From an uncultured Eubacteriales bacterium (GTDB lineage Bacteria > Bacillota > Clostridia > Oscillospirales > Oscillospiraceae): 64,000 bases of DNA. Positions within the stretch are counted from its first letter, which is position 1. The number at the start of each line of letters is the position of its first letter. The translations under genes were made by a program, and so were the position numbers. The notes under the pieces are model-generated. The model ran no database searches. It was not told where the DNA came from and saw only the letters and a list, made by a program, of their open reading frames with translations. Positions 1 to 64,000 of this stretch are shown here, in pieces. The stretch covers positions 24,949-88,948 of the forward strand of contig CASDSM010000028.1 of NCBI GenBank assembly GCA_949283375.1. The letters run 5' to 3'.

Positions 1-572
1 TCCTCGTCCCCGTCCTTGATGCGCTGGTAGAGCTCCAGCTCATAGTAATAGGAGTTGTGATAGTTCTCCTCCTCCAGGTCAGCGGCGCGGCGGTCCACCT
101 GGCGGACCTGACGGCCCAGCGTGAGGCTCTCCTGCTCCTCAAAGAGCGTCTCCGCCGCTACCTCCTTGCCGTTGACCGCCCGGTGCAGCAGCACCAGATA
201 GTGGGCGAACTGGGGCTTGCTCAGCAGGGGGATGCCGCGGAGGAAGTCGTTGAGCAGGGAGGTGGGCCCCGGCGGGAGGGCCAGACAGGTCTGGACCTGC
301 AAGAGCCGCGCGTCCTCCAGCGGGACGCAGAACACCGGCCCCAGAAAGAGGTCCTGTTCGGTGTGCTCGATGTGGACCCGGCCAAAGAGGGTGTCCGGGA
401 TATCCCCGCAGAAGCAGGGATTGCGCTCCAGCGGGAACAGCTCCCGGGCATAGGCCGGCGCGGCGCCGATGATGTCGTGGTAGGAGCTGTAGACCGCCTG
501 GCCGTTTTCCGTCAATGTGACCGGGATGCCGGTGGCGGCGTAGAAGTTCTGACAGAGGTACAGGTAGCTCAT
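1..572 (-). CDS. AraC-type transcriptional regulator, N-terminal part (truncated by window edge)
   Basis: Only the first 190 codons are in the window; the gene continues past position 1. The start is the ATG whose complement ends at 572, with an AGGAGG site about 10 bases upstream. The protein begins MSYLYLCQNFYAATGIP and ends at the edge with YELELYQRIKDGDEE. This layout (a small sensory N-terminal region, then a linker reading roughly 'RI-DGD') resembles AraC-family regulators of sugar utilisation in Clostridia, whose two helix-turn-helix motifs lie at the C-terminus and would be outside this window. It is transcribed divergently from the glycoside hydrolase island starting at 784, so it probably controls that island. 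The family call is inference from the N-terminal pattern and gene position; the DNA-binding domain is not visible. Confidence 0.6.
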   Translation of the reverse strand, partial: MSYLYLCQNFYAATGIPVTLTENGQAVYSSYHDIIGAAPAYARELFPLERNPCFCGDIPDTLFGRVHIEHTEQDLFLGPVFCVPLEDARLLQVQTCLALPPGPTSLLNDFLRGIPLLSKPQFAHYLVLLHRAVNGKEVAAETLFEEQESLTLGRQVRQVDRRAADLEEENYHNSYYYELELYQRIKDGDE

Positions 573-783
573 GGGACAGCGCCTCCTGGGAATTTACCGG
601 CGGACACCGGCAGAATGACCGATTTCCCGCCGAAAGGGAAGGGGCTTTTGTGGACTATATCCTCTATTTTACAATCCCGGGATGTGATTTGCAATCCTTA
701 TCTCCCTCCGGATGATAAGATGGTGACAAAGGAAAATGTCGTTTCCCGGCCGGAGCCGGACAGATCAAAGGAGGTCATTTCCC

Positions 784-3219
784 ATGAAGCACCATCTCGC
801 CATCGAAAAGACCCAGCGCAACCGGGGCGCGCTGGACTACTCCCACCTGCTGGACGCCCCGGCCGGCAAGCACGGCTATGTGGAGGCCCGCAGCGGTCAC
901 CTCTACTTTGAGGACGGGACCCGGGCCCGGTTCTTCGGCTTCAACATCGCCACCCGCTCCAACACCCCCGACCACGCCACGGCGGAACAGCTGGCCGAGC
1001 ACTTTGCCAGCATGGGGGTGAACATCATCCGCCTCCACGCCGCCGACGCCCCCATCGGGACCGAGCCGGCCAGCTGGAGCAGTTGCGAGGAGGCCCCGCT
1101 GATCGACTATCCCTCCGGCGCCAGCCGCCGCTTCAACCCGGAGGGGCTGGACCGGTTTGACTACCTGGTGGCCAAGCTGGAGGAGCGCGGCATCTATCTG
1201 CACATCGACCTGATCGTGGCCCGGCAGTTCCTGGAGGGGGACGGGCTGGAGTACCCCGGCGGCGCGCCGTCGTGCATCAAGCGGCACTGCATGTATAACC
1301 GGCGGCTGATCGAGCTGCAAAAGGAGTACGCCCGCGACCTGCTCTGCCATGTGAACCCCTACACCGGCCGCGCCCTGATCGACGACCCGGCGGTGGTCAC
1401 CGTGCAGATCAACAACGAGGACACGGCCATCAAGGGCAACATGGGCGGCGACATGAGCCCGGAGATGCAGCCCTACCGGGCGGAGGTCCAGCGGCGGTTC
1501 AACCAGTTCCTCCTCTCCAAGTACCACACCCGGGAAAAGCTGGCGGCGGCCTGGACCCATGAGGGGGTCTGCGCCCTGGGGGAGGACGAGGACCCCGAGG
1601 CGGGCACCGTGCGGGGGATCGAGGGCAGCTTCTACCAGCCGGTGTGCGACCCCAACAGCCCCTGGGACGCGCCGGAGGGCCCGGCCCGCTACGCCGACTT
1701 CATGGAGTTCGGCATCTGGCGCAACCGGAGCTTCTATCAGGAGATGAAGGACTACCTGCACGCGCTGGGGGTGAAGGTCCCCATTGTGACGAGCAATCTG
1801 ATCGCCGGCGCGGCGGACGTCTACGGCCACACCGACGGCGACCTGATGGAGAACAACTGCTATTTCAACCATCCTCTCCTGCCGGTGCAGGGGAACACCT
1901 ATCTGGCCGCCGGCCCGCTGGAGTATGTCTCGGTCAACCCCCTCACCATGCAGCGGGGCGTCGGCTCCATGTCCACCTCTCTGCTCAGTCTGGCCTCGGT
2001 GGCCATTGTCCGGGGCAAGCCCTTTATGCTCAGCGAGTGGAACGAGTACGGCCTCCATCCCTTCCACTCCACCGCCCTGGTGCAGACGGCGGCCTACGCC
2101 TGCCTGAACGACTGGGACGGGCTGATCCTCTACAATCACCACACCTCCGAGCGCCCGGACGACCAGCCGGGGGATGTGATCGGCAGCGTCTTTGACGCCT
2201 TCAACGACCCGGCGGTGGTCTGCCAGTGGGGCTTTGCCGCGGCCATGTTCCTCAAGGGGCTGGTCAGCGAGGCGAAGCGCTGCGTTGACGTGGTCTACAC
2301 CCAGAACGACCTGCGCACCCTGCCCAACTTCCACGCCATGCCCATGTGCTTCTTCCCCTATATTTCCTCCACCCGGAACGTCTTCCTGGACAGCGGGGAC
2401 GCCTATCAGGGGAGCGCCGATGTGGCGGTGAACGCGGGCTTCCTCAACGGGGCCGACCTGCGCGACGCCCGGCACGGCGTCTACTACGCCTGGTCTGATT
2501 GCCGGGACGCCATGCGCCGCTATCCGGAGCCCCACCGGCTGGCCCGGGCGGCGAAGGACACGGAGGAGACCCGGCCCGGCGTCCATCTGGGTCCCCAGGC
2601 CCTGGTGTTTGACGATATCAGCAAGGCGGCGGAGAACGGGGACTACCGCGCTCTGGCCGGCATCTTCACCCAGGCCCTGCGCCGGTGGGAGGTGCTGCCG
2701 GAGGGGACCGGCTATGTGGACGGCAAGCTCATCTCGGACACCGGCGAGCTGATCTTTGACCCCGACCGCTCCCGCTTCGCCGTGGCGTCCCCCGCCTGTG
2801 GCTACTTCAGCGGCGCGCCGGAGGAGAGCATCTCCCTGAGCGGCCGGGTGCGGGTGGAGGCGGCCAACGAGCGCATCTCCCTCGCCCTGGCGGCCAAGGG
2901 GGAGGCCCCCCTCGCGGAGGCGAAGGAGTTTATCCTCACCGCCATGGGGACCACCGGCATGGATGAGACGGCGGTGGGCCAGGGCCCCGAGATGATGGGC
3001 ATCCCCTTTGCCGCCATCACCTTCGCCGGGAAGCTGTACGCCGAGACGCTGGAGGGCAGGCTCTTTGTCCGGGCGCGCCGGGCGGCGCTGGAGATTCTGG
3101 ACCCCGCCGGCGAGGTGCTCGCCACGCTGGAGGGCGAGGGGACAGAGAGCGGAGAGGTCTGCTTTACCCTGGACGGCTCTGTGCCCGGCCTTCACTACCA
3201 CCTGACCGTTGAGGACTGA
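784..3219 (+). CDS. Clan GH-A (cellulase-like TIM barrel) glycoside hydrolase
   Basis: An 811-residue protein. The ATG at 784 follows an AAAGGAGG site; an upstream in-frame ATG at 736 has no such site. The N-terminal half looks like a (beta/alpha)8 barrel: 'FFGFNIATRS' near residue 50, 'MGVNIIRLHAAD' near 80, a likely acid/base glutamate in QINNEDTA (Glu212) and a likely nucleophile in MLSEWNEYG (Glu418). That Asn-Glu and late-Glu pairing is typical of clan GH-A retaining enzymes. The last 300 residues look like beta-sandwich accessory domains. There is no signal peptide or membrane segment, so it acts in the cytoplasm. It is the first gene of a plus-strand island (GH94 starts 15 bases after its stop). 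The exact GH family and substrate are not recognised. Confidence 0.75.
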   Translation: MKHHLAIEKTQRNRGALDYSHLLDAPAGKHGYVEARSGHLYFEDGTRARFFGFNIATRSNTPDHATAEQLAEHFASMGVNIIRLHAADAPIGTEPASWSSCEEAPLIDYPSGASRRFNPEGLDRFDYLVAKLEERGIYLHIDLIVARQFLEGDGLEYPGGAPSCIKRHCMYNRRLIELQKEYARDLLCHVNPYTGRALIDDPAVVTVQINNEDTAIKGNMGGDMSPEMQPYRAEVQRRFNQFLLSKYHTREKLAAAWTHEGVCALGEDEDPEAGTVRGIEGSFYQPVCDPNSPWDAPEGPARYADFMEFGIWRNRSFYQEMKDYLHALGVKVPIVTSNLIAGAADVYGHTDGDLMENNCYFNHPLLPVQGNTYLAAGPLEYVSVNPLTMQRGVGSMSTSLLSLASVAIVRGKPFMLSEWNEYGLHPFHSTALVQTAAYACLNDWDGLILYNHHTSERPDDQPGDVIGSVFDAFNDPAVVCQWGFAAAMFLKGLVSEAKRCVDVVYTQNDLRTLPNFHAMPMCFFPYISSTRNVFLDSGDAYQGSADVAVNAGFLNGADLRDARHGVYYAWSDCRDAMRRYPEPHRLARAAKDTEETRPGVHLGPQALVFDDISKAAENGDYRALAGIFTQALRRWEVLPEGTGYVDGKLISDTGELIFDPDRSRFAVASPACGYFSGAPEESISLSGRVRVEAANERISLALAAKGEAPLAEAKEFILTAMGTTGMDETAVGQGPEMMGIPFAAITFAGKLYAETLEGRLFVRARRAALEILDPAGEVLATLEGEGTESGEVCFTLDGSVPGLHYHLTVED

Positions 3220-3234
3220 CGGAGGAGAGATACT

Positions 3235-5544
3235 GTGACCGAAAAGACACCCCTCTACACCTTTTCCGGCGAGGGCGGCTGCCAGATCCACCGCCCTGAC
3301 CCGCCCCGCCACTGGTATAATTACCTGTGGAACGAGGACCGCTACTGTGCTCAAGTTTCCCAGATGGGCCACGGCCGCAGCTACTATCTCAGCGAGCGGG
3401 CGGATATGTGCCAGATCAACCGGGACAATGCCCGCTATCTCTACCTGCGGGATGACGAGACCAATGTGAACTGGAATCTGGGCGTCGGCCCCCTCAACAC
3501 CCCGGTGGAGGACTACGAATGCGTCCACGACATCGGCTACAGCCTCCTCCGGGCGAAGAAGGACGGCATCGCCGGGAGCTGGCGGATCTTCGTGCCCCAG
3601 CACGGGCGGCATGAGGTCTGGTCAGTGACCCTGCGCAACGAGAGCGCCGTCCCCCGGCAGCTCAGCCTCTTCTCTGCGGTCAGCTTCTGGCTGGAGGGCT
3701 TCTCCTATCCCCGGTATTACGAGATGTACCGCTGCATGCAGACCTCCTTTGACCGGGAGCTGAACGGAGTCTACTGCGACTCCGCCCATCCCTTTGCCCC
3801 CCACGCGCTGTACCGCGGCTTTCTGGCCTCCTCCGAGCCGGTGGCCGCCTATGACGGGGACTTGAACGCCTTCTGCGGCCCGGAGAACACGATGACCCTC
3901 CCCGACGCCTCCGCCTGCGCCCTCTTTGCCCGGCCGGACGTGGTGGTTCGGGGGCGGGACTGCACGAACTCCTCCGCAGCCCTCTTTATCCTGGGCGGCG
4001 TCCTGCAGCACAAGCTCACCCTCGCCCCCGGGGAGACCCACACGCTGCACATCATCTCCGGCATCGCCTCCAGCCTGGCGGACGCCCGGCAGACGGCGGA
4101 GCGCTACCGGACGGCGGAGGCGGTGGAGGCCGCCTTCGCCGGGGCACAGGCGGCATTTTACGCGAAATACGCCACCCTGCGCATCTCCACCCCGGAGGAG
4201 AAGCTGAACCGCCTGATGAACCTCTGGGTCCAGAAGCAGCTCGACTTCTGCATCGTGGGCAAGAAGGGGGTGCGGGACAACCTGCAAATCTCCGTCGGCC
4301 TGCTCAACTACCGGCCGGACAAGGCACAGGAGGAGATTCTGGAGTGCCTGCGCCACCAGTTCCGGGACGGCCACGCCGTGCTGACCTGGTATCCCTATGA
4401 CGACACCCGCTACTCCGACCAGCCCTTCTGGATCATCTGGGCGGTCTGCGAGCTGGTGAAGGAGACGGGGGACCTCTCCCTGCTGGAGCGGCAGGTGGAG
4501 TGGCAGGACGGCGGCAGCGCCTCCGTCTGGAGCCATGTGCAGGCGGCCGCGGCCCGGCTGCTGGCGGACCGGGGGCCAAACGGGCTCTGCAAGCTCTTCT
4601 TCGCCGACTGGAACGACGCCCTCAACGTCACGGACGACCCGGAGGCGGAGTCGGTCATGCTCTCCCACCAGTGCTGTCTGGCCCTGCGGGAGCTGGCCCT
4701 GCTGGCCGGGCAGCGGGGGGACGAGGCCTACGCCCGCCAGTGCCGGTCGGACTACGAGGCGATGAAGGACGCCATCAACCGCTCCGCCTGGAACGGGGAC
4801 TGGTACGCCCGCGCCCTCAGCGCCCGGGGCGACATCGGCACGAAGGGGAGCGAGGGGAGCCAGATCTACCTAAACGCCCAGACCTGGGCGGTGCTCGCGG
4901 GGGTGGCCGACGGCGAGCGGCTCGCCAAAGTGCTTGCGGCGGTGGACCGCATGGAGCAGGACTTCGGCTTTCCGCTGAACCTGCCCCCCTATCCGGGCTA
5001 CAGCGCCCATGTGGGGCGGATGTCCGGGATGCTGCCGGGGCTCTTTGAAAATGGCGGGGTCTACTGCCACGCCACCGGCTTCAAGATCCTGATGGACGCC
5101 GTCGCCGGGCGGGGGGAGCAGGCGGTCTCCACCCTGAAGAAGATCATGCCGGACAGCGATGCCAACCCCAGCACCCGCTCGGGGGCGGAGCCCTATGTGT
5201 TCACCAACTGCTACGCCACCCATCCCGGCTACTACGGCAAGAGCTACCAGTCCTGGACCACCGGGACCTCGGCCTGGTGCCTGATGGGGCTGTATGAGGG
5301 GATCATGGGCGTGCACCGGAGCTATGCCGGGCTGCGCATCTCCCCCTGCTTCCCCGACAGCTGGGAGGGGGCGGAGGTCACCCGCCGCTTCCGGGGGGCG
5401 GACTATCACATCGTCTACTCCAACCCCCACCGCCGGGCAACAGGAGAGGTCACCGTCCGCTCAGACGGCGTGCTCTGCCCCGGGGGACTGCTGCCCGTCT
5501 ATGGGGACGGGGCGGTCCATGAGGTCACCGTCACGTTTGCGTGA
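3235..5544 (+). CDS. GH94-family glycoside phosphorylase (cellobiose-phosphorylase-like)
   Basis: A 769-residue protein starting at GTG 3235 behind GGAGGAGA. It has the GH94 (former GT36) architecture: an N-terminal beta-sandwich (about 1-290, with an 'NWNLGVGPLNTPVEDYEC' stretch), a linker, then an (alpha/alpha)6 barrel. Diagnostic motifs are GVRDNLQ near residue 350, FADWNDALN (about 457-465, carrying the general-acid Asp), ENGGVYCHATGF near 610 (phosphate-binding region) and the TTGTSAW motif near 685. GH94 enzymes reversibly phosphorolyse beta-glucosides such as cellobiose, laminaribiose or chitobiose to sugar-1-phosphate plus a shortened sugar, saving ATP. There is no signal peptide. It sits between the GH-A hydrolase and the GPH transporter. 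The disaccharide specificity cannot be read. Confidence 0.88.
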   Translation: MTEKTPLYTFSGEGGCQIHRPDPPRHWYNYLWNEDRYCAQVSQMGHGRSYYLSERADMCQINRDNARYLYLRDDETNVNWNLGVGPLNTPVEDYECVHDIGYSLLRAKKDGIAGSWRIFVPQHGRHEVWSVTLRNESAVPRQLSLFSAVSFWLEGFSYPRYYEMYRCMQTSFDRELNGVYCDSAHPFAPHALYRGFLASSEPVAAYDGDLNAFCGPENTMTLPDASACALFARPDVVVRGRDCTNSSAALFILGGVLQHKLTLAPGETHTLHIISGIASSLADARQTAERYRTAEAVEAAFAGAQAAFYAKYATLRISTPEEKLNRLMNLWVQKQLDFCIVGKKGVRDNLQISVGLLNYRPDKAQEEILECLRHQFRDGHAVLTWYPYDDTRYSDQPFWIIWAVCELVKETGDLSLLERQVEWQDGGSASVWSHVQAAAARLLADRGPNGLCKLFFADWNDALNVTDDPEAESVMLSHQCCLALRELALLAGQRGDEAYARQCRSDYEAMKDAINRSAWNGDWYARALSARGDIGTKGSEGSQIYLNAQTWAVLAGVADGERLAKVLAAVDRMEQDFGFPLNLPPYPGYSAHVGRMSGMLPGLFENGGVYCHATGFKILMDAVAGRGEQAVSTLKKIMPDSDANPSTRSGAEPYVFTNCYATHPGYYGKSYQSWTTGTSAWCLMGLYEGIMGVHRSYAGLRISPCFPDSWEGAEVTRRFRGADYHIVYSNPHRRATGEVTVRSDGVLCPGGLLPVYGDGAVHEVTVTFA

Positions 5545-5685
5545 ATATGTCGTATCTTACAATTCCGGCGCTTATATCGAAAGATTTCTGTTGGAATCGC
5601 CGGTACAATAGGGGACAGAAAGACGGCGCGGGGCGACCCCGCCGCACAGAACAGCCGCTTGCGCGGCGGAATCAGGAGGAAGAAC

Positions 5686-7110
5686 ATGGGAAAGACAAAG
5701 ACAGCCGACCGCTTTGACAGCGCCGGCGCGCGGCGCGTGATGCGCAAGCGGGATTACCTCGCCGACTTCAGCGGCCAGATGGCCCTGGGCCTGATGGCCA
5801 ACCTGGTGGGCCAGCTCACCTACTTCTACACCGACAAGGTGGGCCTCGCCACCATGAGCGTGGGCGTGGTCATGGCGATCTCCAAGGTGGTGGACGCCGT
5901 GACCGACGTGATCGCCGGCAACATCATCGACCACGCCAAGGGCGGCGACCACAAGTACAACCGCTGGATGGGGATGCTGGCTGTTCCGGCGGCGGTCACC
6001 GTGCTGCTGATGTTCACCGTGCCCATCCAGGCGGGGCAGATCCCGGCGGTGATCTACGCCCTGATCACCAACCTGCTCCTCTCCGCCGTGCTCTACACCT
6101 TCATCGCCACCCCCTTCTCCGCCATTATGGTGGTGCGCACCCGCAGCCTGGCCGAGCGGGGCAGCATGGGCCTGATCCGCGCGGTGGGCAACTACGGCGC
6201 CGGTATGATCATCGCCATTCTCACCGTGCCGGTGACCAGTATGCTCGGCGGCACCCAGAGCGCCTGGATCAAGTACGGCGTTGTGCTGGCCCTGGCGGTC
6301 CTGCTCCTCTTCGGCATCTGCTGGAACAACAACCGCAAGGCGAAGTACGCCTGCGACTATCAGGATGACGCCGCCGTGGAGGAAGAGGAGGAGGCGCCCG
6401 TCCCCTTTAAAGAAGCCATTGTCATGCTCTTCCGGAACAAGTACTGGCTCATCGTGCTGGCCTTCAACCTGATCACCGCCATCACCAGCGCCGTGGCCGC
6501 CTCGGGCGGCACCTACTACTGCCGCTGGATCTTCGGGGATGAGACCCTGGTGGGCCTCATCGGCACGGCCGGTCTGCTGGCCACCGTCCTCGGCTTCGCC
6601 CTCTCCCAGCCCATCATCTCCAAGCTGGGCGTCAAGCGCACCATCTCGGTCAGCCTGGTGGGTGCGGCCCTCTTCGCGGGCATCCGCTGCTTTATGCCCA
6701 CCAACTTCATGCTCTATGTGGTCACCAGCCTGCTGGGCAGCTTTGTCCAGATCCCCATGATGAGCCTCTACGGCGTGCTGACCGCCATGACGGTGGACTA
6801 CAACGAGTGGAAGTACGACCGCAAGATGGTGGCCATGTCCGGCGGCGCGATCGGCTTTGGCAACAAGGTGGGCAACGGCCTGGGCGCCCTGGTGCTGACC
6901 ATCTTCCTCACCATCGGCGGCTACGATGCCACCCTGGAGGTGGCCACCACCTCCATGACCTGGTCCATCTACGCCTTCTCCAACTTTATGCCGGTGATCA
7001 TCAACCTGCTGATGTTCTTCCTCTTCCGCGGCTTTGACCTGGAGGAGAAGCTGCCCCAGATGCGCCAGGAAGTGGCGGCCCGCCGGGCGGCCGGTGAAAA
7101 CGGCAAATGA
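5686..7110 (+). CDS. Glycoside-pentoside-hexuronide (GPH) family cation:sugar symporter
   Basis: A 474-residue membrane protein. The start at 5686 follows a CAGGAGG site; the in-frame ATG at 5659 has no good site. About 12 hydrophobic segments are visible in two bundles of six, split by a charged cytoplasmic loop around residues 230-250 rich in Glu (VEEEEEAPVPFKEA). The N-terminal ADFSGQMALGLMANL and a 'DKVGLATMSVGVVMAISKVVDA' type first bundle match MelB/XylP-like GPH carriers of the major facilitator superfamily, which bring in disaccharides and glycosides with Na+ or H+. It is the only transporter in the island, lying between the phosphorylase and the rhamnosidase, and is the likely importer of the island's substrate. 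Confidence 0.85.
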   Translation: MGKTKTADRFDSAGARRVMRKRDYLADFSGQMALGLMANLVGQLTYFYTDKVGLATMSVGVVMAISKVVDAVTDVIAGNIIDHAKGGDHKYNRWMGMLAVPAAVTVLLMFTVPIQAGQIPAVIYALITNLLLSAVLYTFIATPFSAIMVVRTRSLAERGSMGLIRAVGNYGAGMIIAILTVPVTSMLGGTQSAWIKYGVVLALAVLLLFGICWNNNRKAKYACDYQDDAAVEEEEEAPVPFKEAIVMLFRNKYWLIVLAFNLITAITSAVAASGGTYYCRWIFGDETLVGLIGTAGLLATVLGFALSQPIISKLGVKRTISVSLVGAALFAGIRCFMPTNFMLYVVTSLLGSFVQIPMMSLYGVLTAMTVDYNEWKYDRKMVAMSGGAIGFGNKVGNGLGALVLTIFLTIGGYDATLEVATTSMTWSIYAFSNFMPVIINLLMFFLFRGFDLEEKLPQMRQEVAARRAAGENGK

Positions 7111-7131
7111 TCTGAGCTGACCCCAATTCAC

Positions 7132-7174
7132 AGGGCCGGTGTTCCGGAGCTCCGGCACATCGGCCCTCGTTTTT
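7132..7174 (+). terminator. Intrinsic-terminator-like hairpin inside the island
   Basis: The sequence AGGGCCGGTGT, a CCGGAGCTCCGG core and ACATCGGCCCT can pair into a long stem and is followed by five T residues (7170-7174). It lies after the transporter stop and only 18 bases before the rhamnosidase ATG, with the ribosome binding site beginning a few bases after the T run. There is no room for a new promoter between it and the next gene. Confidence 0.7.
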
Positions 7175-7191
7175 CTCAAGGAGGATTTCCC

Positions 7192-9939
7192 ATGACACTG
7201 AAGGATTTTCGCATTGAATACCGCACCTGCCCCCAGGGGCTGGCTGTCCGCCGTCCCCGCTTTTCCTGGAAGCTGGTCTCCGACCGGCCGGACACGATGC
7301 AGGCGTCCTACCGCCTCACCGTCTCCGGCCCGGAGGGGGTGGTGTGGGACACCGGGGTGGTGGAGCGTGACACCTCGGTGCTGGTCCCCTATGACGGCGC
7401 GCCGCTGGCGGAGGAGACCGCCTACAGCGTGACCCTCGCCGTGACCGACAACCACGGGGCGCAGGCCGTGGCCGGGACCCGGTTCACCACCGGCGTCTTT
7501 GACCCCGCCCACTTCACCGCCCGGATGATCACCCACGACTTCCCGCCGGAGGAGAGTGCCTGCCCGGTGTTCGCCCGCCGCTTCTCCCTCTCCGGCCCGG
7601 TGGTCTCGGCCCGGCTGTACGCCACCGCCCACGGGGTCTATGAGGCCGCGCTCAACGGCCGGCGGGTCGGGGAGGACTATCTCGCGCCGGGCTGGACCGA
7701 CTATCACAAGATCTTGCAGGTCCAGTACTACGACGTGACCGACCTGCTCCGAGCGGACGGGGAGAACGAGCTGACCCTGACCGTGGCCGACGGCTGGTAC
7801 AAGGGCCCGTTGAGCTGGGACTGCATCCCCAACCGGTACGGCGACCGCACCGGCGTCTGGGCGGAGCTGCGCATCACCTGCGCCGACGGACAGACGGCCT
7901 TGGTCGTCACCGACGGCGGCGGGGAATGGACGGTGTCCACCGGCCCCATCCGCTCCAGCCAGCTCTATATGGGGGAGACGCTGGACACCCACGCCCCCCA
8001 GCGGCGTACGGGGACGGTCTCCCTGGTCCCGGAGGAGCACTTTGACCCCGCCGTGCTGACCATGCAGGTGGGTGAGCCGGTGCGCATCACCCAGCGCCTG
8101 TCCCCGGTGCGGCTGCTCACCGACCCGGCGGGGCGGCAGCTCGTCGACTTCGGCCAGAACCTCAGCGGCTTTGTGGAGCTGCATGTACAGGGCCGCCCGG
8201 GCCAGCGGGTCACCCTGCGCCACGCCGAGGTGCTCGACCGGGAGGGAAACTTCTATCCCGACACCCTGCGCCAGGCGAAGAGCGAGGACGTTTTCATCTT
8301 AAACGGCGAAGAGCAGGTGCTCCGCCCCCACTTCACCTTCCACGGCTTCCGCTATGTCTGGGTGGAGGGGCTGGAGGAGCCGCGGGCGGAGATGTTCACC
8401 GCCTGCGTCCTGCACAGCGATATGCACCAGACCGGCTTCTTCCACTGCTCCAACGAGAAGGTGAACCGCCTCCAGCAGAACATCAGCTGGAGCCTCCGGG
8501 ACAACTTTGTGGACATCCCCACCGACTGCCCCCAGCGGGACGAGCGCCTGGGCTGGATGGGGGATGCGCAGGTGTTCTCCTGGACGGCGGCGTTCAACCG
8601 GGAGACCGCCCTGTTTTTCACCAAATGGATGCGGGACGTGGCGGCGGCCTCCTCTCTGGAGCAGGGGGTGCCCCACGTCGTCCCGGACATCCAGGGCACC
8701 TACAGCTCCGCCGCCTGGAGCGATGCGGCGGTCATCATCCCCTGGGTGGTCTATGAGACCTATGGGGACCTGCGTATCCTGGAGGAGAACTGGACCTGTA
8801 TGCACGAGTGGGTGGACTATATCCGCGCCCACACGAACGAAAACGGCCTGTGGATGACGAACTACCAGTTCGGCGACTGGCTGGCGCTGGACCGGGAGCA
8901 GGGGGACGGCAGCGTGGGGGCCACCGACGTCTATCTGGTGGCGAACGCCTGCTATATCTATATCACCGGCCTGGTGGCACAGGCGGCCGAGGCCCTGGGC
9001 AAGGCGGAGGAGGCCGCCCGCTACGCCGCCCTTCGAGAAGAGACGCTGGCATCCTTCCGGCAGGAGTACTTCACCCCGCGCGGCCGCATCGTCAGCGAGA
9101 CCCAGACCGGCTGCACCCTCGCCCTCCACTTCGGTCTGGCCCGGGAGGAGGACCGGAAGGGCATCCTCCACGCCCTGGTCACCAACATTGAAAACCACAA
9201 GAACCACCTGACCACCGGCTTTGTGGGAACCCCCTATCTCTGCCACGCCCTCTCCGACAACGGGGCGCACGAGACCGCCGCCATGCTCTTTATGCGCGAG
9301 GACCTCCCCTCCTGGCTGTACGCGGTGCATCAGGGGGCCACCACCATCTGGGAGCGGTGGGACGCCATCCTGCCCGACGGGACGATGCAGCACCCCGGCC
9401 TCAACTCCATGAACCACTATGCCAACGGGGCGATCGGGGACTGGATCTACCGCAAGATCGGCGGTATCAACCAGACGGAGCCGGGCTACCGCCGCTTTGT
9501 CCTCCGGCCGATGTTCGTGCGGGGCATCGAGGAGGCGGACACCCAGCTCGAGACCCCCTATGGGCGCATCGTCAGCCGCTGGTCCTGCCGCGACGGGAAG
9601 ATCAGGGTCTCCGTCACCATCCCGGCCAACACCCGCGCCGTCCTCTATCTGCCGGAGAAGCCGGAGTCGGAGGCCATCTCGCTGGGCTCCGGGCAGTACG
9701 AGTACGAATACCACACCGAGACCGATCTGCGGGTCCTGCGCTTTACGATGGACAGCAAGCTGGGGGACATCATGGCAGAGCCGCAGGGGCTGGCCCTGCT
9801 CACCCAGTACGCCCCGGAGCTGGTGAACAATCCGATGATCGAGTACGCAAAGCAGATGACCCTGGCCGAGGGGATCAGCTCGGTCCCCCAGTTCCGTCCC
9901 CTCTATGAGATGGTTTTGAAGGTGCTCAACGAACAGTAA
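7192..9939 (+). CDS. GH78 alpha-L-rhamnosidase
   Basis: A 915-residue protein; ATG 7192 follows AAGGAGG. GH78 enzymes release terminal alpha-L-rhamnose by inversion. The domain order fits: an N-terminal Fn3-like and beta-sandwich region (about 1-330), an (alpha/alpha)6 barrel (about 400-760) and a C-terminal beta domain. The family signature DCPQRDERLGWMGDAQ is present, with the general-acid candidate Glu451 (in DER), and TTIWERWDA carries the base candidate Glu721. After the barrel and beta domain there is a helical tail (SKLGDIMAEPQGLALL, about 855-915) of a kind also seen on clostridial GH3 enzymes. No signal peptide is present, so rhamnosides must be imported first. It lies 21 bases upstream of the first GH3 gene. 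Confidence 0.93.
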   Translation: MTLKDFRIEYRTCPQGLAVRRPRFSWKLVSDRPDTMQASYRLTVSGPEGVVWDTGVVERDTSVLVPYDGAPLAEETAYSVTLAVTDNHGAQAVAGTRFTTGVFDPAHFTARMITHDFPPEESACPVFARRFSLSGPVVSARLYATAHGVYEAALNGRRVGEDYLAPGWTDYHKILQVQYYDVTDLLRADGENELTLTVADGWYKGPLSWDCIPNRYGDRTGVWAELRITCADGQTALVVTDGGGEWTVSTGPIRSSQLYMGETLDTHAPQRRTGTVSLVPEEHFDPAVLTMQVGEPVRITQRLSPVRLLTDPAGRQLVDFGQNLSGFVELHVQGRPGQRVTLRHAEVLDREGNFYPDTLRQAKSEDVFILNGEEQVLRPHFTFHGFRYVWVEGLEEPRAEMFTACVLHSDMHQTGFFHCSNEKVNRLQQNISWSLRDNFVDIPTDCPQRDERLGWMGDAQVFSWTAAFNRETALFFTKWMRDVAAASSLEQGVPHVVPDIQGTYSSAAWSDAAVIIPWVVYETYGDLRILEENWTCMHEWVDYIRAHTNENGLWMTNYQFGDWLALDREQGDGSVGATDVYLVANACYIYITGLVAQAAEALGKAEEAARYAALREETLASFRQEYFTPRGRIVSETQTGCTLALHFGLAREEDRKGILHALVTNIENHKNHLTTGFVGTPYLCHALSDNGAHETAAMLFMREDLPSWLYAVHQGATTIWERWDAILPDGTMQHPGLNSMNHYANGAIGDWIYRKIGGINQTEPGYRRFVLRPMFVRGIEEADTQLETPYGRIVSRWSCRDGKIRVSVTIPANTRAVLYLPEKPESEAISLGSGQYEYEYHTETDLRVLRFTMDSKLGDIMAEPQGLALLTQYAPELVNNPMIEYAKQMTLAEGISSVPQFRPLYEMVLKVLNEQ

Positions 9940-9960
9940 TTTTGCTAAGAGGATACATCT

Positions 9961-12408
9961 ATGGAAGCAACACCGCGCTATCTGGACCCCGCCCGTCCGC
10001 CGGAGGAACGGGCCGCCGGCCTGCTGGCCCGGCTCTCCCAGGAGGAGAAGCTGGCCCAGCTGGGCTGCATCTTCCCCCTGGGGGAGGACTATACCGACAT
10101 TGAGAAGTACTGCGACACCATGCCCTATGGCGCCGGGGAGGTAAGCACGCTGGAGATGCGCCGCATCGGGACGCTGGAGGAGGCCGCCGCCTGGCAGCGG
10201 GCCATGCAGCGCCGGGTGATGGAGCACAGCCCCCACCACATCCCCGCCATCTTCCACATGGAGGGGCTGTGCGGGGCCTTCCTCCAGGACAGCACCAGCT
10301 TCCCCTCCGGGATCGCCCGGGGGGCGGGCTGGGACCCGGCGCTGGAGGAGGAGATCGCCCGCACCGTCGCCGCGCAGGAGGCCGCCTGCGGCATCACCCA
10401 CATCTTCGCCCCGGTGCTGGACATCAGCCGCGAACCCCGGATGGGCCGTCAGGGGGAGAGCTACGGGGAGGACCCCACCCTCGCCGCCGCCCTGGGGGCG
10501 GCCTACACCCGGGGCGTCCGGCGGACCGAGGCGGGCGGGCGGCGTCCCCAGTGCGTCGCCAAGCACTTCGCCGCCTTCCACAACTCGCAGGGCGGCATCC
10601 ACGGGACGAACAGCGACACCCCGCCCCGCCTGCTCGAGGAGGTGTACGCCAAGCCCTTCCAGGCCGCCATCACAGGGGCGGGACTGCGGGGGATCATGCC
10701 CTGCTACAACTCTCTGGACGGGGAGCCGGTCTCGGTGTCCCGGCGGATGCTCACCGGGCTGCTGCGGGAGCGGATGGGCTTTGACGGCCTCTGCCTCAGC
10801 GACTACGGGGCGATCCACAACGCCCACGAGGTCCAGCGCATCGGCGAGACCCTGGCCGAGACGGGCCGGATGGCCCTGGAGGCGGGGATGGATATGGAGC
10901 TGCCCCGCCCCGCCGGCTACGGGGAGGCGCTGCTGGCGCTCCTGCGGGAGGACGAGGACGGCCGGGCCCTGCTGGACCGGGCGGCAGGGGCGGTGCTGGA
11001 GGAGAAGTTTCGCATGGGCCTCTTTGAGCACCCCTTCGCCCTGTCCGGCGCGGAGCTGGCGGCAGCCTTTGATGCTGCGACCGGGCGCGCCCTCTCCCTC
11101 CGGTCGGCCCGGCAGTCGCTGGTGCTGCTGAAAAACAACGGGGCGCTCCCCCTGAACTCTCCGGCCCGGCTGGCGGTGATCGGCCCCCACGCGGACTGTG
11201 CCCGCAAGCTCTTCGGGGGCTACACCCACCTGTGCATGATGGAGTCGGTCTACGCCGTGGCCAGCTCCATCGCGGGGGTGGAGGGCAACGGCGGACAGGG
11301 CGCCGATGCGCCCGAGGTCCGCTTTGTCCCCGGCACTCAAATACAGTCGGACGAGGGGCCGGAATTTGACGCCATCCTGGCCCGGCAGAAGCCGGACTGC
11401 CCCAGCCTGCTGGAGGAGCTGCGCCGCCGCCTGCCTGAGACGGAGGTGCGCTATGCCTGCGGCTACCCCATCGCCGGGGCGGACGAGAGCGGCTTTGCCG
11501 CGGCGCTGGCCCTGGTGGACTGGGCGGACGCGGTCCTGCTCACCCTGGGCGGGAAGCACGGGACCTGCTCCATCGCCTCCATGGGGGAGGGGGTGGACGC
11601 CAGCAGCATCAACCTGCCCCCCTGTCAGGACGCCTTCCTGCGCGCGGCGGCGGGGCGGGGCAAGCCGCTGATCGGAGTCCACTTTGACGGGAGGCCGGTC
11701 TCCAGCGACGCGGCGGACCAGTGTCTGGACGCCCTGCTGGAGGGGTGGAGCCCGGCGGAGTGCGGGGCGCAGGCGGTGGCGGACGTGCTGCTGGGAGACT
11801 ACAACCCCGGCGGCAAACTGCCGGTCACGGTGGCCTACCACGCCGGCCAGCTCCCCGTCTACTATAACCACCCCAACGGCTCCGCCTGGCACGGGCAGGA
11901 GAGCATCGGCTTTGTGCACTATGTGGACCTGCCGCACACCCCCCGCTACTGCTTTGGCTATGGGCTGTCCTACACCAGCTTCGCCTATTCCGCCCTCTCC
12001 CTGTCCGCCGGTGAAGTCGGGCCGGAGGAGCGGGTGGAGATCGCCTGCACGGTGCGCAATACCGGCGCCCGGGCGGGGGAGGAGGTGGTCCAGCTCTATC
12101 TGCGCGACCGCTATGCCAGCATGACCCGCCCCGTCAAGGAGCTGGCCGGGTTTGCCCGGGTGCCGCTGGCCCCCGGCGAGGCCGCGCGGGTCACCTTCTC
12201 CGTCCACCCCAGCCAGACGGCGTTTCTGGACCGGGAACTGCGCTGGAAGACGGAGGCGGGGGAGATCGACGCAGAGCTGGGGGCCTCCTCGGAGGACATC
12301 CGCCTGAGCGGCAGCTTCCGCATCACAGAGAGCCAATGGATCGACGGGGCGCACCGCGCCTTTTACGCCGGCGTGCAGATCGCTCCGGCGGGACAGGAGA
12401 AGGCATGA
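9961..12408 (+). CDS. GH3 beta-glycosidase (beta-glucosidase/beta-xylosidase type), normal domain order
   Basis: An 815-residue protein; ATG 9961 is preceded by AAGAGGATACATCT. The order is a GH3 N-terminal barrel (about 20-340), a GH3 C-terminal alpha/beta domain (about 375-640) and an FnIII-like domain (about 690-800). CVAKHFAAF carries the substrate-binding Lys-His pair and LCLSDYGAI the nucleophile Asp281. 'FGYGLSYTSFAY' and 'VVQLYLRD' mark the usual C-terminal region. There is no signal peptide, so it is cytoplasmic. GH3 enzymes remove beta-linked glucose or xylose from the non-reducing end. Its stop overlaps the next start (ATGA), indicating translational coupling with the permuted GH3 at 12405. 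Specificity within GH3 is not readable. Confidence 0.9.
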   Translation: MEATPRYLDPARPPEERAAGLLARLSQEEKLAQLGCIFPLGEDYTDIEKYCDTMPYGAGEVSTLEMRRIGTLEEAAAWQRAMQRRVMEHSPHHIPAIFHMEGLCGAFLQDSTSFPSGIARGAGWDPALEEEIARTVAAQEAACGITHIFAPVLDISREPRMGRQGESYGEDPTLAAALGAAYTRGVRRTEAGGRRPQCVAKHFAAFHNSQGGIHGTNSDTPPRLLEEVYAKPFQAAITGAGLRGIMPCYNSLDGEPVSVSRRMLTGLLRERMGFDGLCLSDYGAIHNAHEVQRIGETLAETGRMALEAGMDMELPRPAGYGEALLALLREDEDGRALLDRAAGAVLEEKFRMGLFEHPFALSGAELAAAFDAATGRALSLRSARQSLVLLKNNGALPLNSPARLAVIGPHADCARKLFGGYTHLCMMESVYAVASSIAGVEGNGGQGADAPEVRFVPGTQIQSDEGPEFDAILARQKPDCPSLLEELRRRLPETEVRYACGYPIAGADESGFAAALALVDWADAVLLTLGGKHGTCSIASMGEGVDASSINLPPCQDAFLRAAAGRGKPLIGVHFDGRPVSSDAADQCLDALLEGWSPAECGAQAVADVLLGDYNPGGKLPVTVAYHAGQLPVYYNHPNGSAWHGQESIGFVHYVDLPHTPRYCFGYGLSYTSFAYSALSLSAGEVGPEERVEIACTVRNTGARAGEEVVQLYLRDRYASMTRPVKELAGFARVPLAPGEAARVTFSVHPSQTAFLDRELRWKTEAGEIDAELGASSEDIRLSGSFRITESQWIDGAHRAFYAGVQIAPAGQEKA

Positions 12409-14870
12409 GACAGACAGAACGCAAAGCGCTGGCCGCCAGGCTGGCGGAGGGCTCCATGGTCCTCCTGAAAAACGAGGGCGGACTGCTCCCGCTCGCGGCG
12501 GGGCGGACGGTGGCGGTCTTTGGCCGCACCCAGACCGGCACCCTCTATTCCGGCAACGGGTCGGGCGGGGCCAATGTGTCCGGCTGCCAGACCCTGCTGG
12601 ACGCCTGTGAGGAGGAGGGGCTGGTCCCGGAGCCCCTGCTCAAGGGCTTTTACGCCTACAAGACCGCCGCCGAGCCGGTGACCGAGGCGGACGAGTTCGA
12701 CTGGACCCGGGTCTCTGAGATGGTGAACAGCGGGGTCATGTACGAGATCTTTGGCCGCTACCGCCCTCCGCTGGAGGAGTTCGAGGTGCCGGACACCCTG
12801 ATCCATCAGGCCGCGGAGCGGACGGACACGGCCCTCCTTGTCCTGGGCCGCAACTCCGGCGGCGAGGAGTGCGACCGCCATCTGAAAGAGGACTACCTCC
12901 TGCTCCCGTCGGAGCGAAAGCTGCTGGAGACGGTCTGCGCCCGCTTTGCCCATGTGGCGGTGATATTGAACACGAACGGCCTGATCGACCTCTCCTGGAT
13001 GGAGGCCTATCCCAGCATTCAGGCCCTCCTCTTTGCGGGCATCCCCGGCGAGGAGGGGGCGGGGGCCATCGCCCGGGTGCTCACCGGGGCGGTGAATCCC
13101 TCGGGCAAGCTGGCCTTCACCATCGCCCCCCGGTATGAGGATTACCCCTCCTTCAAACACTTCTCCTGGGAGAAGGACGATCTGGAGCAGGTCCTCTCCT
13201 ATGAGGACTACGATCTGACGGCGGAGAGCGGCGGCGCGGACTTTGTCAAGCGCCCGGTCACCGTCTACCGGGAGGGGCTCTACAACGGCTACCGGTATTT
13301 CGACACCTTTGAGCGGCCGGTGCTCTATCCCTTTGGCTTCGGACTCTCCTATACCTCCTTCGCCCTCTCCGACCTTCGCGCGAAACGCACGGCATCGGAG
13401 CTGCGCCTGCGGGTGACCGTGGAGAACACCGGCGGTGCAGCGGGCAAAGAGGTGGTGCAGGTCTATCTCTCCCCCATCACTTCCGGACGGCTGGAGCGCC
13501 CGGCGCGGGAGCTGAAAGGTTTTGCCAAGACGAATCTGCTCGAACCGGGGGGACAGCAGACCCTGACCCTCTCCATCCCCTGGCGGCGGCTGGCCGCCTA
13601 TGACGAGGGGGCAGCCGCCTGGGTGATCGAGGGGGGAGACTACCTCCTCCGGGTGGGGACCTCCTCCCGGGACACCGTCCCGGCGCTCCGGCTCCGGGCG
13701 GCGGAGGACATCGTATTGGAGCGGTGCAGCAACCGCCTGGGGCTGGCCCCCGGCAGCCGGGACAAGCTCCGCTTTCTCTCCCGGGCGGGGAGCGCTCCGG
13801 CCGCCGCGCAGGAGGAGGGGCTGGACGGTCTGGAGACCATCGTGCTGGAGGCGGCCCAGTTTGCCGCGCCGCCTGCGCCGGTGCAGCCGCAGCCGCCCGC
13901 CGTGCCGGAGGTGCTCCATACCTTATCGGACGAGCAGCTCGCCGCCCTCTGCGTCGGCTATGGCCCCGGCACCCCCTTCGCGGCGGTGGGGGACCGGAGC
14001 GATCCGCCTACCATCACGGATGATTGCGGCGTGCCGCTCACCGAAAACGACCATCCCACCGGCTACGACGGCTATGTCTCCCCCGCCATCCCCCGGGCCG
14101 GCATCCACTCCATCTTCTACAAGGACGGCCCCGCGGGGGTGGGCGGCCTCGCCTGGCCCACCGAGATGCTGCTCGCCTGCAGCTTTGACCGCAGGCTGTG
14201 GCGGAGCTTCGGCGACGCCGTGGGCAGCGAATGTGAGGAGATGGGCATCAACGTCTGGCTGGCCCCCGCCGTCAATCTGCACCGGGACCCCCTCTGTGGC
14301 CGCAACTTCGAGTATCCCTCCGAGGACCCGATGCTCACCGGCCTGTTCGCCTGCGAGGTGGCCGGAGGGGTGCAGCAGCGGCATCCGGTGCTCGTCTGCC
14401 CCAAGCACATGGCCGCCAACGAGCAGGAGACCTTCCGCCGGGGCAGCGGGAAGCGGCGGGTGGACGCCGTGGACTCCATCCTGCCCGAGCGGGTGCTGCG
14501 GGAGCTGTACCTCCTCCCCTTTGAGATGCTGGTGCGTCAGGCGGACGTGCGCTGCCTGATGACCTCCTTCAACAAGATCAACGGCGTCTTTGCCGGGGGC
14601 AGCTGGGACCTCTGTACCGGCATCCTGCGGGGGGAGTGGGGCTTTCATGGCGCAGTGGTCACCGACTGGGGAGATATGGACGTGGTGGTGGACGGACCCG
14701 GCGCGATCGCCGCCGGGAACGACGTCGTCATGCCCGGCGGTCCCCCCGTCATCCGCCAGATTTTGACGGGCTTACAGGAAGGGCGCATCCGGCGGGAAGA
14801 CCTGCTCTGCGCCGCCGCCCATCTGCTGGCCCTCCTGGGGGCAGCTACCTCAGACAAGGAGGCATCATAA
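12405..14870 (+). CDS. GH3 beta-glycosidase with circularly permuted domain order
   Basis: An 821-residue protein. The start at 12405 forms an ATGA overlap with the upstream GH3 stop; an in-frame ATG at 12336 lies deep inside that gene and is not used. The GH3 C-terminal domain comes first (SMVLLKNEGGLLPLAAGRT near residue 20), then the FnIII-like part ('FGFGLSYTSFAL', 'EVVQVYLSP' near 310-350), and only then the catalytic barrel (about 510-810) with PKHMAAN and VVTDWGDMD, nucleophile Asp754. This inverted order is known from ruminal beta-glucosidases of Ruminococcus albus and Butyrivibrio. No signal peptide. Stop and next start overlap as TAATG. Probably a beta-glucosidase-type exo-enzyme. 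Confidence 0.9.
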   Translation: MRQTERKALAARLAEGSMVLLKNEGGLLPLAAGRTVAVFGRTQTGTLYSGNGSGGANVSGCQTLLDACEEEGLVPEPLLKGFYAYKTAAEPVTEADEFDWTRVSEMVNSGVMYEIFGRYRPPLEEFEVPDTLIHQAAERTDTALLVLGRNSGGEECDRHLKEDYLLLPSERKLLETVCARFAHVAVILNTNGLIDLSWMEAYPSIQALLFAGIPGEEGAGAIARVLTGAVNPSGKLAFTIAPRYEDYPSFKHFSWEKDDLEQVLSYEDYDLTAESGGADFVKRPVTVYREGLYNGYRYFDTFERPVLYPFGFGLSYTSFALSDLRAKRTASELRLRVTVENTGGAAGKEVVQVYLSPITSGRLERPARELKGFAKTNLLEPGGQQTLTLSIPWRRLAAYDEGAAAWVIEGGDYLLRVGTSSRDTVPALRLRAAEDIVLERCSNRLGLAPGSRDKLRFLSRAGSAPAAAQEEGLDGLETIVLEAAQFAAPPAPVQPQPPAVPEVLHTLSDEQLAALCVGYGPGTPFAAVGDRSDPPTITDDCGVPLTENDHPTGYDGYVSPAIPRAGIHSIFYKDGPAGVGGLAWPTEMLLACSFDRRLWRSFGDAVGSECEEMGINVWLAPAVNLHRDPLCGRNFEYPSEDPMLTGLFACEVAGGVQQRHPVLVCPKHMAANEQETFRRGSGKRRVDAVDSILPERVLRELYLLPFEMLVRQADVRCLMTSFNKINGVFAGGSWDLCTGILRGEWGFHGAVVTDWGDMDVVVDGPGAIAAGNDVVMPGGPPVIRQILTGLQEGRIRREDLLCAAAHLLALLGAATSDKEAS

Positions 14871-17191
14871 TGGACAGACAGATCGCGGAACTACTCGGCA
14901 GGATGACCCTGAAGGAGAAGATCGCCCTGTGCAATGGCGGCGACTTCTGGCACAGCAAGGCGATGGAGCAGTACGGCATCCCCGCCATCACCATGAGCGA
15001 CGGCCCACACGGCGTGCGCTTTCAGGAGGGCTCCGGGGATATGCTGGGCATCAACGCGTCCCAGCCGGCCACCTGCTTTCCCACCGCCGTGACGAGCGGC
15101 GCAAGCTGGGATGCGGACCTGCTGGAGCAGGAGGGGCGCGCGATTGCCGAGGAGGGGCTCAGCTACGGCGTGGACGTGGTCCTCGGCCCCGGCGTCAACA
15201 TCAAGCGCAACCCCCTCTGCGGGCGGAATTTTGAGTATTTCTCCGAGGACCCCTGTGTCGCCGGGGCGATGGGCGCGGCCTGGGTCAAGGGCGCGCAGGC
15301 TGCGGGGGCAGGGGCCAGCCTGAAGCACTTTGCCGCCAACAACCAGGAGTACAAGCGCTTCAATGGCAACAGCCAGGCGGACGAGCGCACCCTGCGGGAG
15401 CTCTATCTTCCGGCGTTTGAGACCGTTGTCCGCCAGACCCAGCCGGAGACGGTCATGTGCAGCTACCCCCGGGTCAACGGCATCCACGCCAGCGACAACC
15501 GGTGGCTGCTGACCGGCGTGCTGCGGGAGGACTGGGGCTTTGAGGGCCTCGTTGTCACCGACTGGGGCGCGCTCTGCGACCGGGTGGCCGCCATGCACGC
15601 CGGGTGCGACCTCTCCATGCCCGGCGGCAGCGATTACATGGAGGACTGGGTGGAGCAGGCCGTCCTGGACGGCAGCCTGCCCGAAAGTGCCGTGGACGCC
15701 TGCGCGGCGCGGGTCATCGCCCTGGCGCGCAGGGGCCCCGGCCGGCCCAAGGGGATCCCCTTTGACCGGGAGGCCCACAACGCCCTGGCCCGGCAGGTCG
15801 CCGAGCGGGGCGCGGTGCTGCTGAAAAACGAGAGCGGCATCCTGCCGCTGGCGCGGGAGGACGTGGCGCTGATCGGGGAGATGGCGCGCACGATGCGCTA
15901 TCAGGGCGCAGGCTCCAGCCACATCAACCCCACCCGGCTGACCGCCCTGCGGGACGTCTGGCCGGACCTGCCCTTTGCGCCCGGCTGTGACGCCGCCGGA
16001 AGGGTGACGGAGGAGAGCCTTGCCGGGGCCGCCGCCGTGGCCCGGTCCGCCCGGGTGGCGGTGGTCTGCGCCGGTCTGCCCGACGTGTACGAGTCCGAGG
16101 GCTTTGACCGGGAGACGATGGCCATGCCCGAGGGGCACATCCGCCTGATCGAGACGGTGGCCGATGCCAACCCCAACACGGTGGTGCTCCTCTTCTGCGG
16201 CAGTGCGGTGGAGACGCCCTGGCTGGACCGGGTGAAGGCGGTGCTCTATCTGGGCCTGCCCGGCCAGGCGGGAGGCGAGGCCGCCGCCCACCTGCTCACT
16301 GGCGCGGCAAATCCCTCCGGCAAGCTGACCGAGACCTGGCCGGTGCGCTATGAGGACGTGCCCAGCCGGGAGACCTTTGGCCGGAAGACCACGCATTACA
16401 AGGAAGGGCTCTATGTCGGCTACCGCTATTTTGACAAGGCGGGCGTGCCGGTCCGCTTCCCCTTCGGCTTCGGGCTGAGCTATACGGCCTTTGCCTACTC
16501 CGATCTCCGGGTGGAGGGGCGCACGGTGACGGCCACCGTCACCAACACCGGCTCCCGCGCTGGCGGGGAGGTGGTCCAGCTCTATCTCGCCCCGCCCCAG
16601 GACGGCCTCTACCGCCCGGCCAAGGAGCTCAAGGGCTTTGCCCGGGTGGAGCTGGCCCCCGGCGCGTCCGAAACGGTGACCTTTGCCCTGGACGGCCGCA
16701 GCTTCGCCGTCTGGACAGAGGACGGCTGGAAGGTCTCCGCCGGGCGGTATGGCGTGCTGGTGGGTGCGTCCAGCGCAGATATCCGCCTGACCGGCAGCAT
16801 GGACGTGGCCGGGGAGGCTGTCCCCGCCCCGGCCTGGCAGGCGGGGAGCTGGTATGAGACCCTGCGGGGCCTTCCCACCGATGGCGAGTTCGCCGCGCTC
16901 TGCGGCGGCGCGCTGCAGGCCGACCCGCCCATCGAGCGGGGGAAGTTCACCATGGAGCACTCCACGATGGAGATGAAGGACCTCTCCCCCGTGATGCAGC
17001 AGGCGTTCCGGAGCACCGAGGCCGCCGTCGCCCAGAGCTTTGGCGGCAAGGCGGACTACAGCGATCCCAACTTCAAGATGATGGTGATGGCGGGGGCGGA
17101 CGCGCCGCTGCGGGCCACCGTGCTCTCCAGCGGCGGGGCGTTCCCGGCCCAGGCGGCGGAGGGGCTGCTGGCCGCCGCCAATAACGAATAA
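14870..17191 (+). CDS. GH3 beta-glycosidase with C-terminal helical extension
   Basis: A 773-residue protein starting at 14870, overlapping the preceding stop (TAATG) and preceded by AAGGAGG. The order is standard: barrel first (MTLKEKIALCNGGDFW at about 11, KHFAANNQEYKR near 155, LVVTDWGAL with nucleophile Asp231), then the alpha/beta domain (VLLKNESGILPLA near 320), then an FnIII-like domain (about 560-640). After that comes a roughly 100-residue tail (from 'FTMEHSTMEMKDL') that looks alpha-helical and is absent from the two upstream GH3 proteins. MTLKEKI and 'GAGSSHINP' type motifs are common in clostridial beta-glucosidases active on small glucosides. It is cytoplasmic, with no signal peptide. 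The GH35-like gene follows 21 bases after its stop. Confidence 0.9.
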   Translation: MDRQIAELLGRMTLKEKIALCNGGDFWHSKAMEQYGIPAITMSDGPHGVRFQEGSGDMLGINASQPATCFPTAVTSGASWDADLLEQEGRAIAEEGLSYGVDVVLGPGVNIKRNPLCGRNFEYFSEDPCVAGAMGAAWVKGAQAAGAGASLKHFAANNQEYKRFNGNSQADERTLRELYLPAFETVVRQTQPETVMCSYPRVNGIHASDNRWLLTGVLREDWGFEGLVVTDWGALCDRVAAMHAGCDLSMPGGSDYMEDWVEQAVLDGSLPESAVDACAARVIALARRGPGRPKGIPFDREAHNALARQVAERGAVLLKNESGILPLAREDVALIGEMARTMRYQGAGSSHINPTRLTALRDVWPDLPFAPGCDAAGRVTEESLAGAAAVARSARVAVVCAGLPDVYESEGFDRETMAMPEGHIRLIETVADANPNTVVLLFCGSAVETPWLDRVKAVLYLGLPGQAGGEAAAHLLTGAANPSGKLTETWPVRYEDVPSRETFGRKTTHYKEGLYVGYRYFDKAGVPVRFPFGFGLSYTAFAYSDLRVEGRTVTATVTNTGSRAGGEVVQLYLAPPQDGLYRPAKELKGFARVELAPGASETVTFALDGRSFAVWTEDGWKVSAGRYGVLVGASSADIRLTGSMDVAGEAVPAPAWQAGSWYETLRGLPTDGEFAALCGGALQADPPIERGKFTMEHSTMEMKDLSPVMQQAFRSTEAAVAQSFGGKADYSDPNFKMMVMAGADAPLRATVLSSGGAFPAQAAEGLLAAANNE

Positions 17192-17212
17192 TCAAAAAAA
17201 CAGGAGGTATCT

Positions 17213-18790
17213 ATGACAGAGCATTTCAGACAGCACTGGGAGAGGGACCCCTTTCTGATGATCGGCGGGGAGGTACACAACTCCAACTCCTCCACCGCCG
17301 CGGCGATGGAGCCGGTCTGGCGCAAGGCGGACGAGCTGTGCCTCAACACCATCCTGACCCCCGTCGCCTGGGAGATGCTGGAGCCGGAGGAGGGGCGGTT
17401 TGACTTCTCCTGCGTGGATATGCTCCTCTCCGGGGCGCGGGCCCACGCGAAGCGGCTGGTCCTGCTCTGGTTCGGCGCGTGGAAGAACGCCCAGTGCAGC
17501 TACGCCCCCGCCTGGGTCAAGGGGGACACCGGCCGCTTTTGGCGCGCCGAGGTGCGCAAGGGGGAGAAAAAGACCGTCCTGGAGGACTTTCACGGGATGC
17601 CCTACACCACCCTCTCCTACCTCTGCGATGAGACGCGGCGGGCAGACGCCCGGGCCTTTGCTGCCCTGATGGCCCACCTGCGGGAAAGTGACGGAGCGGA
17701 GCGGACGGTGTACATGGTCCAGGTGGAAAATGAGACCGGCCTCCAGGGCGCGGCCCGGGAGCACTCCGACCGGGCGGACGCCGCCTTTGCCGCCCCCGTG
17801 GAGCCGGGGCTGATCGCCTTTCTCCGGGAGAACACGGCAGAAATGGCCCCCGACCTGCGCGATGCCGTCCTCTCCGCCCCGGACGCCGGGAGCTGGTCAG
17901 AGGTCTTCGGCCCGGTGGCGGAGGAGGTGTTCAGCGCTTACCACATCGCCCGCCATGTGCAGGCGGTGGCGGAGGCGGGGCTGGCGGAGTACGACCTGCC
18001 GCTCGCCGTCAACTGCTGGCTGGACAAGGGGGAGGCCCCCGGCCAGTATCCCAGCGGCGGGCCGGTGGCCCGGATGATGGAGGTGTGGCAGTACGCCGCG
18101 CCCGCCATTGATGTCTACGCGCCGGATATCTACGTCCACGATTTCTGCGATGTCTGCGATGCATACGGCAAGCGGGGCAATCCCCTCTTCATCCCGGAGA
18201 CCGCCACCCACAGCCACGCCGCCCCCCGCCTGGTCTACACCGTGGGACATTTTCACGCGGTGGGCTACTCCCCCTTTGGATTTGAGGACATGGGCGGGGC
18301 CTTCCACGACATGGCGGCCGTCCTGTTCGGGATGGACACCAGCGACCCGCTGCTCTCCACGGTGCAGGACGTGGGGGAATACGCCTGGTATGCCCGCACC
18401 CTGAGAACGCTCTCCCCTCTGCTGACAGAGCGCTACGGCACAGACCGGCTCCAGGCGGTCATCCACGAGCGGCCCCAAGAGACGGCCATGCGTTTTTCCC
18501 ACTTTGGCTTCTGGGTCCGGATGGAGCACCCGCTCATCGGGCGAAAAGACGGCGTCTGCCTGGCGCTGGAGCTCGCGCCGGACGAGTTCTACCTCATCGC
18601 CTGCGGCTGCCTGGTGGAGCCCTTTTCCACCCGGGCGGAGAGGCCCCACACCGATCTCCTCTGTGTGGAGGAGGGCGCCTGTGAAAACGGCCGGTGGCGG
18701 ACGGCCCGCCGTCTCAACGGCGACGAGACGGCCACCCTGCGCTTTCATACGCCCACATTGCTGCGCGTGAAGCTGCTGGCATATGGATGA
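17213..18790 (+). CDS. GH35/GH42-like beta-galactosidase family protein (DUF5597 type)
   Basis: A 525-residue protein; ATG 17213 follows CAGGAGGTATCT. The N-terminal 350 residues look like a clan GH-A barrel: IGGEVHNSNSS at the first strand, LNTILTPVAWEMLEPEEG near residue 45, an acid/base candidate Glu174 in VQVENETGL and a nucleophile candidate Glu329 in LFIPETATHS. The C-terminal ~150 residues are beta-rich, as in the DUF5597-containing GH35-related beta-galactosidases. There is no signal peptide. It is the last gene of the plus-strand island and runs into a bidirectional terminator. Likely role: removing a terminal beta-galactose or related sugar inside the cell. The family call is good; the substrate is inferred. 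Confidence 0.8.
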   Translation: MTEHFRQHWERDPFLMIGGEVHNSNSSTAAAMEPVWRKADELCLNTILTPVAWEMLEPEEGRFDFSCVDMLLSGARAHAKRLVLLWFGAWKNAQCSYAPAWVKGDTGRFWRAEVRKGEKKTVLEDFHGMPYTTLSYLCDETRRADARAFAALMAHLRESDGAERTVYMVQVENETGLQGAAREHSDRADAAFAAPVEPGLIAFLRENTAEMAPDLRDAVLSAPDAGSWSEVFGPVAEEVFSAYHIARHVQAVAEAGLAEYDLPLAVNCWLDKGEAPGQYPSGGPVARMMEVWQYAAPAIDVYAPDIYVHDFCDVCDAYGKRGNPLFIPETATHSHAAPRLVYTVGHFHAVGYSPFGFEDMGGAFHDMAAVLFGMDTSDPLLSTVQDVGEYAWYARTLRTLSPLLTERYGTDRLQAVIHERPQETAMRFSHFGFWVRMEHPLIGRKDGVCLALELAPDEFYLIACGCLVEPFSTRAERPHTDLLCVEEGACENGRWRTARRLNGDETATLRFHTPTLLRVKLLAYG

Positions 18791-18834
18791 GGGCGGTGGA
18801 CATTCCCCACCCCCTCCCCGGTCGCCGCACAAAG

Positions 18835-18874
18835 AACCCCGCCTGCGGACTTCCATGAGCCGCAGGCGGGGTTT
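18835..18874. terminator. Bidirectional intrinsic terminator between convergent genes
   Basis: CCCCGCCTGCGG (18837-18848), an 11-base loop and CCGCAGGCGGGG (18860-18871) form a perfect 12-bp stem. It is flanked by AAAGAA on the left and GTTT on the right, so it can stop both the plus-strand island and the minus-strand beta-galactosidase transcript. Confidence 0.88.
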
Positions 18875-18935
18875 GATGTTTGCCCGGTATCTCTGCGCGG
18901 TATCGTTTCTCCGCGCGCGGGGCCGTCCGGACCGG

Positions 18936-21890
18936 TCAGCCCTGCGCCAGCTCCTCCACCTGGATCAGGAACTTCAACTCATAGTCCTGCCGGGCGCTGT
19001 ACTGGTACTCCGGCATAATGGCGGGGCCGCAGGCGCCGGTGCCGATGCCCTGCTGGAAGGCCTGGATGGTCACATAGGTGCCGGTGCGCAGCTCGTCCTT
19101 CCGGTGCTTCATTTTGGTCAGCGCCCGATCGGTGTAGGGCTTGATGGCCAGTTCAAAGGGCCGGTCCACCGCCCGGAACGTCACCTTCACCCCGCCGTCG
19201 GAGAGGCTGGCCCAGCGGGTGTCGCAGCGGTTGCCGCTCTCCTGGGGGCGGAGGTTGGGCTCGGTCATGTCCGCGACCGCGCAGGACACCCGGCCGATGG
19301 GGAACTGCTCCTTCATGTCGCAGTAGCTCTCCCCCTCGCGGCCCTCGTACTCCACCCGGTCAAAGTCCGCCTCCAGGCGGAAGGCCTTCCCGAACCGGGG
19401 CAGGATGCCGCCGCCGGAGACACAGTGGATGCGGCTGGTCACCAGGATGCCCTGTTTCGTGCCCTGATAGGTCTCCGTCACCCGGAAACTGGCCTTGCGG
19501 TTGGAGAGCTTGCGCACCACCTCACAGCCATGCGCGAGCGGCGTGACGGAGAGGACCTCCTCCCGCTGGTCGCAGTAGGGCTGCATCGTGTTGCGGAAGA
19601 AGGGGTCGGTGTCGTTGTCGGTGGCTGCCCGGTAGAGGAGGGTGGACTCCTCCGCGCCGGTGAGGACGCCGCCGCCGGGCAGCTTCAGGGTGAAGCGGCC
19701 GCCCGGCGCCTGGCAGTCCGGCGTCAGGGGGCAGGTCTCCGGCGCGCCGGGGACCTGCTGGGAGAGGACCAGGGTCTCCTCCGAGACCACACGCCCGGTC
19801 CTGCTATCCACGCAGGTGACGCGCGCCTGCCGGTTTCCCGCGATCTCCCCTCCGACGGGGAGGGACACCGTCTCCCGGCTCAGGGGCCTCGCCGTGGGCC
19901 GGAGGGTGTGCTCGCTCCCGTCATTCCAGCGGAGGGTGAGCCGGTACCGCTCTCCCGGCATGAAGCCGGTGGTGTTGAACAGCTCGAACCGGTCCCCCTC
20001 CAGATGCCGGATGCGGATGGGGCGGTAGATGTGGCGGATGATCTGAGCCCCCGCGGACGGGGTCCGGTCGGGGTAGAAGAGGCCGTCCACGCAGAAGTTT
20101 CCGTCGTGGCTCCACTCCCCGTGGTCCCCGCCGTAGGTATAGCTCCCGTCCGGGTGCAGCACGGCGTGGTCCACCATCTCCCAGACGCAGCCGCCCATCA
20201 GGTTGTCATACTGATAGACCTGCTCCCAGTAGGCCTCGGTGTTGCCGGGGCCCACCCCCATCGCGTGGGCGTACTCGCACATGAAATAGGGCCGGTCGTT
20301 GAGCGGCTTCTGCTTGCGGCGGTGCTCTCCCACATCGTGGACCATCTGGACGGAGGGATACATCTCGCTGCCCACGTCATAGGCGATCCGCTTGCAGTGG
20401 ACGGCGCTCTCATAGTGGACCGGCAGCGCGGAGCGCTCCTTCAGATAGCGGTACATCGCGTCGGTGTTGCGGTAGCCCCCTGCCTCGTTGCCCAGGGACC
20501 ACATGACGATGCAGGTGTTGGCGTGCAGTTTGTCGCGGTGATAGAGGCGGGCGATCCGGTCGAGATAGTGCCCCTCCCACTTTGGGTCATGGCTGATGGT
20601 GTTGTAGGTGGGCGGGAGCTGATGGGACCAGGTCCCGTGGGTCTCCAGGTCGTTCTCGTCCACAATGTAGAGCCCGTAGTGGTCCGCCAGCTCCAGCAGG
20701 AGGGGGTCGGGGGGATAGTGGCTGGTGCGGATCATGTCGATGTTGAACTGCTTGCACAGCAGCACGTCCCGCTCCAGCTCCTCCGGGGTCATGGTGTAGC
20801 CGTTCGTAGGAGAGGTGTCGTGGTGGTTCACCCCGTGGAATTTGACCAGCCGTCCGTTCAGGCAGAACTTATCCCCCCGGATCTCCACCGTCTTAAAGCC
20901 GATGGCCTCCTTCACGCAGCAGGTCTTCGTCTCATAGTAGAGTTGATAGAGCACCGGCTCCTCCGCGTTCCACTCCCGCACCGGCAGATCGCGGAAGGTG
21001 ACCGAGGCGGTCTTTCCCTGTGTCATGGCCGCCGCATGGCGCTCCACCCCGTGGCCGGAGAGGGTGAAGGAGACCTCCGTCTCCCCGTAGGTCTCCGCCG
21101 TCAGGGTGAGGGTATAGGCGTCCCCCTCCTTTTTGGTTTCGGCGTGGATGTCCCGGATGTCCTCCGGGCGGAAGGAGCGCAGCAGCACATCCCGGAAGAT
21201 GCCGTTGTTGCGGAACATATCCTGGTCCTCCAGATAGGTGCCGTTGCACCAGCGGCGGACCACCGCCACCAGCTCGTTCTCCCCCGGGACGAGCAGGCCG
21301 GTGAGGTCAAACTCCGCCGTGTTGTGCGCGCCCTCGGAGTAGCCCGCAAACTGCCCGTTCACATAGAGGTCCAGACAGCTCGCCACCCCCAGGAAGGAGA
21401 TCACATGCCCCAGCTCCGGGTCGTCCACGGTGAAAAGCCGGCGGTAGACCCCCACAAAGTTATACTCCTCCCCCGGGTCCTTGTAGCGCAGGGAGATGCC
21501 CTGGTCGCAGCCCATCCAGGAGAACACCTTGCCCACCTTCCCGGTGGTGGGGATGACCGGAGGGCGGAAGGGGAACTGATAGCGGATATTGGTGTAAAAG
21601 GGCCGGTCATACCCCCGGAACTGCCAGCAGGCGGGGACGTCGATCCGGTCGAAGTCCACCCGGTCCGTGTCCAGCACGGCGGGCAGCTCCGATGGACGGG
21701 GATAGAACTTGAAGTCCCACATGCCGTTGAGGCAGCGCACCTTGGGGGAGGCATAGCGCTTTTCGAGGAGAGAGGGGCGGTCCGCCTCCGGGCGGGAGGG
21801 ATAGGGGATAAAATAGCTCCGGGGCGGCAGCTTGTTCACCTCAAACACGGAAAAGGTGTGGTAGTGGGAGGCGTTGATCTGGTATTGCAT
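18936..21890 (-). CDS. GH2 beta-galactosidase (LacZ type)
   Basis: A 984-residue protein; the ATG (complement ending at 21890) follows GGAGGAGATATC. It has the full LacZ architecture: a jelly-roll sugar-binding domain (about 50-220), an immunoglobulin-like domain, a TIM barrel (about 330-620), a second beta domain and a C-terminal 'small chain' super-sandwich. Catalytic motifs are clear: IVDENDLETHGTW, SLGNEAGG with acid/base Glu469, and FMCEYAHAMG with nucleophile Glu539, close to E. coli LacZ Glu461 and Glu537. There is no signal peptide, so it is intracellular. It is convergent with the hydrolase island and divergent from the LytTR/GHKL pair, with its own promoter. It hydrolyses terminal beta-galactosides such as lactose; whether it serves the island is inference. 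Confidence 0.95.
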   Translation of the reverse strand: MQYQINASHYHTFSVFEVNKLPPRSYFIPYPSRPEADRPSLLEKRYASPKVRCLNGMWDFKFYPRPSELPAVLDTDRVDFDRIDVPACWQFRGYDRPFYTNIRYQFPFRPPVIPTTGKVGKVFSWMGCDQGISLRYKDPGEEYNFVGVYRRLFTVDDPELGHVISFLGVASCLDLYVNGQFAGYSEGAHNTAEFDLTGLLVPGENELVAVVRRWCNGTYLEDQDMFRNNGIFRDVLLRSFRPEDIRDIHAETKKEGDAYTLTLTAETYGETEVSFTLSGHGVERHAAAMTQGKTASVTFRDLPVREWNAEEPVLYQLYYETKTCCVKEAIGFKTVEIRGDKFCLNGRLVKFHGVNHHDTSPTNGYTMTPEELERDVLLCKQFNIDMIRTSHYPPDPLLLELADHYGLYIVDENDLETHGTWSHQLPPTYNTISHDPKWEGHYLDRIARLYHRDKLHANTCIVMWSLGNEAGGYRNTDAMYRYLKERSALPVHYESAVHCKRIAYDVGSEMYPSVQMVHDVGEHRRKQKPLNDRPYFMCEYAHAMGVGPGNTEAYWEQVYQYDNLMGGCVWEMVDHAVLHPDGSYTYGGDHGEWSHDGNFCVDGLFYPDRTPSAGAQIIRHIYRPIRIRHLEGDRFELFNTTGFMPGERYRLTLRWNDGSEHTLRPTARPLSRETVSLPVGGEIAGNRQARVTCVDSRTGRVVSEETLVLSQQVPGAPETCPLTPDCQAPGGRFTLKLPGGGVLTGAEESTLLYRAATDNDTDPFFRNTMQPYCDQREEVLSVTPLAHGCEVVRKLSNRKASFRVTETYQGTKQGILVTSRIHCVSGGGILPRFGKAFRLEADFDRVEYEGREGESYCDMKEQFPIGRVSCAVADMTEPNLRPQESGNRCDTRWASLSDGGVKVTFRAVDRPFELAIKPYTDRALTKMKHRKDELRTGTYVTIQAFQQGIGTGACGPAIMPEYQYSARQDYELKFLIQVEELAQG

Positions 21891-21939
21891 GATATCTCCT
21901 CCTGTCAGGGATACAGCGCGGGCGGCAGAATGATATTTT

Positions 21940-21945
21940 ATTATA
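21940..21945 (-). promoter_or_regulatory. Extended -10 promoter element for the GH2 gene
   Basis: On the minus strand the sequence reads TATGCTATAAT, an extended -10 (TGn before TATAAT), about 50 bases upstream of the beta-galactosidase start. No good -35 is visible, which fits an activator-dependent or extended -10 promoter. Confidence 0.55.
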
Positions 21946-22071
21946 GCATATGCACAAAGGCCAAAGTGCCTTCTTTTCGCGCGCGCGGCCCTTTTTTCCG
22001 TAAATGATACCGCATGCGCATCGGCCCGTGTGTGCAGCCGGAAACGGAACGCCGCCCGGCCTGCGGGCCGC

Positions 22072-22100
22072 TTGCCTGCCCTCCCGGTCCGTGCTATAAT
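22072..22100 (+). promoter_or_regulatory. Sigma-A-type promoter for the LytTR/GHKL operon
   Basis: TTGCCT (22072-22077), a 17-base spacer and a perfect TATAAT (22095-22100), about 74 bases before the response regulator start. A plausible housekeeping promoter. Confidence 0.7.
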
Positions 22101-22173
22101 TTGGTAAAATCATGCACATCGCGGGGGAATATGCCCTCATTTCAGCCCGCCGGAGGAGAGGAGAGGGATTCTT

Positions 22174-22878
22174 ATGATTCGGATCGCCATTCTGGAAGAT
22201 GATCCTGCCGATCTGGCCGGGCTGGAGCGGTCTCTGCGCCGGTATGAGGCGGAGCATCAGGAGCGTTTCCGGGTGGACGCCTTCTCCCACCCCTCCGTCT
22301 TTCTGGAGCAGTTTTCCGCCCAGTACGATCTCATCTTTCTGGATATCGAGCTGCCCCTGATCAACGGGATGGAGGTGGCCCGTCAGATCCGCCAGCGGGA
22401 CGCTGTTGTGACCCTGATCTTCGTCACCAATCTGGAGCAGTACGCCGTCGGAGGATATGCGGTGGACGCGATGGATTTTGTGGTCAAGCCCATCCATCCT
22501 TACCGCTTCTCCTCCATGCTCCGCAAGGCGCTGGGCCGGGTCAAGGGACAGCGGGAAAAAGAGATCATCGTCCAGTCCTCCGGGAATATGGTGCGCCTCC
22601 CCGTCTCCCAAATCTTTTATATCGAGATTCGGGACCATCTGCTCATCTATCACACCGGGCAGGGGAATTATTCCGCCTGGGGCAAGCTCTCTGACCTGGA
22701 GGCCCGGCTGGCGGAGGACGGCTTTGCCCGGTGCAGTACCTCTCACCTGGTCAATCTGCGCCATGTGGTCTCCATCGTCGGCAACGACGTGGACGTGGCG
22801 GGGACGCGCCTGCCCATCAGCCAGCGGCGGCGGAAGGCGTTCTACAGCAGCGTGACCCGCTATCTCAGCCGGAGCTGA
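22174..22878 (+). CDS. LytTR-family response regulator (AgrA/VirR type)
   Basis: A 234-residue protein. Residues 1-120 are a receiver domain: acidic pair in AILEDDPADLAG (Glu8/Asp9/Asp10 region), phospho-acceptor Asp57 in LIFLDIELP, Thr/Lys switch residues in FVTNLEQY and FVVKPI. Residues about 130-234 are a LytTR DNA-binding domain ('IIVQSSGNMVRLPVSQIFYI', 'CSTSHLVNLRHVVSIVGNDV', 'LPISQRRRKAFYSSV'). LytTR regulators bind paired direct repeats upstream of targets. The start lies 8 bases after GGAGAGG. It is followed 13 bases later by a GHKL histidine kinase, its presumed partner. No peptide pheromone genes (agrB/agrD) are nearby. The neighbouring divergent beta-galactosidase is a possible target, but this is inference. 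Confidence 0.92.
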   Translation: MIRIAILEDDPADLAGLERSLRRYEAEHQERFRVDAFSHPSVFLEQFSAQYDLIFLDIELPLINGMEVARQIRQRDAVVTLIFVTNLEQYAVGGYAVDAMDFVVKPIHPYRFSSMLRKALGRVKGQREKEIIVQSSGNMVRLPVSQIFYIEIRDHLLIYHTGQGNYSAWGKLSDLEARLAEDGFARCSTSHLVNLRHVVSIVGNDVDVAGTRLPISQRRRKAFYSSVTRYLSRS

Positions 22879-22891
22879 AGGGGGGCCGCCT

Positions 22892-24226
22892 GTGATCTCC
22901 TCTGAACTGGTGCAAGCGCTTTTGAGCCACTTCAAATTTCTCGATATCTTCATCGCCTTTCTCGCGGCGACCCTGCTCTTTGCCCATTCCTGCGAGCGGC
23001 GGCCCCGGTTCTGGCTGCGGGCGGCGGCCTTTCTCCTGCCCATCCGTGTCCTCTGTCTCCTGTTTGCCCATACCTGCGGCGGAAGCATCCTCCGGGAGGC
23101 AGTTTACTCCGGGTTTCTCCTCTCCCTCATGCTGGCAGGGCTCATGTGCTGCTACCGGGAGCGGCTGTGGAATATGCTCTTCTATTTCGGCTCCGGATTC
23201 ATGACCTGGTACATGGCGGACCGGCTCTTCCTGGTCGCGGCCTCCCTCTGCCGGCTGGATGACAGGCTGAGGCCCTACTTTGTGGAGGGTACCATCCCTC
23301 ACATCCTCCTCTATATTGGCAGTATGGGGGTGGTCTATGTCACGGTCTATTTCACCGTGGAGCGCCGGATGCGCCCATTCCGGGGCGGCGAGATCCCCAT
23401 GCAGAATTCCCTCCTCCTCTTTGTGCTGGTGTGCATCCTGACGCCTATTTTTTATTTTGAAAGCCAGATCATCGCCGGTTACAACCTGTTTCTCTACAAT
23501 TTGCTCAACGTGGGGGAGATCATCTTCTATCTCTCCATGCTCCTTCTCCAGGTACAGACCCTCATCGCCGCCCGGGAGCGCACCGAGCTGCACACCATCC
23601 AGACCCTCTGGGCGGAGGAACAGCGGCAATTCCGGCTGATGAAGGAGAACATCGACGCCATCAATATCAAATGCCACGACCTCAAGCATCAGATCCGCCA
23701 CCTCCGGGAGACCGGACAGGTGGAGGAGGCCTACTTGGACAGTCTGGAACAGTCCGTCTCCCTCTATAACAGCGCGATCCGCACCGGAAACGAGACGCTG
23801 GATGTGGTGCTGACCGATAAACGGCTCCACTGCGCGGCGCACGATATCCAGTTCACCTGCATGGCGGAGGGGGAGAAGCTGCGCTTTATGGAAGTGATGG
23901 ACATCTATTCCCTCTTTGGCAATCTGCTGGACAACGCCATGGAGTACGAGATCACCCTGCCCCGGGAGACCCGCTTCATCCATCTCACCGTCCGCAGCGC
24001 CAATCAGCTGCTGCTCATCCACGCGGAGAACCATTTTGAGGGCGCGCTGGAGTTCCGGGACGGGCTGCCTGTCACCACCAAGCAGGACAGGGACTGCCAC
24101 GGCTACGGTATGCGGAGTATCCGCCGGATCGCGGAGAAATACGGCGGGGAGATGGTGATCTCCACCGGGGACCAGCTGTTTGAGCTCGATATCGCCCTGC
24201 CCATTCCGGAGGCTCCGCCGGTGTGA
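22892..24226 (+). CDS. GHKL-domain sensor histidine kinase (AgrC-like)
   Basis: A 444-residue protein with a GTG start at 22892, just after GGGGGCCGCC and 13 bases past the response regulator stop. The first ~220 residues hold about six membrane-spanning segments, as in peptide- or ligand-sensing kinases of the HPK10 class. The cytosolic half has a dimerisation helix with the phospho-acceptor region INIKCHDLKHQIRHL (His262 is the likely site), then an ATPase domain with an N-box (NLLDNAMEYE) and G-box (GYGMRSIRRIAEKYGG). It autophosphorylates and passes phosphate to the LytTR regulator. The signal sensed is unknown. A strong terminator follows. Confidence 0.92.
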   Translation: MISSELVQALLSHFKFLDIFIAFLAATLLFAHSCERRPRFWLRAAAFLLPIRVLCLLFAHTCGGSILREAVYSGFLLSLMLAGLMCCYRERLWNMLFYFGSGFMTWYMADRLFLVAASLCRLDDRLRPYFVEGTIPHILLYIGSMGVVYVTVYFTVERRMRPFRGGEIPMQNSLLLFVLVCILTPIFYFESQIIAGYNLFLYNLLNVGEIIFYLSMLLLQVQTLIAARERTELHTIQTLWAEEQRQFRLMKENIDAINIKCHDLKHQIRHLRETGQVEEAYLDSLEQSVSLYNSAIRTGNETLDVVLTDKRLHCAAHDIQFTCMAEGEKLRFMEVMDIYSLFGNLLDNAMEYEITLPRETRFIHLTVRSANQLLLIHAENHFEGALEFRDGLPVTTKQDRDCHGYGMRSIRRIAEKYGGEMVISTGDQLFELDIALPIPEAPPV

Positions 24227-24253
24227 CAGCGCTGAGGCGGCAGAAAAAGGAAA

Positions 24254-24293
24254 GCCCGGGCCGGGGACCCAAAAGGTTCCCGGCCCGGGCCAT
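24254..24293. terminator. Terminator-like palindrome between convergent operons
   Basis: GCCCGGGCCGGGGACC pairs with GGTTCCCGGCCCGGGC across a short CAAAA-type loop (24254-24290). It is preceded by an A-rich stretch, so on the minus strand it is followed by TTTCCTTTTT. It probably ends both the kinase operon and the minus-strand AGCS symporter operon. Confidence 0.75.
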
Positions 24294-24314
24294 TGCTGTG
24301 CTGGATGCTGCGCC

Positions 24315-25706
24315 TCATCGCTGCCGCGACCGCTCGTAGTCCGCCAGCGACTGCAACGCCCTGGGGGCCAGCGGGTACAGGGCGACCATGTTGAACACCG
24401 TCATCAGGCCGACGCCCACATCGCCCAGGTCCCAGACGAACTGGTAGGAGGCGATGCCGCCGACAAAGAGCATCACCAGAGCCAGCACCTTGTAGAGCGT
24501 CTGCGAGGTCCAGTTGTCGCCAAAGAGATAGGCCACGTTGGACCGCGCGTAAAAGAGGATGCCGAGGAAGGTGGAAAAGCTGAACAGGAACAGCACGAGC
24601 GCGATGAAGACGATCCCGAATCCCCCGAAATGGTACGACATGGCGGCCTGGAGCAGGTCCATCCCCTCCAGCCCGGCGGTCAGCTCCTGCGGGGCGAGGA
24701 GCATGATCAGCGCCGAGCAGGTGCAGATCACATGGGTGTCGATGAACACGCCGAGGGACTGCAGCAGCCCCTCCTTGGCCGGGTGGTCGATGTCCGCGGC
24801 GGCGGCCGCGCAGGGGGCGGAGCCGGAGCCGGCCTCGTTGGAGAACAGGCCGCGCTTCGCGCCGTTCATGATCGCCGCGCCGATGCCGCCGCCCACGGCC
24901 TGCCGCAGGCCGAAGGCCTCGCCGAAGATGCGGGCGAAGACGTCCGGGAGCAGGCCGATGTTTTTGACGATGACAAAGACCGTGCAGAAGAAGTAGCAGG
25001 CGGCCATGACGGGCACCATGATGTCCAGCACCCTGACGGTGGCGTTCTTCCGCAGCACGATCACCGCCGCGACGGCGACCAGCACCACCGTGGTGTAGAG
25101 CGGGGGGATGTGGAAGGCGTTTTGAAAGGAGGAGGTGACGGAGTTGCTGATCACCTGGCTGATGCCGCACCAGCAGAGCAGGCCGGAGGCGGCGAACAGG
25201 CAGGCGGGGATGGAGTACCGCCGCAGCTTGCCCTTGGAGGCGGTGAACAGGGCGTGGAGATAGTACGCCGGTCCGCCGCGGTAGCCGCCGTAGAGGGGGT
25301 CCCTCTCCTTGTAGAGCTGGGCGAGGGTCGCCTCAATAAAGGCGGTGGACGCGCCGAGCAGGGCGATGAGCCACATCCAGAACACCGCCCCCGCGCCGCC
25401 GGCGGAGATGGCCGCCACAACGCCCACCAGATTGCCCATCCCCACCCGGCAGGCGGTGGAGACGATGAGCGCCTGCAGGCCGGAGATGCCGCCGGAGTCC
25501 TCCGACTTGTTGTTCTCCAGCGTCACGCGCAGCATCTCCGGGAACAGCCGGAAGGGGAGAAACCGGGTGCGGATCGTAAAATACAGCCCGGTGGGCACCA
25601 GGATCAGGACCAGGAGGGGGATGCCCAGCGTGCTCCCGCCCGGCAGGGGGAGCTGGATCAGGTCCCCCCACAAAAAGGTATATACCGCGTTGATCAGTGC
25701 TATCAT
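24315..25706 (-). CDS. AGCS-family sodium:alanine/glycine symporter
   Basis: A 463-residue protein with about 11 hydrophobic segments. The start is the ATG whose complement ends at 25706, beginning MIALINAVYTFLWGDL; the longer upstream open frame reads through the aminotransferase gene in the wrong frame and is rejected. The AGCS signature is clear: CRVGMGNLVGVVAAI followed by GGAGAVFWMW near residues 80-105, LYGGYRGGPAYYL, and FSNEAGSGSAP near 275. These carriers import alanine or glycine with Na+. It is the third gene of a minus-strand operon, 37 bases after the aminotransferase, behind L-lactate dehydrogenase. The context suggests uptake of an amino acid that is then transaminated to pyruvate or another 2-oxo acid. 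Confidence 0.93.
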   Translation of the reverse strand: MIALINAVYTFLWGDLIQLPLPGGSTLGIPLLVLILVPTGLYFTIRTRFLPFRLFPEMLRVTLENNKSEDSGGISGLQALIVSTACRVGMGNLVGVVAAISAGGAGAVFWMWLIALLGASTAFIEATLAQLYKERDPLYGGYRGGPAYYLHALFTASKGKLRRYSIPACLFAASGLLCWCGISQVISNSVTSSFQNAFHIPPLYTTVVLVAVAAVIVLRKNATVRVLDIMVPVMAACYFFCTVFVIVKNIGLLPDVFARIFGEAFGLRQAVGGGIGAAIMNGAKRGLFSNEAGSGSAPCAAAAADIDHPAKEGLLQSLGVFIDTHVICTCSALIMLLAPQELTAGLEGMDLLQAAMSYHFGGFGIVFIALVLFLFSFSTFLGILFYARSNVAYLFGDNWTSQTLYKVLALVMLFVGGIASYQFVWDLGDVGVGLMTVFNMVALYPLAPRALQSLADYERSRQR

Positions 25707-25743
25707 CTCATGACCGTCCTCTCTCGATGGGGAAATGCAGCAT

Positions 25744-26936
25744 TCAGCCTCTCCGGTACTGCTCTGCCAGGCGGCGGAACACGCCGAGGGACCGCTCCAC
25801 CCGCTCGGTGGGCACGCAGTAGGAGATGCGCACATGTCCGGGGCAGCCGAAGCCGCTGCCCGGCACGAGCAGGAGGTCCATCGCCTGGGCCGCCCTGGCA
25901 AAGGCCACGTCGTCCGCCTCCAGACTCCGCAGGAAGAGGTAGAAGGTGCCGCCCGGGGCGACGCAGTGGTAGCCCAGCGCCCGCAGGCCCCGGGTGAGGA
26001 TGCGGGCGTTCTCCTCATAGACGGAGAGGTCGGATGTCAGCTCGCAGCAGGCCGCCGCCACCCGCTGGATCAGGCTGGGGGCGCAGACATAGCCCAGCTT
26101 GCGCCCCGCACCGGCCACGGCGGCATAGACCTCTCTCCCCCGCTCCACCGCGGCGGGGACATAGACATAGCCGATCCGCTCGCCGGGGAGGGAGAGGGAC
26201 TTGGACCAGGAGTAGCAGACGATGGTATTCCGGTAGAAATGGGGGACCCAGGGGGCGGTTTTCCCGCCGAAGACGATCTCCCGGTAGGGCTCGTCACTGA
26301 TGAGGTAGATGGGCGCGCCAAAGGTCCGGCTGCGCTCCTCCAGCAGGCCGCCCAGCCGGGCGAGCGTCTCCCCGTCATAGAGGGCGCCGGAGGGGTTGTT
26401 GGGGGAGTTGATGATGACCGCCCTCGTCCGCGCGGTCAGGAGGGGCGTGAGCGCGTCAAAGTCGATCTGGAAGGCCCCGGTGTCCGCCGGGCAGACCCGG
26501 ACCACAGCGCCCGCCGCCCGGATAAAGACGGTGTACTCCGGGAAATAGGGGGCGATGAGCACCACCTCGTCCCCCGGCTCGCAGAGGGCGTGGAGGGAGC
26601 AGGTCAGGCTGGCGGCGGCCCCGCAGGTGAGATAGAGAGCTCCTCCCCCCGGCAGTCCGCCCCGAACCGGCGGGAGAGGGACGCGGCGAGGCGCTCGCGC
26701 ACCTCCGGGTCGCCCGCGGCGCTGGTGTAGCCGTGGAGGAGGCAGGGGTCGGTCTCCCGGAGGAGGCGCGCGATCTCCTCCGCCACCTGCGGGGGCGGGG
26801 CGACGCTGGGGTTTCCGATGGAGAAGTCAAAGATATTCTCCCGGCCCACCACTTTGGCCCGCTGATTTCCGTATTCAAACAGCTCCCGGATCACCGACCG
26901 GGCCTGGCCGAGGGCCAGGGATTCCTGATTGAGCAT
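25744..26936 (-). pseudogene. PLP-dependent aminotransferase, frameshifted (fold type I, class I/II)
   Basis: Two minus-strand reading frames make one ~395-residue aminotransferase. The N-terminal frame starts at 26936 behind GGGAGGAAAC (MLNQESLALGQARSVIREL; IFDFSIGNPSVAPP near 36). It loses frame near 26636-26650. The sequence resumes in another frame as LYLTCGAAASLTC, then DEVVLIAPYFPEY, INSPNNPSGALYD, ISDEPYREI and the PLP-lysine motif SWSKSLSLPGERIGY. At the break the DNA has either a duplicated CT (CTCTCT) or one G too few in a six-G run; spacing between the conserved Cys and Tyr-Leu-Thr favours the extra CT. All catalytic motifs survive, so this may be a sequencing error or a recent lesion. 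It lies between ldh and the AGCS symporter, probably interconverting alanine (or a related amino acid) and its 2-oxo acid. Confidence 0.85.
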
Positions 26937-27000
26937 CTTCGTTTCCTCCCTCTTATTCTGTCATGTGCTCTGCCGGGCAGGCTGTCCGCCGGCGACGGCG

Positions 27001-27966
27001 TCACTGCCGGGCGATGAGCTGGCGCATCTTCCGGTTTGCCTCCTGCAGGATGGCGGCGGAGGCGAGCAGCGCCTGCTGCTCCTGCTCTGTCAGGTGATAC
27101 TCCACCAGCTCCCGGATGCCGGAGCCGTTCAGGACGGCGGGCAGGCCCAGATAGAGGCCGGAGAGGCCGTATTCCCCGTGCGGCATGACGGAGAGCGGCA
27201 TGACAATGTTCTCATCCCGGATGATGGCCCGGATCATGCGGGCGGCGACGGCGGCAATGCCGTAGTTGGTCGCCCCCTTCTGCTTCACGATCTGGTAGGC
27301 GATTTTGGAGATCTCCTCCCGGACGGAGTCCAGCTCCACATGGCGGAAGCGCTCCGGGCTGTCGTGCAGGATGTCCGTGATGTGCTTTCCGCCCACGGTG
27401 ACCTGGCTCCAGGGGATCATCTGGGAATCTCCGTGCTCCCCCATGCACATGGCCTCCAGACTGCGGGCGTCCACGCCGATCAGGTTGGCCAGATAATCGC
27501 GCAGGCGGGCGGAGTCCAGGGCGGTCCCCGTCCCCATGACCTTCCGGTCCGGCAGGCCGGAGATGGACTGCACCAGAGAGGTCATGGCGTCGACGGGGTT
27601 GGTGATGACCAGGAACATCCCCTGAAAGCCGCTGTCCATGACGGCCCGGGTGATGGAGGAGACCACGACAGTCGCCTTCTCCAGCATGTCCAGCCGGGTC
27701 ATGCCCTCCCGGTAGGGGACGCCCACGGCCAGCACCACGATGTCCGCATCGGCGCAGTCGGGATACTCTCCCGTGCAGACGTGCATTTTGCTGTCATAGT
27801 AGCCCATGGAATGTCTCAGGTCGGTGACCTCCGCCCACGCCTTCTCCCGGTTCCTGTCGATCAGCACCAGATCGTTGCAGGTGTTGCGGATCACAAGCTG
27901 ATGCGCCAGCGCGGTGCCCACATTGCCCGCGCCGACGATGACGACCTTGCTTCTCCCGATTGCCAT
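27001..27966 (-). CDS. ldh: L-lactate dehydrogenase (or related L-2-hydroxyacid dehydrogenase)
   Basis: A 321-residue NAD-dependent dehydrogenase. The chosen start (complement of 27964-27966) has GGGAGG 9-14 bases upstream and begins MAIGRSKVVIVGAGNVGT; the longer frame to 28149 crosses the promoter region. The Rossmann motif GAGNVG, ITNPVDAMT near 130 and the catalytic MGEHGDSQ with His178 are all present, at normal family length. It interconverts pyruvate and L-lactate with NADH. It is first in an operon with the aminotransferase (64 bases on) and AGCS symporter, and divergent from a LysR regulator. L-2-hydroxyisocaproate dehydrogenases are close relatives, so the substrate could be a larger 2-oxo acid. 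Confidence 0.92.
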   Translation of the reverse strand: MAIGRSKVVIVGAGNVGTALAHQLVIRNTCNDLVLIDRNREKAWAEVTDLRHSMGYYDSKMHVCTGEYPDCADADIVVLAVGVPYREGMTRLDMLEKATVVVSSITRAVMDSGFQGMFLVITNPVDAMTSLVQSISGLPDRKVMGTGTALDSARLRDYLANLIGVDARSLEAMCMGEHGDSQMIPWSQVTVGGKHITDILHDSPERFRHVELDSVREEISKIAYQIVKQKGATNYGIAAVAARMIRAIIRDENIVMPLSVMPHGEYGLSGLYLGLPAVLNGSGIRELVEYHLTEQEQQALLASAAILQEANRKMRQLIARQ

Positions 27967-28015
27967 AGCACAACCTCCCGAGCTGCCGCTCCACGATTGA
28001 TTTTCCTGCCTGTAC

Positions 28016-28043
28016 AGTGTATCATAGAACGGTAAATTTACAA
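28016..28043 (-). promoter_or_regulatory. Candidate promoter of the ldh operon
   Basis: On the minus strand TTGTAA (28043-28038), a 16-base spacer and TACACT (28021-28016) lie about 50 bases before the ldh start, within the 127-base divergent region shared with the LysR gene. This AT-rich stretch stands out from the high-GC surroundings. Confidence 0.5.
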
Positions 28044-28093
28044 AACAAATGATTTTGATGGATACATTTATTTTCTTTAATGAGGAGGACGCG

Positions 28094-28984
28094 ATGGAGC
28101 TGAGATTATTCTCCACCTTTCTGCGGGTGGCGGAACTGCAGAATTTCACAAAGGCGGCGGAGCAGCTTGGCTATTCCCAGGCGACCGTCACGGTACAGAT
28201 CCACCAGCTCGAGCAGGAGCTGGGGACGGAGCTCTTCGAGCGGATTGGGAAGCGGGTCCGGCTGACCGAGCGGGGAGAGCAGTTCATCCCCTATGCGATG
28301 GACATTCTGAAGGCGGAGCAGAGCGCAAAAAACTTCCTGCGCGCGCCGGAGCACCCCTCCGGCCGCCTGCGGATCGGCACGGCGGAGTCCCTCCTGCTCA
28401 GCGTCCTGACGCCCGTGCTGATGGAGTATCACCACCGGTATCCGGACGTGGAGGTCAGCGTCCACACCGGCCTGATCAGCGAGCTGTTTGACATGGTCCG
28501 GCAGAATGATGTGGACCTCCTCTTCTTTCTGGACAAGAAGACGGACCGCGCCGACTGGGTCAAGCTGCTCGAACAGCGCGAGCCCATCCTGTTTGCCGCC
28601 GCCGGCGGGCACCCGGTCTGCCGGAGAAAAAAAGTGCCTCTGGCGGAGGTGGTGCGCGAGCCCTTTGTGCTCACGGAGCGGAGCGTCAGCTACCGCTATG
28701 ACCTGGAGCAGGCGCTCGCGGCCCAAAATCTGGAGCTCCGCCCCTTTCTGGAGACGGGCAACACGGACATCATCACCCGGGTGCTCCTGCAGGGCGGCTG
28801 CCTGTCCTTCCTCCCGCAGTATGTGATCCGGCCCTACCTCCTCTCCGGCCAGCTGGAGACGGTGGATGTGGCGGACTGCGCTGTGCAGATGTGGAGCCAG
28901 CTGATCTATCACAGGAACAAATGGGTCACGCCGCAGATGCGCTGCTTCATCTCCCTCATGCGCGATGCGCTGGGGGCGCAGTGA
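28094..28984 (+). CDS. LysR-family transcriptional regulator
   Basis: A 296-residue protein. The ATG at 28094 follows TGAGGAGGAC; an in-frame ATG at 28049 has no ribosome site. The winged helix-turn-helix is at residues 1-60 (MELRLFSTFLRVAELQNFT, then AEQLGYSQATVTVQIHQLE), followed by a two-lobed effector-binding domain ('LRIGTAESLLLSVL' near 93). It is transcribed divergently from the ldh operon, the classical arrangement for a LysR activator of its neighbour. The effector is unknown; pyruvate, lactate or an amino acid would fit the context. It ends 10 bases before the convergent GH3 gene. Confidence 0.92.
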   Translation: MELRLFSTFLRVAELQNFTKAAEQLGYSQATVTVQIHQLEQELGTELFERIGKRVRLTERGEQFIPYAMDILKAEQSAKNFLRAPEHPSGRLRIGTAESLLLSVLTPVLMEYHHRYPDVEVSVHTGLISELFDMVRQNDVDLLFFLDKKTDRADWVKLLEQREPILFAAAGGHPVCRRKKVPLAEVVREPFVLTERSVSYRYDLEQALAAQNLELRPFLETGNTDIITRVLLQGGCLSFLPQYVIRPYLLSGQLETVDVADCAVQMWSQLIYHRNKWVTPQMRCFISLMRDALGAQ

Positions 28985-28994
28985 GCGGCGGGCC

Positions 28995-31406
28995 TCAGGC
29001 CAGCTTGAGGATCAGCTCGAGCACCCGTCTCGCGCTCCGGCGGACCTCCGCTTCGGAGAGGGCGCCCAGCGCAAGCGCGGCCTCCACCCGCTCGGGGAAG
29101 CCGCAGGCCATCTTCACATCGTTGCCCGCGTGGATCTCCTTGTAGTGCTCTCCCCGGGTCCACCAGTCGGAGGTGACCACGCCCCGGTAGCCCCACTCGC
29201 CCCGGAGGATGTCCTCCAGCAGCTCGCGGCTCTCCGAGGTCCTCCGCCCGTTCACGGCGTTGTAGGCGGACATGACGCACCAGGGGTCCGCCTCCTTCAC
29301 GATGATCTCAAACTGCTTCAGATAGATCTCCCGCAGGGCGCGCTCGGAGAGGCGGGAGTCGCTGTGCTTCCGGTTGGTCTCCTTGTTGTTGGCGGCAAAG
29401 TGCTTGGGCGTGGCGGCGACGCCCTGGCTCTGGATGCCCCGGACCATGGCCGCGGCCAGCTTGCCGGTGAGCAGGGGGTCCTCCGAGTAATACTCAAAGT
29501 TGCGCCCGCAGAGGGGATTGCGGTGGATGCAGACGGCGGGGGTGAGCCAGATGGAGAGGTTGTTCTCCCTGACCTCCTCCCCGCCGGCCGCCCCCACGCG
29601 CTCCATCAGCTCCGGGTCCCAGGTGGAGGCCAGCAGGGTGGCGCAGGGGAAGGCGGTGGTGCAGACGCCGCACTCCGGGGCGATCCGCACCCCGGCGGGG
29701 CCGTCACAGGTCTGGACGTTGGGCACCCCGTACTCCGGGAGGTTGCCGAAGCCGAAGGTGTTCGCCACGCCGGTGTTGGGCTGGCCGCCGCAGAGGTGGA
29801 TCAGCTCCGCCCGGCTGAGCTGGTCGAGGAACTGGTCCAGCGTGGCCCTGCCCTCCGCCACCTGGGAGAGGGAGATGGCGTCCCGGCGGACCTGGTCAAA
29901 GACGAGATAACGCGCCCGGCCCCGGACGGCGGGGGCCAGGCCCTCCTCGGTGCCGGGGACCATCTTGGCGATGGCGGACTCGTTCAGGTCGTGGGGCGGG
30001 CGCTGGGGCAGGGCCTCATAGCTGCCGTCGGCCAGCAGCCGCCGGGGAAGGCTGGTGGGGACCAGCCGGGGGGCGCACTGCTCGAGCACTTTGTCCTCCG
30101 TCAGGGTGTAGACGAATGCCGCCTGCTCCGTCTCGCGGACCGAGGTGCCGATGTGGAAGCGGTAGTCCCCCCGCTCCAGAAGCCAGGCGGACCTGCGCAC
30201 CTTCCCCAGGTCGTCATAGGAGGCCATCGCGTAGAGCGGGAAGGAGAGGGAGAGGACCTCTGATGCGCCGGGCGCGAGGGCCCCGGTCTTCCGGAAGGCG
30301 GTGAGGACGCGCGCGGGCTTGCGCAGCGCTCCCTGCGGGGCCTCGGCGTAGACCTGGACCACCTCTCTGCCGGGGAAATGGCCGGTGTTGGTCACGGTGA
30401 CCTGGAGATGGATCTCCTCCCCCTCCGCCCAGGCCCTCCGGCCGGTGAGGGAGAAGGTGGTGTAGCTCAGCCCGTAGCCGAAGGGATAGACCACCCGCGC
30501 CCGCTTCCCGGGGACCGTCTCAAAATAGCGGTAGCCCACATAGATGTCCTCCTCGTAGGGGACATAGTCCACGCTCTCGTGGAAGGTGGCGGTGGAGGGA
30601 TAGTCCTCCAGCCGGGCGGCAAAGGTGTCCGGCAGCTTCCCCGACGGGCTCTCCGCGCCGCAGAGGAGCTGGGCCGCGGCCATGCCGCCCTCCATCCCGC
30701 CCTGCCAGGCGAGGAGGACGGAGGAGATGCCGTCATTGCCCGCAAACCAGGCGGTGTCCATCACCCCGCCGGTGTTCAGGACGACCACCACCCGGGAAAA
30801 GGCGCCGGTGACCTGCTCCACCAGGGCCCGCTCCTCCCGCGTCAGGCAGAAGTCCCCCTCCGGGAAGATCTGCCCGGCGATCCGGGGCAGGCTGGTCTCA
30901 TTGCCCCAGGGGTTGTACTCCCCGTCATACTCCACGTCGGACCGGTCCCAGCCCTCCCCGGAGAAGCGGCTGATGGAGAGAACGGCGGTCTCCGCCTCCC
31001 GCCGGGCCGCCCGGAGCAGCTCGTCCGGCAGCGCCGGCTCTGCCATCATGCCGGGCATCGCGCCGGCGGCGTACTGGGCCGCTACATAGTCCCGGTAGAA
31101 ATCGCAGAGCGGGGCAAAGAGGGAGACCTTCTGCTCCCGGAGCCCGTCATACAGATTGCGGACGTAGGGAGTGGTCACGTCGCCGGAGCCGCCGCCCCCC
31201 TTCACATAGTCAAAGGTCCCCTTTCCGAACAGGGCCAGCCTGCTTCCGGGCTGCAGGGGGAGCAGATGTCCGTCGTTTTTCAGCAGCACCATCCCCTCCC
31301 TGGCGGCGGCGCGGGAGAGGGCGATGTGTTCGGGGGAGGCGGTCACGGGCCGGTCCCCATAGAGCGGGCGGCTCGGCTGGTAAAAGGCGCGGGTCCACTG
31401 TTTCAT
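28995..31406 (-). CDS. GH3 beta-glycosidase with circularly permuted domain order (second copy)
   Basis: An 803-residue protein. The start (complement of 31404-31406, MKQWTRAFYQPSRPLYG) has GAGGAG about 12 bases upstream; the frame extends to 31634 but crosses a repeat element. As in the gene at 12405, the GH3 C-terminal domain comes first (GMVLLKNDGHLLPL near 45), the FnIII-like part is in the middle ('FGYGLSYTTFSL', 'VVQVYAEAPQG' near 320-350) and the catalytic barrel is last (about 500-800), with PKHFAANN and VVTSDWWTRG, nucleophile Asp747. No signal peptide. It stands alone, away from the main island, convergent with the LysR gene. Likely a cytoplasmic beta-glucosidase-type enzyme. Confidence 0.9.
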   Translation of the reverse strand: MKQWTRAFYQPSRPLYGDRPVTASPEHIALSRAAAREGMVLLKNDGHLLPLQPGSRLALFGKGTFDYVKGGGGSGDVTTPYVRNLYDGLREQKVSLFAPLCDFYRDYVAAQYAAGAMPGMMAEPALPDELLRAARREAETAVLSISRFSGEGWDRSDVEYDGEYNPWGNETSLPRIAGQIFPEGDFCLTREERALVEQVTGAFSRVVVVLNTGGVMDTAWFAGNDGISSVLLAWQGGMEGGMAAAQLLCGAESPSGKLPDTFAARLEDYPSTATFHESVDYVPYEEDIYVGYRYFETVPGKRARVVYPFGYGLSYTTFSLTGRRAWAEGEEIHLQVTVTNTGHFPGREVVQVYAEAPQGALRKPARVLTAFRKTGALAPGASEVLSLSFPLYAMASYDDLGKVRRSAWLLERGDYRFHIGTSVRETEQAAFVYTLTEDKVLEQCAPRLVPTSLPRRLLADGSYEALPQRPPHDLNESAIAKMVPGTEEGLAPAVRGRARYLVFDQVRRDAISLSQVAEGRATLDQFLDQLSRAELIHLCGGQPNTGVANTFGFGNLPEYGVPNVQTCDGPAGVRIAPECGVCTTAFPCATLLASTWDPELMERVGAAGGEEVRENNLSIWLTPAVCIHRNPLCGRNFEYYSEDPLLTGKLAAAMVRGIQSQGVAATPKHFAANNKETNRKHSDSRLSERALREIYLKQFEIIVKEADPWCVMSAYNAVNGRRTSESRELLEDILRGEWGYRGVVTSDWWTRGEHYKEIHAGNDVKMACGFPERVEAALALGALSEAEVRRSARRVLELILKLA

Positions 31407-31518
31407 ATTCCGGTTCACTCCTCGGTTGGATTTGCCTTGATTGTACGGCAGAGGACGGCAGATTTCCAGCCCCCTTGGATGCTTTTTTGCCGCTTCTGGC
31501 TGAAATGGGAGATAAAAT

Positions 31519-31730
31519 GGGCGCACCGGGTCTCCGGTGCGCCCGAGGCTGTCGAAGAACTGCGCTGAGACTTCCGCGAGAGAGCCGCGGGGGTGCGGAG
31601 GAGGGGGCAAAGGGCCCCCTTCGCGTGCAGTCAAAACCGTTTTTGGAACTGCGAAGAAGTTTCAAAAACGGACCCAGCGTGGCAAAAGACCTTTTTGACA
31701 CGCTGGGCGCACCGGGTCTCCGGTGCGCCC
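31519..31730. repeat. Hairpin-flanked structured element A (160-bp core between duplicated 26-bp palindromes)
   Basis: The palindrome GGGCGCACCGGG-TCTC-CGGTGCGCCC occurs identically at 31519-31544 and 31705-31730. The 160-bp core has near-terminal inverted repeats (GCTGTCGAAGAA on the left; TTTTTGACACGC on the right) and internal hairpins: CCGTTTTTGGAACT with AAGTTTCAAAAACGG (31637-31671) and CCAGCGTG with CACGCTGG (31674-31706). There is no coding frame that looks real. It lies upstream of the permuted GH3 and downstream of the membrane-protein gene. Element B at 59195 has the same architecture and nearly the same right end. It is possibly a MITE-like or RNA-encoding repeat. Confidence 0.7.
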
Positions 31731-31872
31731 AAATCAAACGATCTGTATGCTGTTTTGCCGCAGAGGGTGCAGAGAGGACGGCGTCCCTGTCTGCCCGGTA
31801 CGCACAGGACGGACGGGCTGCGGGCAGCCGATGCGGCGGCGCCCTCCGTCCCGCTCCGGCCCGGCGGGCGTG

Positions 31873-32423
31873 TCAGATCTCGCCGCCCCGGCTCATCATT
31901 CCCTCGGCGATCAGCTCGTCGATCACAGCCTTCTGGGCCGCGTTCTGCCACTGGGCGACCGCGAGGATGCAGATCAGCATGGCCAGCGGCGTGCTCACCG
32001 GAGCGGCCCCGCAGCTCAGTGTGCCGCGAAAGTAGTCCTCGGACAGAAAGACGCCCAGGAGAATGAGCAGCGACGGCGCCGCCGTCCCCGCCAGACCGGC
32101 AAAGGTGAGGCGGAACTGCCAGCGCTGGGGATACTGGGTCCCGATCAGGGCCAGACCCGCCAGCGCGCAGACCACGGCGGCGATCGCAAGGACGGCCAGC
32201 GCCGCGACCACCGGCCCCCGGAACGTGTACAGTACCGGTCCGGTATAATCGTTAAGCACGGAAAGGCAAAAATGCGTTCCGTCCGTCACCAGCGACAGGA
32301 GGGGAAGGAGAGGACCTCTCCGTCTCTCGTGACATAGACCGCGACCGGAACAAAGAGCATGGCGGCCAGACTGATGATCATGCTGCCCCACGCAGCGAAG
32401 AGCCAACGCTTTCCAACTTTCAT
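31873..32423 (-). pseudogene. Four-TM membrane protein of unknown function, frameshifted
   Basis: The minus-strand gene starts at 32423 (GGAGGGAAGAAA then ATG; MKVGKRWLFAAWGSM) and reads one hydrophobic helix (about 10-32) then VTRDGEVLSFP before losing frame at 32301-32304. One C is missing from a C run (four C, five needed). In the next frame it continues LLSLVTDGTHFC, then three more hydrophobic segments (VVAALAVLAIAAVVCALAG; SLLILLGVFL; PLAMLICILAVAQW) and ends MMSRGGEI at 31873. Restored length is about 183 residues. I do not recognise the family. The clean continuation after one base suggests a sequencing error or a recent lesion. Confidence 0.65.
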
Positions 32424-32655
32424 TTTCTTCCCTCCATTGTGTTCCACTTTCTCTTGCAGATCGGAGCCGCCGGGGAGGGCCCAAAGGTCCCGGGGCGGGA
32501 GCATCCATCTGCGTGCCCTGGGCAAGATTATACCGCAGCGCCTCCCGTTTGGGAAGATGCAATGGTCATAAATGTGGAAAATATGAGCGGGAGGCTCCGG
32601 CCTGCCTCCGCAGTGGCGGCCTCCTCGCGGCCACGGCACAATGGTCCGTTTCGGC

Positions 32656-33270
32656 TCAAACCCCGTCGTCCGGCTTTTGCCCGTCGTGCGCCGGCCATTT
32701 GCACTCCGTCAGTTCCATGTGGGTAAACACGGCGCGGAAGGAGGAGTCCTCCGGGCTGCACGCGTAGACGCCAAAGCGGACCGCCCCCTTCGCCTCGTGG
32801 AGGTGGCAGACCCGCATCTGATGGAAGACAACGCCGTCCTCTGAACACTCGATGCAGAAGTCGTCCGACCGGCGGCTCAGACGGTACCACATGGACTTCA
32901 CACCGGCCGGGATCTCCGTGGTCGCCCAGTCGGAATAGCCGTGGTTGGTCACGACGCTGCCCAGGTGCTGGAAGCGCTCGTTTTCGTACTCGATCGAGCC
33001 CTTGAGCCAGTTCTCGCTGTCCAGATAGAGGACCACGCCGCACTGGTCAAAGCGGTGGTGGCTGTCGGAAAACTCCGTCTTGACCACAAAGGAGAAATAC
33101 TGCTCCTCCGAGGTCATCTGGAGCACCGGGGCGTTGTCGTTGCGGAAGTGATAATAGGTCCGCTGCCAGAGGTCGGTGTGGGGCGCAGTCACGATCTCAA
33201 TGCGGTCCTCTGAGATGTCGCAGCGCTCCGGCGCTCTGGTCCATTGCAGGCGGCTCACGTCAAATTTCAT
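32656..33270 (-). CDS. DUF1349-family concanavalin-like protein
   Basis: A 204-residue protein; the start at 33270 has AAGGAGG about 9 bases upstream (MKFDVSRLQWTRAPERCDI). The whole length looks like the DUF1349 beta-sandwich related to the concanavalin/lectin fold: DLWQRTYYHFRNDNAP near 38, 'FDQCGVVLYLDSENWLKGSIEYEN' near 80, 'WYRLSRRSDDFCIECSEDG' near 130, and VRFGVYACSPEDSSF near 170. No signal peptide. Such proteins are often near carbohydrate genes, but a function has not been established. It is monocistronic or first of a pair with the membrane protein downstream. Confidence 0.8.
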   Translation of the reverse strand: MKFDVSRLQWTRAPERCDISEDRIEIVTAPHTDLWQRTYYHFRNDNAPVLQMTSEEQYFSFVVKTEFSDSHHRFDQCGVVLYLDSENWLKGSIEYENERFQHLGSVVTNHGYSDWATTEIPAGVKSMWYRLSRRSDDFCIECSEDGVVFHQMRVCHLHEAKGAVRFGVYACSPEDSSFRAVFTHMELTECKWPAHDGQKPDDGV

Positions 33271-33355
33271 GGTCTGTTCCTCCTTCTGTTCAGGGTGAAA
33301 TGAACATATATATTGATTATATGGGAGGCAGGAGGGAGGCGTCAAGTTAAAAACT

Positions 33356-34189
33356 TTATTTTTGTGGATTGGGATGCGGGGAAATCAGGCGCTTCTCCAC
33401 GTCCCGCCCGCGCGGCGCCGGCCGGGGCGCGCGGCCCTCCCCGCGCAGCTCGGTCATCTGGCCCCAGTAGCGCTTGGGGACGTTGGACATGCGCAATTTG
33501 GGGTTATAGCGGTCCTCCAGGGCCACCGTGTCGTAAAAGCGCAGCCAGAGCGCCTGCCAGGCGGCCTCCTGTTCGCTCGCCGGGGGGAGGTCGAGCTGGT
33601 CGAGGGGGCGGATGGCCCACTGCGCGGCGTGGTAGAGCAGGGCCTCGCGGTGGGTCCTGTCGTAGAGGAGGAAGGTCTCGTTGTGGAAGCGGTCGCAGAA
33701 GTGCCGCCGCAGCAGGGGGAGGACGCGGTTTTTCGGCTCGATCTCCCCGATCAGCGCGCCCTGCACGTCGGAGAAGCGGGCGAAGCCCTTGAGCAGGTGC
33801 GCCTCGTTGTAGAGGTGGCGCACCGCCCCCAGCAGCGGGGCCACCCTCTCATCCGTCAGCCAGTAGGTCACGCCGGGGCCGATGTCGTAGCCCATCTCGA
33901 TGAAGCGCCAGATGGCGCACTCCCGCTCCGGCAGGCAGGTGAGAAAGCTGTGACTCGCCAGCCGCTGCGCCTCGGGGGAGATCTTCTCCCGGAGGGAGCG
34001 GAAGACCCGACGCGCGTGCCCCGCGTCCGTCTCCACCGGCCGCTCGGGGTAGAGGGAGACGCGGTCCTCCTCCGGCGTGGAGAACGCCCCCGGCGCCTCG
34101 TGGTAGCGGTAGCTGTCATACACGCAGGAGAGGAAGCCGGCAAAGCTCCCGTCGTAGCGGTAGGCCACCTCCGTCCACCCCGGCCTCAT
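33356..34189 (-). CDS. DUF4130-type putative DNA metabolism protein (radical SAM partner)
   Basis: A 277-residue protein starting MRPGWTEVAYRYDGSF. Its ATG overlaps the stop of the radical SAM gene (ATGA at 34189-34186), so the two are translationally coupled. The opening YRYDGSFAGFLSCVYDSY and central 'EHxxWRF-EMGYDIGPG' style blocks match the 'probable DNA metabolism protein' family (TIGR03915, DUF4130) that always travels with the TIGR03916 radical SAM protein. 'EPKNRVLPLLRRHFCDRF' and 'FLLYDRTHREALLY' are family blocks. The biochemical activity is not known; the DNA-metabolism label comes from family annotation, and the SOS boxes upstream of the operon support it. Confidence 0.85.
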   Translation of the reverse strand: MRPGWTEVAYRYDGSFAGFLSCVYDSYRYHEAPGAFSTPEEDRVSLYPERPVETDAGHARRVFRSLREKISPEAQRLASHSFLTCLPERECAIWRFIEMGYDIGPGVTYWLTDERVAPLLGAVRHLYNEAHLLKGFARFSDVQGALIGEIEPKNRVLPLLRRHFCDRFHNETFLLYDRTHREALLYHAAQWAIRPLDQLDLPPASEQEAAWQALWLRFYDTVALEDRYNPKLRMSNVPKRYWGQMTELRGEGRAPRPAPRGRDVEKRLISPHPNPQK

Positions 34190-35472
34190 GACAGCCCCTC
34201 CTGTCCGTCAAAGAGGGAGAGCTGGTCCGGAAGCGCCCCGCCGGGGAGGCGGGACTGCTCGAGCGCCATCAGGTGGCGCGCCACCCCATCCGGGCGCACC
34301 CGCAGTCCCTCCGTCATCCGCCCGGAGCAGGTGATGAAATACTGCGCCCGGCGGAGCACGACGCCCAGCTTCTTCAGTCCCGCCTCGTCCAGCGCCCCCA
34401 CCCGCCGGGCGGCGAGGATGCGCCGGGCGGACTTCACCCCGATGCCGGGCACCCGCAGCAGGCATTCATAGTCCGCGCGGTTGACCTCCACCGGGAAGAA
34501 CTCCGGGTGGCGCAGCGCCCAGCAGCACTTGGGGTCCAGCCGGGGATCGAAGTTGGGGTTGTCGCCGTCGAGCAGCTCCTCCGCCCGGAAGTGGTAGAAC
34601 CGCAGGAGCCAGTCCGCCTGATAGAGCCGGTGCTCGCGCAGCAGCGGCGGGCGGAACCCCGCCGGGGCGGGCAGAAGCCGGGAGTCGGACACCGGCAGAT
34701 AGGCGGAGTAGAACACCCGCTTGAGCTGGTATTTCCGGTAGAGGCTCTGGGTGAGGGTGAGGATGTGCCGGTCGTCTTCCGGCGTCGCGCCGATGATCAT
34801 CTGGGTGGACTGGCCCGCCGGGGCGAACCGGAGCGCCCGCCGGGCGGGCAGGGCGCGCAGCGACCGGCGGCTCTCCGCGCTGCCGTCGCGGATCTGGGCC
34901 ATCGGGGCGAGAATCGCCTCCTTTTTCTTGTCCGGGGCGAGCAGGCGGAGGCTGGCGGCGGAGGGCAGCTCGATGTTCACGCTCAGCCGGTCGGCCAGCA
35001 GGCCGAGCTGCCAGGTGAGGGCGCTGTCCGCCCCGGGGATCGCCTTGGCGTGGATATACCCCGCAAAGCCGTACTCCTCCCGCAGCAGGCGCAGGGCGCG
35101 GATCATCAGCTCGGTGGTGTAGTCGGGATTTTTCAGCACCGCCGAGCTGAGAAAGAGCCCCTCGATATAGTTGCGCCGGTAGAACTGGATGGTCAGCTCC
35201 GCCAGCTCCCGCGGGGTGAAGACGGCGCGCCGGGTGTCGTGGCTGCGGCGGTTGACGCAGTACTGGCAGTCATAGACGCAGGCGTTGCCCAGCAGCACCT
35301 TGAGCAGGGTCACGCACCGCCCGTCCGCCGAGAAGGTGTGGCAGCAGCCCGGGGCCATCGTCGAGCCGATCCGCCCGCCCTGACGCCCCTTCCGGTCCAG
35401 CCCGCTGGAGGTGCAGGCGGCGTCATACTTCGCCGCGTCGGTCAGAATTTCCAGCTTGTCCAGCAGCTCCAC
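34186..35472 (-). CDS. Putative DNA modification/repair radical SAM protein with helix-hairpin-helix
   Basis: A 428-residue protein with a GTG start at 35472 behind GGGGAGG. The radical SAM motif is C65-x3-C69-x2-C72 in NACVYDCQYCVNR, binding a 4Fe-4S cluster that cleaves S-adenosylmethionine. A helix-hairpin-helix DNA-binding segment lies near residues 340-380 (LLRVPGIGVKSARRIL), then RAQYFITC. Extra cysteines near the N-terminus (PGCCHTF) may bind a second metal. This matches the TIGR03916 family of putative DNA repair radical SAM proteins. The coupled DUF4130 partner follows, and two LexA-like boxes lie just upstream. The reaction and substrate are undescribed. Confidence 0.9.
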   Translation of the reverse strand: MELLDKLEILTDAAKYDAACTSSGLDRKGRQGGRIGSTMAPGCCHTFSADGRCVTLLKVLLGNACVYDCQYCVNRRSHDTRRAVFTPRELAELTIQFYRRNYIEGLFLSSAVLKNPDYTTELMIRALRLLREEYGFAGYIHAKAIPGADSALTWQLGLLADRLSVNIELPSAASLRLLAPDKKKEAILAPMAQIRDGSAESRRSLRALPARRALRFAPAGQSTQMIIGATPEDDRHILTLTQSLYRKYQLKRVFYSAYLPVSDSRLLPAPAGFRPPLLREHRLYQADWLLRFYHFRAEELLDGDNPNFDPRLDPKCCWALRHPEFFPVEVNRADYECLLRVPGIGVKSARRILAARRVGALDEAGLKKLGVVLRRAQYFITCSGRMTEGLRVRPDGVARHLMALEQSRLPGGALPDQLSLFDGQEGLS

Positions 35473-35501
35473 GGCGGAGCACCTCCCCTGACTCGTGATT
35501 A

Positions 35502-35529
35502 GAACGAATGTTCGATAGAACTGATGTTC
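35502..35529 (-). promoter_or_regulatory. Two tandem LexA (SOS) boxes upstream of the radical SAM operon
   Basis: GAACGAATGTTC (35502-35513) and GAACTGATGTTC (35518-35529) each carry the GAAC-N4-GTTC core of the Bacillus-type LexA operator (consensus CGAACRNRYGTTYC). Their centres are 16 bases apart, and they lie 30-57 bases before the GTG start. The first matches the R-N-R-Y spacer exactly; the second misses only the first R. This predicts repression by LexA and induction by DNA damage. Confidence 0.8.
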
Positions 35530-35606
35530 CTATTATGCCAGACAGCGGCGGCCCTGTCAAGGCCGCCGCCGGGGAGAGGGAGATAAAACGGACCATAAAA
35601 TGAACC

Positions 35607-35631
35607 GCGCCGCAGCAAGCCGCTGCGGCGC
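35607..35631 (-). terminator. Terminator hairpin after the ECF S-component gene
   Basis: GCGCCGCAG and CTGCGGCGC around a short loop form a strong stem just downstream (minus strand) of the ECF S-component stop. On the minus strand it is followed by GGTTCATTTTAT. A second GC-rich hairpin (GGCGGCC with GGCCGCC) lies at about 35545-35566. Confidence 0.6.
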
Positions 35632-35637
35632 AGGTTT

Positions 35638-36198
35638 TCAGCGTTCCTTTTCGCTCTGCCCGGTCCCGCCCAGGCGGAGGAGGGTCATCACCCGGTCGAG
35701 GGGGTGGAAGAGGACCAGCATGAGGAAGAAATTTCCGATGCCGTGCGGGATGTCAAACGGGATGCCCGCGATCCACCAGCTCAGCGCCATCCCGATGCCG
35801 CCGAGGGCCACATAGGGAAAGCAGCAGAGAAAGCCGAAGGCCAGCCCGTAGCCCCCCGCGACCGCCGCCCAGAACAGCGCCCCGTGCCGCCGTCTCCGCG
35901 AGAGCAGGCGGACAAGGAGGTAGAGGATGGTCCAGACATAGAGGTACATCACCCACCAGAGGTGAAAGCCGTAGTACACCCCCTCCAGCAGGGCGAAGGC
36001 GTAGATCGCCAGCAGGGTCTTCCGGCCGAAGTGGAGGGTGTAGAGTACAAAGAGCAGGGTGACCGGCTCGATGTTGGGCAGCGGGGCCATCGCGATCTGG
36101 AGGACAAAGACCAGCGCGGTCGCCAGGGCCAGAAAGGTCACGTCCCGGGCGGTCAGCCCGGGACGCGTGCGGCCAGCCTCAGCCGGCATAGGTCTCAT
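35638..36198 (-). CDS. ECF transporter S component (probable cobalamin-type substrate-binding subunit)
   Basis: An integral membrane protein of 186 residues from the ATG at 36198 (183 from 36189), overlapping the end of the DUF4430 gene by about 10-20 bases. About six hydrophobic segments are visible (VTFLALATALVFVLQIAMA, then TLLFVLYTLHFGRK, LAIYAFALLEGVYYGFH, and three more). The first helix with TALVFVLQ and 'PNIEPVTLLF' is the S-component pattern. These proteins bind a vitamin and dock onto a shared EcfA-EcfA'-EcfT module, which is not encoded here. Coupling to a DUF4430 lipoprotein and an upstream cobalamin-type riboswitch point to cobalamin or a related corrinoid as the substrate; that is inference. 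The open frame extends to 36264, but starts there lie inside the lipoprotein gene. Confidence 0.8.
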   Translation of the reverse strand: MRPMPAEAGRTRPGLTARDVTFLALATALVFVLQIAMAPLPNIEPVTLLFVLYTLHFGRKTLLAIYAFALLEGVYYGFHLWWVMYLYVWTILYLLVRLLSRRRRHGALFWAAVAGGYGLAFGFLCCFPYVALGGIGMALSWWIAGIPFDIPHGIGNFFLMLVLFHPLDRVMTLLRLGGTGQSEKER

Positions 36199-36703
36199 AG
36201 ACCAGGGCGAACTGGTCTCCGTCCGCGATCGGCTGCGCGTCGATGGCGTACATGCCGTACTCACCGTTCACATAGATCGCCCAGTAGGCGTTCGAGCCGT
36301 CGGTGAAGTCCGCCTCCACGCCGTTGACGGCGGTGACGGTGAAGCCGTAGTCGCTCTCCTCGCCCTCCAGCGTGACGGCCAGCTCGGCGGCCTCCTTCAG
36401 GTACTCTGCATCCGTCTCGATGATGTACTCATCAGAGGAGCCGTCCTCATAGGTCACGGTGAGGGTGATGCTCTTCTCCACGGGCGCCTCGTCCCCGGCG
36501 TCCTCTGTCTGGCCGTCCTCGTCCTGGGCATCCTCCCCGGCGTCCTCCGTCTGGGCGTCCTCCGCCTGGACATCTTCCGCCTGAGCGTCTCCCGCCGGGG
36601 CGTCCTCCGCCCCGGTCTGAGCGCCGCCGCAGGCGGCCAGCGAGAGGGCCATCAGCAGGGCCATCAGCAGGGCCAGCAGGCGATCACAGTGCTTTCTCAT
36701 CAT
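36179..36703 (-). CDS. DUF4430-domain lipoprotein (transcobalamin-like domain)
   Basis: A 174-residue protein starting MMRKHCDRLLALLMAL at 36703, behind GGAGGAAAAC. A lipoprotein signal peptide ends at the lipobox LAAC (about residue 23). A low-complexity acidic linker of Glu/Asp/Ala repeats (about 30-80: AEDVQAEDAQTEDAGEDAQ) then spans the wall. The C-terminal ~100 residues are a DUF4430 domain ('ITLTVTYEDGSSDEYIIETD', 'YGFTVTAVNGVEADFTDG', 'YWAIYVNGEYGMYAIDAQP'), a fold related to the C-terminal half of transcobalamin. It probably captures a ligand at the cell surface and hands it to the S component whose start overlaps its stop. The upstream riboswitch suggests a corrinoid ligand. Confidence 0.85.
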   Translation of the reverse strand: MMRKHCDRLLALLMALLMALSLAACGGAQTGAEDAPAGDAQAEDVQAEDAQTEDAGEDAQDEDGQTEDAGDEAPVEKSITLTVTYEDGSSDEYIIETDAEYLKEAAELAVTLEGEESDYGFTVTAVNGVEADFTDGSNAYWAIYVNGEYGMYAIDAQPIADGDQFALVYETYAG

Positions 36704-36722
36704 GTTTTCCTCCAGTCTGTCA

Positions 36723-36766
36723 CAAAAAATGCGCCCTTCCCCGGTCTGGCGGGCAAAAAGGGCGCA
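36723..36766 (-). terminator. Attenuator terminator of the cobalamin-type leader
   Basis: On the minus strand TGCGCCCTT and AAGGGCGCA form a stem followed by TTTTTT, directly between the riboswitch core and the DUF4430 start. This is the expected expression platform for transcriptional shut-off when ligand is bound. Confidence 0.85.
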
Positions 36767-36807
36767 ATTTTCCCACGGCCCTCCACCCCGGTTCCGGCAG
36801 GGTCGAG

Positions 36808-36903
36808 ACGCCCGGCGCGTATCTGACTTATCCTCCCTCCGGGGAGGCCTCACAGTGACCGACTCGCGGGGCTTCAGACCCCATTCCGCGCTGGCTCGGG
36901 CGT
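36808..36903 (-). promoter_or_regulatory. Cobalamin-type riboswitch aptamer
   Basis: Read on the minus strand: closing stem ACGCCCG...CGGGCGT (36903-36897 with 36814-36808), CGCGGAATGGGGTCTGAAGCCCC, a GGTCACTGTGA segment like the conserved CxACTGTGA of cobalamin riboswitches, a short GCCTCCCC/GGGAGG stem-loop, then AAGTCAGATACG matching the conserved AAGYCAGGAgACC region. The compact size fits the short class-II type. A terminator and a DUF4430/ECF-S pair follow. The assignment is by motif; an Rfam search was not run. Confidence 0.8.
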
Positions 36904-36987
36904 TATGACAGGAACACTATAACGTCTTTTTCTGCCGCCGTCAAGGGAGGCGGAGGGAGAAAAGGGGGGATTCGGCCATTTTCCCCC

Positions 36988-37016
36988 TTGTTTTTTCCGG
37001 CACAGGGCGGTATAAT
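36988..37016 (+). promoter_or_regulatory. Promoter of the T-box/glyS transcript
   Basis: TTGTTT (36988-36993), a 17-base spacer and a perfect TATAAT (37011-37016) just upstream of the T-box leader. Confidence 0.7.
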
Positions 37017-37024
37017 GCCTGTGG

Positions 37025-37293
37025 TATAGATGACAGGCTTTGATGAGGGACAGTACATGCCCCCTCCCCGGCACAGAGAGAAGATGGACGGTGCAAATCT
37101 TCGCGGGCAGGGCATGGAAGGCGCCTCGGAGCCCCGGCGCGAACCGGATGCAGGTCCGCAGTAGCTGCCGGCGGCGTCCCCCGTTACGGGACAGCGGCGG
37201 AGCTGCTCCGCCGGCCGAGTGCAGGTTATCCTGAATTTAGGTGGTACCACGGACAGAATGTTCGCCCTAAGCGTTGACGCTTGGGGCGTTTTC
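37025..37293 (+). promoter_or_regulatory. T-box leader of glycyl-tRNA synthetase
   Basis: The conserved T-box AATTTAGGTGGTACCACGG (37234-37252) is followed by a terminator stem with TTTT (37263-37293). Upstream lies a long structured Stem I region containing a GATGGACGG motif near 37083. Uncharged tRNA would stabilise the antiterminator and allow glyS transcription. I could not place the specifier codon with certainty. The antiterminator bulge reads TGGT. Confidence 0.9.
37263..37293 (+). terminator. T-box regulated terminator
   Basis: CGCCCTAAGCG pairs with CGCTTGGGGCG across a TTGA loop and is followed by TTTTCTT, 33 bases before the glyS start. Confidence 0.88.
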
Positions 37294-37325
37294 TTGTCCC
37301 CGGATGACAAAGGAGGAGTCACCCC

Positions 37326-38756
37326 ATGAAGAACGAAATGAAGACGATGGAGAAGATCGTCGCCCTGTGCAAGGGCCGCGGCTTTATCTTCCCCGGCAGC
37401 GAGATCTACGGCGGCCTGGCCAACACCTGGGACTACGGCCCCCTGGGCGTGGAGCTGAAGAACAATGTGAAGAAGGCCTGGTGGAAGAAGTTTGTCCAGG
37501 AGAACCCCTACAACGTTGGCCTGGACTCCGCCATCCTGATGAACCCCCAGACCTGGGTGGCCTCCGGTCATCTGGGCGGCTTCTCCGACCCGCTGATGGA
37601 CTGCAAGGAGTGCCATGAGCGCTTCCGCGCCGACCAGCTCATCGAGAACTGGGCCGCGGAGAACGGCTATACGCTGGAAAAGCCGATCGACGCCTTCTCC
37701 CAGGAGGAGATGGCCGCCTTTGTCGCCGGACACCACATCTGCTGCCCCACCTGCGGCAAGCACAACTGGACGGATATCCGCCAGTTCAACCTGATGTTCA
37801 AGACCTTCCAGGGGGTCACGGAGGACGCGAAGAACACCGTCTACCTCCGCCCGGAGACCGCCCAGGGCATCTTTGTCAACTTCCCCGCCATCCAGCGCAC
37901 CACCCGCAAGAAGGTCCCCTTCGGCGTCTGCCAGATCGGCAAGAGCTTCCGCAACGAGATCACCCCGGGCAACTTCACCTTCCGCACCCGGGAGTTTGAG
38001 CAGATGGAGCTGGAGTTCTTCTGCAAGCCGGACACCGACCTGGAGTGGTTCGCCTACTGGCGTCAGTTCTGCCACGACTGGCTGGTGAGCCTGAACATGA
38101 AGGACGAGAACCTCCGCCTGCGCGACCATGAGCCGGAGGAGCTGAGCTTCTACTCCAAGGCGACCACCGACTTCGAGTATCTCTTCCCCTTCGGCTGGGG
38201 CGAGCTGTGGGGCGTGGCCGACCGGACGAACTACGACCTCAGCCGCCATCAGGAGACCTCCGGCAAGGACCTGACCTACTTCGACCCCGCCGACAACACC
38301 CGCTATATCCCCTATGTCATTGAGCCCTCCCTCGGCGCGGACCGCGTGACCCTCGCCTTCCTGGTGGAGGCCTACGACGAGGAAGTGGTGGGCCAGGACA
38401 AGAAGGGCAACGACGACGTGCGCGTGGTCATGCACTTCCATCCCGCCCTTGCCCCCTTCAAGGCCGCCGTCCTCCCCCTGTCCAAGAAACTGGCTCCCAA
38501 GGCCCAGGAGGTCTATGCCGAGCTCTCCAGGTACTTCATGGTGGACTACGACGACGCCGGCTCCATCGGCAAGCGCTACCGCCGCGAGGACGAGATCGGC
38601 ACCCCCTACTGCATCACCGTGGACTTCCAGACCATCGGCGACGAGAACACCCCGGCAGACAACGCCGTCACCGTGCGCGACCGCGACACGATGGAGCAGG
38701 TGCGCATCCCCATCTCCGAGCTGCGCGGCTGGCTCGCCGAGCGCGTCTTCTTCTGA
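37326..38756 (+). CDS. glyS: Glycyl-tRNA synthetase (dimeric, class II)
   Basis: A 476-residue protein; ATG 37326 follows AAAGGAGG. It is the single-chain alpha2-type GlyRS found in Gram-positives, archaea and eukaryotes: opening [20 protein letters not shown] and [12 protein letters not shown] (motif 1 region), then [12 protein letters not shown] and [14 protein letters not shown] (motif 2 area), FEQMELEFF, and [12 protein letters not shown] (motif 3). A four-cysteine zinc-like site is visible: CKECH near residue 95 and CCPTCG near 140. The C-terminal ~120 residues are the anticodon-binding domain ('[19 protein letters not shown]'). It attaches glycine to tRNA-Gly in the cytoplasm. Expression is controlled by the T-box. 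Confidence 0.97.
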
Positions 38757-38794
38757 GCTTTACACGCTCTTACACCGATTTAACCGGAATTTGC

Positions 38795-38823
38795 TTGATT
38801 TCGTCCCGCTTCTCTGGTACGAT
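38795..38823 (+). promoter_or_regulatory. Promoter of glf
   Basis: TTGATT (38795-38800), a 17-base spacer and TACGAT (38818-38823), about 32 bases before the glf start. Confidence 0.6.
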
Positions 38824-38855
38824 ATAGGAAATTTGGCAACAAAGGAGACAACTTC

Positions 38856-39962
38856 ATGTACGACTATCTGATCGTAGGCGCCGGCCTGTTCGGGGCGGTC
38901 TTCGCCCGCGAGGCGCGCCTGGCGGGCAAGCGCTGCCTGGTGATCGACAAGCGGCCCAACATCGCCGGTAACATCTACACCCGCGAGGTGGAGGGCATCC
39001 AGGTCCATGAGTACGGCGCGCACATCTTCCACACGAACAACGACCGCGTCTGGCGCTATGTGAACCGGTTTGCCGAGTTCAACCGCTACACCAACAGCCC
39101 GGTGGCCAACTATCACGGGAAGCTGTACAACCTGCCGTTCAATATGAACACCTTCTACCAGATGTGGGGGGTGCGCACCCCCGCCGAGGCGAAGGCGAAG
39201 ATCGACGAGCAGCGCCGCGCGGCCAACATCACCGAGCCGAAGAACCTGGAGGAGCAGGCGATCAGTCTGGCCGGCATCGACATCTATGAGAAGCTGGTGC
39301 GCGGCTATACGGAGAAGCAGTGGGGCCGCCCCTGCACCGAGCTGCCCCCCTTCATCATCCGCCGCCTGCCGCTGCGCTTCGTCTTTGACAACAACTATTT
39401 CAACGCCCGGTATCAGGGCATCCCGATGGGCGGTTACACCGCGATGATCGAGCGGATGCTCGAGGGGATCGAGGTCCGGCTGAACGCGGACTATCTGGCC
39501 GACCGCGACTACTGGAACGCCCAGGCCGACCGCGTGGTCTACACCGGCCCGATCGACGCCTACTTCGGCTTCTCCCTCGGCACGCTGGAGTACCGCAGCG
39601 TCCGCTTTGAGACGGAGGTCCTCGACACGGACAACTTCCAGGGCAACGCCGTGGTGAACTACACCGACCGTGAGACGCCGTACACCCGCATCATCGAGCA
39701 CAAGCACTTTGAGTTCGGGACCCAGCCCAAGACGGTGATCAGCCGGGAGTACTCCTCCGAGTGGAAGCCGGGCGACGAGCCGTACTACCCCGTCAACGAC
39801 GAGAAGAACGGCCAGCTCTATCAGGCCTACCGCGCCCTGGCGGACCGGGAGCGTCAGGTGGTCTTCGGCGGCCGCCTCGGCGAGTACAAGTATTACGACA
39901 TGGATCAGGTGGTGGACCGCGCCCTCTCTGTGGCGGCGGACCAGCTCCTGACGGGCAAGTAA
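38856..39962 (+). CDS. glf: UDP-galactopyranose mutase
   Basis: A 368-residue flavoprotein; ATG 38856 follows AAAGGAGACAACTTC. An FAD-binding GAGLFGAVFAREA is at the N-terminus; VIDKRPNIAGNIYT and VHEYGAHIFHTNNDRVW (near 50-65) are the classic Glf blocks, and NFQGNAVVNYTDRETPYTR (near 265) and SREYSSEWKPGDEPYYPVN carry substrate-binding residues. It converts UDP-galactopyranose to UDP-galactofuranose, the donor for Galf in surface polysaccharides. It has its own promoter and a strong terminator after it. galE, 10 kb downstream, could supply UDP-galactose. Confidence 0.96.
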   Translation: MYDYLIVGAGLFGAVFAREARLAGKRCLVIDKRPNIAGNIYTREVEGIQVHEYGAHIFHTNNDRVWRYVNRFAEFNRYTNSPVANYHGKLYNLPFNMNTFYQMWGVRTPAEAKAKIDEQRRAANITEPKNLEEQAISLAGIDIYEKLVRGYTEKQWGRPCTELPPFIIRRLPLRFVFDNNYFNARYQGIPMGGYTAMIERMLEGIEVRLNADYLADRDYWNAQADRVVYTGPIDAYFGFSLGTLEYRSVRFETEVLDTDNFQGNAVVNYTDRETPYTRIIEHKHFEFGTQPKTVISREYSSEWKPGDEPYYPVNDEKNGQLYQAYRALADRERQVVFGGRLGEYKYYDMDQVVDRALSVAADQLLTGK

Positions 39963-39974
39963 ACACAGACAACA

Positions 39975-40019
39975 TGCGCCGCAGAAAGGTTTTCACCCTC
40001 CTGCGGCGCATCTTTTTTG
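39975..40019 (+). terminator. Intrinsic terminator after glf
   Basis: ATGCGCCGCAG (39975-39985) pairs with CTGCGGCGCAT (40002-40012) and is followed by CTTTTTT. The stem can also serve the convergent pyridoxamine kinase transcript. Confidence 0.9.
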
Positions 40020-40032
40020 CCGGTTGGCCGGT

Positions 40033-40863
40033 TTACTCCGTCAGCATCCCGAGGCAGCGCTCGAAGCGCACGCCGTAGATATGCTCCGGCTCGGTGGCCC
40101 GGATGGCGGCGATGACGACGTCGCTCGCCTTCTCCACCGCCTCGCGCAGGCTCCTGCCGCGCATGAGCATGCCCTGACAGGTGGAGGCGAAGAGGTCGCC
40201 CGTGCCGTGGAACTGGCAGGGCAGGCGGTCGCGCACCACCTGGTCCTCCGCGCCGCTGGCGCAGTCATAGATCAGGTTGCACACCTTGCCCGGCGTGAGC
40301 TCCAGCCCGGTGAGCACCACCGTGCCCGCGCCCAGGGCGGCCAGCTTCCGGAGAATGCCGCGGCAGAAGGCGAGGTCATAGACCTCCGGCACCGTCTCCT
40401 CCCCGGCGAGGAAGCAGGCCTCCGTCAGGTTGGGCACGATGATGTCCGCCTTGCCGCAGAGCTTTGCCATCTGGCGGCAGAAGGCCATGTCAAAGCCGGT
40501 GTAGAATTTGCCGTGGTCCGCCATCACCGGGTCCACCACGATCAGGGTGTCCGGCCCGGAGAGGGTGTCCATCAGCGCGGCGACGTGGGCGATCTGCTCG
40601 GCCGAGCCGAGATAGCCGGTGCCGATGCCGTCAAAGGGAAGGCCGGTGCGCTTCCAGTGCGCGGTGATGGCGGGGATATCCTCCGTCAGGTCGCGGAAGG
40701 TGTAGCCGGAAAAGGGCGTGCCCGTATGGGTGGAGAGCACCGCCGTCGGCACCACACAGCACTCCACCCCGCAGGCGGAGATCACCGGCAGCGCCACCGT
40801 CAGCGAGCACTGGCCCAGACAGGAGATGTCCTGGATCGAGATAAAACGTTTTGCCTCTTGCAT
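40033..40863 (-). CDS. Pyridoxal/pyridoxamine kinase (PdxY-like)
   Basis: A 276-residue ribokinase-fold protein; the start at 40863 follows TGTGGAGGAATTACC. It begins MQEAKRFISIQDISCLGQCS, the pattern of Firmicutes pyridoxamine kinases; TGTPFSGYTFRDL near 50, VVDPVMADHGKFY near 110 and the GTGDLFAS anion-hole/ATP motif near 230 (Asp is the catalytic base) are all present. It phosphorylates pyridoxal, pyridoxamine or pyridoxine with ATP as part of vitamin B6 salvage in the cytoplasm. It is monocistronic, convergent with glf. Thiamine-precursor (HMP) kinases have a similar fold but differ at the N-terminus. Confidence 0.92.
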   Translation of the reverse strand: MQEAKRFISIQDISCLGQCSLTVALPVISACGVECCVVPTAVLSTHTGTPFSGYTFRDLTEDIPAITAHWKRTGLPFDGIGTGYLGSAEQIAHVAALMDTLSGPDTLIVVDPVMADHGKFYTGFDMAFCRQMAKLCGKADIIVPNLTEACFLAGEETVPEVYDLAFCRGILRKLAALGAGTVVLTGLELTPGKVCNLIYDCASGAEDQVVRDRLPCQFHGTGDLFASTCQGMLMRGRSLREAVEKASDVVIAAIRATEPEHIYGVRFERCLGMLTE

Positions 40864-40955
40864 GGTAATTCCTCCACAAAATCAGGGATGGACCGGTCTG
40901 TATCCCCATTCTACGCCACGTCTGACCTTGTGAAAAGGGTCAATTTTGATTATTT

Positions 40956-41711
40956 TTATAAGTCCAGTTCCAGGCTGACCGGGCAGTGGTCGCTGCCCAT
41001 GACGTCCGCGTGGATCGCGGCGGCGGCAATGCGCTCCGCCAGGCGCTCGGAGACGATGAAGTAGTCGATGCGCCAGCCCGCGTTGTTCTCCCGCGCGCGG
41101 AAGCGGTAGCTCCACCAGGAGTAGGCCCCCGTCCGGTCGGGATAGAGGCGGCGGAAGCTGTCCACAAAGCCGGCGGCGAGCAGCTCGGTCATCTTGCCGC
41201 GCTCCTGGTCGGAGAAGCCGGCGTTGCCGCGGTTGGGGCCGGGGTTCTTCAGGTCGATCGGCTCATGGGCCACGTTGAGGTCGCCGCAGTAGACCACCGG
41301 CTTCTTGGCGTCCAGCGACTGGAGATAGGCGCGCAGGTCGTCCTCCCAGCGCATCCGGTAGTCGATGCGCCGCAGGCCGTCCTGTGCGTTGGGGGTGTAG
41401 CAGCAGACGAAGTAGAACGGCTCAAACTCCAGGGTGATCAGCCGCCCCTCGTGGTCGTGCTCCTCCATGCCGAGGCCGTAGGAGACGGAGAGGGGTTCGG
41501 GGCGGGAGAAGACCGCCGTGCCGGAGTACCCCTTCTTCTCCGCGCTGTACCAGTACTGATGGTAGCCGGGGAGGTCGAGCTCCACCTGTCCGGGCTGCAG
41601 CTTGGTCTCCTGCAGGCAGAAGATGTCGGCATCGAGGGCGGCGAAGGACTCCAGAAAGCCCTTCTTCAGACAGGCGCGCAGGCCGTTGACGTTCCAGGAG
41701 ATCAGTTTCAT
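40956..41711 (-). CDS. xthA: Exodeoxyribonuclease III (AP endonuclease)
   Basis: A 251-residue protein. The start at 41711 (MKLISWNVNGLRACLKKGF) has AAAGGAT upstream; an in-frame ATG at 41750 is less likely. All motifs of the ExoIII family are present: SWNVNGLRA, FCLQETKL (metal-binding Glu), GYSGTAVFS, CGDLNVAHEPIDL (Asp/Asn), and GSDHCPVSLEL (catalytic His). It cleaves at abasic sites in base excision repair and has 3'-exonuclease and phosphatase activity. It is separate from the pyridoxamine kinase by 92 bases and on the same strand; a shared transcript is possible. Confidence 0.95.
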   Translation of the reverse strand: MKLISWNVNGLRACLKKGFLESFAALDADIFCLQETKLQPGQVELDLPGYHQYWYSAEKKGYSGTAVFSRPEPLSVSYGLGMEEHDHEGRLITLEFEPFYFVCCYTPNAQDGLRRIDYRMRWEDDLRAYLQSLDAKKPVVYCGDLNVAHEPIDLKNPGPNRGNAGFSDQERGKMTELLAAGFVDSFRRLYPDRTGAYSWWSYRFRARENNAGWRIDYFIVSERLAERIAAAAIHADVMGSDHCPVSLELDL

Positions 41712-41840
41712 CTCGCTTCCATCCTTTCCGTGCGGGAATTTTCTGGCCACATTATAGCGGAAAAACGCCGCCCGGGCAACCGCGGCGGGGGAAAAGGGGG
41801 GACGCCGGTCCGCCTCATAGAAAATTCACAGAAATCGCGG

Positions 41841-41869
41841 TTGAATAATCGGAGGGACTATGTTAAAAT
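41841..41869 (+). promoter_or_regulatory. Promoter of the small P-loop-like gene
   Basis: TTGAAT (41841-41846), a 17-base spacer and TAAAAT (41864-41869), about 57 bases before the start at 41927. Confidence 0.65.
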
Positions 41870-41926
41870 AACCACACAGAAACCCCGCCTGTTCGCAGGT
41901 GCAAATCATCAAAGGAGTGACTGACG

Positions 41927-42340
41927 ATGGTTAAAGTCATCATGGAGCCGAAAGGCTCCGGCAAGACCAAGCAGCTGATTGAGATGATCAACTCCGCCGT
42001 GCTGACCGAGCATGGAAACGTGGTCTGTATCGAGTGGGACCGCGAGCTTGTCTATGACATTCACTACCATATCCGTCTGATCGAGGCCAGCGATTTCTAT
42101 CTGCCCAGCTTTGAGGCCATGAAGGGCTTTATCAGCGGCCTGTATGCCGGCAATTATGACATCACCCATATCTTTGTGGACAACCTGAGCAAGGTGGTCC
42201 CCTGCAAGGACCCCGCCCAGATCGAGGAGTTCCTGGACTGGATGGACCGCTTCAGCACCGCCAACGGCCTGAAGTTCACCATCACCATCTCCGCCGATGC
42301 CGAGAGCATGACCGACGGCATCAAGAAGTATCTGAACTGA
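41927..42340 (+). CDS. Small P-loop-like protein of unknown function
   Basis: A 137-residue protein; ATG 41927 follows AAAGGAGTGACTGACG. It opens with MVKVIMEPKGSGKTKQLIEM, a Walker-A-like loop (EPKGSGKT, where the usual first Gly/Ala is Glu). A hydrophobic strand ending in Asp (DITHIFVDNLSKV near 85-97) could be a Walker B, and LKFTITISADAESM near 118 a further beta strand. That would be a minimal nucleotide-binding core with no accessory domain. There is no signal peptide or membrane segment. It has its own good promoter and terminators, so it is expressed alone, and its codon use and strong ribosome site suggest reasonable expression. I do not recognise a named family. Confidence 0.85.
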   Translation: MVKVIMEPKGSGKTKQLIEMINSAVLTEHGNVVCIEWDRELVYDIHYHIRLIEASDFYLPSFEAMKGFISGLYAGNYDITHIFVDNLSKVVPCKDPAQIEEFLDWMDRFSTANGLKFTITISADAESMTDGIKKYLN

Positions 42341-42356
42341 TTTTGATCGGTACGAG

Positions 42357-42385
42357 CCGGCGGCGCAGAACTTCTGCGCCGCCGG
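42357..42385. terminator. Strong palindromic hairpin after the P-loop-like gene
   Basis: CCGGCGGCGCAGAA and TTCTGCGCCGCCGG form a perfect stem with almost no loop beyond its centre, followed within ten bases by ATTTTG. Confidence 0.75.
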
Positions 42386-42404
42386 AGTGCATTTTGACAG
42401 ACTG

Positions 42405-42453
42405 ACGCGCCCGCCCGGAAACCAGAATGGCTCCGGGCGGGCGTGTGCTTTTT
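42405..42453. terminator. Second, bidirectional terminator before sdpI
   Basis: ACGCGCCCGCCCGGA pairs with TCCGGGCGGGCGTGT (wobble allowed) and is followed on the plus strand by GCTTTTTC. It lies between the convergent P-loop-like gene and sdpI. Confidence 0.8.
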
Positions 42454-42520
42454 CTCCTTTGCAGAGCGTGCGATGAGGACGGGATGTCAAGGCGACAGAG
42501 CGCCTCCCGCCGTGTGCCGC

Positions 42521-43189
42521 TCACTTCATGAGCTTCTTATAGACCAGGAAGGAGTACAGCGTGGTCCACGCCGCCGTGAGCAGTGTCGCGCCCAACAGCA
42601 GTCCCACCGTCCACCCCTCCCCGAGCAGGGGGGAGAACAGCCCGACCAGGAGGAGCGCCACCCCGCACAGGACGAAGGAGATGCCGCCCATCCGCTGGCT
42701 GCGGTTCCAGTTGTGCTCGTCCGCCAGCGCCCAGGGGGTGCGGCAGCCGAAGAAGTAATTCTGCCGGATGCGGGGCATGTAGTTGCCCAGCACGATGAAG
42801 AGCGCGCCCAGCCCGCCGCTCACCAGCAGGCCGACCAGGTTCCCCCGCTCGGGCAGCACCCCGAAGCAGGTCAGCTCGCTCAGCCAGCCGACCGCGCAGA
42901 GAAACAGGGTGATGGCGGTGAGAAAGCCGCGCCAGATGGGGGCAAATTTCTCATAGTTCTCCTGCTTGGGGTCCATCGCCGGGAGGACCCCGAGCAGAAG
43001 GAGCATCCCCGCCGGGATCAGGGCGGTGACGAGCACCACCCACTTCGGCCCCCAGCCGTCCGCCACGCCGTCAAAGCCCCAGTGGATGGGGACCGTCTCC
43101 GGCAGGGCGGGATAGCAGGCCAGATGGGCCAGGAAATTGGCCGCGCACACCGCGGCGAGCACGGCAAACAGCCGTCTATTGCTTTTCAT
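42521..43189 (-). CDS. sdpI: SdpI-family membrane protein (DUF1648 plus SdpI domains)
   Basis: A 222-residue membrane protein; the start at 43189 follows AAAGGAGTGCGCG. The N-terminal half holds a DUF1648 segment (YPALPETVPIHWGFDGVADGW near 27-47), the C-terminal half the SdpI signature GNYMPRIRQNYFFGCRTPWAL (near 137-157). About six hydrophobic segments are visible. In Bacillus subtilis SdpI gives immunity to the SdpC toxin and sequesters the repressor SdpR. Here it overlaps sdpR by 14 bases and no sdpABC toxin genes are visible, so it may be an orphan immunity or envelope-stress module. Confidence 0.9.
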   Translation of the reverse strand: MKSNRRLFAVLAAVCAANFLAHLACYPALPETVPIHWGFDGVADGWGPKWVVLVTALIPAGMLLLLGVLPAMDPKQENYEKFAPIWRGFLTAITLFLCAVGWLSELTCFGVLPERGNLVGLLVSGGLGALFIVLGNYMPRIRQNYFFGCRTPWALADEHNWNRSQRMGGISFVLCGVALLLVGLFSPLLGEGWTVGLLLGATLLTAAWTTLYSFLVYKKLMK

Positions 43190-43451
43190 CGCGCACTCCT
43201 TTCCCGAAGTCGTAAAACCACTTCATCAGCTCCTGAAATACCGTCAGGTTCAGGCGGTAGACGATGTTCTGTCCCCGCCGCTCGTCCGCCACCAGTCCGG
43301 CTGACCGGAGGGTGGCCAGGTGGTGGCTCACCGAGGGCTTTGCCATGTCAAACTGCGCGACGATCTCCCCGGCGGTCAGCTCACCGTCCGCCAGCAGCTC
43401 CAGGATCCGCCGCCGCGTCGGGTCGGCCAGCGCCTTAAAGGCATCTCTCAT
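43176..43451 (-). CDS. sdpR: ArsR-family repressor, SdpR-like autorepressor
   Basis: A 91-residue winged-helix protein; the start at 43451 follows AAAAGGAGGTATGCGGG. It reads MRDAFKALADPTRRRILELL, then TAGEIVAQFDMAKPSVSHHLATL (recognition helix near 35-55) and VADERRGQNIVYRLNL. No metal-binding cysteines are visible, as in SdpR and unlike ArsR/CadC sensors. It is coupled to sdpI by a 14-base overlap. A palindrome overlapping its promoter suggests that it represses its own operon until SdpI draws it to the membrane, as known in Bacillus. Confidence 0.9.
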   Translation of the reverse strand: MRDAFKALADPTRRRILELLADGELTAGEIVAQFDMAKPSVSHHLATLRSAGLVADERRGQNIVYRLNLTVFQELMKWFYDFGKGVRDEKQ

Positions 43452-43473
43452 CCCGCATACCTCCTTTTCGATA

Positions 43474-43501
43474 ATTAGAAAATTGTCTAATCTTCTATCA
43501 A
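43474..43501 (-). promoter_or_regulatory. sdpRI promoter with overlapping palindromic operator
   Basis: On the minus strand TTGATA (43501-43496), a 16-base spacer and TCTAAT (43479-43474). The palindrome ATTAGA-N6-TCTAAT (43474-43491) covers the -10 and is a good candidate SdpR operator. Confidence 0.65.
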
Positions 43502-43513
43502 TAGAATAACACA

Positions 43514-43575
43514 GAGCCGCCCCGCCGTCAAGTGCGCGATGGAAAAAAGCGCGGCGGTTTGACGGCGGGGCGGCT
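43514..43575. terminator. Long inverted repeat between the TetR gene and sdpR
   Basis: GCCGCCCCGCCGTCAA and TTGACGGCGGGGCGGC are perfect complements around a 26-base loop. The stem begins directly after the TetR stop (minus strand) and can end that transcript; the minus-strand loop contains a T-run. Confidence 0.7.
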
Positions 43576-44133
43576 TTACGGATGGGGCGGCGGGGCAGCC
43601 GTGCGGAACATCTGCCCGCTCATCAGGCGGCAGACCTTCCGCGCCAGCTCCCGCCGGTCGAGGCCGGAGTCGGCGCAGTGCTTGAGCAGCAGGCCGGTCA
43701 GCCCGGCGGCGCAGAAGTCGAGGGCCACCTCCAGGTCAGAGTAGAGGACGGAGACCTGTCCGCCCCGCCCGCCCTGAAGCATCTGCTGGCAGTAGGCGCG
43801 GGTGGTCTCGGCCAGGATGCGCTCCACCTGGGCCCGCCGCTGGGAGGCGAGCAGCTTTTCCAGCAGCGCATGGTGCTCTGCCGCCGCGTCGATGAGCAGC
43901 TCGAGCGCCTCCTCCGGGGAGTCCTTGGCCAGCCCCTCGCGGGCGATGCGGTCAAAGCCCCGCTGGACGGACCACTCGATGACGTCCATCATATCCTGAA
44001 AGTGGTAGTAGAAGGTCTGCCGGGAGATGCCGCAGGCCTCGATGAGAGATTTTACGGTGATCTTGTCCACATTCTGACGCTGGATGAGGGAGGCGAAGGC
44101 GTCCGCGATCACGTTTTTCATATCAATTGGCAT
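43576..44133 (-). CDS. TetR-family transcriptional regulator
   Basis: A 185-residue protein; the start at 44133 follows GGGGAGGCGCCC. Residues 1-50 form the TetR helix-turn-helix (DAFASLIQRQNVDKITVKSL, then CGISRQTFYYHFQDM, the hallmark recognition helix). The C-terminal ~130 residues are an all-helical ligand/dimer domain. The opening MKNVIADAFASL and 'YYHFQDMMDVIEW' resemble the DhaS/TetR_C_7-type regulators common in Firmicutes. Its target is unclear; it is the last of three co-directional genes (mnmG, PH protein, TetR) with 24- and 25-base gaps. Confidence 0.9.
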   Translation of the reverse strand: MPIDMKNVIADAFASLIQRQNVDKITVKSLIEACGISRQTFYYHFQDMMDVIEWSVQRGFDRIAREGLAKDSPEEALELLIDAAAEHHALLEKLLASQRRAQVERILAETTRAYCQQMLQGGRGGQVSVLYSDLEVALDFCAAGLTGLLLKHCADSGLDRRELARKVCRLMSGQMFRTAAPPPHP

Positions 44134-44157
44134 GGGCGCCTCCCCTCTCGCGCGCGG

Positions 44158-44541
44158 TCAGAAGTCCTCCTCGCCGTCTGCGTCCATGCCGTCCGGCATG
44201 TCGTGCATCAGCTCGCCCAGGCGGAGCTTGCGGCGGGTCTTGGCCGCCTCCACCTGCTCGTGCAGCAGCTCCTTCACCTCGCGGGGGTTGCGGATGTCGC
44301 GCAGGACGAGGGTGGGGGCGGTCCGGTCGGCGGAGACAACGGTGACCGAGCCGACGCCGAAGATGCGCTGGCCGAGGTGGATGGACAGGCTGATGTCGCG
44401 CACGCGGTAGAGGAGGATCTCCTCTGCGTGCAGGTTGACCAGGCCGGTCTCCACGAACAGCCGGTCCTCGCTCATCGCGTAGCGGGTGAAGGTGATGGGC
44501 AGGCCGAAGATACGCCTGCGGTCTTGCCAGAGATAATCCAT
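44158..44541 (-). CDS. Bacterial PH-domain protein (bPH2 type)
   Basis: A 127-residue protein; the start at 44541 follows AAAAAGGAGGACCCGCT. It opens MDYLWQDRRRIFGLPITFT and contains RYAMSEDRLFVETGLVNLHAEE and LYRVRDISLSIHLGQRIFGVG, then TLVLRDIRNPREVKELL. This is the core of the bPH_2 (YdbS/YdbT-type) domain: 'LxxxxGxxxxxxxxxLxRVRDI', and a closing 'I-dP-ev-elL'. Unlike YdbT it has no membrane helices and one domain only. The molecular role of this family is unknown. It lies downstream of mnmG and upstream of the TetR gene in one likely transcript. Confidence 0.85.
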   Translation of the reverse strand: MDYLWQDRRRIFGLPITFTRYAMSEDRLFVETGLVNLHAEEILLYRVRDISLSIHLGQRIFGVGSVTVVSADRTAPTLVLRDIRNPREVKELLHEQVEAAKTRRKLRLGELMHDMPDGMDADGEEDF

Positions 44542-44566
44542 AGCGGGTCCTCCTTTTTCACTTCTT

Positions 44567-46450
44567 TCACTTCGAATCGCTGTTCGTCTGCTTCTCCAGC
44601 CAGAAGATGAGCGCGGCGACGTCCGCCGGGCTCACCCCGGAGATGCGCGAGGCCTGGCCGAGGTTCAGCGGGCGGATGCGGTCGAGCTTCTGCCGCGCCT
44701 CCAGACGGAGGCTCTGGATGGAGAGATAGTCCGCCCCGGCGGGCAGGGCGCGGCCCTCCATCCGGCGGAACTCCTCGATCTGCCGCGCCTGCCGGGCGAT
44801 GTAGCCGTCATACTTGATGCGGATGGCCGCCTGCTCCGTCACCGCGCGCGGCAGGGCGGGCCGTCCGGGGTCGAAGGGGGCGAGGTCGTCATAGCTGATC
44901 CTGGGCCGGCGCAGGAGGCTCGCGAGCCTGGCCCCGGAGGGGGGGACGCTCTCCCCCCGCGCGGCGAGGAAGGCGGCCAGCTCCGGCGTGGAGGCGGCCC
45001 CTGTGTGCTCCAGCCGGTCCATCTCCCGCGCGACGAGGCGGTATTTCTCCTGCACCGCCTCATAGCGCGCCCGGTCCACCAGGCCGAGGGCGTAGCCCAC
45101 CGGGGTGAGGCGCTCGTCGGCGTTGTCCTGCCGCTGGATCAGGCGGTACTCCGTGCGCGAGGTCATCATCCGGTACGGCTCGTTGGTCCCCTTGGTCACC
45201 AGGTCGTCGATCAGCACGCCGATATAGCCCTGGTCCCGCCGGAGGATGAGCGGCGCGCGGCCCAAAATCTTGAGCGCGGCGTTCACCCCGGCGACAAAGC
45301 CCTGTACCGCCGCCTCCTCATAGCCGGAGGAGCCGTTGAATTGCCCCGCGCCGTAGAGGCCGGGGATTTTTTTGCACTCCAGCGTGGGCAGAAGCTGGCG
45401 CGGGTCGACGCAGTCGTACTCGATCGCGTAGGCGGGGCGGGTCATCTCCGCCCGCTCCAGGCCGGGGAGGGTGTGGAGCATCTCGATCTGCACGTCCTCC
45501 GGAAGGGAGGAGGAGAAGCCCTGCAAATACAGCTCCTCCGTCTCCAGCCCCATCGGCTCGAGAAAGAGCTGGTGGCGCTCCTTGTCGGCAAAGCGGACCA
45601 CCTTGTCCTCGATGGAGGGGCAGTAGCGCGGCCCCACCCCCTCGATCACCCCGGAAAAGAGGGGGGAGCGGTGGAGGTTGGCGCGGATGATCTCGTGCGT
45701 CCGCTGATTGGTATAGGTGAGGTAGCACACAGCGCGGTTTTCCGGGCGCTGCGCGGTCTGAAAGGAGAAGGGCTCGGCATCCTCGTCCCCCGGCTGGCAC
45801 TGGAGCTGGGAGAAGTCCACGCTGCGGCGGAGGATGCGCGGGGGCGTGCCCGTCTTGAAGCGGCGCAGCTCCAGCCCGAGCGCGCGCAGGCGTTCGGTGA
45901 GGGCGAGGGCGGCCTGCTGCCCGTCCGGTCCGCTCGTGCGCGTCACGTCCCCGACGATGGTGCGCCCGCCCAGATGGGTGCCGGTGGCGATCACGACGGC
46001 GCGGACGGCGTAGGTCGCGCCGGTGGCGGTGCGCACGCCGCTCACATGGCCCTCCTCCGTCAAAATCTCCACCACCTCCGCCTGACGCAGGTGCAGCCGC
46101 TCCTGCCGCTCGAGGGTGTGCTTCATGATCTCCTGATAGCGCCGCCGGTCCGCCTGCGCCCGCAGCGACCAGACGGAGGGGCCCTTGCCCCGGTTGAGCA
46201 CCCGGTACTGGATGCAGGCCCGGTCCGCCGCGCGGGCCATCTCGCCGCCCAGGGCGTCCAGCTCGCGGACCAGGTGCCCCTTGCCGGTGCCGCCGATGGC
46301 GGGGTTGCAGGGCATATTGCCCACCGCGTCCAGGTTGACGGTGAAGCAGACCGTCTCCAGCCCCAGCCGCGCGGCGGCGAGCGCCGCCTCAATCCCGGCG
46401 TGGCCCGCGCCGATCACGGCGACGTCATACGAGCCTGCGGTAAAATTCAT
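44567..46450 (-). CDS. mnmG: tRNA uridine-5-carboxymethylaminomethyl modification enzyme MnmG (GidA)
   Basis: A 627-residue flavoprotein of normal family length, starting [19 protein letters not shown] at 46450. The FAD Rossmann motif [38 protein letters not shown] (near 47-70), the cysteine-containing '[12 protein letters not shown]' region and [21 protein letters not shown] (near 365) identify GidA. The C-terminal helical domain (about 550-620) binds MnmE and tRNA ('[23 protein letters not shown]'). With MnmE it modifies wobble uridine 34 of several tRNAs. mnmE and rsmG are not adjacent here, which is unusual for Firmicutes; the downstream partners are a PH protein and TetR. Confidence 0.97.
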
Positions 46451-46474
46451 GGTACATGCTTCCTTCTTGTGTCG

Positions 46475-46831
46475 TAGGGGCGCACCCAGTGCGCCCGCGT
46501 GGGTGGGACGGTTTTCGAACGGGCGTGCTGCCCCTCATCCGTCGCGGCTTGCGCCGCGCCACCTTCCCCCGGAGGGGGAAGGCTTTTTACACCGGGGGCG
46601 GGGCCATAGGGGCGCACCCAGTGCGCCCGCATAGAGGGACGGTTTTCGAACAGGCGTGCTGCCCCTCATCCGTCGCGGCTTGCGCCGCGCCACCTTCCCC
46701 CGGAGGGGGAAGGCTTTTTCTCCAGCACGGCCCTGTGCCTTCCCCCCCTTGGGGGGAAGGTGCCCCCGCAGGGGGCGGATGAGGGGACGAAGACCGCGGC
46801 CATCACCGCGGGCGCACGCGGTGCGCCCCTA
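46475..46831. repeat. Intergenic palindromic repeat block (two direct copies and one inverted copy)
   Basis: This 547-bp gap between divergent mnmG and the lipoprotein gene holds two direct copies of a ~113-bp unit (46475-46587 and 46607-46719; period 132) and one partial inverted copy (46739-46831). Each unit contains GGGGCGCAC-CCA-GTGCGCCC, then CCCCTCATCCGTCGCGGCTT, GCGCCGCGCC and CCTTCCCCCGGAGGGGGAAGG, with TTTTT after. The inverted copy reads CCTTCCCCCCTTGGGGGGAAGG, GGGGGCGGATGAGGGG and GGGCGCAC-GCG-GTGCGCCCC. No gene fits. Such units are typical of dispersed palindromic repeats in gut Clostridia. Confidence 0.85.
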
Positions 46832-46922
46832 CGGGGTGGCTCCGTTCCTGCGCCGGGTTTCAGAACCGCTTTGCAGATTCTGAAGAATAGTTTAACATAC
46901 TCTGAAGGGGGCGGCAACCGTC

Positions 46923-46951
46923 TTGACCTTTTTCTGCCGGGCCGATATACT
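46923..46951 (+). promoter_or_regulatory. Promoter of the lipoprotein gene
   Basis: TTGACC (46923-46928), a 17-base spacer and TATACT (46946-46951), 46 bases before the chosen start at 46998. Confidence 0.75.
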
Positions 46952-46997
46952 GGATGGGACGAAATGGCCCCAAAAGACCGGAAAGAGAGGGTGGAAG

Positions 46998-47891
46998 ATG
47001 AGAAGACTGCTCTGCGCGCTCCTCGCGCTCTGCCTGGCGGCGGGCCTGTGCGCCTGCCGCAGCCGCGACGAGCGGGACGCGCTGCGCGCCCAGCTCGACT
47101 ATGCCAACGGCTACGCCGGACCGGAGCGGACGGACTGGGCGATGGACGACGGCACCACGGTGGAGAGGACCGTCCTGCTCGCGCAGGAGGACGGCCTCAC
47201 GGTGACGGCGCTCGGCATTTATGAGGACGACTATGACGTGAGCCTCGTGCTCCAGGTGCGAAACGAGGGCCGCAGGGATGTCAGCCTCTCCTGCGACCGG
47301 CTGGCGGTGAACGGCTGGGAGGTGGACGCCTACGTCTATGGCAGCACCGTCTACGCCGGCGGCATGGCGGACCTGCAGCTCTCCTTCCCGCGCGCGGGCC
47401 TCTACCGGACGGGGGCGGACGCGGTCTGGTCGCTCGACTATGAGCTGCGCTTCTATGACGATGCGTATGACACCGTGGCCGGGATAGAGGGCTCTCTCGC
47501 CACCTCCCATCCCGCGCAGGCGCTTGCGATGCCGGGCGAGGTCTGCTACGAGAGCGAATCCGTGGCCCTCTCTCTGGCCGGGGTGGTCGTGGAGGAGAGC
47601 TATGTCGAGGTCTGGCTCGCCGCGGAGAACCGCAGCCGTCTGGACCTGACGCTGGAGAGCGAATACGCCGCAGTGGACGGCGATGAGGAGACGATGGTGG
47701 ACTTCTGGCTCTGGGAGACCCTCTCCGCCGGGAGCCGCCGGCTCTTCTGCATCACTCTCTGGCGGGACGACCTGGCGGGCATCACCGGCTCGGAGGACCT
47801 GCCGGAGACGCTGACGGTCCCCCTCGTCATCACGGAGGACTACAGCGGCGTGGAGAAGGCGGAGCTGACGATCTCTCTGGCAGAGGAATAG
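46998..47891 (+). CDS. Predicted lipoprotein of unknown function
   Basis: A 297-residue protein. The start at 46998 (MRRLLCALLALCLAAGLCAC) follows GAGAGGGTGGAAG; the frame opens at 46923, but that overlaps the promoter. A short lipoprotein signal ends at LCAC (Cys20), then the mature chain. The rest is beta-rich and acidic, with two similar halves: VSLVLQVRNEGRRDVSLSCD near 85 and YVEVWLAAENRSRLDLTLES near 205, each followed by 'AVNGWEVDAY' or 'AAVDGDEETM'. This suggests two tandem immunoglobulin-like/DUF4352-like domains that support extracellular binding. I do not recognise a named family. It is monocistronic, just upstream of the M-box. Confidence 0.8.
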   Translation: MRRLLCALLALCLAAGLCACRSRDERDALRAQLDYANGYAGPERTDWAMDDGTTVERTVLLAQEDGLTVTALGIYEDDYDVSLVLQVRNEGRRDVSLSCDRLAVNGWEVDAYVYGSTVYAGGMADLQLSFPRAGLYRTGADAVWSLDYELRFYDDAYDTVAGIEGSLATSHPAQALAMPGEVCYESESVALSLAGVVVEESYVEVWLAAENRSRLDLTLESEYAAVDGDEETMVDFWLWETLSAGSRRLFCITLWRDDLAGITGSEDLPETLTVPLVITEDYSGVEKAELTISLAEE

Positions 47892-47927
47892 GGCGGGAAA
47901 AATGTCTGGAAAGCCCGCCGGGCAGGG

Positions 47928-47956
47928 TTGACATTGCCCGGTAAAAGGCATACTAT
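47928..47956 (+). promoter_or_regulatory. Promoter of the M-box/mgtE transcript
   Basis: Perfect TTGACA (47928-47933), a 17-base spacer and TACTAT (47951-47956). Confidence 0.85.
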
Positions 47957-48053
47957 TAAAAAGAGGAAACTCCCGTTCTCCGGGCGGCCGGGCAGGCGCC
48001 GCCGCCCGGAGGCGGGCTACAAATTCGGGCAAATGCACGCATCTGCCCGACAT

Positions 48054-48193
48054 CGCTCCGGTAGGTAAGGCTACCACAAGGATACGGGTTGCTGCCGCAA
48101 AGTCGTGGAGACACGATCCGCTGGTTGGAACAGGTGATATCGAACCCAAAGGTGTCACTTAACGCAATTTCACTGCCTTGTGATGCTAAAGCT
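48054..48193 (+). promoter_or_regulatory. M-box (ykoK) magnesium riboswitch
   Basis: Conserved blocks in order: CTCCGGTAGGTAAGGCTACC, ACAAGGATACGGGTTGCTGCC, GCAAAGTCGTGGAGACACGA, GGTTGGAACAGGTGATATCG, AACCCAAAGGTGTCACTTAA and TGCCTTGTGATGCTAAAGCTC. This is the M-box order (GTAGGTGAGGCT..., GATACGCTGCC..., AGACA, AGGT...). It is followed by a terminator and an MgtE-type Mg2+ transporter, the classical target. High Mg2+ should fold the aptamer and stop transcription. The ~97 bases between the promoter and the aptamer contain an additional GC-rich stem. Confidence 0.9.
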
Positions 48194-48240
48194 CAAACGG
48201 TGGGGCGGGGCGCTGGGGCGCCCCGGCGGCACGCGCGCAT

Positions 48241-48273
48241 CTGATGCCGGAGGAGGGCGTCAGGTGCTTTTTT
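48241..48273 (+). terminator. M-box expression-platform terminator
   Basis: CTGATGCC pairs with GGCGTCAG (one wobble) and is followed by GTGCTTTTTT, upstream of the mgtE start. Confidence 0.75.
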
Positions 48274-48321
48274 GTCCGCTCCGGCGGGCAGGACGCTGGA
48301 ACAGAGAGGATGGTGGCGGAG

Positions 48322-49710
48322 ATGGCCAATTTTGAGCGCAATATGGAGAAGATGCTCTCCATTGTCAGCGATTTGCTGCGGCGAAAACAGTATGCCCAGC
48401 TGCGCGGCCTCCTCCTGCCGCTCGAGCCGCCCGACGTGGCGCAGATGTTCGAGCAGCTCCCGGAGCAGGATATCCCGCTGCTGTTTCGCCTGCTGCCCAA
48501 GGAACTGGCGGCGGAGGTCTTCGTTGAGCTGGAGACGGAGTATCAGCAGCAGCTCATCCGCAGCTTCTCCAACGCAGAGCTGAAAGAGGTGCTCGACGAG
48601 CTCTATCTGGACGACGCGGTGGACATCGTCGAGGAGATGCCGGCCAATGTGGTCAAGCGCATCCTCGCACACTCCGACCCGGAGATGCGCAAGAGCATCA
48701 ACGAAATTTTGAAATACCCCGAGGACTCCGCCGGGAGCATCATGACCACGGAGTACATCGACCTCAAGCGGGACATGACGGTGGCCGACTGCTTCAAGCG
48801 CATCCGCCGCAACGCCGCCGACGTGGAGACGGTGAACGTCTGCTATGTGCTCGACCGGGACCGGAAGCTCAAGGGCTATGTCACCATCCGCGACCTCTTC
48901 CTGGCCGACTATGAGGACGTGGTGGATGAGATCATGAACCCCAACATCATCTTCGCCACCACCCTGGAGGACCAGGAGACGGTGGCGCAGAAGTTCCGCC
49001 GCTACGGCTTCATCGCCATGCCGGTGGTGGACACGGAGGAGCGCCTGGTGGGCATCATCACCGCCGACGACGTCTTCGACGTCATGGAGGAGGAGGTCAC
49101 CGAGGACATCGCCAAGATGGCGGCCATCGTCCCGAACGACAAGCCCTACCTGCGCACCGGCGTCTTTGAGACCTGGGCCTCCCGCATCCCCTGGCTGCTG
49201 CTGCTGATGATCTCCGCCACCTTCACCGGGATGATCATCACCGGCTTTGAGTCGTCGCTGGCGGCCTACGCCGCCCTCACCGCCTATATCCCCATGCTCA
49301 CCGGCACCGGCGGCAACAGCGGCTCGCAGTCCTCCGTCTCCGTCATCCGCGGCGTCTCGCTGGGGGAGATCCAGTTTGCCGACCTGCCGCGCGTGGTGTG
49401 GAAGGAGTCGCGCGTCTCCCTCCTGTGCGGGCTGACGCTCGCGGTGGCCAACTTTGTGAAGATGATGCTGGTGGACCGGATGCTCTTTCACAACTCCGCC
49501 ATCACCGTCCCCATCGCCCTGGTGGTCTGCGCCACCCTGGTGGGCACGGTGTTTTCCGCCAAGATCATCGGCTGCGCCCTGCCCATGCTCGCCAAGAAGC
49601 TGGGCTTTGACCCGGCGGTGATGGCCAGCCCCTTCATCACCACCATCGTCGACGCCCTCTCCCTGCTGATCTACTTCGGCTTTGCCGCGCTCATCCTGCC
49701 CGCGGGCTGA
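48322..49710 (+). CDS. mgtE: MgtE-family magnesium transporter
   Basis: A 462-residue protein. I chose ATG 48322 (MANFERNMEKMLSIVSDLL), with GAGAGGA 12-18 bases upstream; ATG 48310 is in frame but its Shine-Dalgarno overlaps the start. The order is an N-terminal helical MgtE_N domain (LLLPLEPPDVAQMFEQLPEQ near 35-50), two CBS domains (about 135-255: 'MTTEYIDLKRDMTVADCFK', 'GYVTIRDLFLADYEDVVDEIM', 'VDTEERLVGIITADDVFDVM') and a five-helix pore domain (about 285-462) with MLTGTGGNSGSQSSVSVIRG, the Mg2+ selectivity signature. CBS domains sense cytosolic Mg2+. Regulation by the M-box upstream agrees with function. Confidence 0.96.
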   Translation: MANFERNMEKMLSIVSDLLRRKQYAQLRGLLLPLEPPDVAQMFEQLPEQDIPLLFRLLPKELAAEVFVELETEYQQQLIRSFSNAELKEVLDELYLDDAVDIVEEMPANVVKRILAHSDPEMRKSINEILKYPEDSAGSIMTTEYIDLKRDMTVADCFKRIRRNAADVETVNVCYVLDRDRKLKGYVTIRDLFLADYEDVVDEIMNPNIIFATTLEDQETVAQKFRRYGFIAMPVVDTEERLVGIITADDVFDVMEEEVTEDIAKMAAIVPNDKPYLRTGVFETWASRIPWLLLLMISATFTGMIITGFESSLAAYAALTAYIPMLTGTGGNSGSQSSVSVIRGVSLGEIQFADLPRVVWKESRVSLLCGLTLAVANFVKMMLVDRMLFHNSAITVPIALVVCATLVGTVFSAKIIGCALPMLAKKLGFDPAVMASPFITTIVDALSLLIYFGFAALILPAG

Positions 49711-49766
49711 GACGGCGTGGTCAGGAATCCCGGCTTTCGTTCCATTTTTCCCTCACATTTGCGCTC

Positions 49767-49795
49767 TTGAAGAAGGGAACGCTTCGTGATAAGAT
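49767..49795 (+). promoter_or_regulatory. Promoter of galE
   Basis: TTGAAG (49767-49772), a 17-base spacer and TAAGAT (49790-49795), 57 bases before the galE start. Confidence 0.65.
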
Positions 49796-49852
49796 AGGTT
49801 TGTGAACACTGCGCATCTGAAATACGGCGCAGAGCAAGGAGGCAGCACAGCG

Positions 49853-50842
49853 ATGGCAATTTTGGTGTTGGGCGGGGCCGGCTACATTGGGTCCCATACG
49901 GTCCGGCAGCTCATCGACGCCGGGCGTGACGTGGTCGTGGTGGATAACCTGGAGACGGGCTTCCGCGCGGCGGTGCATCCCGGGGCCCGCTTCTATCAGG
50001 CGGACATCCGCGACAAGGCCAGCCTCGAGCCGGTCTTCCAGCAGGAGCACATCGAGGGCGTGATCCACTTCGCCGCCAACTCCCAGGTGGGCGAGAGCAT
50101 GGTCAAGCCGCTGAAATACTATGACAACAACCTCTGCGGGACCAAGTGCCTGCTCGATGTGATGGTGGCCCACGGGGTGGACAAGATCGTCTTCTCCTCC
50201 ACCGCGGCGACCTACGGAGAGCCGGAGCGGGTGCCCATCCTGGAGACCGACCGGACCAACCCCACCAACTGCTACGGCGAGACCAAGCTGAGCATGGAGA
50301 AGATGTTCCAGTGGGTGGGCCACGCGCACGGGCTGCGCTTTGTCTCCCTGCGCTACTTCAACGCCTGCGGCGCGCATCCCTCCGGGGAGATCGGCGAGGC
50401 GCACGATCCGGAGACCCACCTGATCCCCCTCATCCTCCAGGTCCCCAACGGCCAGCGGGAGGCCATCTCCATCTTCGGCAACGACTATCCCACCCCGGAC
50501 GGCACCTGCATCCGGGACTATATCCACGTCACCGACCTCGCCCAGGCGCACATCCTCGCCCTGGAATACCTGGAAAAGGGCGGGGCGAGCGACATCTTCA
50601 ACCTCGGCAACGGCGTCGGCTTCTCCGTGCGCGAGGTGATCGAGACGGCACGCCGCGTCACCGGCCACCCCATCCCGACGAAGGAGACCCCGCGCCGCGC
50701 GGGCGACCCCGCCCAGCTCATCGCCTCGAGCGAGAAGGCCAAGACCGTCCTCGGCTGGAAGCCGCAGTATGACGATCTGGAGACCATCATCTCCTCTGCC
50801 TGGCGCTGGCACCAGAGCCACCCCCACGGCTACGAGAGCTGA
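49853..50842 (+). CDS. galE: UDP-glucose 4-epimerase
   Basis: A 329-residue short-chain dehydrogenase-fold protein; ATG 49853 follows AAGGAGGCAGCACAGCG (the earlier in-frame ATG at 49802 has no good site). NAD-binding GGAGYIGSHTVRQL is at the N-terminus, catalytic Ser/Thr in FSSTAATYGEPE near 120, and the YxxxK pair in NCYGETKLSME near 145. RYFNACGAHPSG and GDGTCIRDYIHVTDLA-type blocks follow. It interconverts UDP-glucose and UDP-galactose; it could feed glf (38856) and galactose breakdown from the beta-galactosidase. It is monocistronic, ending in a terminator. Confidence 0.95.
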   Translation: MAILVLGGAGYIGSHTVRQLIDAGRDVVVVDNLETGFRAAVHPGARFYQADIRDKASLEPVFQQEHIEGVIHFAANSQVGESMVKPLKYYDNNLCGTKCLLDVMVAHGVDKIVFSSTAATYGEPERVPILETDRTNPTNCYGETKLSMEKMFQWVGHAHGLRFVSLRYFNACGAHPSGEIGEAHDPETHLIPLILQVPNGQREAISIFGNDYPTPDGTCIRDYIHVTDLAQAHILALEYLEKGGASDIFNLGNGVGFSVREVIETARRVTGHPIPTKETPRRAGDPAQLIASSEKAKTVLGWKPQYDDLETIISSAWRWHQSHPHGYES

Positions 50843-50857
50843 GGCACATGTTTCCGG

Positions 50858-50882
50858 TCAAAGCGGGCATGGCCCGTTTTGA
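50858..50882 (+). terminator. Terminator after galE
   Basis: TCAAAGCGGGC and GCCCGTTTTGA form an 11-bp stem (one G-T pair) around an ATG loop; the T-run is inside the 3' arm. Confidence 0.65.
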
Positions 50883-50886
50883 TAGA

Positions 50887-51052
50887 TGCGGATCAGGCGA
50901 TATGCCCCGCCCCGGCTTCCTCTCCGGGCAGAATAGGAGGACCTGCGGATCAGGCAATATGCCCCGCCCCGGCTTCCTCCCCGGGCAGAATAGGAGGACC
51001 TGCGGATCAGGCGATATGCCCCGCCTCGGGCGTTCTCCCCGTGTCAAAATAG
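50887..51052. repeat. 57-bp tandem repeat (two full copies, one degenerate)
   Basis: The unit begins TGCGGATCAGGCGATATGCC and ends AGAATAGGAGGACC. Copies start at 50887, 50944 and 51001; copies 1 and 2 differ at only two or three bases, and copy 3 diverges in its second half. Period 57 is a multiple of three and one frame is open across it (a 19-residue unit around MPRPGFL), but that frame runs through the tRNA gene, so I treat the repeat as non-coding. It lies between galE and tRNA-Leu. Confidence 0.8.
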
Positions 51053-51103
51053 AGAGCACAGCGGCCCGGGCGGGAGCTTTCCGCCCGGACCGCGCGGATT
51101 TTC

Positions 51104-51185
51104 GCGGGCATGATGGAATTGGCAGACATGCGAGATTTAGGTTCTCGTGGAGCGATCCGTCGGGGTTCGAGTCCCCGTGCCCGCA
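51104..51185 (+). tRNA. tRNA-Leu (anticodon TAG)
   Basis: The acceptor arm GCGGGCA pairs with TGCCCGC; the D-arm region is TGATGGAATTGGCAGACA; the anticodon stem is CGAGA/TCTCG with loop TTTAGGT, giving anticodon TAG (reads CUA and probably other CUN leucine codons). A variable arm (GGAGCGATCC) fits a class II tRNA, and the T-arm is GGGGTTCGAGTCCCC. CCA is not encoded (the next bases are GCA). A terminator follows at 51241. Confidence 0.95.
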
Positions 51186-51240
51186 GCACACAGCAGAGAG
51201 AGCGCAGACGGTGAAACAACTGCGCTGCGCGCTTTTCAAG

Positions 51241-51291
51241 CGCCGGACGCCGGCCAGCCCCCGAGAGGGTGTGCCGGCGTCCGGCGTTTTT
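51241..51291 (+). terminator. Terminator after tRNA-Leu
   Basis: CGCCGGACGCCGGC (51241-51254) pairs perfectly with GCCGGCGTCCGGCG (51273-51286) and is followed by TTTTT. Confidence 0.92.
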
Positions 51292-51310
51292 GATGCCCGG
51301 CCGTCTGCGC

Positions 51311-51340
51311 TTGACAGCATGGGCGGGGGAGAGGTACAAT
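51311..51340 (+). promoter_or_regulatory. Promoter of the CDP-glycerol transferase pair
   Basis: Perfect TTGACA (51311-51316), an 18-base spacer and TACAAT (51335-51340), 38 bases before the start at 51379. Confidence 0.8.
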
Positions 51341-51378
51341 GTTCCGTAACTAACGCTGTCGGGAGGGAGGAGTGCGGT

Positions 51379-52641
51379 ATGCCCGGCTGGAAGAAGGCCG
51401 CCTATGACCTGATCAAACGCCATCCCTTCCTGCGCCTTCAGGTGCGCCGCCTGCTGGGGGCGGCAAAGAGGGTGCGCTACCGCCTGCGCGCCGCCGGCGT
51501 GCCGGTGGAAAAGCGGACGGTGCTCTTCTGCTCCTACCACGGGGCACACTGCACCTGCAGCCCCAGGGCGATCTATGACGAGATGGCGGGGGATGCGGCA
51601 TACCGGGATTACAGCTTTCTCTGGGCGGTGCGGGACCCGGCCGCACATCCCGACCTCGCCGCCGCCCCGCGTACTGAACTGGTGCGCTTCGGAGGGGCGG
51701 ACTTTGAGCGCGCGATGGCGCGCGCGGGGACCTGGGTGTTCAACTCCACCCTCCCGGAGCATATCTTTCCCCGGCGGGGCCAGCGCTGCCTCCAGTGCTG
51801 GCACGGCACCCCGCTCAAGCGCCTCGGCTTTGACATCGCAGACGACGGCAACGCGATGAACGCCCCGGCGGAGATCCGCCGCCGCTACCGGCTGGAGGCG
51901 GAGAAGCTGACGTGGTTCCTCTCCCCGTCCCCCTTTGCCAGCGCCTGCTTCCGCTCGGCCTGGCCGCTGGAGGCGTGCGGCGTCCGGGTGCTGGAGGCGG
52001 GCTATCCTCGCAACGACCGCCTCGCCCGCGCGACGGAGGCGGACCGCAAAGCAGCACGCGCCGTCCTCGGCCTCCCGGACGGGGTGCGGGCGGTGCTCTA
52101 CGCGCCCACCTTCCGCGACGACGAGCACATCTCCGGAGAGGGCTATGCCTGCCGCCCGGCGGTGGACTTCGCCCGGCTGCGCGGGGCGCTGGGGGAGGGG
52201 TACGTCATCCTCTTCCGGGCGCACTATCTGGTCGCCTCCGCCTTTGACTTTGACGCCCTGGGCGGCTTCGTGCGCGACGTGTCCGGCGTGGAGGAGATCA
52301 ACGACCTCTATCTCGCCGCCGACCTGCTGGTGACGGACTACTCGAGCACGATGTTCGACTATGCCGTGCTCCGGCGGCCCATCCTGTTTTATATGTACGA
52401 TCTGGAGCGCTACCGCGACCGGCTGCGCGGCTTCTACTTCGACCCGGAGGAGCTGCCCGGGCGCATCCTCCGCCGGGAGGAGGACCTCGGGTCCGCCATC
52501 CGGGCGGCGGAGAGATTCCGCTGGACGGAGGAGTGGGAGGCGTTTCGCCGGCGCTTTGCCCCGCTGGAGGACGGACATGCCGCCCGGCGGGTGCTCCGCG
52601 CCGTGTTTGGAGAGGAGAGAGACCATGAGCTGGAGAGATAA
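51379..52641 (+). CDS. CDP-glycerol:poly(glycerophosphate) glycerophosphotransferase-like protein (TagB/TagF type)
   Basis: A 420-residue protein. The ATG at 51379 follows GGGAGGGAGGAGTGCGG; the frame opens far upstream (50848) but passes through the tRNA. It is a GT-B-like polyol-phosphate transferase: CSYHGAHCTCSPRAIYDEM near 50, QCWHGTPLKRLGFDI near 140 (first catalytic His block), VLYAPTFRDDEH near 240 and LVTDYSSTMFDYAVLRRPIL near 320 are the signature blocks. The family links glycerol- or ribitol-phosphate from CDP-polyol onto teichoic-acid-type or capsular polymers at the inner face of the membrane; there is no signal peptide. A second paralogue overlaps its end by 17 bases. Confidence 0.92.
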   Translation: MPGWKKAAYDLIKRHPFLRLQVRRLLGAAKRVRYRLRAAGVPVEKRTVLFCSYHGAHCTCSPRAIYDEMAGDAAYRDYSFLWAVRDPAAHPDLAAAPRTELVRFGGADFERAMARAGTWVFNSTLPEHIFPRRGQRCLQCWHGTPLKRLGFDIADDGNAMNAPAEIRRRYRLEAEKLTWFLSPSPFASACFRSAWPLEACGVRVLEAGYPRNDRLARATEADRKAARAVLGLPDGVRAVLYAPTFRDDEHISGEGYACRPAVDFARLRGALGEGYVILFRAHYLVASAFDFDALGGFVRDVSGVEEINDLYLAADLLVTDYSSTMFDYAVLRRPILFYMYDLERYRDRLRGFYFDPEELPGRILRREEDLGSAIRAAERFRWTEEWEAFRRRFAPLEDGHAARRVLRAVFGEERDHELER

Positions 52642-53893
52642 GCTGCGCGCCCGCCGCGAGAGCGCGCCGGTGAAGCTGCTCTACGCCGCCTATGCGCGGG
52701 CCGTCCGCCTGCTCTACCGGGTGGAGCGGCGCACGGCGCCGCTGGAGGAGAAGCTGGTGCTCTTTGAGGCGTTTCAGGGCCGGCAGTACACCTGCAGCCC
52801 CAAGGCCCTCTATGAGCAGATGCTCCGGGAGGAGCGCTTTGCGGACTACCGCTTCCTCTGGGCCTTCACCGAGGAGGCCGAGCGGCGCAACCCGATGCCG
52901 GACGCGCGCACGGGCGTGGTGCGCTATAACTCCCGGGCCCACAAGCGTGCCTGCGCCCGGGCGGGGACCATCATCACCAACTCCATGCCCCTCGGCTTCT
53001 TCCAGCCGCGGCGCGGGCAGCGCCTGGTGGAGACCTGGCACGGCACCCCGCTCAAGCGCCTGGGCTGCGACATCGAGGTGGACAGCAATGCGGTCAACAC
53101 CGCCGGGGAGATCCACGCGCGCTACCGCGATCGGGTGCAGAAGATCTCCGTCCTCCTCTCCCCCTCCGACTTCTACACGGAGAAGCTCACCTCCGCCTTC
53201 GACCTCCGGGGCGCGGGCAGAGAGGTGCGCATCGTGCAGGAGGGCTATCCGAGAAACGACTTCCTCGCCCGCTGCACCCCGGAGGAGGCGGCGGATATCC
53301 GGGCCCGCCTGGGCGTCCCGGCGGGGAAGAAGGTGATCCTCTACGCCCCCACCTTCCGCGACGATGAGAAGCTGGAGAAGGCCTACAGCTACGGCTTCAC
53401 CCTCCAGATGGACTTTGACCACCTGCTTGAGACGCTGGGGGAGGACTATGTGATCCTCTTCCGCCCGCACTACTTCGTCGCCAGCCAGTTTGACTTTGCG
53501 CGCTATGCCGGCCGGGTGATCAACGCGGCTGGGGTGGACGACGTGAACTGGCTGTATGTGATCAGCGATCTGCTCATCACCGACTACTCCAGCGTCTTCT
53601 TTGACTACGCCATCCTCCGCCGCCCCATCCTGCTCTATATGTACGACCTGGAGCGCTATCAGGGCCAGCTGCGCGACTTTTACATCGACCTCGCCGCGCT
53701 GCCCTTTCCCATCGTGCGCACCCAGGAGGCGCTCGAGCAGGCCATCCTGGACCAGTTTTCCGGCGGCTTTTCCTATGGGGAGGCCTACCGCCGCTTCAAC
53801 GAGACCTATACCCCCCGCGACGACGGCGGGGCGGCCCGGAGGGTGCTCGAGGCGCTTTTTCCCATCGAAGGAAACGAAACGGATACGAAATAA
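52625..53893 (+). CDS. Second CDP-glycerol glycerophosphotransferase-like protein
   Basis: A 422-residue paralogue of the gene upstream, starting inside its end (17-base overlap) behind GAGAGGAGAGAGACC; earlier in-frame starts lie within the upstream gene. The same blocks appear: FEAFQGRQYTCSPKALYEQM near 50, ETWHGTPLKRLGCDIEVDSN near 137, ILYAPTFRDDEKLEKAYSY near 238 and LITDYSSVFFDYAILRRPIL near 318. The arrangement suggests two sequential transfers (for instance a primer and a polymerising or branching step) on one surface polymer. The actual acceptor and donor are unknown. There is no signal peptide; it is likely peripheral to the membrane. Confidence 0.92.
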   Translation: MSWRDKLRARRESAPVKLLYAAYARAVRLLYRVERRTAPLEEKLVLFEAFQGRQYTCSPKALYEQMLREERFADYRFLWAFTEEAERRNPMPDARTGVVRYNSRAHKRACARAGTIITNSMPLGFFQPRRGQRLVETWHGTPLKRLGCDIEVDSNAVNTAGEIHARYRDRVQKISVLLSPSDFYTEKLTSAFDLRGAGREVRIVQEGYPRNDFLARCTPEEAADIRARLGVPAGKKVILYAPTFRDDEKLEKAYSYGFTLQMDFDHLLETLGEDYVILFRPHYFVASQFDFARYAGRVINAAGVDDVNWLYVISDLLITDYSSVFFDYAILRRPILLYMYDLERYQGQLRDFYIDLAALPFPIVRTQEALEQAILDQFSGGFSYGEAYRRFNETYTPRDDGGAARRVLEALFPIEGNETDTK

Positions 53894-53936
53894 AGAAAAA
53901 TAAAGAAAAATGCGCTGAAAAATGCGGCATGTTTTC

Positions 53937-53965
53937 TTGCCATACGCCGGGAAAGCAGATATAAT
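53937..53965 (+). promoter_or_regulatory. Promoter of tatD
   Basis: TTGCCA (53937-53942), a 17-base spacer and a perfect TATAAT (53960-53965), 62 bases before the start. Confidence 0.8.
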
Positions 53966-54027
53966 AGAGAGGCCCCGGCCCCTCCTGACGGGGAGGGACT
54001 GCCAATGCACAGGAGGGCGGAAGACAG

Positions 54028-54807
54028 ATGTATTTTGATACCCATGCCCACTATGACAGCCGCGCCTTTGACCACGACCGGGACGAGCTGCTCGCCTCCC
54101 TGCCGGAGCACGGCGTGGAGCTGGCGCTCAACCCCGGCTGCGACTGGGACAGCTCCTGCCGGGCGGTGGAGTATGCCCACCGGTTTGGACATGTCTACGC
54201 CGCCGTCGGCTTCCATCCCTCCGACATCGAGCGCCTGGACGAGGAGATGCTCGGCCGCCTGCGCACGCTGGCGCAGGATGAGCGGGTGCGCGCGATCGGT
54301 GAGATCGGGCTGGACTACTACTGGGAGTCCTACGCCAGCCACGACTGGCAGAAGGAGGGCCTGCGCCGGCAGATGGCGCTGGCCGAAGAGCTCGGCCTTC
54401 CGGTGATCTTCCATGACCGGGAGGCGCACGCCGACGCGATGGAGATCGTCCGGGCCTTTCCCGCCGTGCGCGGCGTGTTCCACTGCTACTCCGGTGGGGT
54501 GGAGCAGGCGCGCGAGCTGGTGGACCGGGGGTGGATGATCTCGTTCACCGGGGCGCTCACCTTCCCCAACGCCCGGCGCGCCCCCGAGGTGGCCGCCGCC
54601 CTGCCGCGCGAGTCGGTCATGATCGAGACGGACGCCCCCTATCAGCTCCCCTACCCCCGCACGGCGGAGGATAAGCGCCGCCGGCGCAACTCCTCCCTGC
54701 GCGTCTGGCAGGTGGCCGCGCGCCTGGCGGAGATCTGGGGCGTCAGCCTGGAGGAGGCGGCCGCCATCACGACGGAAAACGGCAGGCGCTTTTTCCGCAT
54801 CCCATAA
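54028..54807 (+). CDS. tatD: TatD-family metal-dependent DNase
   Basis: A 259-residue TIM-barrel hydrolase; ATG 54028 follows AGGAGGGCGGAAGACAG. Metal ligands are all visible: DTHAHYD at residues 4-10, IGEIGLDYYW (Glu near 93), IFHDREAH near 130, FHCYSGG near 155 and MIETDAPYQLPY near 203. TatD proteins are 3'-5' exonucleases acting on single-stranded or damaged DNA; relatives also have D-aminoacyl-tRNA deacylase-like roles. It has its own promoter, and the large L,D-transpeptidase gene begins 75 bases after its stop. Confidence 0.93.
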   Translation: MYFDTHAHYDSRAFDHDRDELLASLPEHGVELALNPGCDWDSSCRAVEYAHRFGHVYAAVGFHPSDIERLDEEMLGRLRTLAQDERVRAIGEIGLDYYWESYASHDWQKEGLRRQMALAEELGLPVIFHDREAHADAMEIVRAFPAVRGVFHCYSGGVEQARELVDRGWMISFTGALTFPNARRAPEVAAALPRESVMIETDAPYQLPYPRTAEDKRRRRNSSLRVWQVAARLAEIWGVSLEEAAAITTENGRRFFRIP

Positions 54808-54882
54808 AAGGTTCCGCGGCTCCCCGCCGCGTCCCTGCTGCAAGTTCCAGCTCAAGACGAGAATGAAAAGGAAGTGTTGCTA

Positions 54883-57800
54883 GTGAAACATCCCATTTTG
54901 ACCCGCTCCGTCAGCCTGCTGCTGGCGCTGGTCATGCTGTTGGCGTTCCCCGCCGCTGCGCTGGAGCAGGCCGATGTGTCCGGCGAAGCGCCGGGGACGG
55001 CCGCTGAGGCGTCGGAGCAGACCGCCGGCCAGGACCAGGAGGCGGAGCCGTATCTCGATGAGGACGGCAATTTCAACGCGCCGAAGAAGCTGACGGTCTA
55101 CTACACCGCCCGGCTGGACGGCTCTGAAACGGCGGATATGATGCCGGTGAGCACCTATACCGGCGTGGCCGCGTTCTTTGACTATGCGCAGGATGAGGAG
55201 CTGGAGACGCCTTACTTCTTCTACTATGAGAATGGCCGCCTCCAGGACGACGAGGCGTGCACGGTCCAGTCCAGCGCCTATCTGAAGCTGACTGCCCCGC
55301 ACGAAGAGGCGGAGGACGCCTACTACGCCGAGGAGGTCTATGTGGACGGGGAGAGCGACGAGCCGGCTACCTATACCTTCTCCTTCAACCGCGCCGATGG
55401 CGGTGAGAACGGACCGGTCCTCCAGGAGGAGCCGTCTGACAGCGCCCTGAGCGATGGGGCGGAGCCTCAGACGCAGGAGGAGCCGACGCCCAACACCCTG
55501 ACCAGCGAGCCGGAGGCGCAGGAGGAGAGCGCCGCCGCGCCGTCGGGCCTCACCCTGAGCCAGGAGGAGGACGGCTCCACGCCCACCCTGAGCTGGAGCG
55601 CGGTCTCCGGCGCGGAGCGCTACCACATTTACCGCCGGACGAACGGCGGCGCGTGGGCGGAGCTTGCGCGCACAGAGGACACTTCCTATACGGACAAGAG
55701 CACGCTCGCCTCGGGCGTGACCTATACCTATGATGTCCGCGCCGCGTATGACGGCGGTGAGCTCAGCCCGGAGGGGGAGAGCACCGTCAGCTACCGGCTG
55801 CACCCCGTCCCCACCGTGACGCTCAAGTCGATCGCCGGCGGGATGCGGGTGACCTGGACGAGAGACAGCGCCGCCACGGGCTACCGCGTCTACCGGAACG
55901 CCGGCAGCGGCTGGCAGGCGGTCGCGGACCTGGAGGCCTCTGTCAGCACCTACCTGGATGAAGGGGCGAAGAACAACCAGAAGAACGCCTACTGCGTCCG
56001 CGCCTATTACGGCGAAGCGGGCCTCTCCGGCCGGGAGGACCTGACGGAGAACGTCTGGAGCGGGTTCAAGTCCGCAGAGCTGTACTATCTGACCGCCCCG
56101 GCGCTCAGGAATGTCAGCACCGGCAACAGCGGCATGAACGTCCAGTGGACCAAGGTGGACGGGGCGGTGAACTACAGCGTCTGGCGCAAGACCTCGCCGG
56201 CGAGCAGCTGGACCCGTCTGGGCCATACGTCCTCGACCAGCTTCACCGACAAGACGGCGAAGGAGGGCACTGCCTACTACTATACTGTCGTGGCGCACGC
56301 CTCTGCGGGCAGCAGCCATTTCTATGAGAACGCCACCGGCTATGTCCTGCACGGCGCCCCTGTGGTGACGGCGGGGAGAAAAGGCGCCGGCGTGTCCGTG
56401 AAATGGACCCTCGACCCCGATGCGACGGGCTACTTCATCTTCCGCCGCGTTGGCAGCACCTGGAAGCAGATCGCCCGCGCGGAAGCGGGAGTCTCCTCCT
56501 ATCAGGACGATGAGCCGACGGTCGGCACGAACTACTACACGGTGCGCGCCTACTACGGTGACCTCCCGATCGGGGAGGCCAGCCTGAACGGCAGCAACGA
56601 CTGGGGCGCCTATAAGAGCTCGGCGGGCTGCGTCTATTATGCGGTGCCGCATCTCGGCACCCCGTACAACACGGACACCGGAATCACTGTCACCTGGCAG
56701 AAGACGTCCGGCGCGGCCGGCTATACCGTCTTCCGCAAGACGGAGAGCACGGCCTGGAAGCAGATCAAGAGGATCCACAACGGCAGCACGACCAGCTATC
56801 TGGACACCACCGCCGCAGAGGGAGTGGATTACTACTACACCGTCTGCGCCTTCTATGAGGCCGGCGGAAAGCAGCAGGGCGGCTTTGAGACGCCGGAGGA
56901 GAGCGTCCGCCGCTATCCGGACCCCACCGTTTCCGCCAGCGCCGTCTCCGGCGGGATCAAGCTCACCTGGAAGACGGACAGCAGCGCGGACGGCTATCGC
57001 GTGTGGCGCAAGGCGGACGGCGGAGGCTGGATCGCCCTGACCAATCTCGCTGCGGGCACGTCGAGCTATCTGGATACCAAGGTCACCGGCGGCGCGCGGT
57101 ACACCTATACGGTGCGCGCCTACTACGGCGGTTCGCGGCCCAACTCGGTCTCCTACAACGCCGCGAGCGGCCTGTGGAGCGGCGGGACCCGGTTTGGCAG
57201 CGTCTGCTACCTGGACACCCCTGAGATCGGCGCGATCAGAAGCGTCGGCAACGGCGTGGAGGTAAACTGGACCACGGTGAGCGGGGCGACCGGCTATGTG
57301 GTCTACCGCAGGACGTCTCCCAGCAGCAACTGGAGCTGGAAGGCCACGCTGACCGGCCAGCAGATCTCCAGCTATGTGGACACCGCCGTTTCGAACAACA
57401 CGACCTATTACTACACCGTGCGGGCGTTCAACAAGAGCGCATCGCTGAACAACTGGGGCGACTTTGAGCGCACGGCCCCCGGTGTGGTTTACCACGCCGC
57501 GCCCACGGCGAGCATAACCATCGTCGAAGGCGGCTTCCGGCTGTCCTGGACGAAGGATGCCGCCGCGACCGGCTACCGCATCTACCGCCAGACGGGCAGC
57601 ACGGGCACGATGACCCTGATGGCCAACTGCTCTGCCGGGACCACCAGCTATACGGACACCTCTGTGGCGAGCAACACGACCTACAGCTACAGGGTCCTCG
57701 CCTACTACGGCAGCGGGGCGATCGCCTCCGCCAGCGAGAGCGAGTCCTCGGACTGGAGCGTCTGCAAGGACATCACTTACACCTACTTTGACGCCCCCGA

Positions 57801-59151
57801 GATGACCAGCCTCGTCAGCTCAGCCAGCGGCCTGAAGCTGACGTGGAAGAAGGTGAGCGGCGCGGCGGGCTATAAGGTCTACCGCAAGACCTCCGCCACG
57901 GCCGCCTGGCGTGAGATCGCGACCATCTCCAGCGGCGCGACCGAGGCCTATGTGGACACCGGCTCGGCCAAGCTGGCCTCCGGCACCACGGTCTACTACA
58001 CCGTGCGCGCGACCGGCGCGGACCGGGTGTCGATGGGCGACTTTGACCGGAACGGTCAGATCGGCATCTATCTGGCCACCCCGGAGCTCGACAATGTGAA
58101 GGTGAGCAATTCTGGGGCATCGCTGACGTGGAAGACGGTCGGCGGCGCGCAGGAATATGTGATCTACCGCCGGACGGAGAACGGCTCCTGGCAGAGACTG
58201 AGCACGAGCAAGAGCGCGAGCTACCTCGACACCTCCGTGAAGAGCAACGCCACCAACTATTTCTACACCGTCCGGGCCACCTGCACTGCCACGGTGGACG
58301 GCAGGAAGATCAACGCGATGGGCTACTACGACCTCGACGGCGTCACCTTCGGCATCGAGCTGGGCGCCAACGGCTGGGTGAGCAGGAACGGCAATACCTA
58401 TTACGGCGAGAACGGCTATGCCCTCACCGGCTGGCAGTACCTCAGCCGCAACGGCGGGACGTATAAGTATTACTTCGATCTCAAGACCGGCGCGCTGGTG
58501 ACCAACCTCTACTCCTATTTCGGCAAGAGCTACCGCGAGCTGGAGACGAAGGTGACGGTCAACCTCACCAGCCAGAGCAGCAACCCCGGCCAGATCGCGA
58601 TCTATGCCTATAACGGCGAGACCAAGAAATTCGATATCCCGCTGGCGACCTTCCGCTGCATCGGTAGCCTGTCCACCACCTTTGCCCGCGGCTACAGCGG
58701 CTATCTGAGAAAGGGCAGCTCCTCCCGCTGGATCTCCCTGACGGACGGCGGCCAGGCGGAGCAGTACGGCACCTACATCCATGGCACGCCGGCATGGTTC
58801 CACTCCGCGCTCTATCATTCGAGGAATATCCGCAACTTCTATGCCTACACCTATAACTCTTTGATCTCCAACAACAACAGCTCGCTGGGCTGCATCCGGC
58901 TGCAGTGCATCTATGCCTACCTGATCTCCGATATCATGAAGAACGGCTATGGCAAGAGCCACAACGTCTCCGTGCAGCTCTACAAGAACAACTCGAGCAA
59001 GGGTCCCTTCGGCGTGCCGCAGGTGAAGCGGATCTCCAACTCGAGCAAGTACGACCCGACCGATCCCGCCATCACCGGAAAGTTCTTCTACGACACCACC
59101 GTGCTGAGCGTCAGCTCCAAGGCGGGCGCGGACGACTGGTGCAGCTACTGA
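54883..59151 (+). CDS. Secreted protein with ten FnIII-like repeats and a C-terminal L,D-transpeptidase (YkuD) domain
   Basis: A 1422-residue protein. I chose the GTG at 54883 (AAAAGGA 10-16 bases upstream); GTG 54874 would put the site on top of the start. Order: signal peptide (ILTRSVSLLLALVMLLAFP, cleavage near AAA-LEQ), an acidic linker (about 25-215), ten ~95-residue FnIII-like repeats (about 220-1150) each with a 'ATGYRVYRK...Y(V/L)DT...YYYTVRAYYG' pattern, a cell-wall-binding-like repeat (about 1160-1206, GWVSRNGNTYYGENG), then YkuD (about 1206-1375) with IHGTPAW (His1300) and SLGCIRLQ (Cys1337). Such enzymes form 3-3 cross-links or anchor proteins. The usual SHGC reads SLGC here. Upstream is tatD; an amidase follows. 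Confidence 0.9.
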   Translation: MKHPILTRSVSLLLALVMLLAFPAAALEQADVSGEAPGTAAEASEQTAGQDQEAEPYLDEDGNFNAPKKLTVYYTARLDGSETADMMPVSTYTGVAAFFDYAQDEELETPYFFYYENGRLQDDEACTVQSSAYLKLTAPHEEAEDAYYAEEVYVDGESDEPATYTFSFNRADGGENGPVLQEEPSDSALSDGAEPQTQEEPTPNTLTSEPEAQEESAAAPSGLTLSQEEDGSTPTLSWSAVSGAERYHIYRRTNGGAWAELARTEDTSYTDKSTLASGVTYTYDVRAAYDGGELSPEGESTVSYRLHPVPTVTLKSIAGGMRVTWTRDSAATGYRVYRNAGSGWQAVADLEASVSTYLDEGAKNNQKNAYCVRAYYGEAGLSGREDLTENVWSGFKSAELYYLTAPALRNVSTGNSGMNVQWTKVDGAVNYSVWRKTSPASSWTRLGHTSSTSFTDKTAKEGTAYYYTVVAHASAGSSHFYENATGYVLHGAPVVTAGRKGAGVSVKWTLDPDATGYFIFRRVGSTWKQIARAEAGVSSYQDDEPTVGTNYYTVRAYYGDLPIGEASLNGSNDWGAYKSSAGCVYYAVPHLGTPYNTDTGITVTWQKTSGAAGYTVFRKTESTAWKQIKRIHNGSTTSYLDTTAAEGVDYYYTVCAFYEAGGKQQGGFETPEESVRRYPDPTVSASAVSGGIKLTWKTDSSADGYRVWRKADGGGWIALTNLAAGTSSYLDTKVTGGARYTYTVRAYYGGSRPNSVSYNAASGLWSGGTRFGSVCYLDTPEIGAIRSVGNGVEVNWTTVSGATGYVVYRRTSPSSNWSWKATLTGQQISSYVDTAVSNNTTYYYTVRAFNKSASLNNWGDFERTAPGVVYHAAPTASITIVEGGFRLSWTKDAAATGYRIYRQTGSTGTMTLMANCSAGTTSYTDTSVASNTTYSYRVLAYYGSGAIASASESESSDWSVCKDITYTYFDAPEMTSLVSSASGLKLTWKKVSGAAGYKVYRKTSATAAWREIATISSGATEAYVDTGSAKLASGTTVYYTVRATGADRVSMGDFDRNGQIGIYLATPELDNVKVSNSGASLTWKTVGGAQEYVIYRRTENGSWQRLSTSKSASYLDTSVKSNATNYFYTVRATCTATVDGRKINAMGYYDLDGVTFGIELGANGWVSRNGNTYYGENGYALTGWQYLSRNGGTYKYYFDLKTGALVTNLYSYFGKSYRELETKVTVNLTSQSSNPGQIAIYAYNGETKKFDIPLATFRCIGSLSTTFARGYSGYLRKGSSSRWISLTDGGQAEQYGTYIHGTPAWFHSALYHSRNIRNFYAYTYNSLISNNNSSLGCIRLQCIYAYLISDIMKNGYGKSHNVSVQLYKNNSSKGPFGVPQVKRISNSSKYDPTDPAITGKFFYDTTVLSVSSKAGADDWCSY

Positions 59152-59194
59152 TCTGCGCCTGACAGGTCCCTGACCGGACCGTCTGCCGGACAAA

Positions 59195-59460
59195 CACCCC
59201 TGCCCGCCCGGGCAGGGGTGAGACTGTCAAAAAAGTCTTTTCGACAGCCTTCCAAGCAAATGCAAGCATTTGCTTGGAGTTTGCAGTCCCACTGCGCGCA
59301 CGGCTTTTTGTTCCAAAAAGCCGCACACTTGCGGGACTATCAGTATTTTTGGCCCGGTACATGCCCGTGCCAAAAATGAATTGCACCCTATTTGGCCCTG
59401 CGGGCCAAACTCGGTGGGACCTTTTTTGACACTCTGCCCCTGCCCGCCCGGGCAGGGGTG
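59195..59460. repeat. Hairpin-flanked structured element B (216-bp core between duplicated palindromes)
   Basis: A palindrome centred on CTGCCCGCCCGGGCAG occurs at 59195-59220 and, as a 24-base identical copy, at 59437-59460. The 216-bp core starts AGACTGTCAAAAAAGTC and ends GACCTTTTTTGACACTCTG, near-terminal inverted repeats. Inside are several hairpins: CCAAGCAAATG/CATTTGCTTGG (59251-59276), CGGCTTTTTG/CAAAAAGCCG (59300-59323) and TTTTTGGC/GCCAAAAA. There is no convincing reading frame. It fills the gap between the L,D-transpeptidase and the amidase and matches the architecture of element A at 31519. Confidence 0.75.
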
Positions 59461-59524
59461 TTGCTCCAGATGGCGCGGCGCAAGACCGTTCGACACATCC
59501 CCGGAAGAGAAAGAGGAGGTCAGT

Positions 59525-60484
59525 ATGAAGAAGATCCTATGCCTGCTCCTGTCCCTGGCGCTGGCCCTGGCCTGCACCGCATGCCAGACGGCGGGCGGCC
59601 AGACGGAGACGGAGGCGGATGCCACCCCGCCGGAGGCCGCCTCCGGAGAGGAGGAGACGCCCCGGCAGGAGGCGGACATACAGGCCGCCGCGGAGGAGAT
59701 CGCCCGTCAGGCGACGGAGGCCCTGCCCGAGCCGGAGCTGGACCCCATGCCCGCACCTGATACAGAGCCGGAGGCGGAGCCCGCGCCCGACCCCATCCTG
59801 GTCTGCATCGACGCGGGCCATCAGGAGCGCGGGAGCAACACGAAGGAGCCCAACGGCCCCGGCTCGTCCACCATGAAGGCCCGCGTGACCGGCGGCACCC
59901 GGGGGACCACGACCGGGCTCTATGAGTATGAGCTCAATCTGCAGGTCTCCCTCAAGCTGCAGGCGGAGCTGGAGGCGCGCGGCTATGAGGTCCTCATGGT
60001 GCGCACCACCAACGACGTCGATCTCAGCAACGCCGAGCGCAGCGAGATCGCCAACGAGGCGGAGGCGGACGCCTTTGTGCGCATCCACGCCAACGGCTCG
60101 GAGAACAGCTCGGCCCACGGCGCGATGACCATCTGCATGACCCCCTCCAACCCCTACAACGGCGACCTGTACGAGGCATCCCGCGCCCTCTCCGACGCGG
60201 TGCTCGACGGGCTGACCGCCGCCACCGGAGCCAGGAGCGAGGGCGTCTGGGAGACGGACACCATGACCGGCATCAACTGGAGCGCCGTCCCGGTCACCAT
60301 CGTGGAGATGGGCTATATGACCAACCCGGAGGAGGACCGGAAGATGGCGACGGAGGAATATCAGCAGCAGCTCGCCTCCGGTATCGCCGACGGGCTGGAC
60401 GCCTTCTTCGCCGCGCAGGCGGAGACAGAGACGGCGGAGGACCCGGCCGCTGAGGACGCCGGGACGGCGGAGGACGCGGCCTAA
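59525..60484 (+). CDS. N-acetylmuramoyl-L-alanine amidase (Amidase_3) lipoprotein
   Basis: A 319-residue protein; ATG 59525 follows AGAGGAGGTCAGT. A lipoprotein signal ends at LACTAC (Cys20 in [20 protein letters not shown]), followed by an acidic, proline-rich linker (about 25-90, with [18 protein letters not shown]). The C-terminal ~200 residues are an Amidase_3 zinc hydrolase: IDAGHQ (Zn His near 99), YEYELNL (Zn Glu near 137), VRIHANGSE (Zn His near 190) and [11 protein letters not shown] (catalytic Glu near 262). It cleaves the amide between N-acetylmuramic acid and the stem peptide at the outer membrane face. The stop overlaps the convergent gene by four bases. Confidence 0.94.
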
Positions 60485-60984
60485 AGGAAACGGGCGGTGA
60501 ATGCGGCCAGCTGTGCCCGGCGCGCGTCGGACTGCTGCGCGAGCTGGGAGAGCAGGGCGCCTGCCCCATCCTCCCCGCACCGCTGCGCCGCCCCACGCAG
60601 GCGCCGGCCGCACCGCCCCTCGCGGTGATAGAGGACCCGGCAGCACTCGGCCAGACTGGCCCAGCGCTGCGCGGGACGCCCCTGCGCGGGCAGATAGCGC
60701 ACCCCCGCGCGCAGAAAGAGCAGGGCGGCGAGGCTGCGCGCCTCGGCGCGGCAGCTTGCGGCGATCGGGGAGAGCGCCTGCCAGGGGCGGCAGCAGGCGG
60801 CGCGGGAGAGGGCGTCCTCCACCGCCTCGCGCAGAAAGCGCTCCAGCCCGGCTGTTGACGGCGCGGGCGCGCCCGGCGGCAGTCCGGGGACGAGATAGCC
60901 GCCGCAGCCGCCGGGGCAGACCCGCTGCCAGACGGCCTCAAACGCCTCCTGATCCGCCGTGGGGTGGGCATGCGTGGGCTCCAT
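60481..60984 (-). CDS. Small cysteine-containing conserved protein, function unknown
   Basis: A 167-residue protein; the start at 60984 ([19 protein letters not shown]) follows ACAGGAGGAATACCT; the open frame runs to 61419 but no other site is as good. The N-terminus has VCPGGCGGY near residue 24 and a CC pair near 60 (AACCRPWQ), with further Cys at 73, 107 and 114. The rest is helical and rich in Arg, Ala and Leu ('[20 protein letters not shown]', '[16 protein letters not shown]'). The spacing of helices with scattered Glu/His might fit a ferritin-like bundle, but I cannot support that. It is convergent with the amidase (4-base overlap) and divergent from the rimP operon. Confidence 0.7.
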
Positions 60985-61071
60985 AGGTATTCCTCCTGTC
61001 GTTTTTGCCATTCTATGCGGGAAAGACGGGGGCGGTTCCTCCCCATTCCGGAGAAAAAATGCAAACCGGGC

Positions 61072-61100
61072 TTGCAATTGACGGTGGCAGATGGTATACT
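61072..61100 (+). promoter_or_regulatory. Promoter of the rimP-nusA-infB operon
   Basis: TTGCAA (61072-61077), a 17-base spacer and TATACT (61095-61100), 114 bases before rimP. Confidence 0.75.
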
Positions 61101-61128
61101 GACGTTGTATGAAGATCGTATCAACCTG

Positions 61129-61156
61129 AGAGTGGGGCTTGCCCCGCTCTTTCTTT
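61129..61156 (+). terminator. Attenuator-like hairpin in the rimP-nusA leader
   Basis: AGAGTGGGGC and GCCCCGCTCT pair (one wobble) and are followed by TTCTTTTC, 58 bases before the rimP start. A terminator-like leader hairpin ahead of nusA is common in Clostridia and may serve NusA-dependent feedback. Confidence 0.65.
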
Positions 61157-61213
61157 TCAGCCTTTTGCGCCCGGAGCGGTGCGCCGGAGGCTGGACGGCG
61201 ACGGGAGGTCCGG

Positions 61214-61675
61214 ATGAGAAAAGTGACAGACGTGGCGGCCGAGCTGGCCCGTCCCCTGGCGGAGGCCGCCGGCTGCACCCTCTGGGATGTGGAGTATGTC
61301 CGCGAGGCGGGGACGTGGTTCCTGCGCGTGTATATCGACTGTCCCGGCGGGGTGAATATCAACCAGTGCGAGGCGGTGAGCCGCCCGCTCAGCGACGCGC
61401 TGGACGAGGCGGACCCCATCGAGGGCAGCTATGTGCTCGAGGTCTCCTCCGCCGGGGCGGACCGGGCGCTGAAAAAGCCGGAGCACTTCGCCGCCTTCCT
61501 GGGCGGGGAGGTGGAGGTCCGCCTCTACCGCCCGGTGGAGGGACGCAAGGACTTCCGCGGCCGTCTGCTCGGCCGGGACGCGGACGGCGCGGTGACCATC
61601 GCGCTCGCGGACGGGACGGAGCGGACCTTTGGCAGGAAGGAGACCGCGCTGGTCCGGCTGTATGTTTCCGTTTGA
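61214..61675 (+). CDS. rimP: Ribosome maturation factor RimP
   Basis: A 153-residue protein; ATG 61214 follows CGGGAGGTCCGG (the frame opens at 61139 without a good site). RimP blocks are visible: LWDVEYVREAGTWFLRVYID near 24, VSRPLSDALDEADPI near 56, SYVLEVSSAGADRALKKPEHF near 75 and a C-terminal small barrel ('VTIALADGTERTFGRKETALVRL'). It helps mature the 30S subunit in the cytoplasm. It is first in the rimP-nusA-ylxR-ylxQ-infB operon, 25 bases before nusA. Confidence 0.95.
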   Translation: MRKVTDVAAELARPLAEAAGCTLWDVEYVREAGTWFLRVYIDCPGGVNINQCEAVSRPLSDALDEADPIEGSYVLEVSSAGADRALKKPEHFAAFLGGEVEVRLYRPVEGRKDFRGRLLGRDADGAVTIALADGTERTFGRKETALVRLYVSV

Positions 61676-61700
61676 GACTGAGATAAAGGAGTGAGTGGCA

Positions 61701-62882
61701 ATGGCCAAGCGTATCACCAAGAAAAAGGGCCCCACCCCGGAAGAGGACGCAAAGGATTTCTTCCTGGCCCTGGAGCTGATCGAGAAGGAGAAGGGGATCA
61801 AGAAGGAGTACATGCTCGAGAAGATCACCCAGGCCCTCATCTCGGCCTACAAGCGGGACCATGAGGGCGCGGGGGAGAACATCGTCATCCAGGCCGACCC
61901 GGAGAAGAACCTGCTGCGCATGGTGATCCGGCGCGACGTGGTGGAGACGGTGGATAACCCCTACACCGAGATCTCCCTGGAGGAGGCGCGGCGCGTCCTG
62001 CCGCGCGTGCAGCTCGGCGACGTGGTCTCCAGCGAGCTCAAGACGAAGAATTTTGGCCGCATTGCCGCGCAGACTGCCCGTCAGGTGATCATCCAGGGCA
62101 TCCGCGAGGCGGAGCGGAACATGGTCTATGACGAGTTCACCAGCAAGACCCAGGAGCTGATCTCCGGCGTAGTCACCCGCATCGACCCGCGCAACGGCGC
62201 GCTGCATGTGCGCATCGGCTCGGGCAAGGAGGTCACCGAGGCCATCCTGCCCGTCAACGAGCAGGTCAAGGGCGAGGTGTACAAGGAGGGCGACCGCATC
62301 CGCGTCTACGTCGTCGAGGTCCGCCGCGACACCCGCGGCACCCGCGTGATGATCTCCCGCACCCACTTCGGCCTGGTCAAGCGGCTCTTTGAGCTGGAGG
62401 TGCCCGAGATCTTTGACGGCGTGGTGGAGATCCGCTCCATCACCCGCGAGGCGGGCAGCCGGACCAAGATGGCTGTCTGGTCCAACAACCCCGATGTCGA
62501 CCCCATCGGCGCCTGCGTCGGCACGCGCGGCGCGCGCGTGAACACCATCGTCGAGGAGCTCGGCGGCGAGAAGGTGGACATCATCAAATACAGCGAGGAC
62601 CCCGCCGAGTATGTCGCCGCCGCCCTTGCGCCGGCAGATGTGCTGAGCGTGGAGCCGCTGGGCGACGGGAAGAGCTGCCGCGTTGTCGTGCCGGACGATC
62701 AGCTCAGCCTGGCCATCGGCAAGGAGGGGCAGAACGCCCGCCTGGCCGCCAAGCTCACCGGCTATAAGATCGACATCAAGAGCAAGTCCGGCGCCGAGGA
62801 GGAGGCCCGCCTGGCAGAGGCCGCCCCGGACGAGGACCTGTTCGCCGACGAGGACGAGGCGGACCTCTTCGAGGAGGCGTGA
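61701..62882 (+). CDS. nusA: Transcription termination/antitermination factor NusA
   Basis: A 393-residue protein. ATG 61701 has AAAGGAG 10-15 bases upstream; the in-frame GTG at 61695 is too close. Domain order: N-terminal RNA polymerase-binding domain (about 1-135, 'FFLALELIEKEKGIKKEYML'), S1 domain (about 140-210, LISGVVTRIDPRNGALHVRI), KH1 (about 240-290, ITREAGSRTKMAVWS, then GACVGTRGARVNTIVEELGGE) and KH2 (about 310-370, IGKEGQNARLAAKLTGYKIDI). A ~25-residue acidic tail (DEDLFADEDEADLFEEA) follows; the extra acidic repeats of E. coli NusA are absent, as in other Firmicutes. Confidence 0.97.
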   Translation: MAKRITKKKGPTPEEDAKDFFLALELIEKEKGIKKEYMLEKITQALISAYKRDHEGAGENIVIQADPEKNLLRMVIRRDVVETVDNPYTEISLEEARRVLPRVQLGDVVSSELKTKNFGRIAAQTARQVIIQGIREAERNMVYDEFTSKTQELISGVVTRIDPRNGALHVRIGSGKEVTEAILPVNEQVKGEVYKEGDRIRVYVVEVRRDTRGTRVMISRTHFGLVKRLFELEVPEIFDGVVEIRSITREAGSRTKMAVWSNNPDVDPIGACVGTRGARVNTIVEELGGEKVDIIKYSEDPAEYVAAALAPADVLSVEPLGDGKSCRVVVPDDQLSLAIGKEGQNARLAAKLTGYKIDIKSKSGAEEEARLAEAAPDEDLFADEDEADLFEEA

Positions 62883-62916
62883 GCCGCCCGGACGGCATGG
62901 GAGGAGGACGAGAGCC

Positions 62917-63186
62917 GTGCCCAAGAAAATTCCGATGCGCCAGTGCCTGGGATGCCGGGAGATGAAGCCCAAGCGGGAACTCATCCGCGTGGTCCGCTCC
63001 CCGGAGGGGGAGATCTCCCTCGACTTCCGCGGCAAGAAGCCGGGCCGGGGCGCCTACGTCTGTCCTGACCCCGCCTGTCTGGCCAGGGCGCGCAAGAGCC
63101 GCGCGCTCGAGCGGGCGTTCTCCCTGGCCATCCCGGCGGAGGTCTATGAGGCCCTGGAGGCCCAGATGGTGCGCGGCGATGGATGA
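62917..63186 (+). CDS. ylxR: YlxR (DUF448) RNA-binding protein
   Basis: An 89-residue protein. Start GTG 62917 (PKKIPMRQCLGCREM) has GGAGGA about 12 bases upstream; ATG 62935 inside is an alternative. The family pattern is clear: RQCLGCREMKPKRELIRVV, then KKPGRGAYVCPDPACLARA, the conserved 'GRGAYVC' and four Cys. YlxR binds RNA (it modulates RNase P in related bacteria) and lies in the conserved nusA-infB operon. Its stop overlaps ylxQ by eight bases. Confidence 0.92.
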   Translation: MPKKIPMRQCLGCREMKPKRELIRVVRSPEGEISLDFRGKKPGRGAYVCPDPACLARARKSRALERAFSLAIPAEVYEALEAQMVRGDG

Positions 63187-63577
63187 GCAGCTCGGGTTCC
63201 TCGGCCTCGCCCGCCGGGCGGGGAAGCTCTGCGCCGGAGAGGACGCCGTCCAGGCCGCCCTCCAGACCGGCAGGGTGCGCCTGCTGGTCCTCGCCGCCGA
63301 TGCGGGGGAGAAGACGGTCCGCTGGACGGAGCACCGCTCCCAGGGCCGCCTGCCCATCGCCTGCCTGACGGCCGGCCGGGAGGAGCTCGGCCGCGCCCTC
63401 GGCTGGAAGAGCTGCGCGGTGGCCGCCTTCACCGATTTGGGGATGGCCGCAGCCTATGCCGCCAAGCTCGCCGCCGCCGATGCGCGCCACAGTGCCGTCC
63501 TGGAGGCGCTGGAGGAAAAGCAGCGCGCCATCGCCGCGCGCAAGCTCGCCAAGCCGCGCCGCCGTCATGAGAAGTAA
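63179..63577 (+). CDS. ylxQ: L7Ae/L30e/S12e/Gadd45-family RNA-binding protein YlxQ
   Basis: A 132-residue protein starting at ATG 63179 (MDEQLGFLGLARRAGKLCAG), overlapping the ylxR stop; there is little Shine-Dalgarno, so it relies on coupling. The L7Ae fold motif GLARRAGKLCAGEDAVQAAL, then VRLLVLAADAGEKTVRW and AVAAFTDLGMAAAYAAKL, match YlxQ proteins that bind kink-turns in RNA. It is ~30 residues longer than typical (~100) because of a basic C-terminal tail (KQRAIAARKLAKPRRR). Confidence 0.9.
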   Translation: MDEQLGFLGLARRAGKLCAGEDAVQAALQTGRVRLLVLAADAGEKTVRWTEHRSQGRLPIACLTAGREELGRALGWKSCAVAAFTDLGMAAAYAAKLAAADARHSAVLEALEEKQRAIAARKLAKPRRRHEK

Positions 63578-63589
63578 GTCATAAATGTT

Positions 63590-63640
63590 TGTGCCAACGG
63601 GAAAACCCCGTCTGTGCACCGGGGCTTTCCCGTTGGCACA
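63590..63640. other. Strong inverted repeat between ylxQ and infB
   Basis: TGTGCCAACGGGAAAACCCCG and its near-complement ending in CCCGTTGGCACA form an ~18-bp stem around a short loop. No T-run follows on the plus strand, so it is not a normal terminator. It sits directly before the infB ribosome binding site (AGGAGGT at 63654-63660). Confidence 0.7.
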
Positions 63641-63667
63641 GGCCTTCGATTTCAGGAGGTGTCTGAT

Positions 63668-64000
63668 TTGAGTATTGATGTCAAGTATCGGGTCCACGAG
63701 GTGGCCAAGGATTTCAAGATCAAGGGCAAGCCGGTGGGCTCGAAGAAGATCACCGAGATTCTGACCCAGTATGCCAAGGCCCCCTCGAGCCATATGGCCG
63801 TGCTGAGCGACCTGGAGCTGTCCATCATCTTTGAGTACCTGACCCAGCACAACCAGGTCGCGAGCCTGGAGGATGTCTATGCCGCCGCCGCGCCCAGGAG
63901 CGCCAAGCCTGCCGCCGCCCCCCAGCGGAGCGAGGAGAAGGGCCGCGCCGCCCGCGGCCAGCAGCCCGCGCCCCAGCAGCAGCCCCAGCGCCGCGAGGGC
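63668..64000 (+). CDS. infB: Translation initiation factor IF-2, N-terminal part (truncated by window edge)
   Basis: The first 111 codons are present. The start is a TTG at 63668 (LSIDVKYRVHEVAKDFKI) with AGGAGGT seven bases upstream; no ATG lies near. The opening matches IF2_N ('YRVHEVAKDFKIKGKPVGSKKITEIL'), then a small helical unit (FEYLTQHNQVASLEDVY) and the start of the low-complexity Ala/Pro/Gln linker. The G domains lie beyond 64000. It is last of the visible rimP-nusA-ylxR-ylxQ-infB operon. Confidence 0.95.
   Translation, partial: MSIDVKYRVHEVAKDFKIKGKPVGSKKITEILTQYAKAPSSHMAVLSDLELSIIFEYLTQHNQVASLEDVYAAAAPRSAKPAAAPQRSEEKGRAARGQQPAPQQQPQRREG

Follow-up and report, generated by a model that had tools for sequence, protein, structure and literature searches.

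A gene pair encoding a radical SAM protein and a DUF4130 protein behind two apparent LexA boxes raises the question of whether its products belong to the SOS response and, if so, what they do to DNA. The pair lies on the minus strand of the window, the whole stretch of 64,000 nt analyzed here, and comparison with relatives indicates that it is probably a LexA-repressed SOS operon for a radical DNA-repair enzyme and a DNA- or lesion-recognizing partner. Literature searches returned no reaction, substrate or mutant phenotype for this widespread pair, whose reaction thus seems not to have been reported, in agreement with the first-pass annotation, which had listed no established reaction.

Gene pair and family membership

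The radical SAM gene (nt 34186–35472, minus strand) encoded 428 aa and started with GTG, with GGGGAGG just 5′ of the start codon, and the partner gene (nt 33356–34189, minus strand) encoded 277 aa; both ORFs were open in the window sequence. The radical SAM protein matched NCBIfam TIGR03916 (rSAM_link_UDG) with 616 bits against a cut-off of 343.5, over profile positions 2–405 of 415, and the partner matched both NCBIfam TIGR03915 (202 bits, cut-off 112.25) and Pfam DUF4130 (143 bits, cut-off 27). The window copy was typical in scoring far over both TIGR cut-offs and in having the two genes adjacent, as in most relatives, and no features separating it from the rest of the TIGR03916/TIGR03915 family were found. 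The coupled genes and the CX3CX2C motif described in the first-pass annotation were both recovered, the former as a gene overlap in which the ATG of the partner and the stop codon of the radical SAM gene share ATGA, the latter at C65-X3-C69-X2-C72. A role in anti-phage defence was considered and rejected, as the PADLOC defence models gave 0 families at E ≤ 0.1 for both window proteins.

Promoter and tandem LexA boxes

Comparison with the promoter consensus located a predicted sigma-70-type promoter on the minus strand, consisting of the −35 hexamer TTGACA (nt 35555–35560) and the −10 hexamer CATAAT (nt 35532–35537), with a spacer of 17 nt and an extended TG, which agreed with the consensus at 11 of 12 positions. 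LexA box 1, the promoter-proximal one (nt 35518–35529, minus strand; GAACTGATGTTC, minus-strand reading GAACATCAGTTC), was situated directly after the −10 element, and box 2 (nt 35502–35513, minus strand; GAACGAATGTTC, minus-strand reading GAACATTCGTTC) about 30 bp ahead of the GTG start. Both were perfect GAAC-N4-GTTC sites with starts 16 bp apart, as noted at first pass, and in tandem they lay directly 3′ of the near-consensus promoter, over the expected transcription start.

These were the only two perfect boxes in the window, where 0.64 were expected and 15 of 100 shuffles reached 2, and the 2.41-Mb genome had perfect boxes at 10 places versus 8 for the backward-read pattern. Since the box number was near chance in both window and genome, position and conservation were used instead. 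Besides the two at the window pair, one genomic box preceded a gene read by eye as uvrB and another coincided with the beginning of a gene resembling pcrA/uvrD, also read by eye; none of the remaining six was seen before SOS genes. The genome encoded its own LexA (TIGR00498, 202 bits), with GAACATTTGTTT located 71 bp before the ATG of lexA.

Conservation of the boxes in orthologues

Boxes were sought upstream of orthologous radical SAM genes in two sets, a close set made up of the best 80 of 586 confirmed orthologues, which are therefore close relatives, and a sample of 67 loci from 299 genomes of the phylum, which corrects this in part. A box was counted when at least 7 of the 8 half-site bases agreed, with permuted palindromes and random stretches of the same loci as controls; related sequences are not independent, and all conservation counts are to be read accordingly. 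In the close set, 59 of 80 loci had a box (26 perfect), versus 248 of 3680 random stretches (6 perfect) and 1 to 8 of 80 loci (0 to 2 perfect) for the 11 other half-site permutations. Phylum-wide, a box was observed in 46 of 67 loci (16 perfect) between −250 and +30, and in 44 (14 perfect) between −150 and +10, where permuted forms gave 0 to 5 (0 to 1 perfect); LexA was found in all 67 genomes. In Alphaproteobacteria, the different box of that class was present in perfect form at 12 of 12 radical SAM genes (permuted forms, 0 to 1 of 12). These 12 loci all came from a plasmid collection, L165 and L166 having been seen before the test was framed and the other ten fetched blind; the partner was annotated in nine, two (L245 and L250) had no annotation there, and L251 ended before the partner.

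This conservation argues that the boxes are not there by chance, and the finding of boxes before orthologues, which the first-pass annotation had suggested as a check, strongly supports by comparison its idea that the pair would be induced by DNA damage. A second box at the same 7-of-8 threshold was present in 30 of the 80 close loci, versus 45 of 4000 random stretches (true regions included). Tandem spacings of 16 bp (5 pairs, including the window) and 25–26 bp (14 pairs) recurred among 148 promoters, and little weight is placed on them because a second box was accepted here with as few as 6 matching bases out of 8, a level close to background.

CAC3344 of Clostridium acetobutylicum is presumably the counterpart of the DUF4130 gene, and COG4277 is taken here to be the TIGR03916 family. 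LexA control of CAC3343-CAC3344 was predicted in 2013 (PMC3828012), where CAC3344 is named only as of "unknown function" with no reaction given alongside; by comparison, the window pair has two tandem perfect boxes. The COG1573-COG4277 operon of Bacteroidetes is described in PMC8565304 as LexA/SOS-controlled, with reports of it also from Verrucomicrobia and Alphaproteobacteria according to that paper, and is read there as base excision repair. It resembles the window pair in having a COG4277 gene within the LexA network but includes a uracil-DNA glycosylase, whereas DUF4130 stands alone in the window. LexA regulons containing a radical SAM protein also appear in PMC7739468 and PMC9380542. Predicted LexA control of the pair is well supported, has already been published and is hence not new.

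Orthologues without a box

Of the 21 close orthologues without a box, 14 were located co-directionally behind dinB or a gene for a LexA-like S24 repressor, versus none of the 59 with a box (Fisher p 8e-11, on related sequences that are not independent). When the neighbouring ORFs of the 80 close loci were clustered, the 14 largest clusters listed included one of dinB and one of S24 repressors, the latter with 9 loci. A same-strand dinB preceded the pair in five of the 80 loci, three of them checked against Pfam, and in the four tested (L056, L070, L078 and L080; the fifth is L048) the dinB gene carried a box. A putative alternative SOS wiring of the pair, through dinB or S24 genes, is new here.

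Of the 67 phylum loci, 21 lacked a box at the 7-of-8 threshold between −250 and +30, one of them (L129) being largely masked. They comprised three of the four genomes of family f53, all six of family f81 and 12 others, some of which showed weaker versions of the box on visual inspection, AAAC-N4-GTTT for instance; the fourth f53 genome (L094) had its sole site at −136, and the unlinked DUF4130 genes of f53 had no box. Neither dinB nor an S24 gene was located ahead of these 21 loci within the flank of about 1.5 kb, and the alternative wiring is therefore known only in the close-relative set. All the box-less phylum genomes, including those of f81 and f53, had LexA. In a hand-picked, non-random set of 20 lexA regions, boxes were present upstream in none of six from f81 and three of six from f53, and sites with 7 or 8 matching bases in eight of eight from other families, that of L234 only beyond −150.

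Features of the two proteins

In an alignment of 153 sequences, C20, C53, C65, C69 and C72 were invariant, while C44 was present in 152 and H45 in 151. The three N-terminal cysteines besides CX3CX2C, which are new here, suggest a second metal site; they may be zinc-binding or structural. The predicted model had a pLDDT of 85.6 and was weakest at residues 11–50 (block means 55–66). A candidate helix-hairpin-helix is visible near the C-terminus at about residues 328–357 (LLRVPGIGVKSARRI), where HHH_3 scored 22.7 bits, below the Pfam gathering score of 27, and the profile of alignment A2 matched the ComEA-related chain 2duy (E 0.0016). Sequence searches of solved structures gave short, weak matches only. 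The 50 fold matches listed, out of 1456 at E ≤ 10, included HydE, pyruvate formate-lyase activase, lipoyl synthase, biotin synthase and NifB, as well as viperin, ThiH, PylB and HydG.

The predicted DUF4130 model (pLDDT 88.6) had its best Foldseek matches among DHH/DHHA1 phosphoesterases of the PAP phosphatase (8a8k), RecJ and NrnA type, with E 2.7e-3 and a TM of 0.41 by query for 8a8k. The likeness is one of fold only, and the rmsd to 8a8k was 7.1. When the DUF4130 profile was aligned by hhalign to one of 20 NrnA-like proteins, the probability was 0.3%, no Pfam DHH match was listed for 64 DUF4130 members, and no DHH motif was seen among the conserved residues of alignment A1. Assignment of DUF4130 to these phosphoesterases, unsupported by the profile comparison, was thus rejected and is kept as a weak lead from the fold.

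Proposed mechanism

Family membership, pairing, box conservation and the SOS genes ahead of the pair in one group of box-less relatives were established by comparison; LexA binding, induction, the second metal site, the substrate and the reaction are inferred. LexA dimers on the two boxes would sit over the transcription start and keep the promoter off, and LexA self-cleavage triggered by RecA filaments would allow both proteins to be made together, probably with translational coupling through the ATGA overlap. In the radical SAM protein, the CX3CX2C cluster would generate the 5′-deoxyadenosyl radical, the putative C-terminal helix-hairpin-helix would hold DNA, and the three further N-terminal cysteines with the near-invariant histidine would probably form a second metal site, either an auxiliary [4Fe-4S] cluster or zinc. 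DUF4130, as the near-constant partner, probably presents the lesion or the DNA backbone. Acting alongside translesion synthesis in the SOS response, the two proteins would most likely undo or convert damage at a base or sugar of DNA. As the first-pass annotation proposed, the pair may repair or edit one specific lesion by radical chemistry.

A further-reaching reading, which we put forward tentatively and consider rather doubtful, is that the two-metal-site TIGR03916 enzyme (CX3CX2C plus C20/C44/H45/C53) and DUF4130 found an SOS-induced repair class distinct from spore photoproduct lyase (SplB) and directed at sites that are abasic, derived from uracil or damaged in some other way, with damage control kept by selection through at least three routes, namely an own LexA box, a dinB operon and a dedicated S24 repressor. 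The C20/C44/H45/C53 site would then hold either zinc or an auxiliary cluster like that of lipoyl synthase. To our knowledge, spore photoproduct lyase is the sole kind of radical DNA-repair enzyme, and radical repair of a new lesion, if true, would add a second kind to the class. Given the comparative evidence for damage control in several lineages, together with the near-unchanging cysteines and arginine/acid residues, a single anaerobic assay and a small number of point mutants would be enough to address the question experimentally.

Alternative functions

Among the alternatives, the one that survives best, a possibility on the low side, is a uracil/abasic-site pathway in which the pair would complete the processing of lesions at abasic sites derived from uracil, or protect such lesions, the site being captured by a UdgX front end in the alphaproteobacterial fusion and supplied in clostridia by another UDG or by spontaneous abasic sites. 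In the two alphaproteobacterial partners tested, DUF4130 was fused to a UdgX domain (TIGR03914, 276 and 285 bits), and the fusion of L165 had GEQPG and HPS motifs resembling UdgX motifs named in PMC10359453; the reading of the COG1573-COG4277 operon as SOS-controlled base excision repair (PMC8565304) points the same way. However, neither window protein matched a UDG-superfamily domain in NCBIfam or Pfam, and the two UDG-superfamily matches of the genome were on other contigs (C9 and C37), where none of the 10 perfect boxes was located. The partner, moreover, was mostly 250–300 aa in close relatives and in two annotated Bacteroidota records, and is thus too short for an additional UDG domain.

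The pair may also act in mutagenesis or DNA modification rather than repair. That it aids error-prone synthesis, for example by modifying bases of the template or by helping DinB, and does not restore the sequence, seems unlikely to us. The label "predicted mutagenesis-related enzyme" given to DUF4130 in a figure legend of PMC3765255 favours it, as do the same-strand dinB genes of the five close loci, but no such dinB was found in the flanks of the other 75 close loci or of the 67 phylum loci. Gene order alone, furthermore, does not separate repair from mutagenesis.

Spore photoproduct lyase is a radical SAM enzyme with CX3CX2C that has DNA as substrate, and we know of neither three extra conserved cysteines nor a helix-hairpin-helix in it. 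The TIGR03916 protein likewise belongs to the radical SAM enzymes, shares the motif and the proposed DNA substrate, and differs in its six conserved cysteines and its putative helix-hairpin-helix, the three extra cysteines setting it apart from SplB. No SplB family matched the window proteins at E ≤ 1 in NCBIfam or Pfam, and spore photoproduct lyase was absent among the 50 of 1456 fold matches listed, and SplB membership was rejected on those matches. That the enzyme is nevertheless an SplB homologue or analogue that uses a single cluster to reverse a UV-induced lesion of thymine is thus quite improbable, although it is an SOS-linked radical SAM protein thought to act on DNA and the radical SAM enzymes of the pair are named "SplB-like" in PMC3765255. 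The last alternative, that the boxes are fortuitous or serve another gene and leave the pair outside SOS control, has hardly any likelihood, because the boxes, unremarkable in number, overlie the start site of a strong promoter and are conserved relative to permuted controls, with a class-specific box in Alphaproteobacteria and dinB or S24 genes ahead of box-less close relatives.

Pairing and distribution

Full-length TIGR03916 was present in 68 of the 299 phylum genomes sampled, and 67 of these also had TIGR03915 (E ≤ 0.001). The statement in the first-pass annotation that the two families always pair thus holds for co-occurrence in 67 of 68 genomes and not without exception: the two genes were unlinked in one family of four genomes (4 of 67), no TIGR03915 partner was found in G041 despite a full-length TIGR03916, and G243 had TIGR03915 without TIGR03916. 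In the close set, L014, which headed the list and ranked with the closest in identity, had no partner within 4 kb downstream. Ten phage records matched each protein, 8 and 7 of these, respectively, being unannotated "Bacteriophage sp." faecal contigs, and no phage-borne copy was confirmed in a scan of viral contigs. The radical SAM family also occurred in Alphaproteobacteria, Bacteroidota and Fusobacteriota.

Gene pair and promoter

The radical SAM gene (TIGR03916, 428 aa, GTG start; nt 34186–35472) and its partner (TIGR03915/DUF4130, 277 aa; nt 33356–34189) were both located on the minus strand and scored far over their family cut-offs, the ATG of the partner overlapping the radical SAM stop codon as ATGA. 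Upstream of the radical SAM gene on the same strand, a -35 hexamer TTGACA (nt 35560–35555) and a -10 hexamer CATAAT with a TG (nt 35537–35532) were separated by a 17-base spacer, matching 11 of 12 consensus positions. As the first-pass annotation had described, two perfect GAAC-N4-GTTC palindromes, putative LexA boxes, precede the coupled genes on the minus strand, the first (nt 35529–35518) directly after CATAAT and the second (nt 35513–35502) downstream of it. Judging from this anatomy, the transcript would start about within the first box, and LexA bound there would thus block the promoter.

Perfect palindromes occurred twice in the window versus a mean of 0.64 in shuffles, 15 of 100 of which reached 2, and at 10 places in the whole own genome versus 8 for the reversed pattern; the box count by itself is no proof, and it is the positions that carry the evidence. 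Two of the ten places were the promoter of the pair, one preceded a putative uvrB and one lay where a pcrA/uvrD-like gene begins (both by eye from translations). None of the remaining six was seen ahead of SOS genes; judged by eye, one of these (locus L005) falls inside an ssb-like ORF near its end. The lexA gene of this genome (TIGR00498) had GAACATTTGTTT 71 bp upstream of its ATG. In locus L011, around position 1340, a longer palindrome, CCGAACAAATTGTTCGG, was located ahead of a MarR-like gene (identity by eye) divergent from lexA. On own-genome contig C5 (locus L002, 1501–1512), a perfect GAACGAGCGTTC followed TCAGTCAATC ahead of a tRNA-like stretch, with no obvious protein gene directly downstream (by eye).

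Conservation of the box in orthologues

Conservation of the boxes upstream of orthologues was borne out in two samples. Among the close orthologues, taken as the 80 top-ranking of 586 confirmed, at least 7 of 8 box bases were matched between -200 and +10 in 59/80 and all 8 in 26/80, versus 248/3680 and 6/3680 random stretches of the same loci; the 11 other permutations of the half-sites gave 1–8/80 and 0–2/80, respectively. From the phylum sample of 299 genomes, all 67 others with a full-length TIGR03916 gene were fetched, and LexA was present in every one. Boxes of at least 7/8 were observed in 46/67 (perfect in 16/67) between -250 and +30, and in 44/67 (perfect in 14/67) between -150 and +10, where permuted forms reached 0–5 and 0–1. 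The 21 loci without a box of at least 7/8 between -250 and +30 comprised 3 of 4 in family f53, all 6 in family f81 and 12 others (one masked), and some of their promoters held degenerate versions of the box, for example AAAC-N4-GTTT (by eye). In f81 (L140–L142, L158–L160), the pair promoters shared GAATATATATTC or GAATATGTATTC near TTATTATATAG, not GAAC-N4-GTTC, which was also missing at lexA in these genomes; the LexA motif of f81 may have drifted.

The alphaproteobacterial LexA box is GAAC-N7-GAAC or GTTC-N7-GTTC. In 12/12 alphaproteobacterial records (2 seen before the test and 10 fetched blind), a perfect copy lay no more than 150 bp from the radical SAM gene, versus 0–1/12 for permuted tetramers. 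The motif differs across lineages, and LexA control appears to have been retained.

Loci without a box

Among the 21 of 80 close orthologues with no box, dinB was located upstream on the same strand in five (L048, L056, L070, L078 and L080; distance 3–423 bp), and a gene like the HTH + Peptidase_S24 repressor of L081 in nine (L052, L057, L061, L062, L067, L069, L081, L092 and L093; same strand, 97–1510 bp), L048 having an S24 gene in addition to dinB. No dinB or S24 match was found in the available flank of the 59 boxed loci (Fisher p 8e-11, relatedness ignored). A Pfam check on 6 of the 15 proteins returned three dinB, two HTH + S24 and, for L048, one S24 only. Of four dinB genes examined, those of L056 and L070 had a perfect LexA box and those of L078 and L080 a 7/8 box. 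No box of at least 7/8 was found at the S24 genes over the stretches covered, which reached 180 bp at most. Extra genes lay between the upstream gene and the pair in L062 and probably in L056 and L078 (by eye), and in several loci a terminator-like GC-rich hairpin with a T-run separated the S24 gene from the radical SAM start (by eye). The other seven box-less loci were Endomicrobia L043, L046 and L055, together with L024, L027, L051 and L084, the last with only 264 bp of upstream DNA. Since neither gene was found upstream in any of the 21 box-less phylum-sample loci (roughly 1.5 kb of flank), this putative alternative SOS wiring is so far a trait of some close relatives.

The promoters of the nine S24 genes showed repeats like ACAAC-N5-GTTGT (by eye), and a palindrome like GTCC-N8-GGAC, e.g. 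GTCCCATAATTCGGAC, recurred between the S24 and radical SAM genes in L061, L069, L093 and similar loci.

Pairing of the two families

The earlier claim that the two families always pair is close to correct: 67 of 68 genomes with full-length TIGR03916, own genome included, had TIGR03915 at E up to 0.001. TIGR03915 was not found in genome G041, the sole exception, which was counted although its TIGR03916 scored just below the cut-off; the genes were unlinked in the four f53 genomes; and G243 had TIGR03915 with TIGR03916 absent. TIGR03916 occurred as fragments only in G130. A partner was found in 75/80 close loci; in 68 of those 75, no more than 300 bp separated the two genes. Four of the five partner-less loci (L035, L037, L046 and L066) were on contigs ending soon after the radical SAM gene; L014, among the closest orthologues, had no DUF4130 gene within 4 kb downstream (5249–9248). 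In both alphaproteobacterial proteins tested, the partner was fused to UdgX, a uracil-DNA glycosylase superfamily domain (TIGR03915 + TIGR03914).

In Azospirillum sp. TSH100 (L166), metK (SAM synthesis) and mtnA were located near the operon (2526–3692 and 7287–8378). The radical SAM gene and its partner were also both present in 240-kb records filed as Acinetobacter phage, CAKLQH020000003.1 and CAKLQF020000004.1 (matches H47, H48, H57 and H58), which may be bacterial DNA.

Regulation and possible function

By comparative standards the predicted SOS regulation of the pair is real, and it is foreseeable from published work. PMC3828012 (2013) assigns CAC3343-CAC3344 to the C. acetobutylicum LexA regulon; PMC8565304 places COG1573-COG4277 within the Bacteroidetes SOS network and cites earlier reports from Verrucomicrobia and Caulobacter. 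According to PMC13130816 and PMC9848294, transcripts of a gene with the same product name rise under desiccation and in coculture, respectively. Literature searches covering both families, the COG, the UdgX-radical SAM link and the product name found no reaction or mutant. Taken with the conserved cysteines of the enzyme and its putative helix-hairpin-helix, the near-constant presence of the partner makes radical DNA repair the best guess for the reaction.

Radical SAM and DUF4130 proteins

In an alignment of 153 TIGR03916 proteins (window, 80 close, 67 phylum-sample and 5 from plasmid records), C20, C53, C65, C69, C72 and H141 were invariant, C44 was present in 152 and H45 in 151, both being lost in L164 of the partner-less G041. 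The N-terminal cysteine trio and histidine suggest a second metal site, a putative auxiliary [4Fe-4S] cluster or zinc. An auxiliary [4Fe-4S] cluster is present in lipoyl synthase, although with a different cysteine spacing. Leaving the C-terminal tail aside, confidence in the predicted model was lowest in this N-terminal region (block means 55–66 at residues 11–50). Foldseek ranked HydE first (3cix, E 2.6e-8), followed by pyruvate formate-lyase activase, lipoyl synthase, biotin synthase, viperin and NifB; spore photoproduct lyase was absent among the best 50 matches.

The DUF4130 model was confident (pLDDT 88.6) and its structural matches were weak, the best being a DHH-type PAP phosphatase (E 2.7e-3, TM 0.41); profile comparison did not back this fold match, so a DHH-type phosphatase is no more than a weak lead. 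R138, R167, R227, E247, W215, N229 and E129 were conserved in at least 132 of 135 DUF4130 proteins, an arginine/acid set that would fit DNA or phosphate binding. In the two UdgX fusions, H163 was not conserved and E129 was replaced by D.
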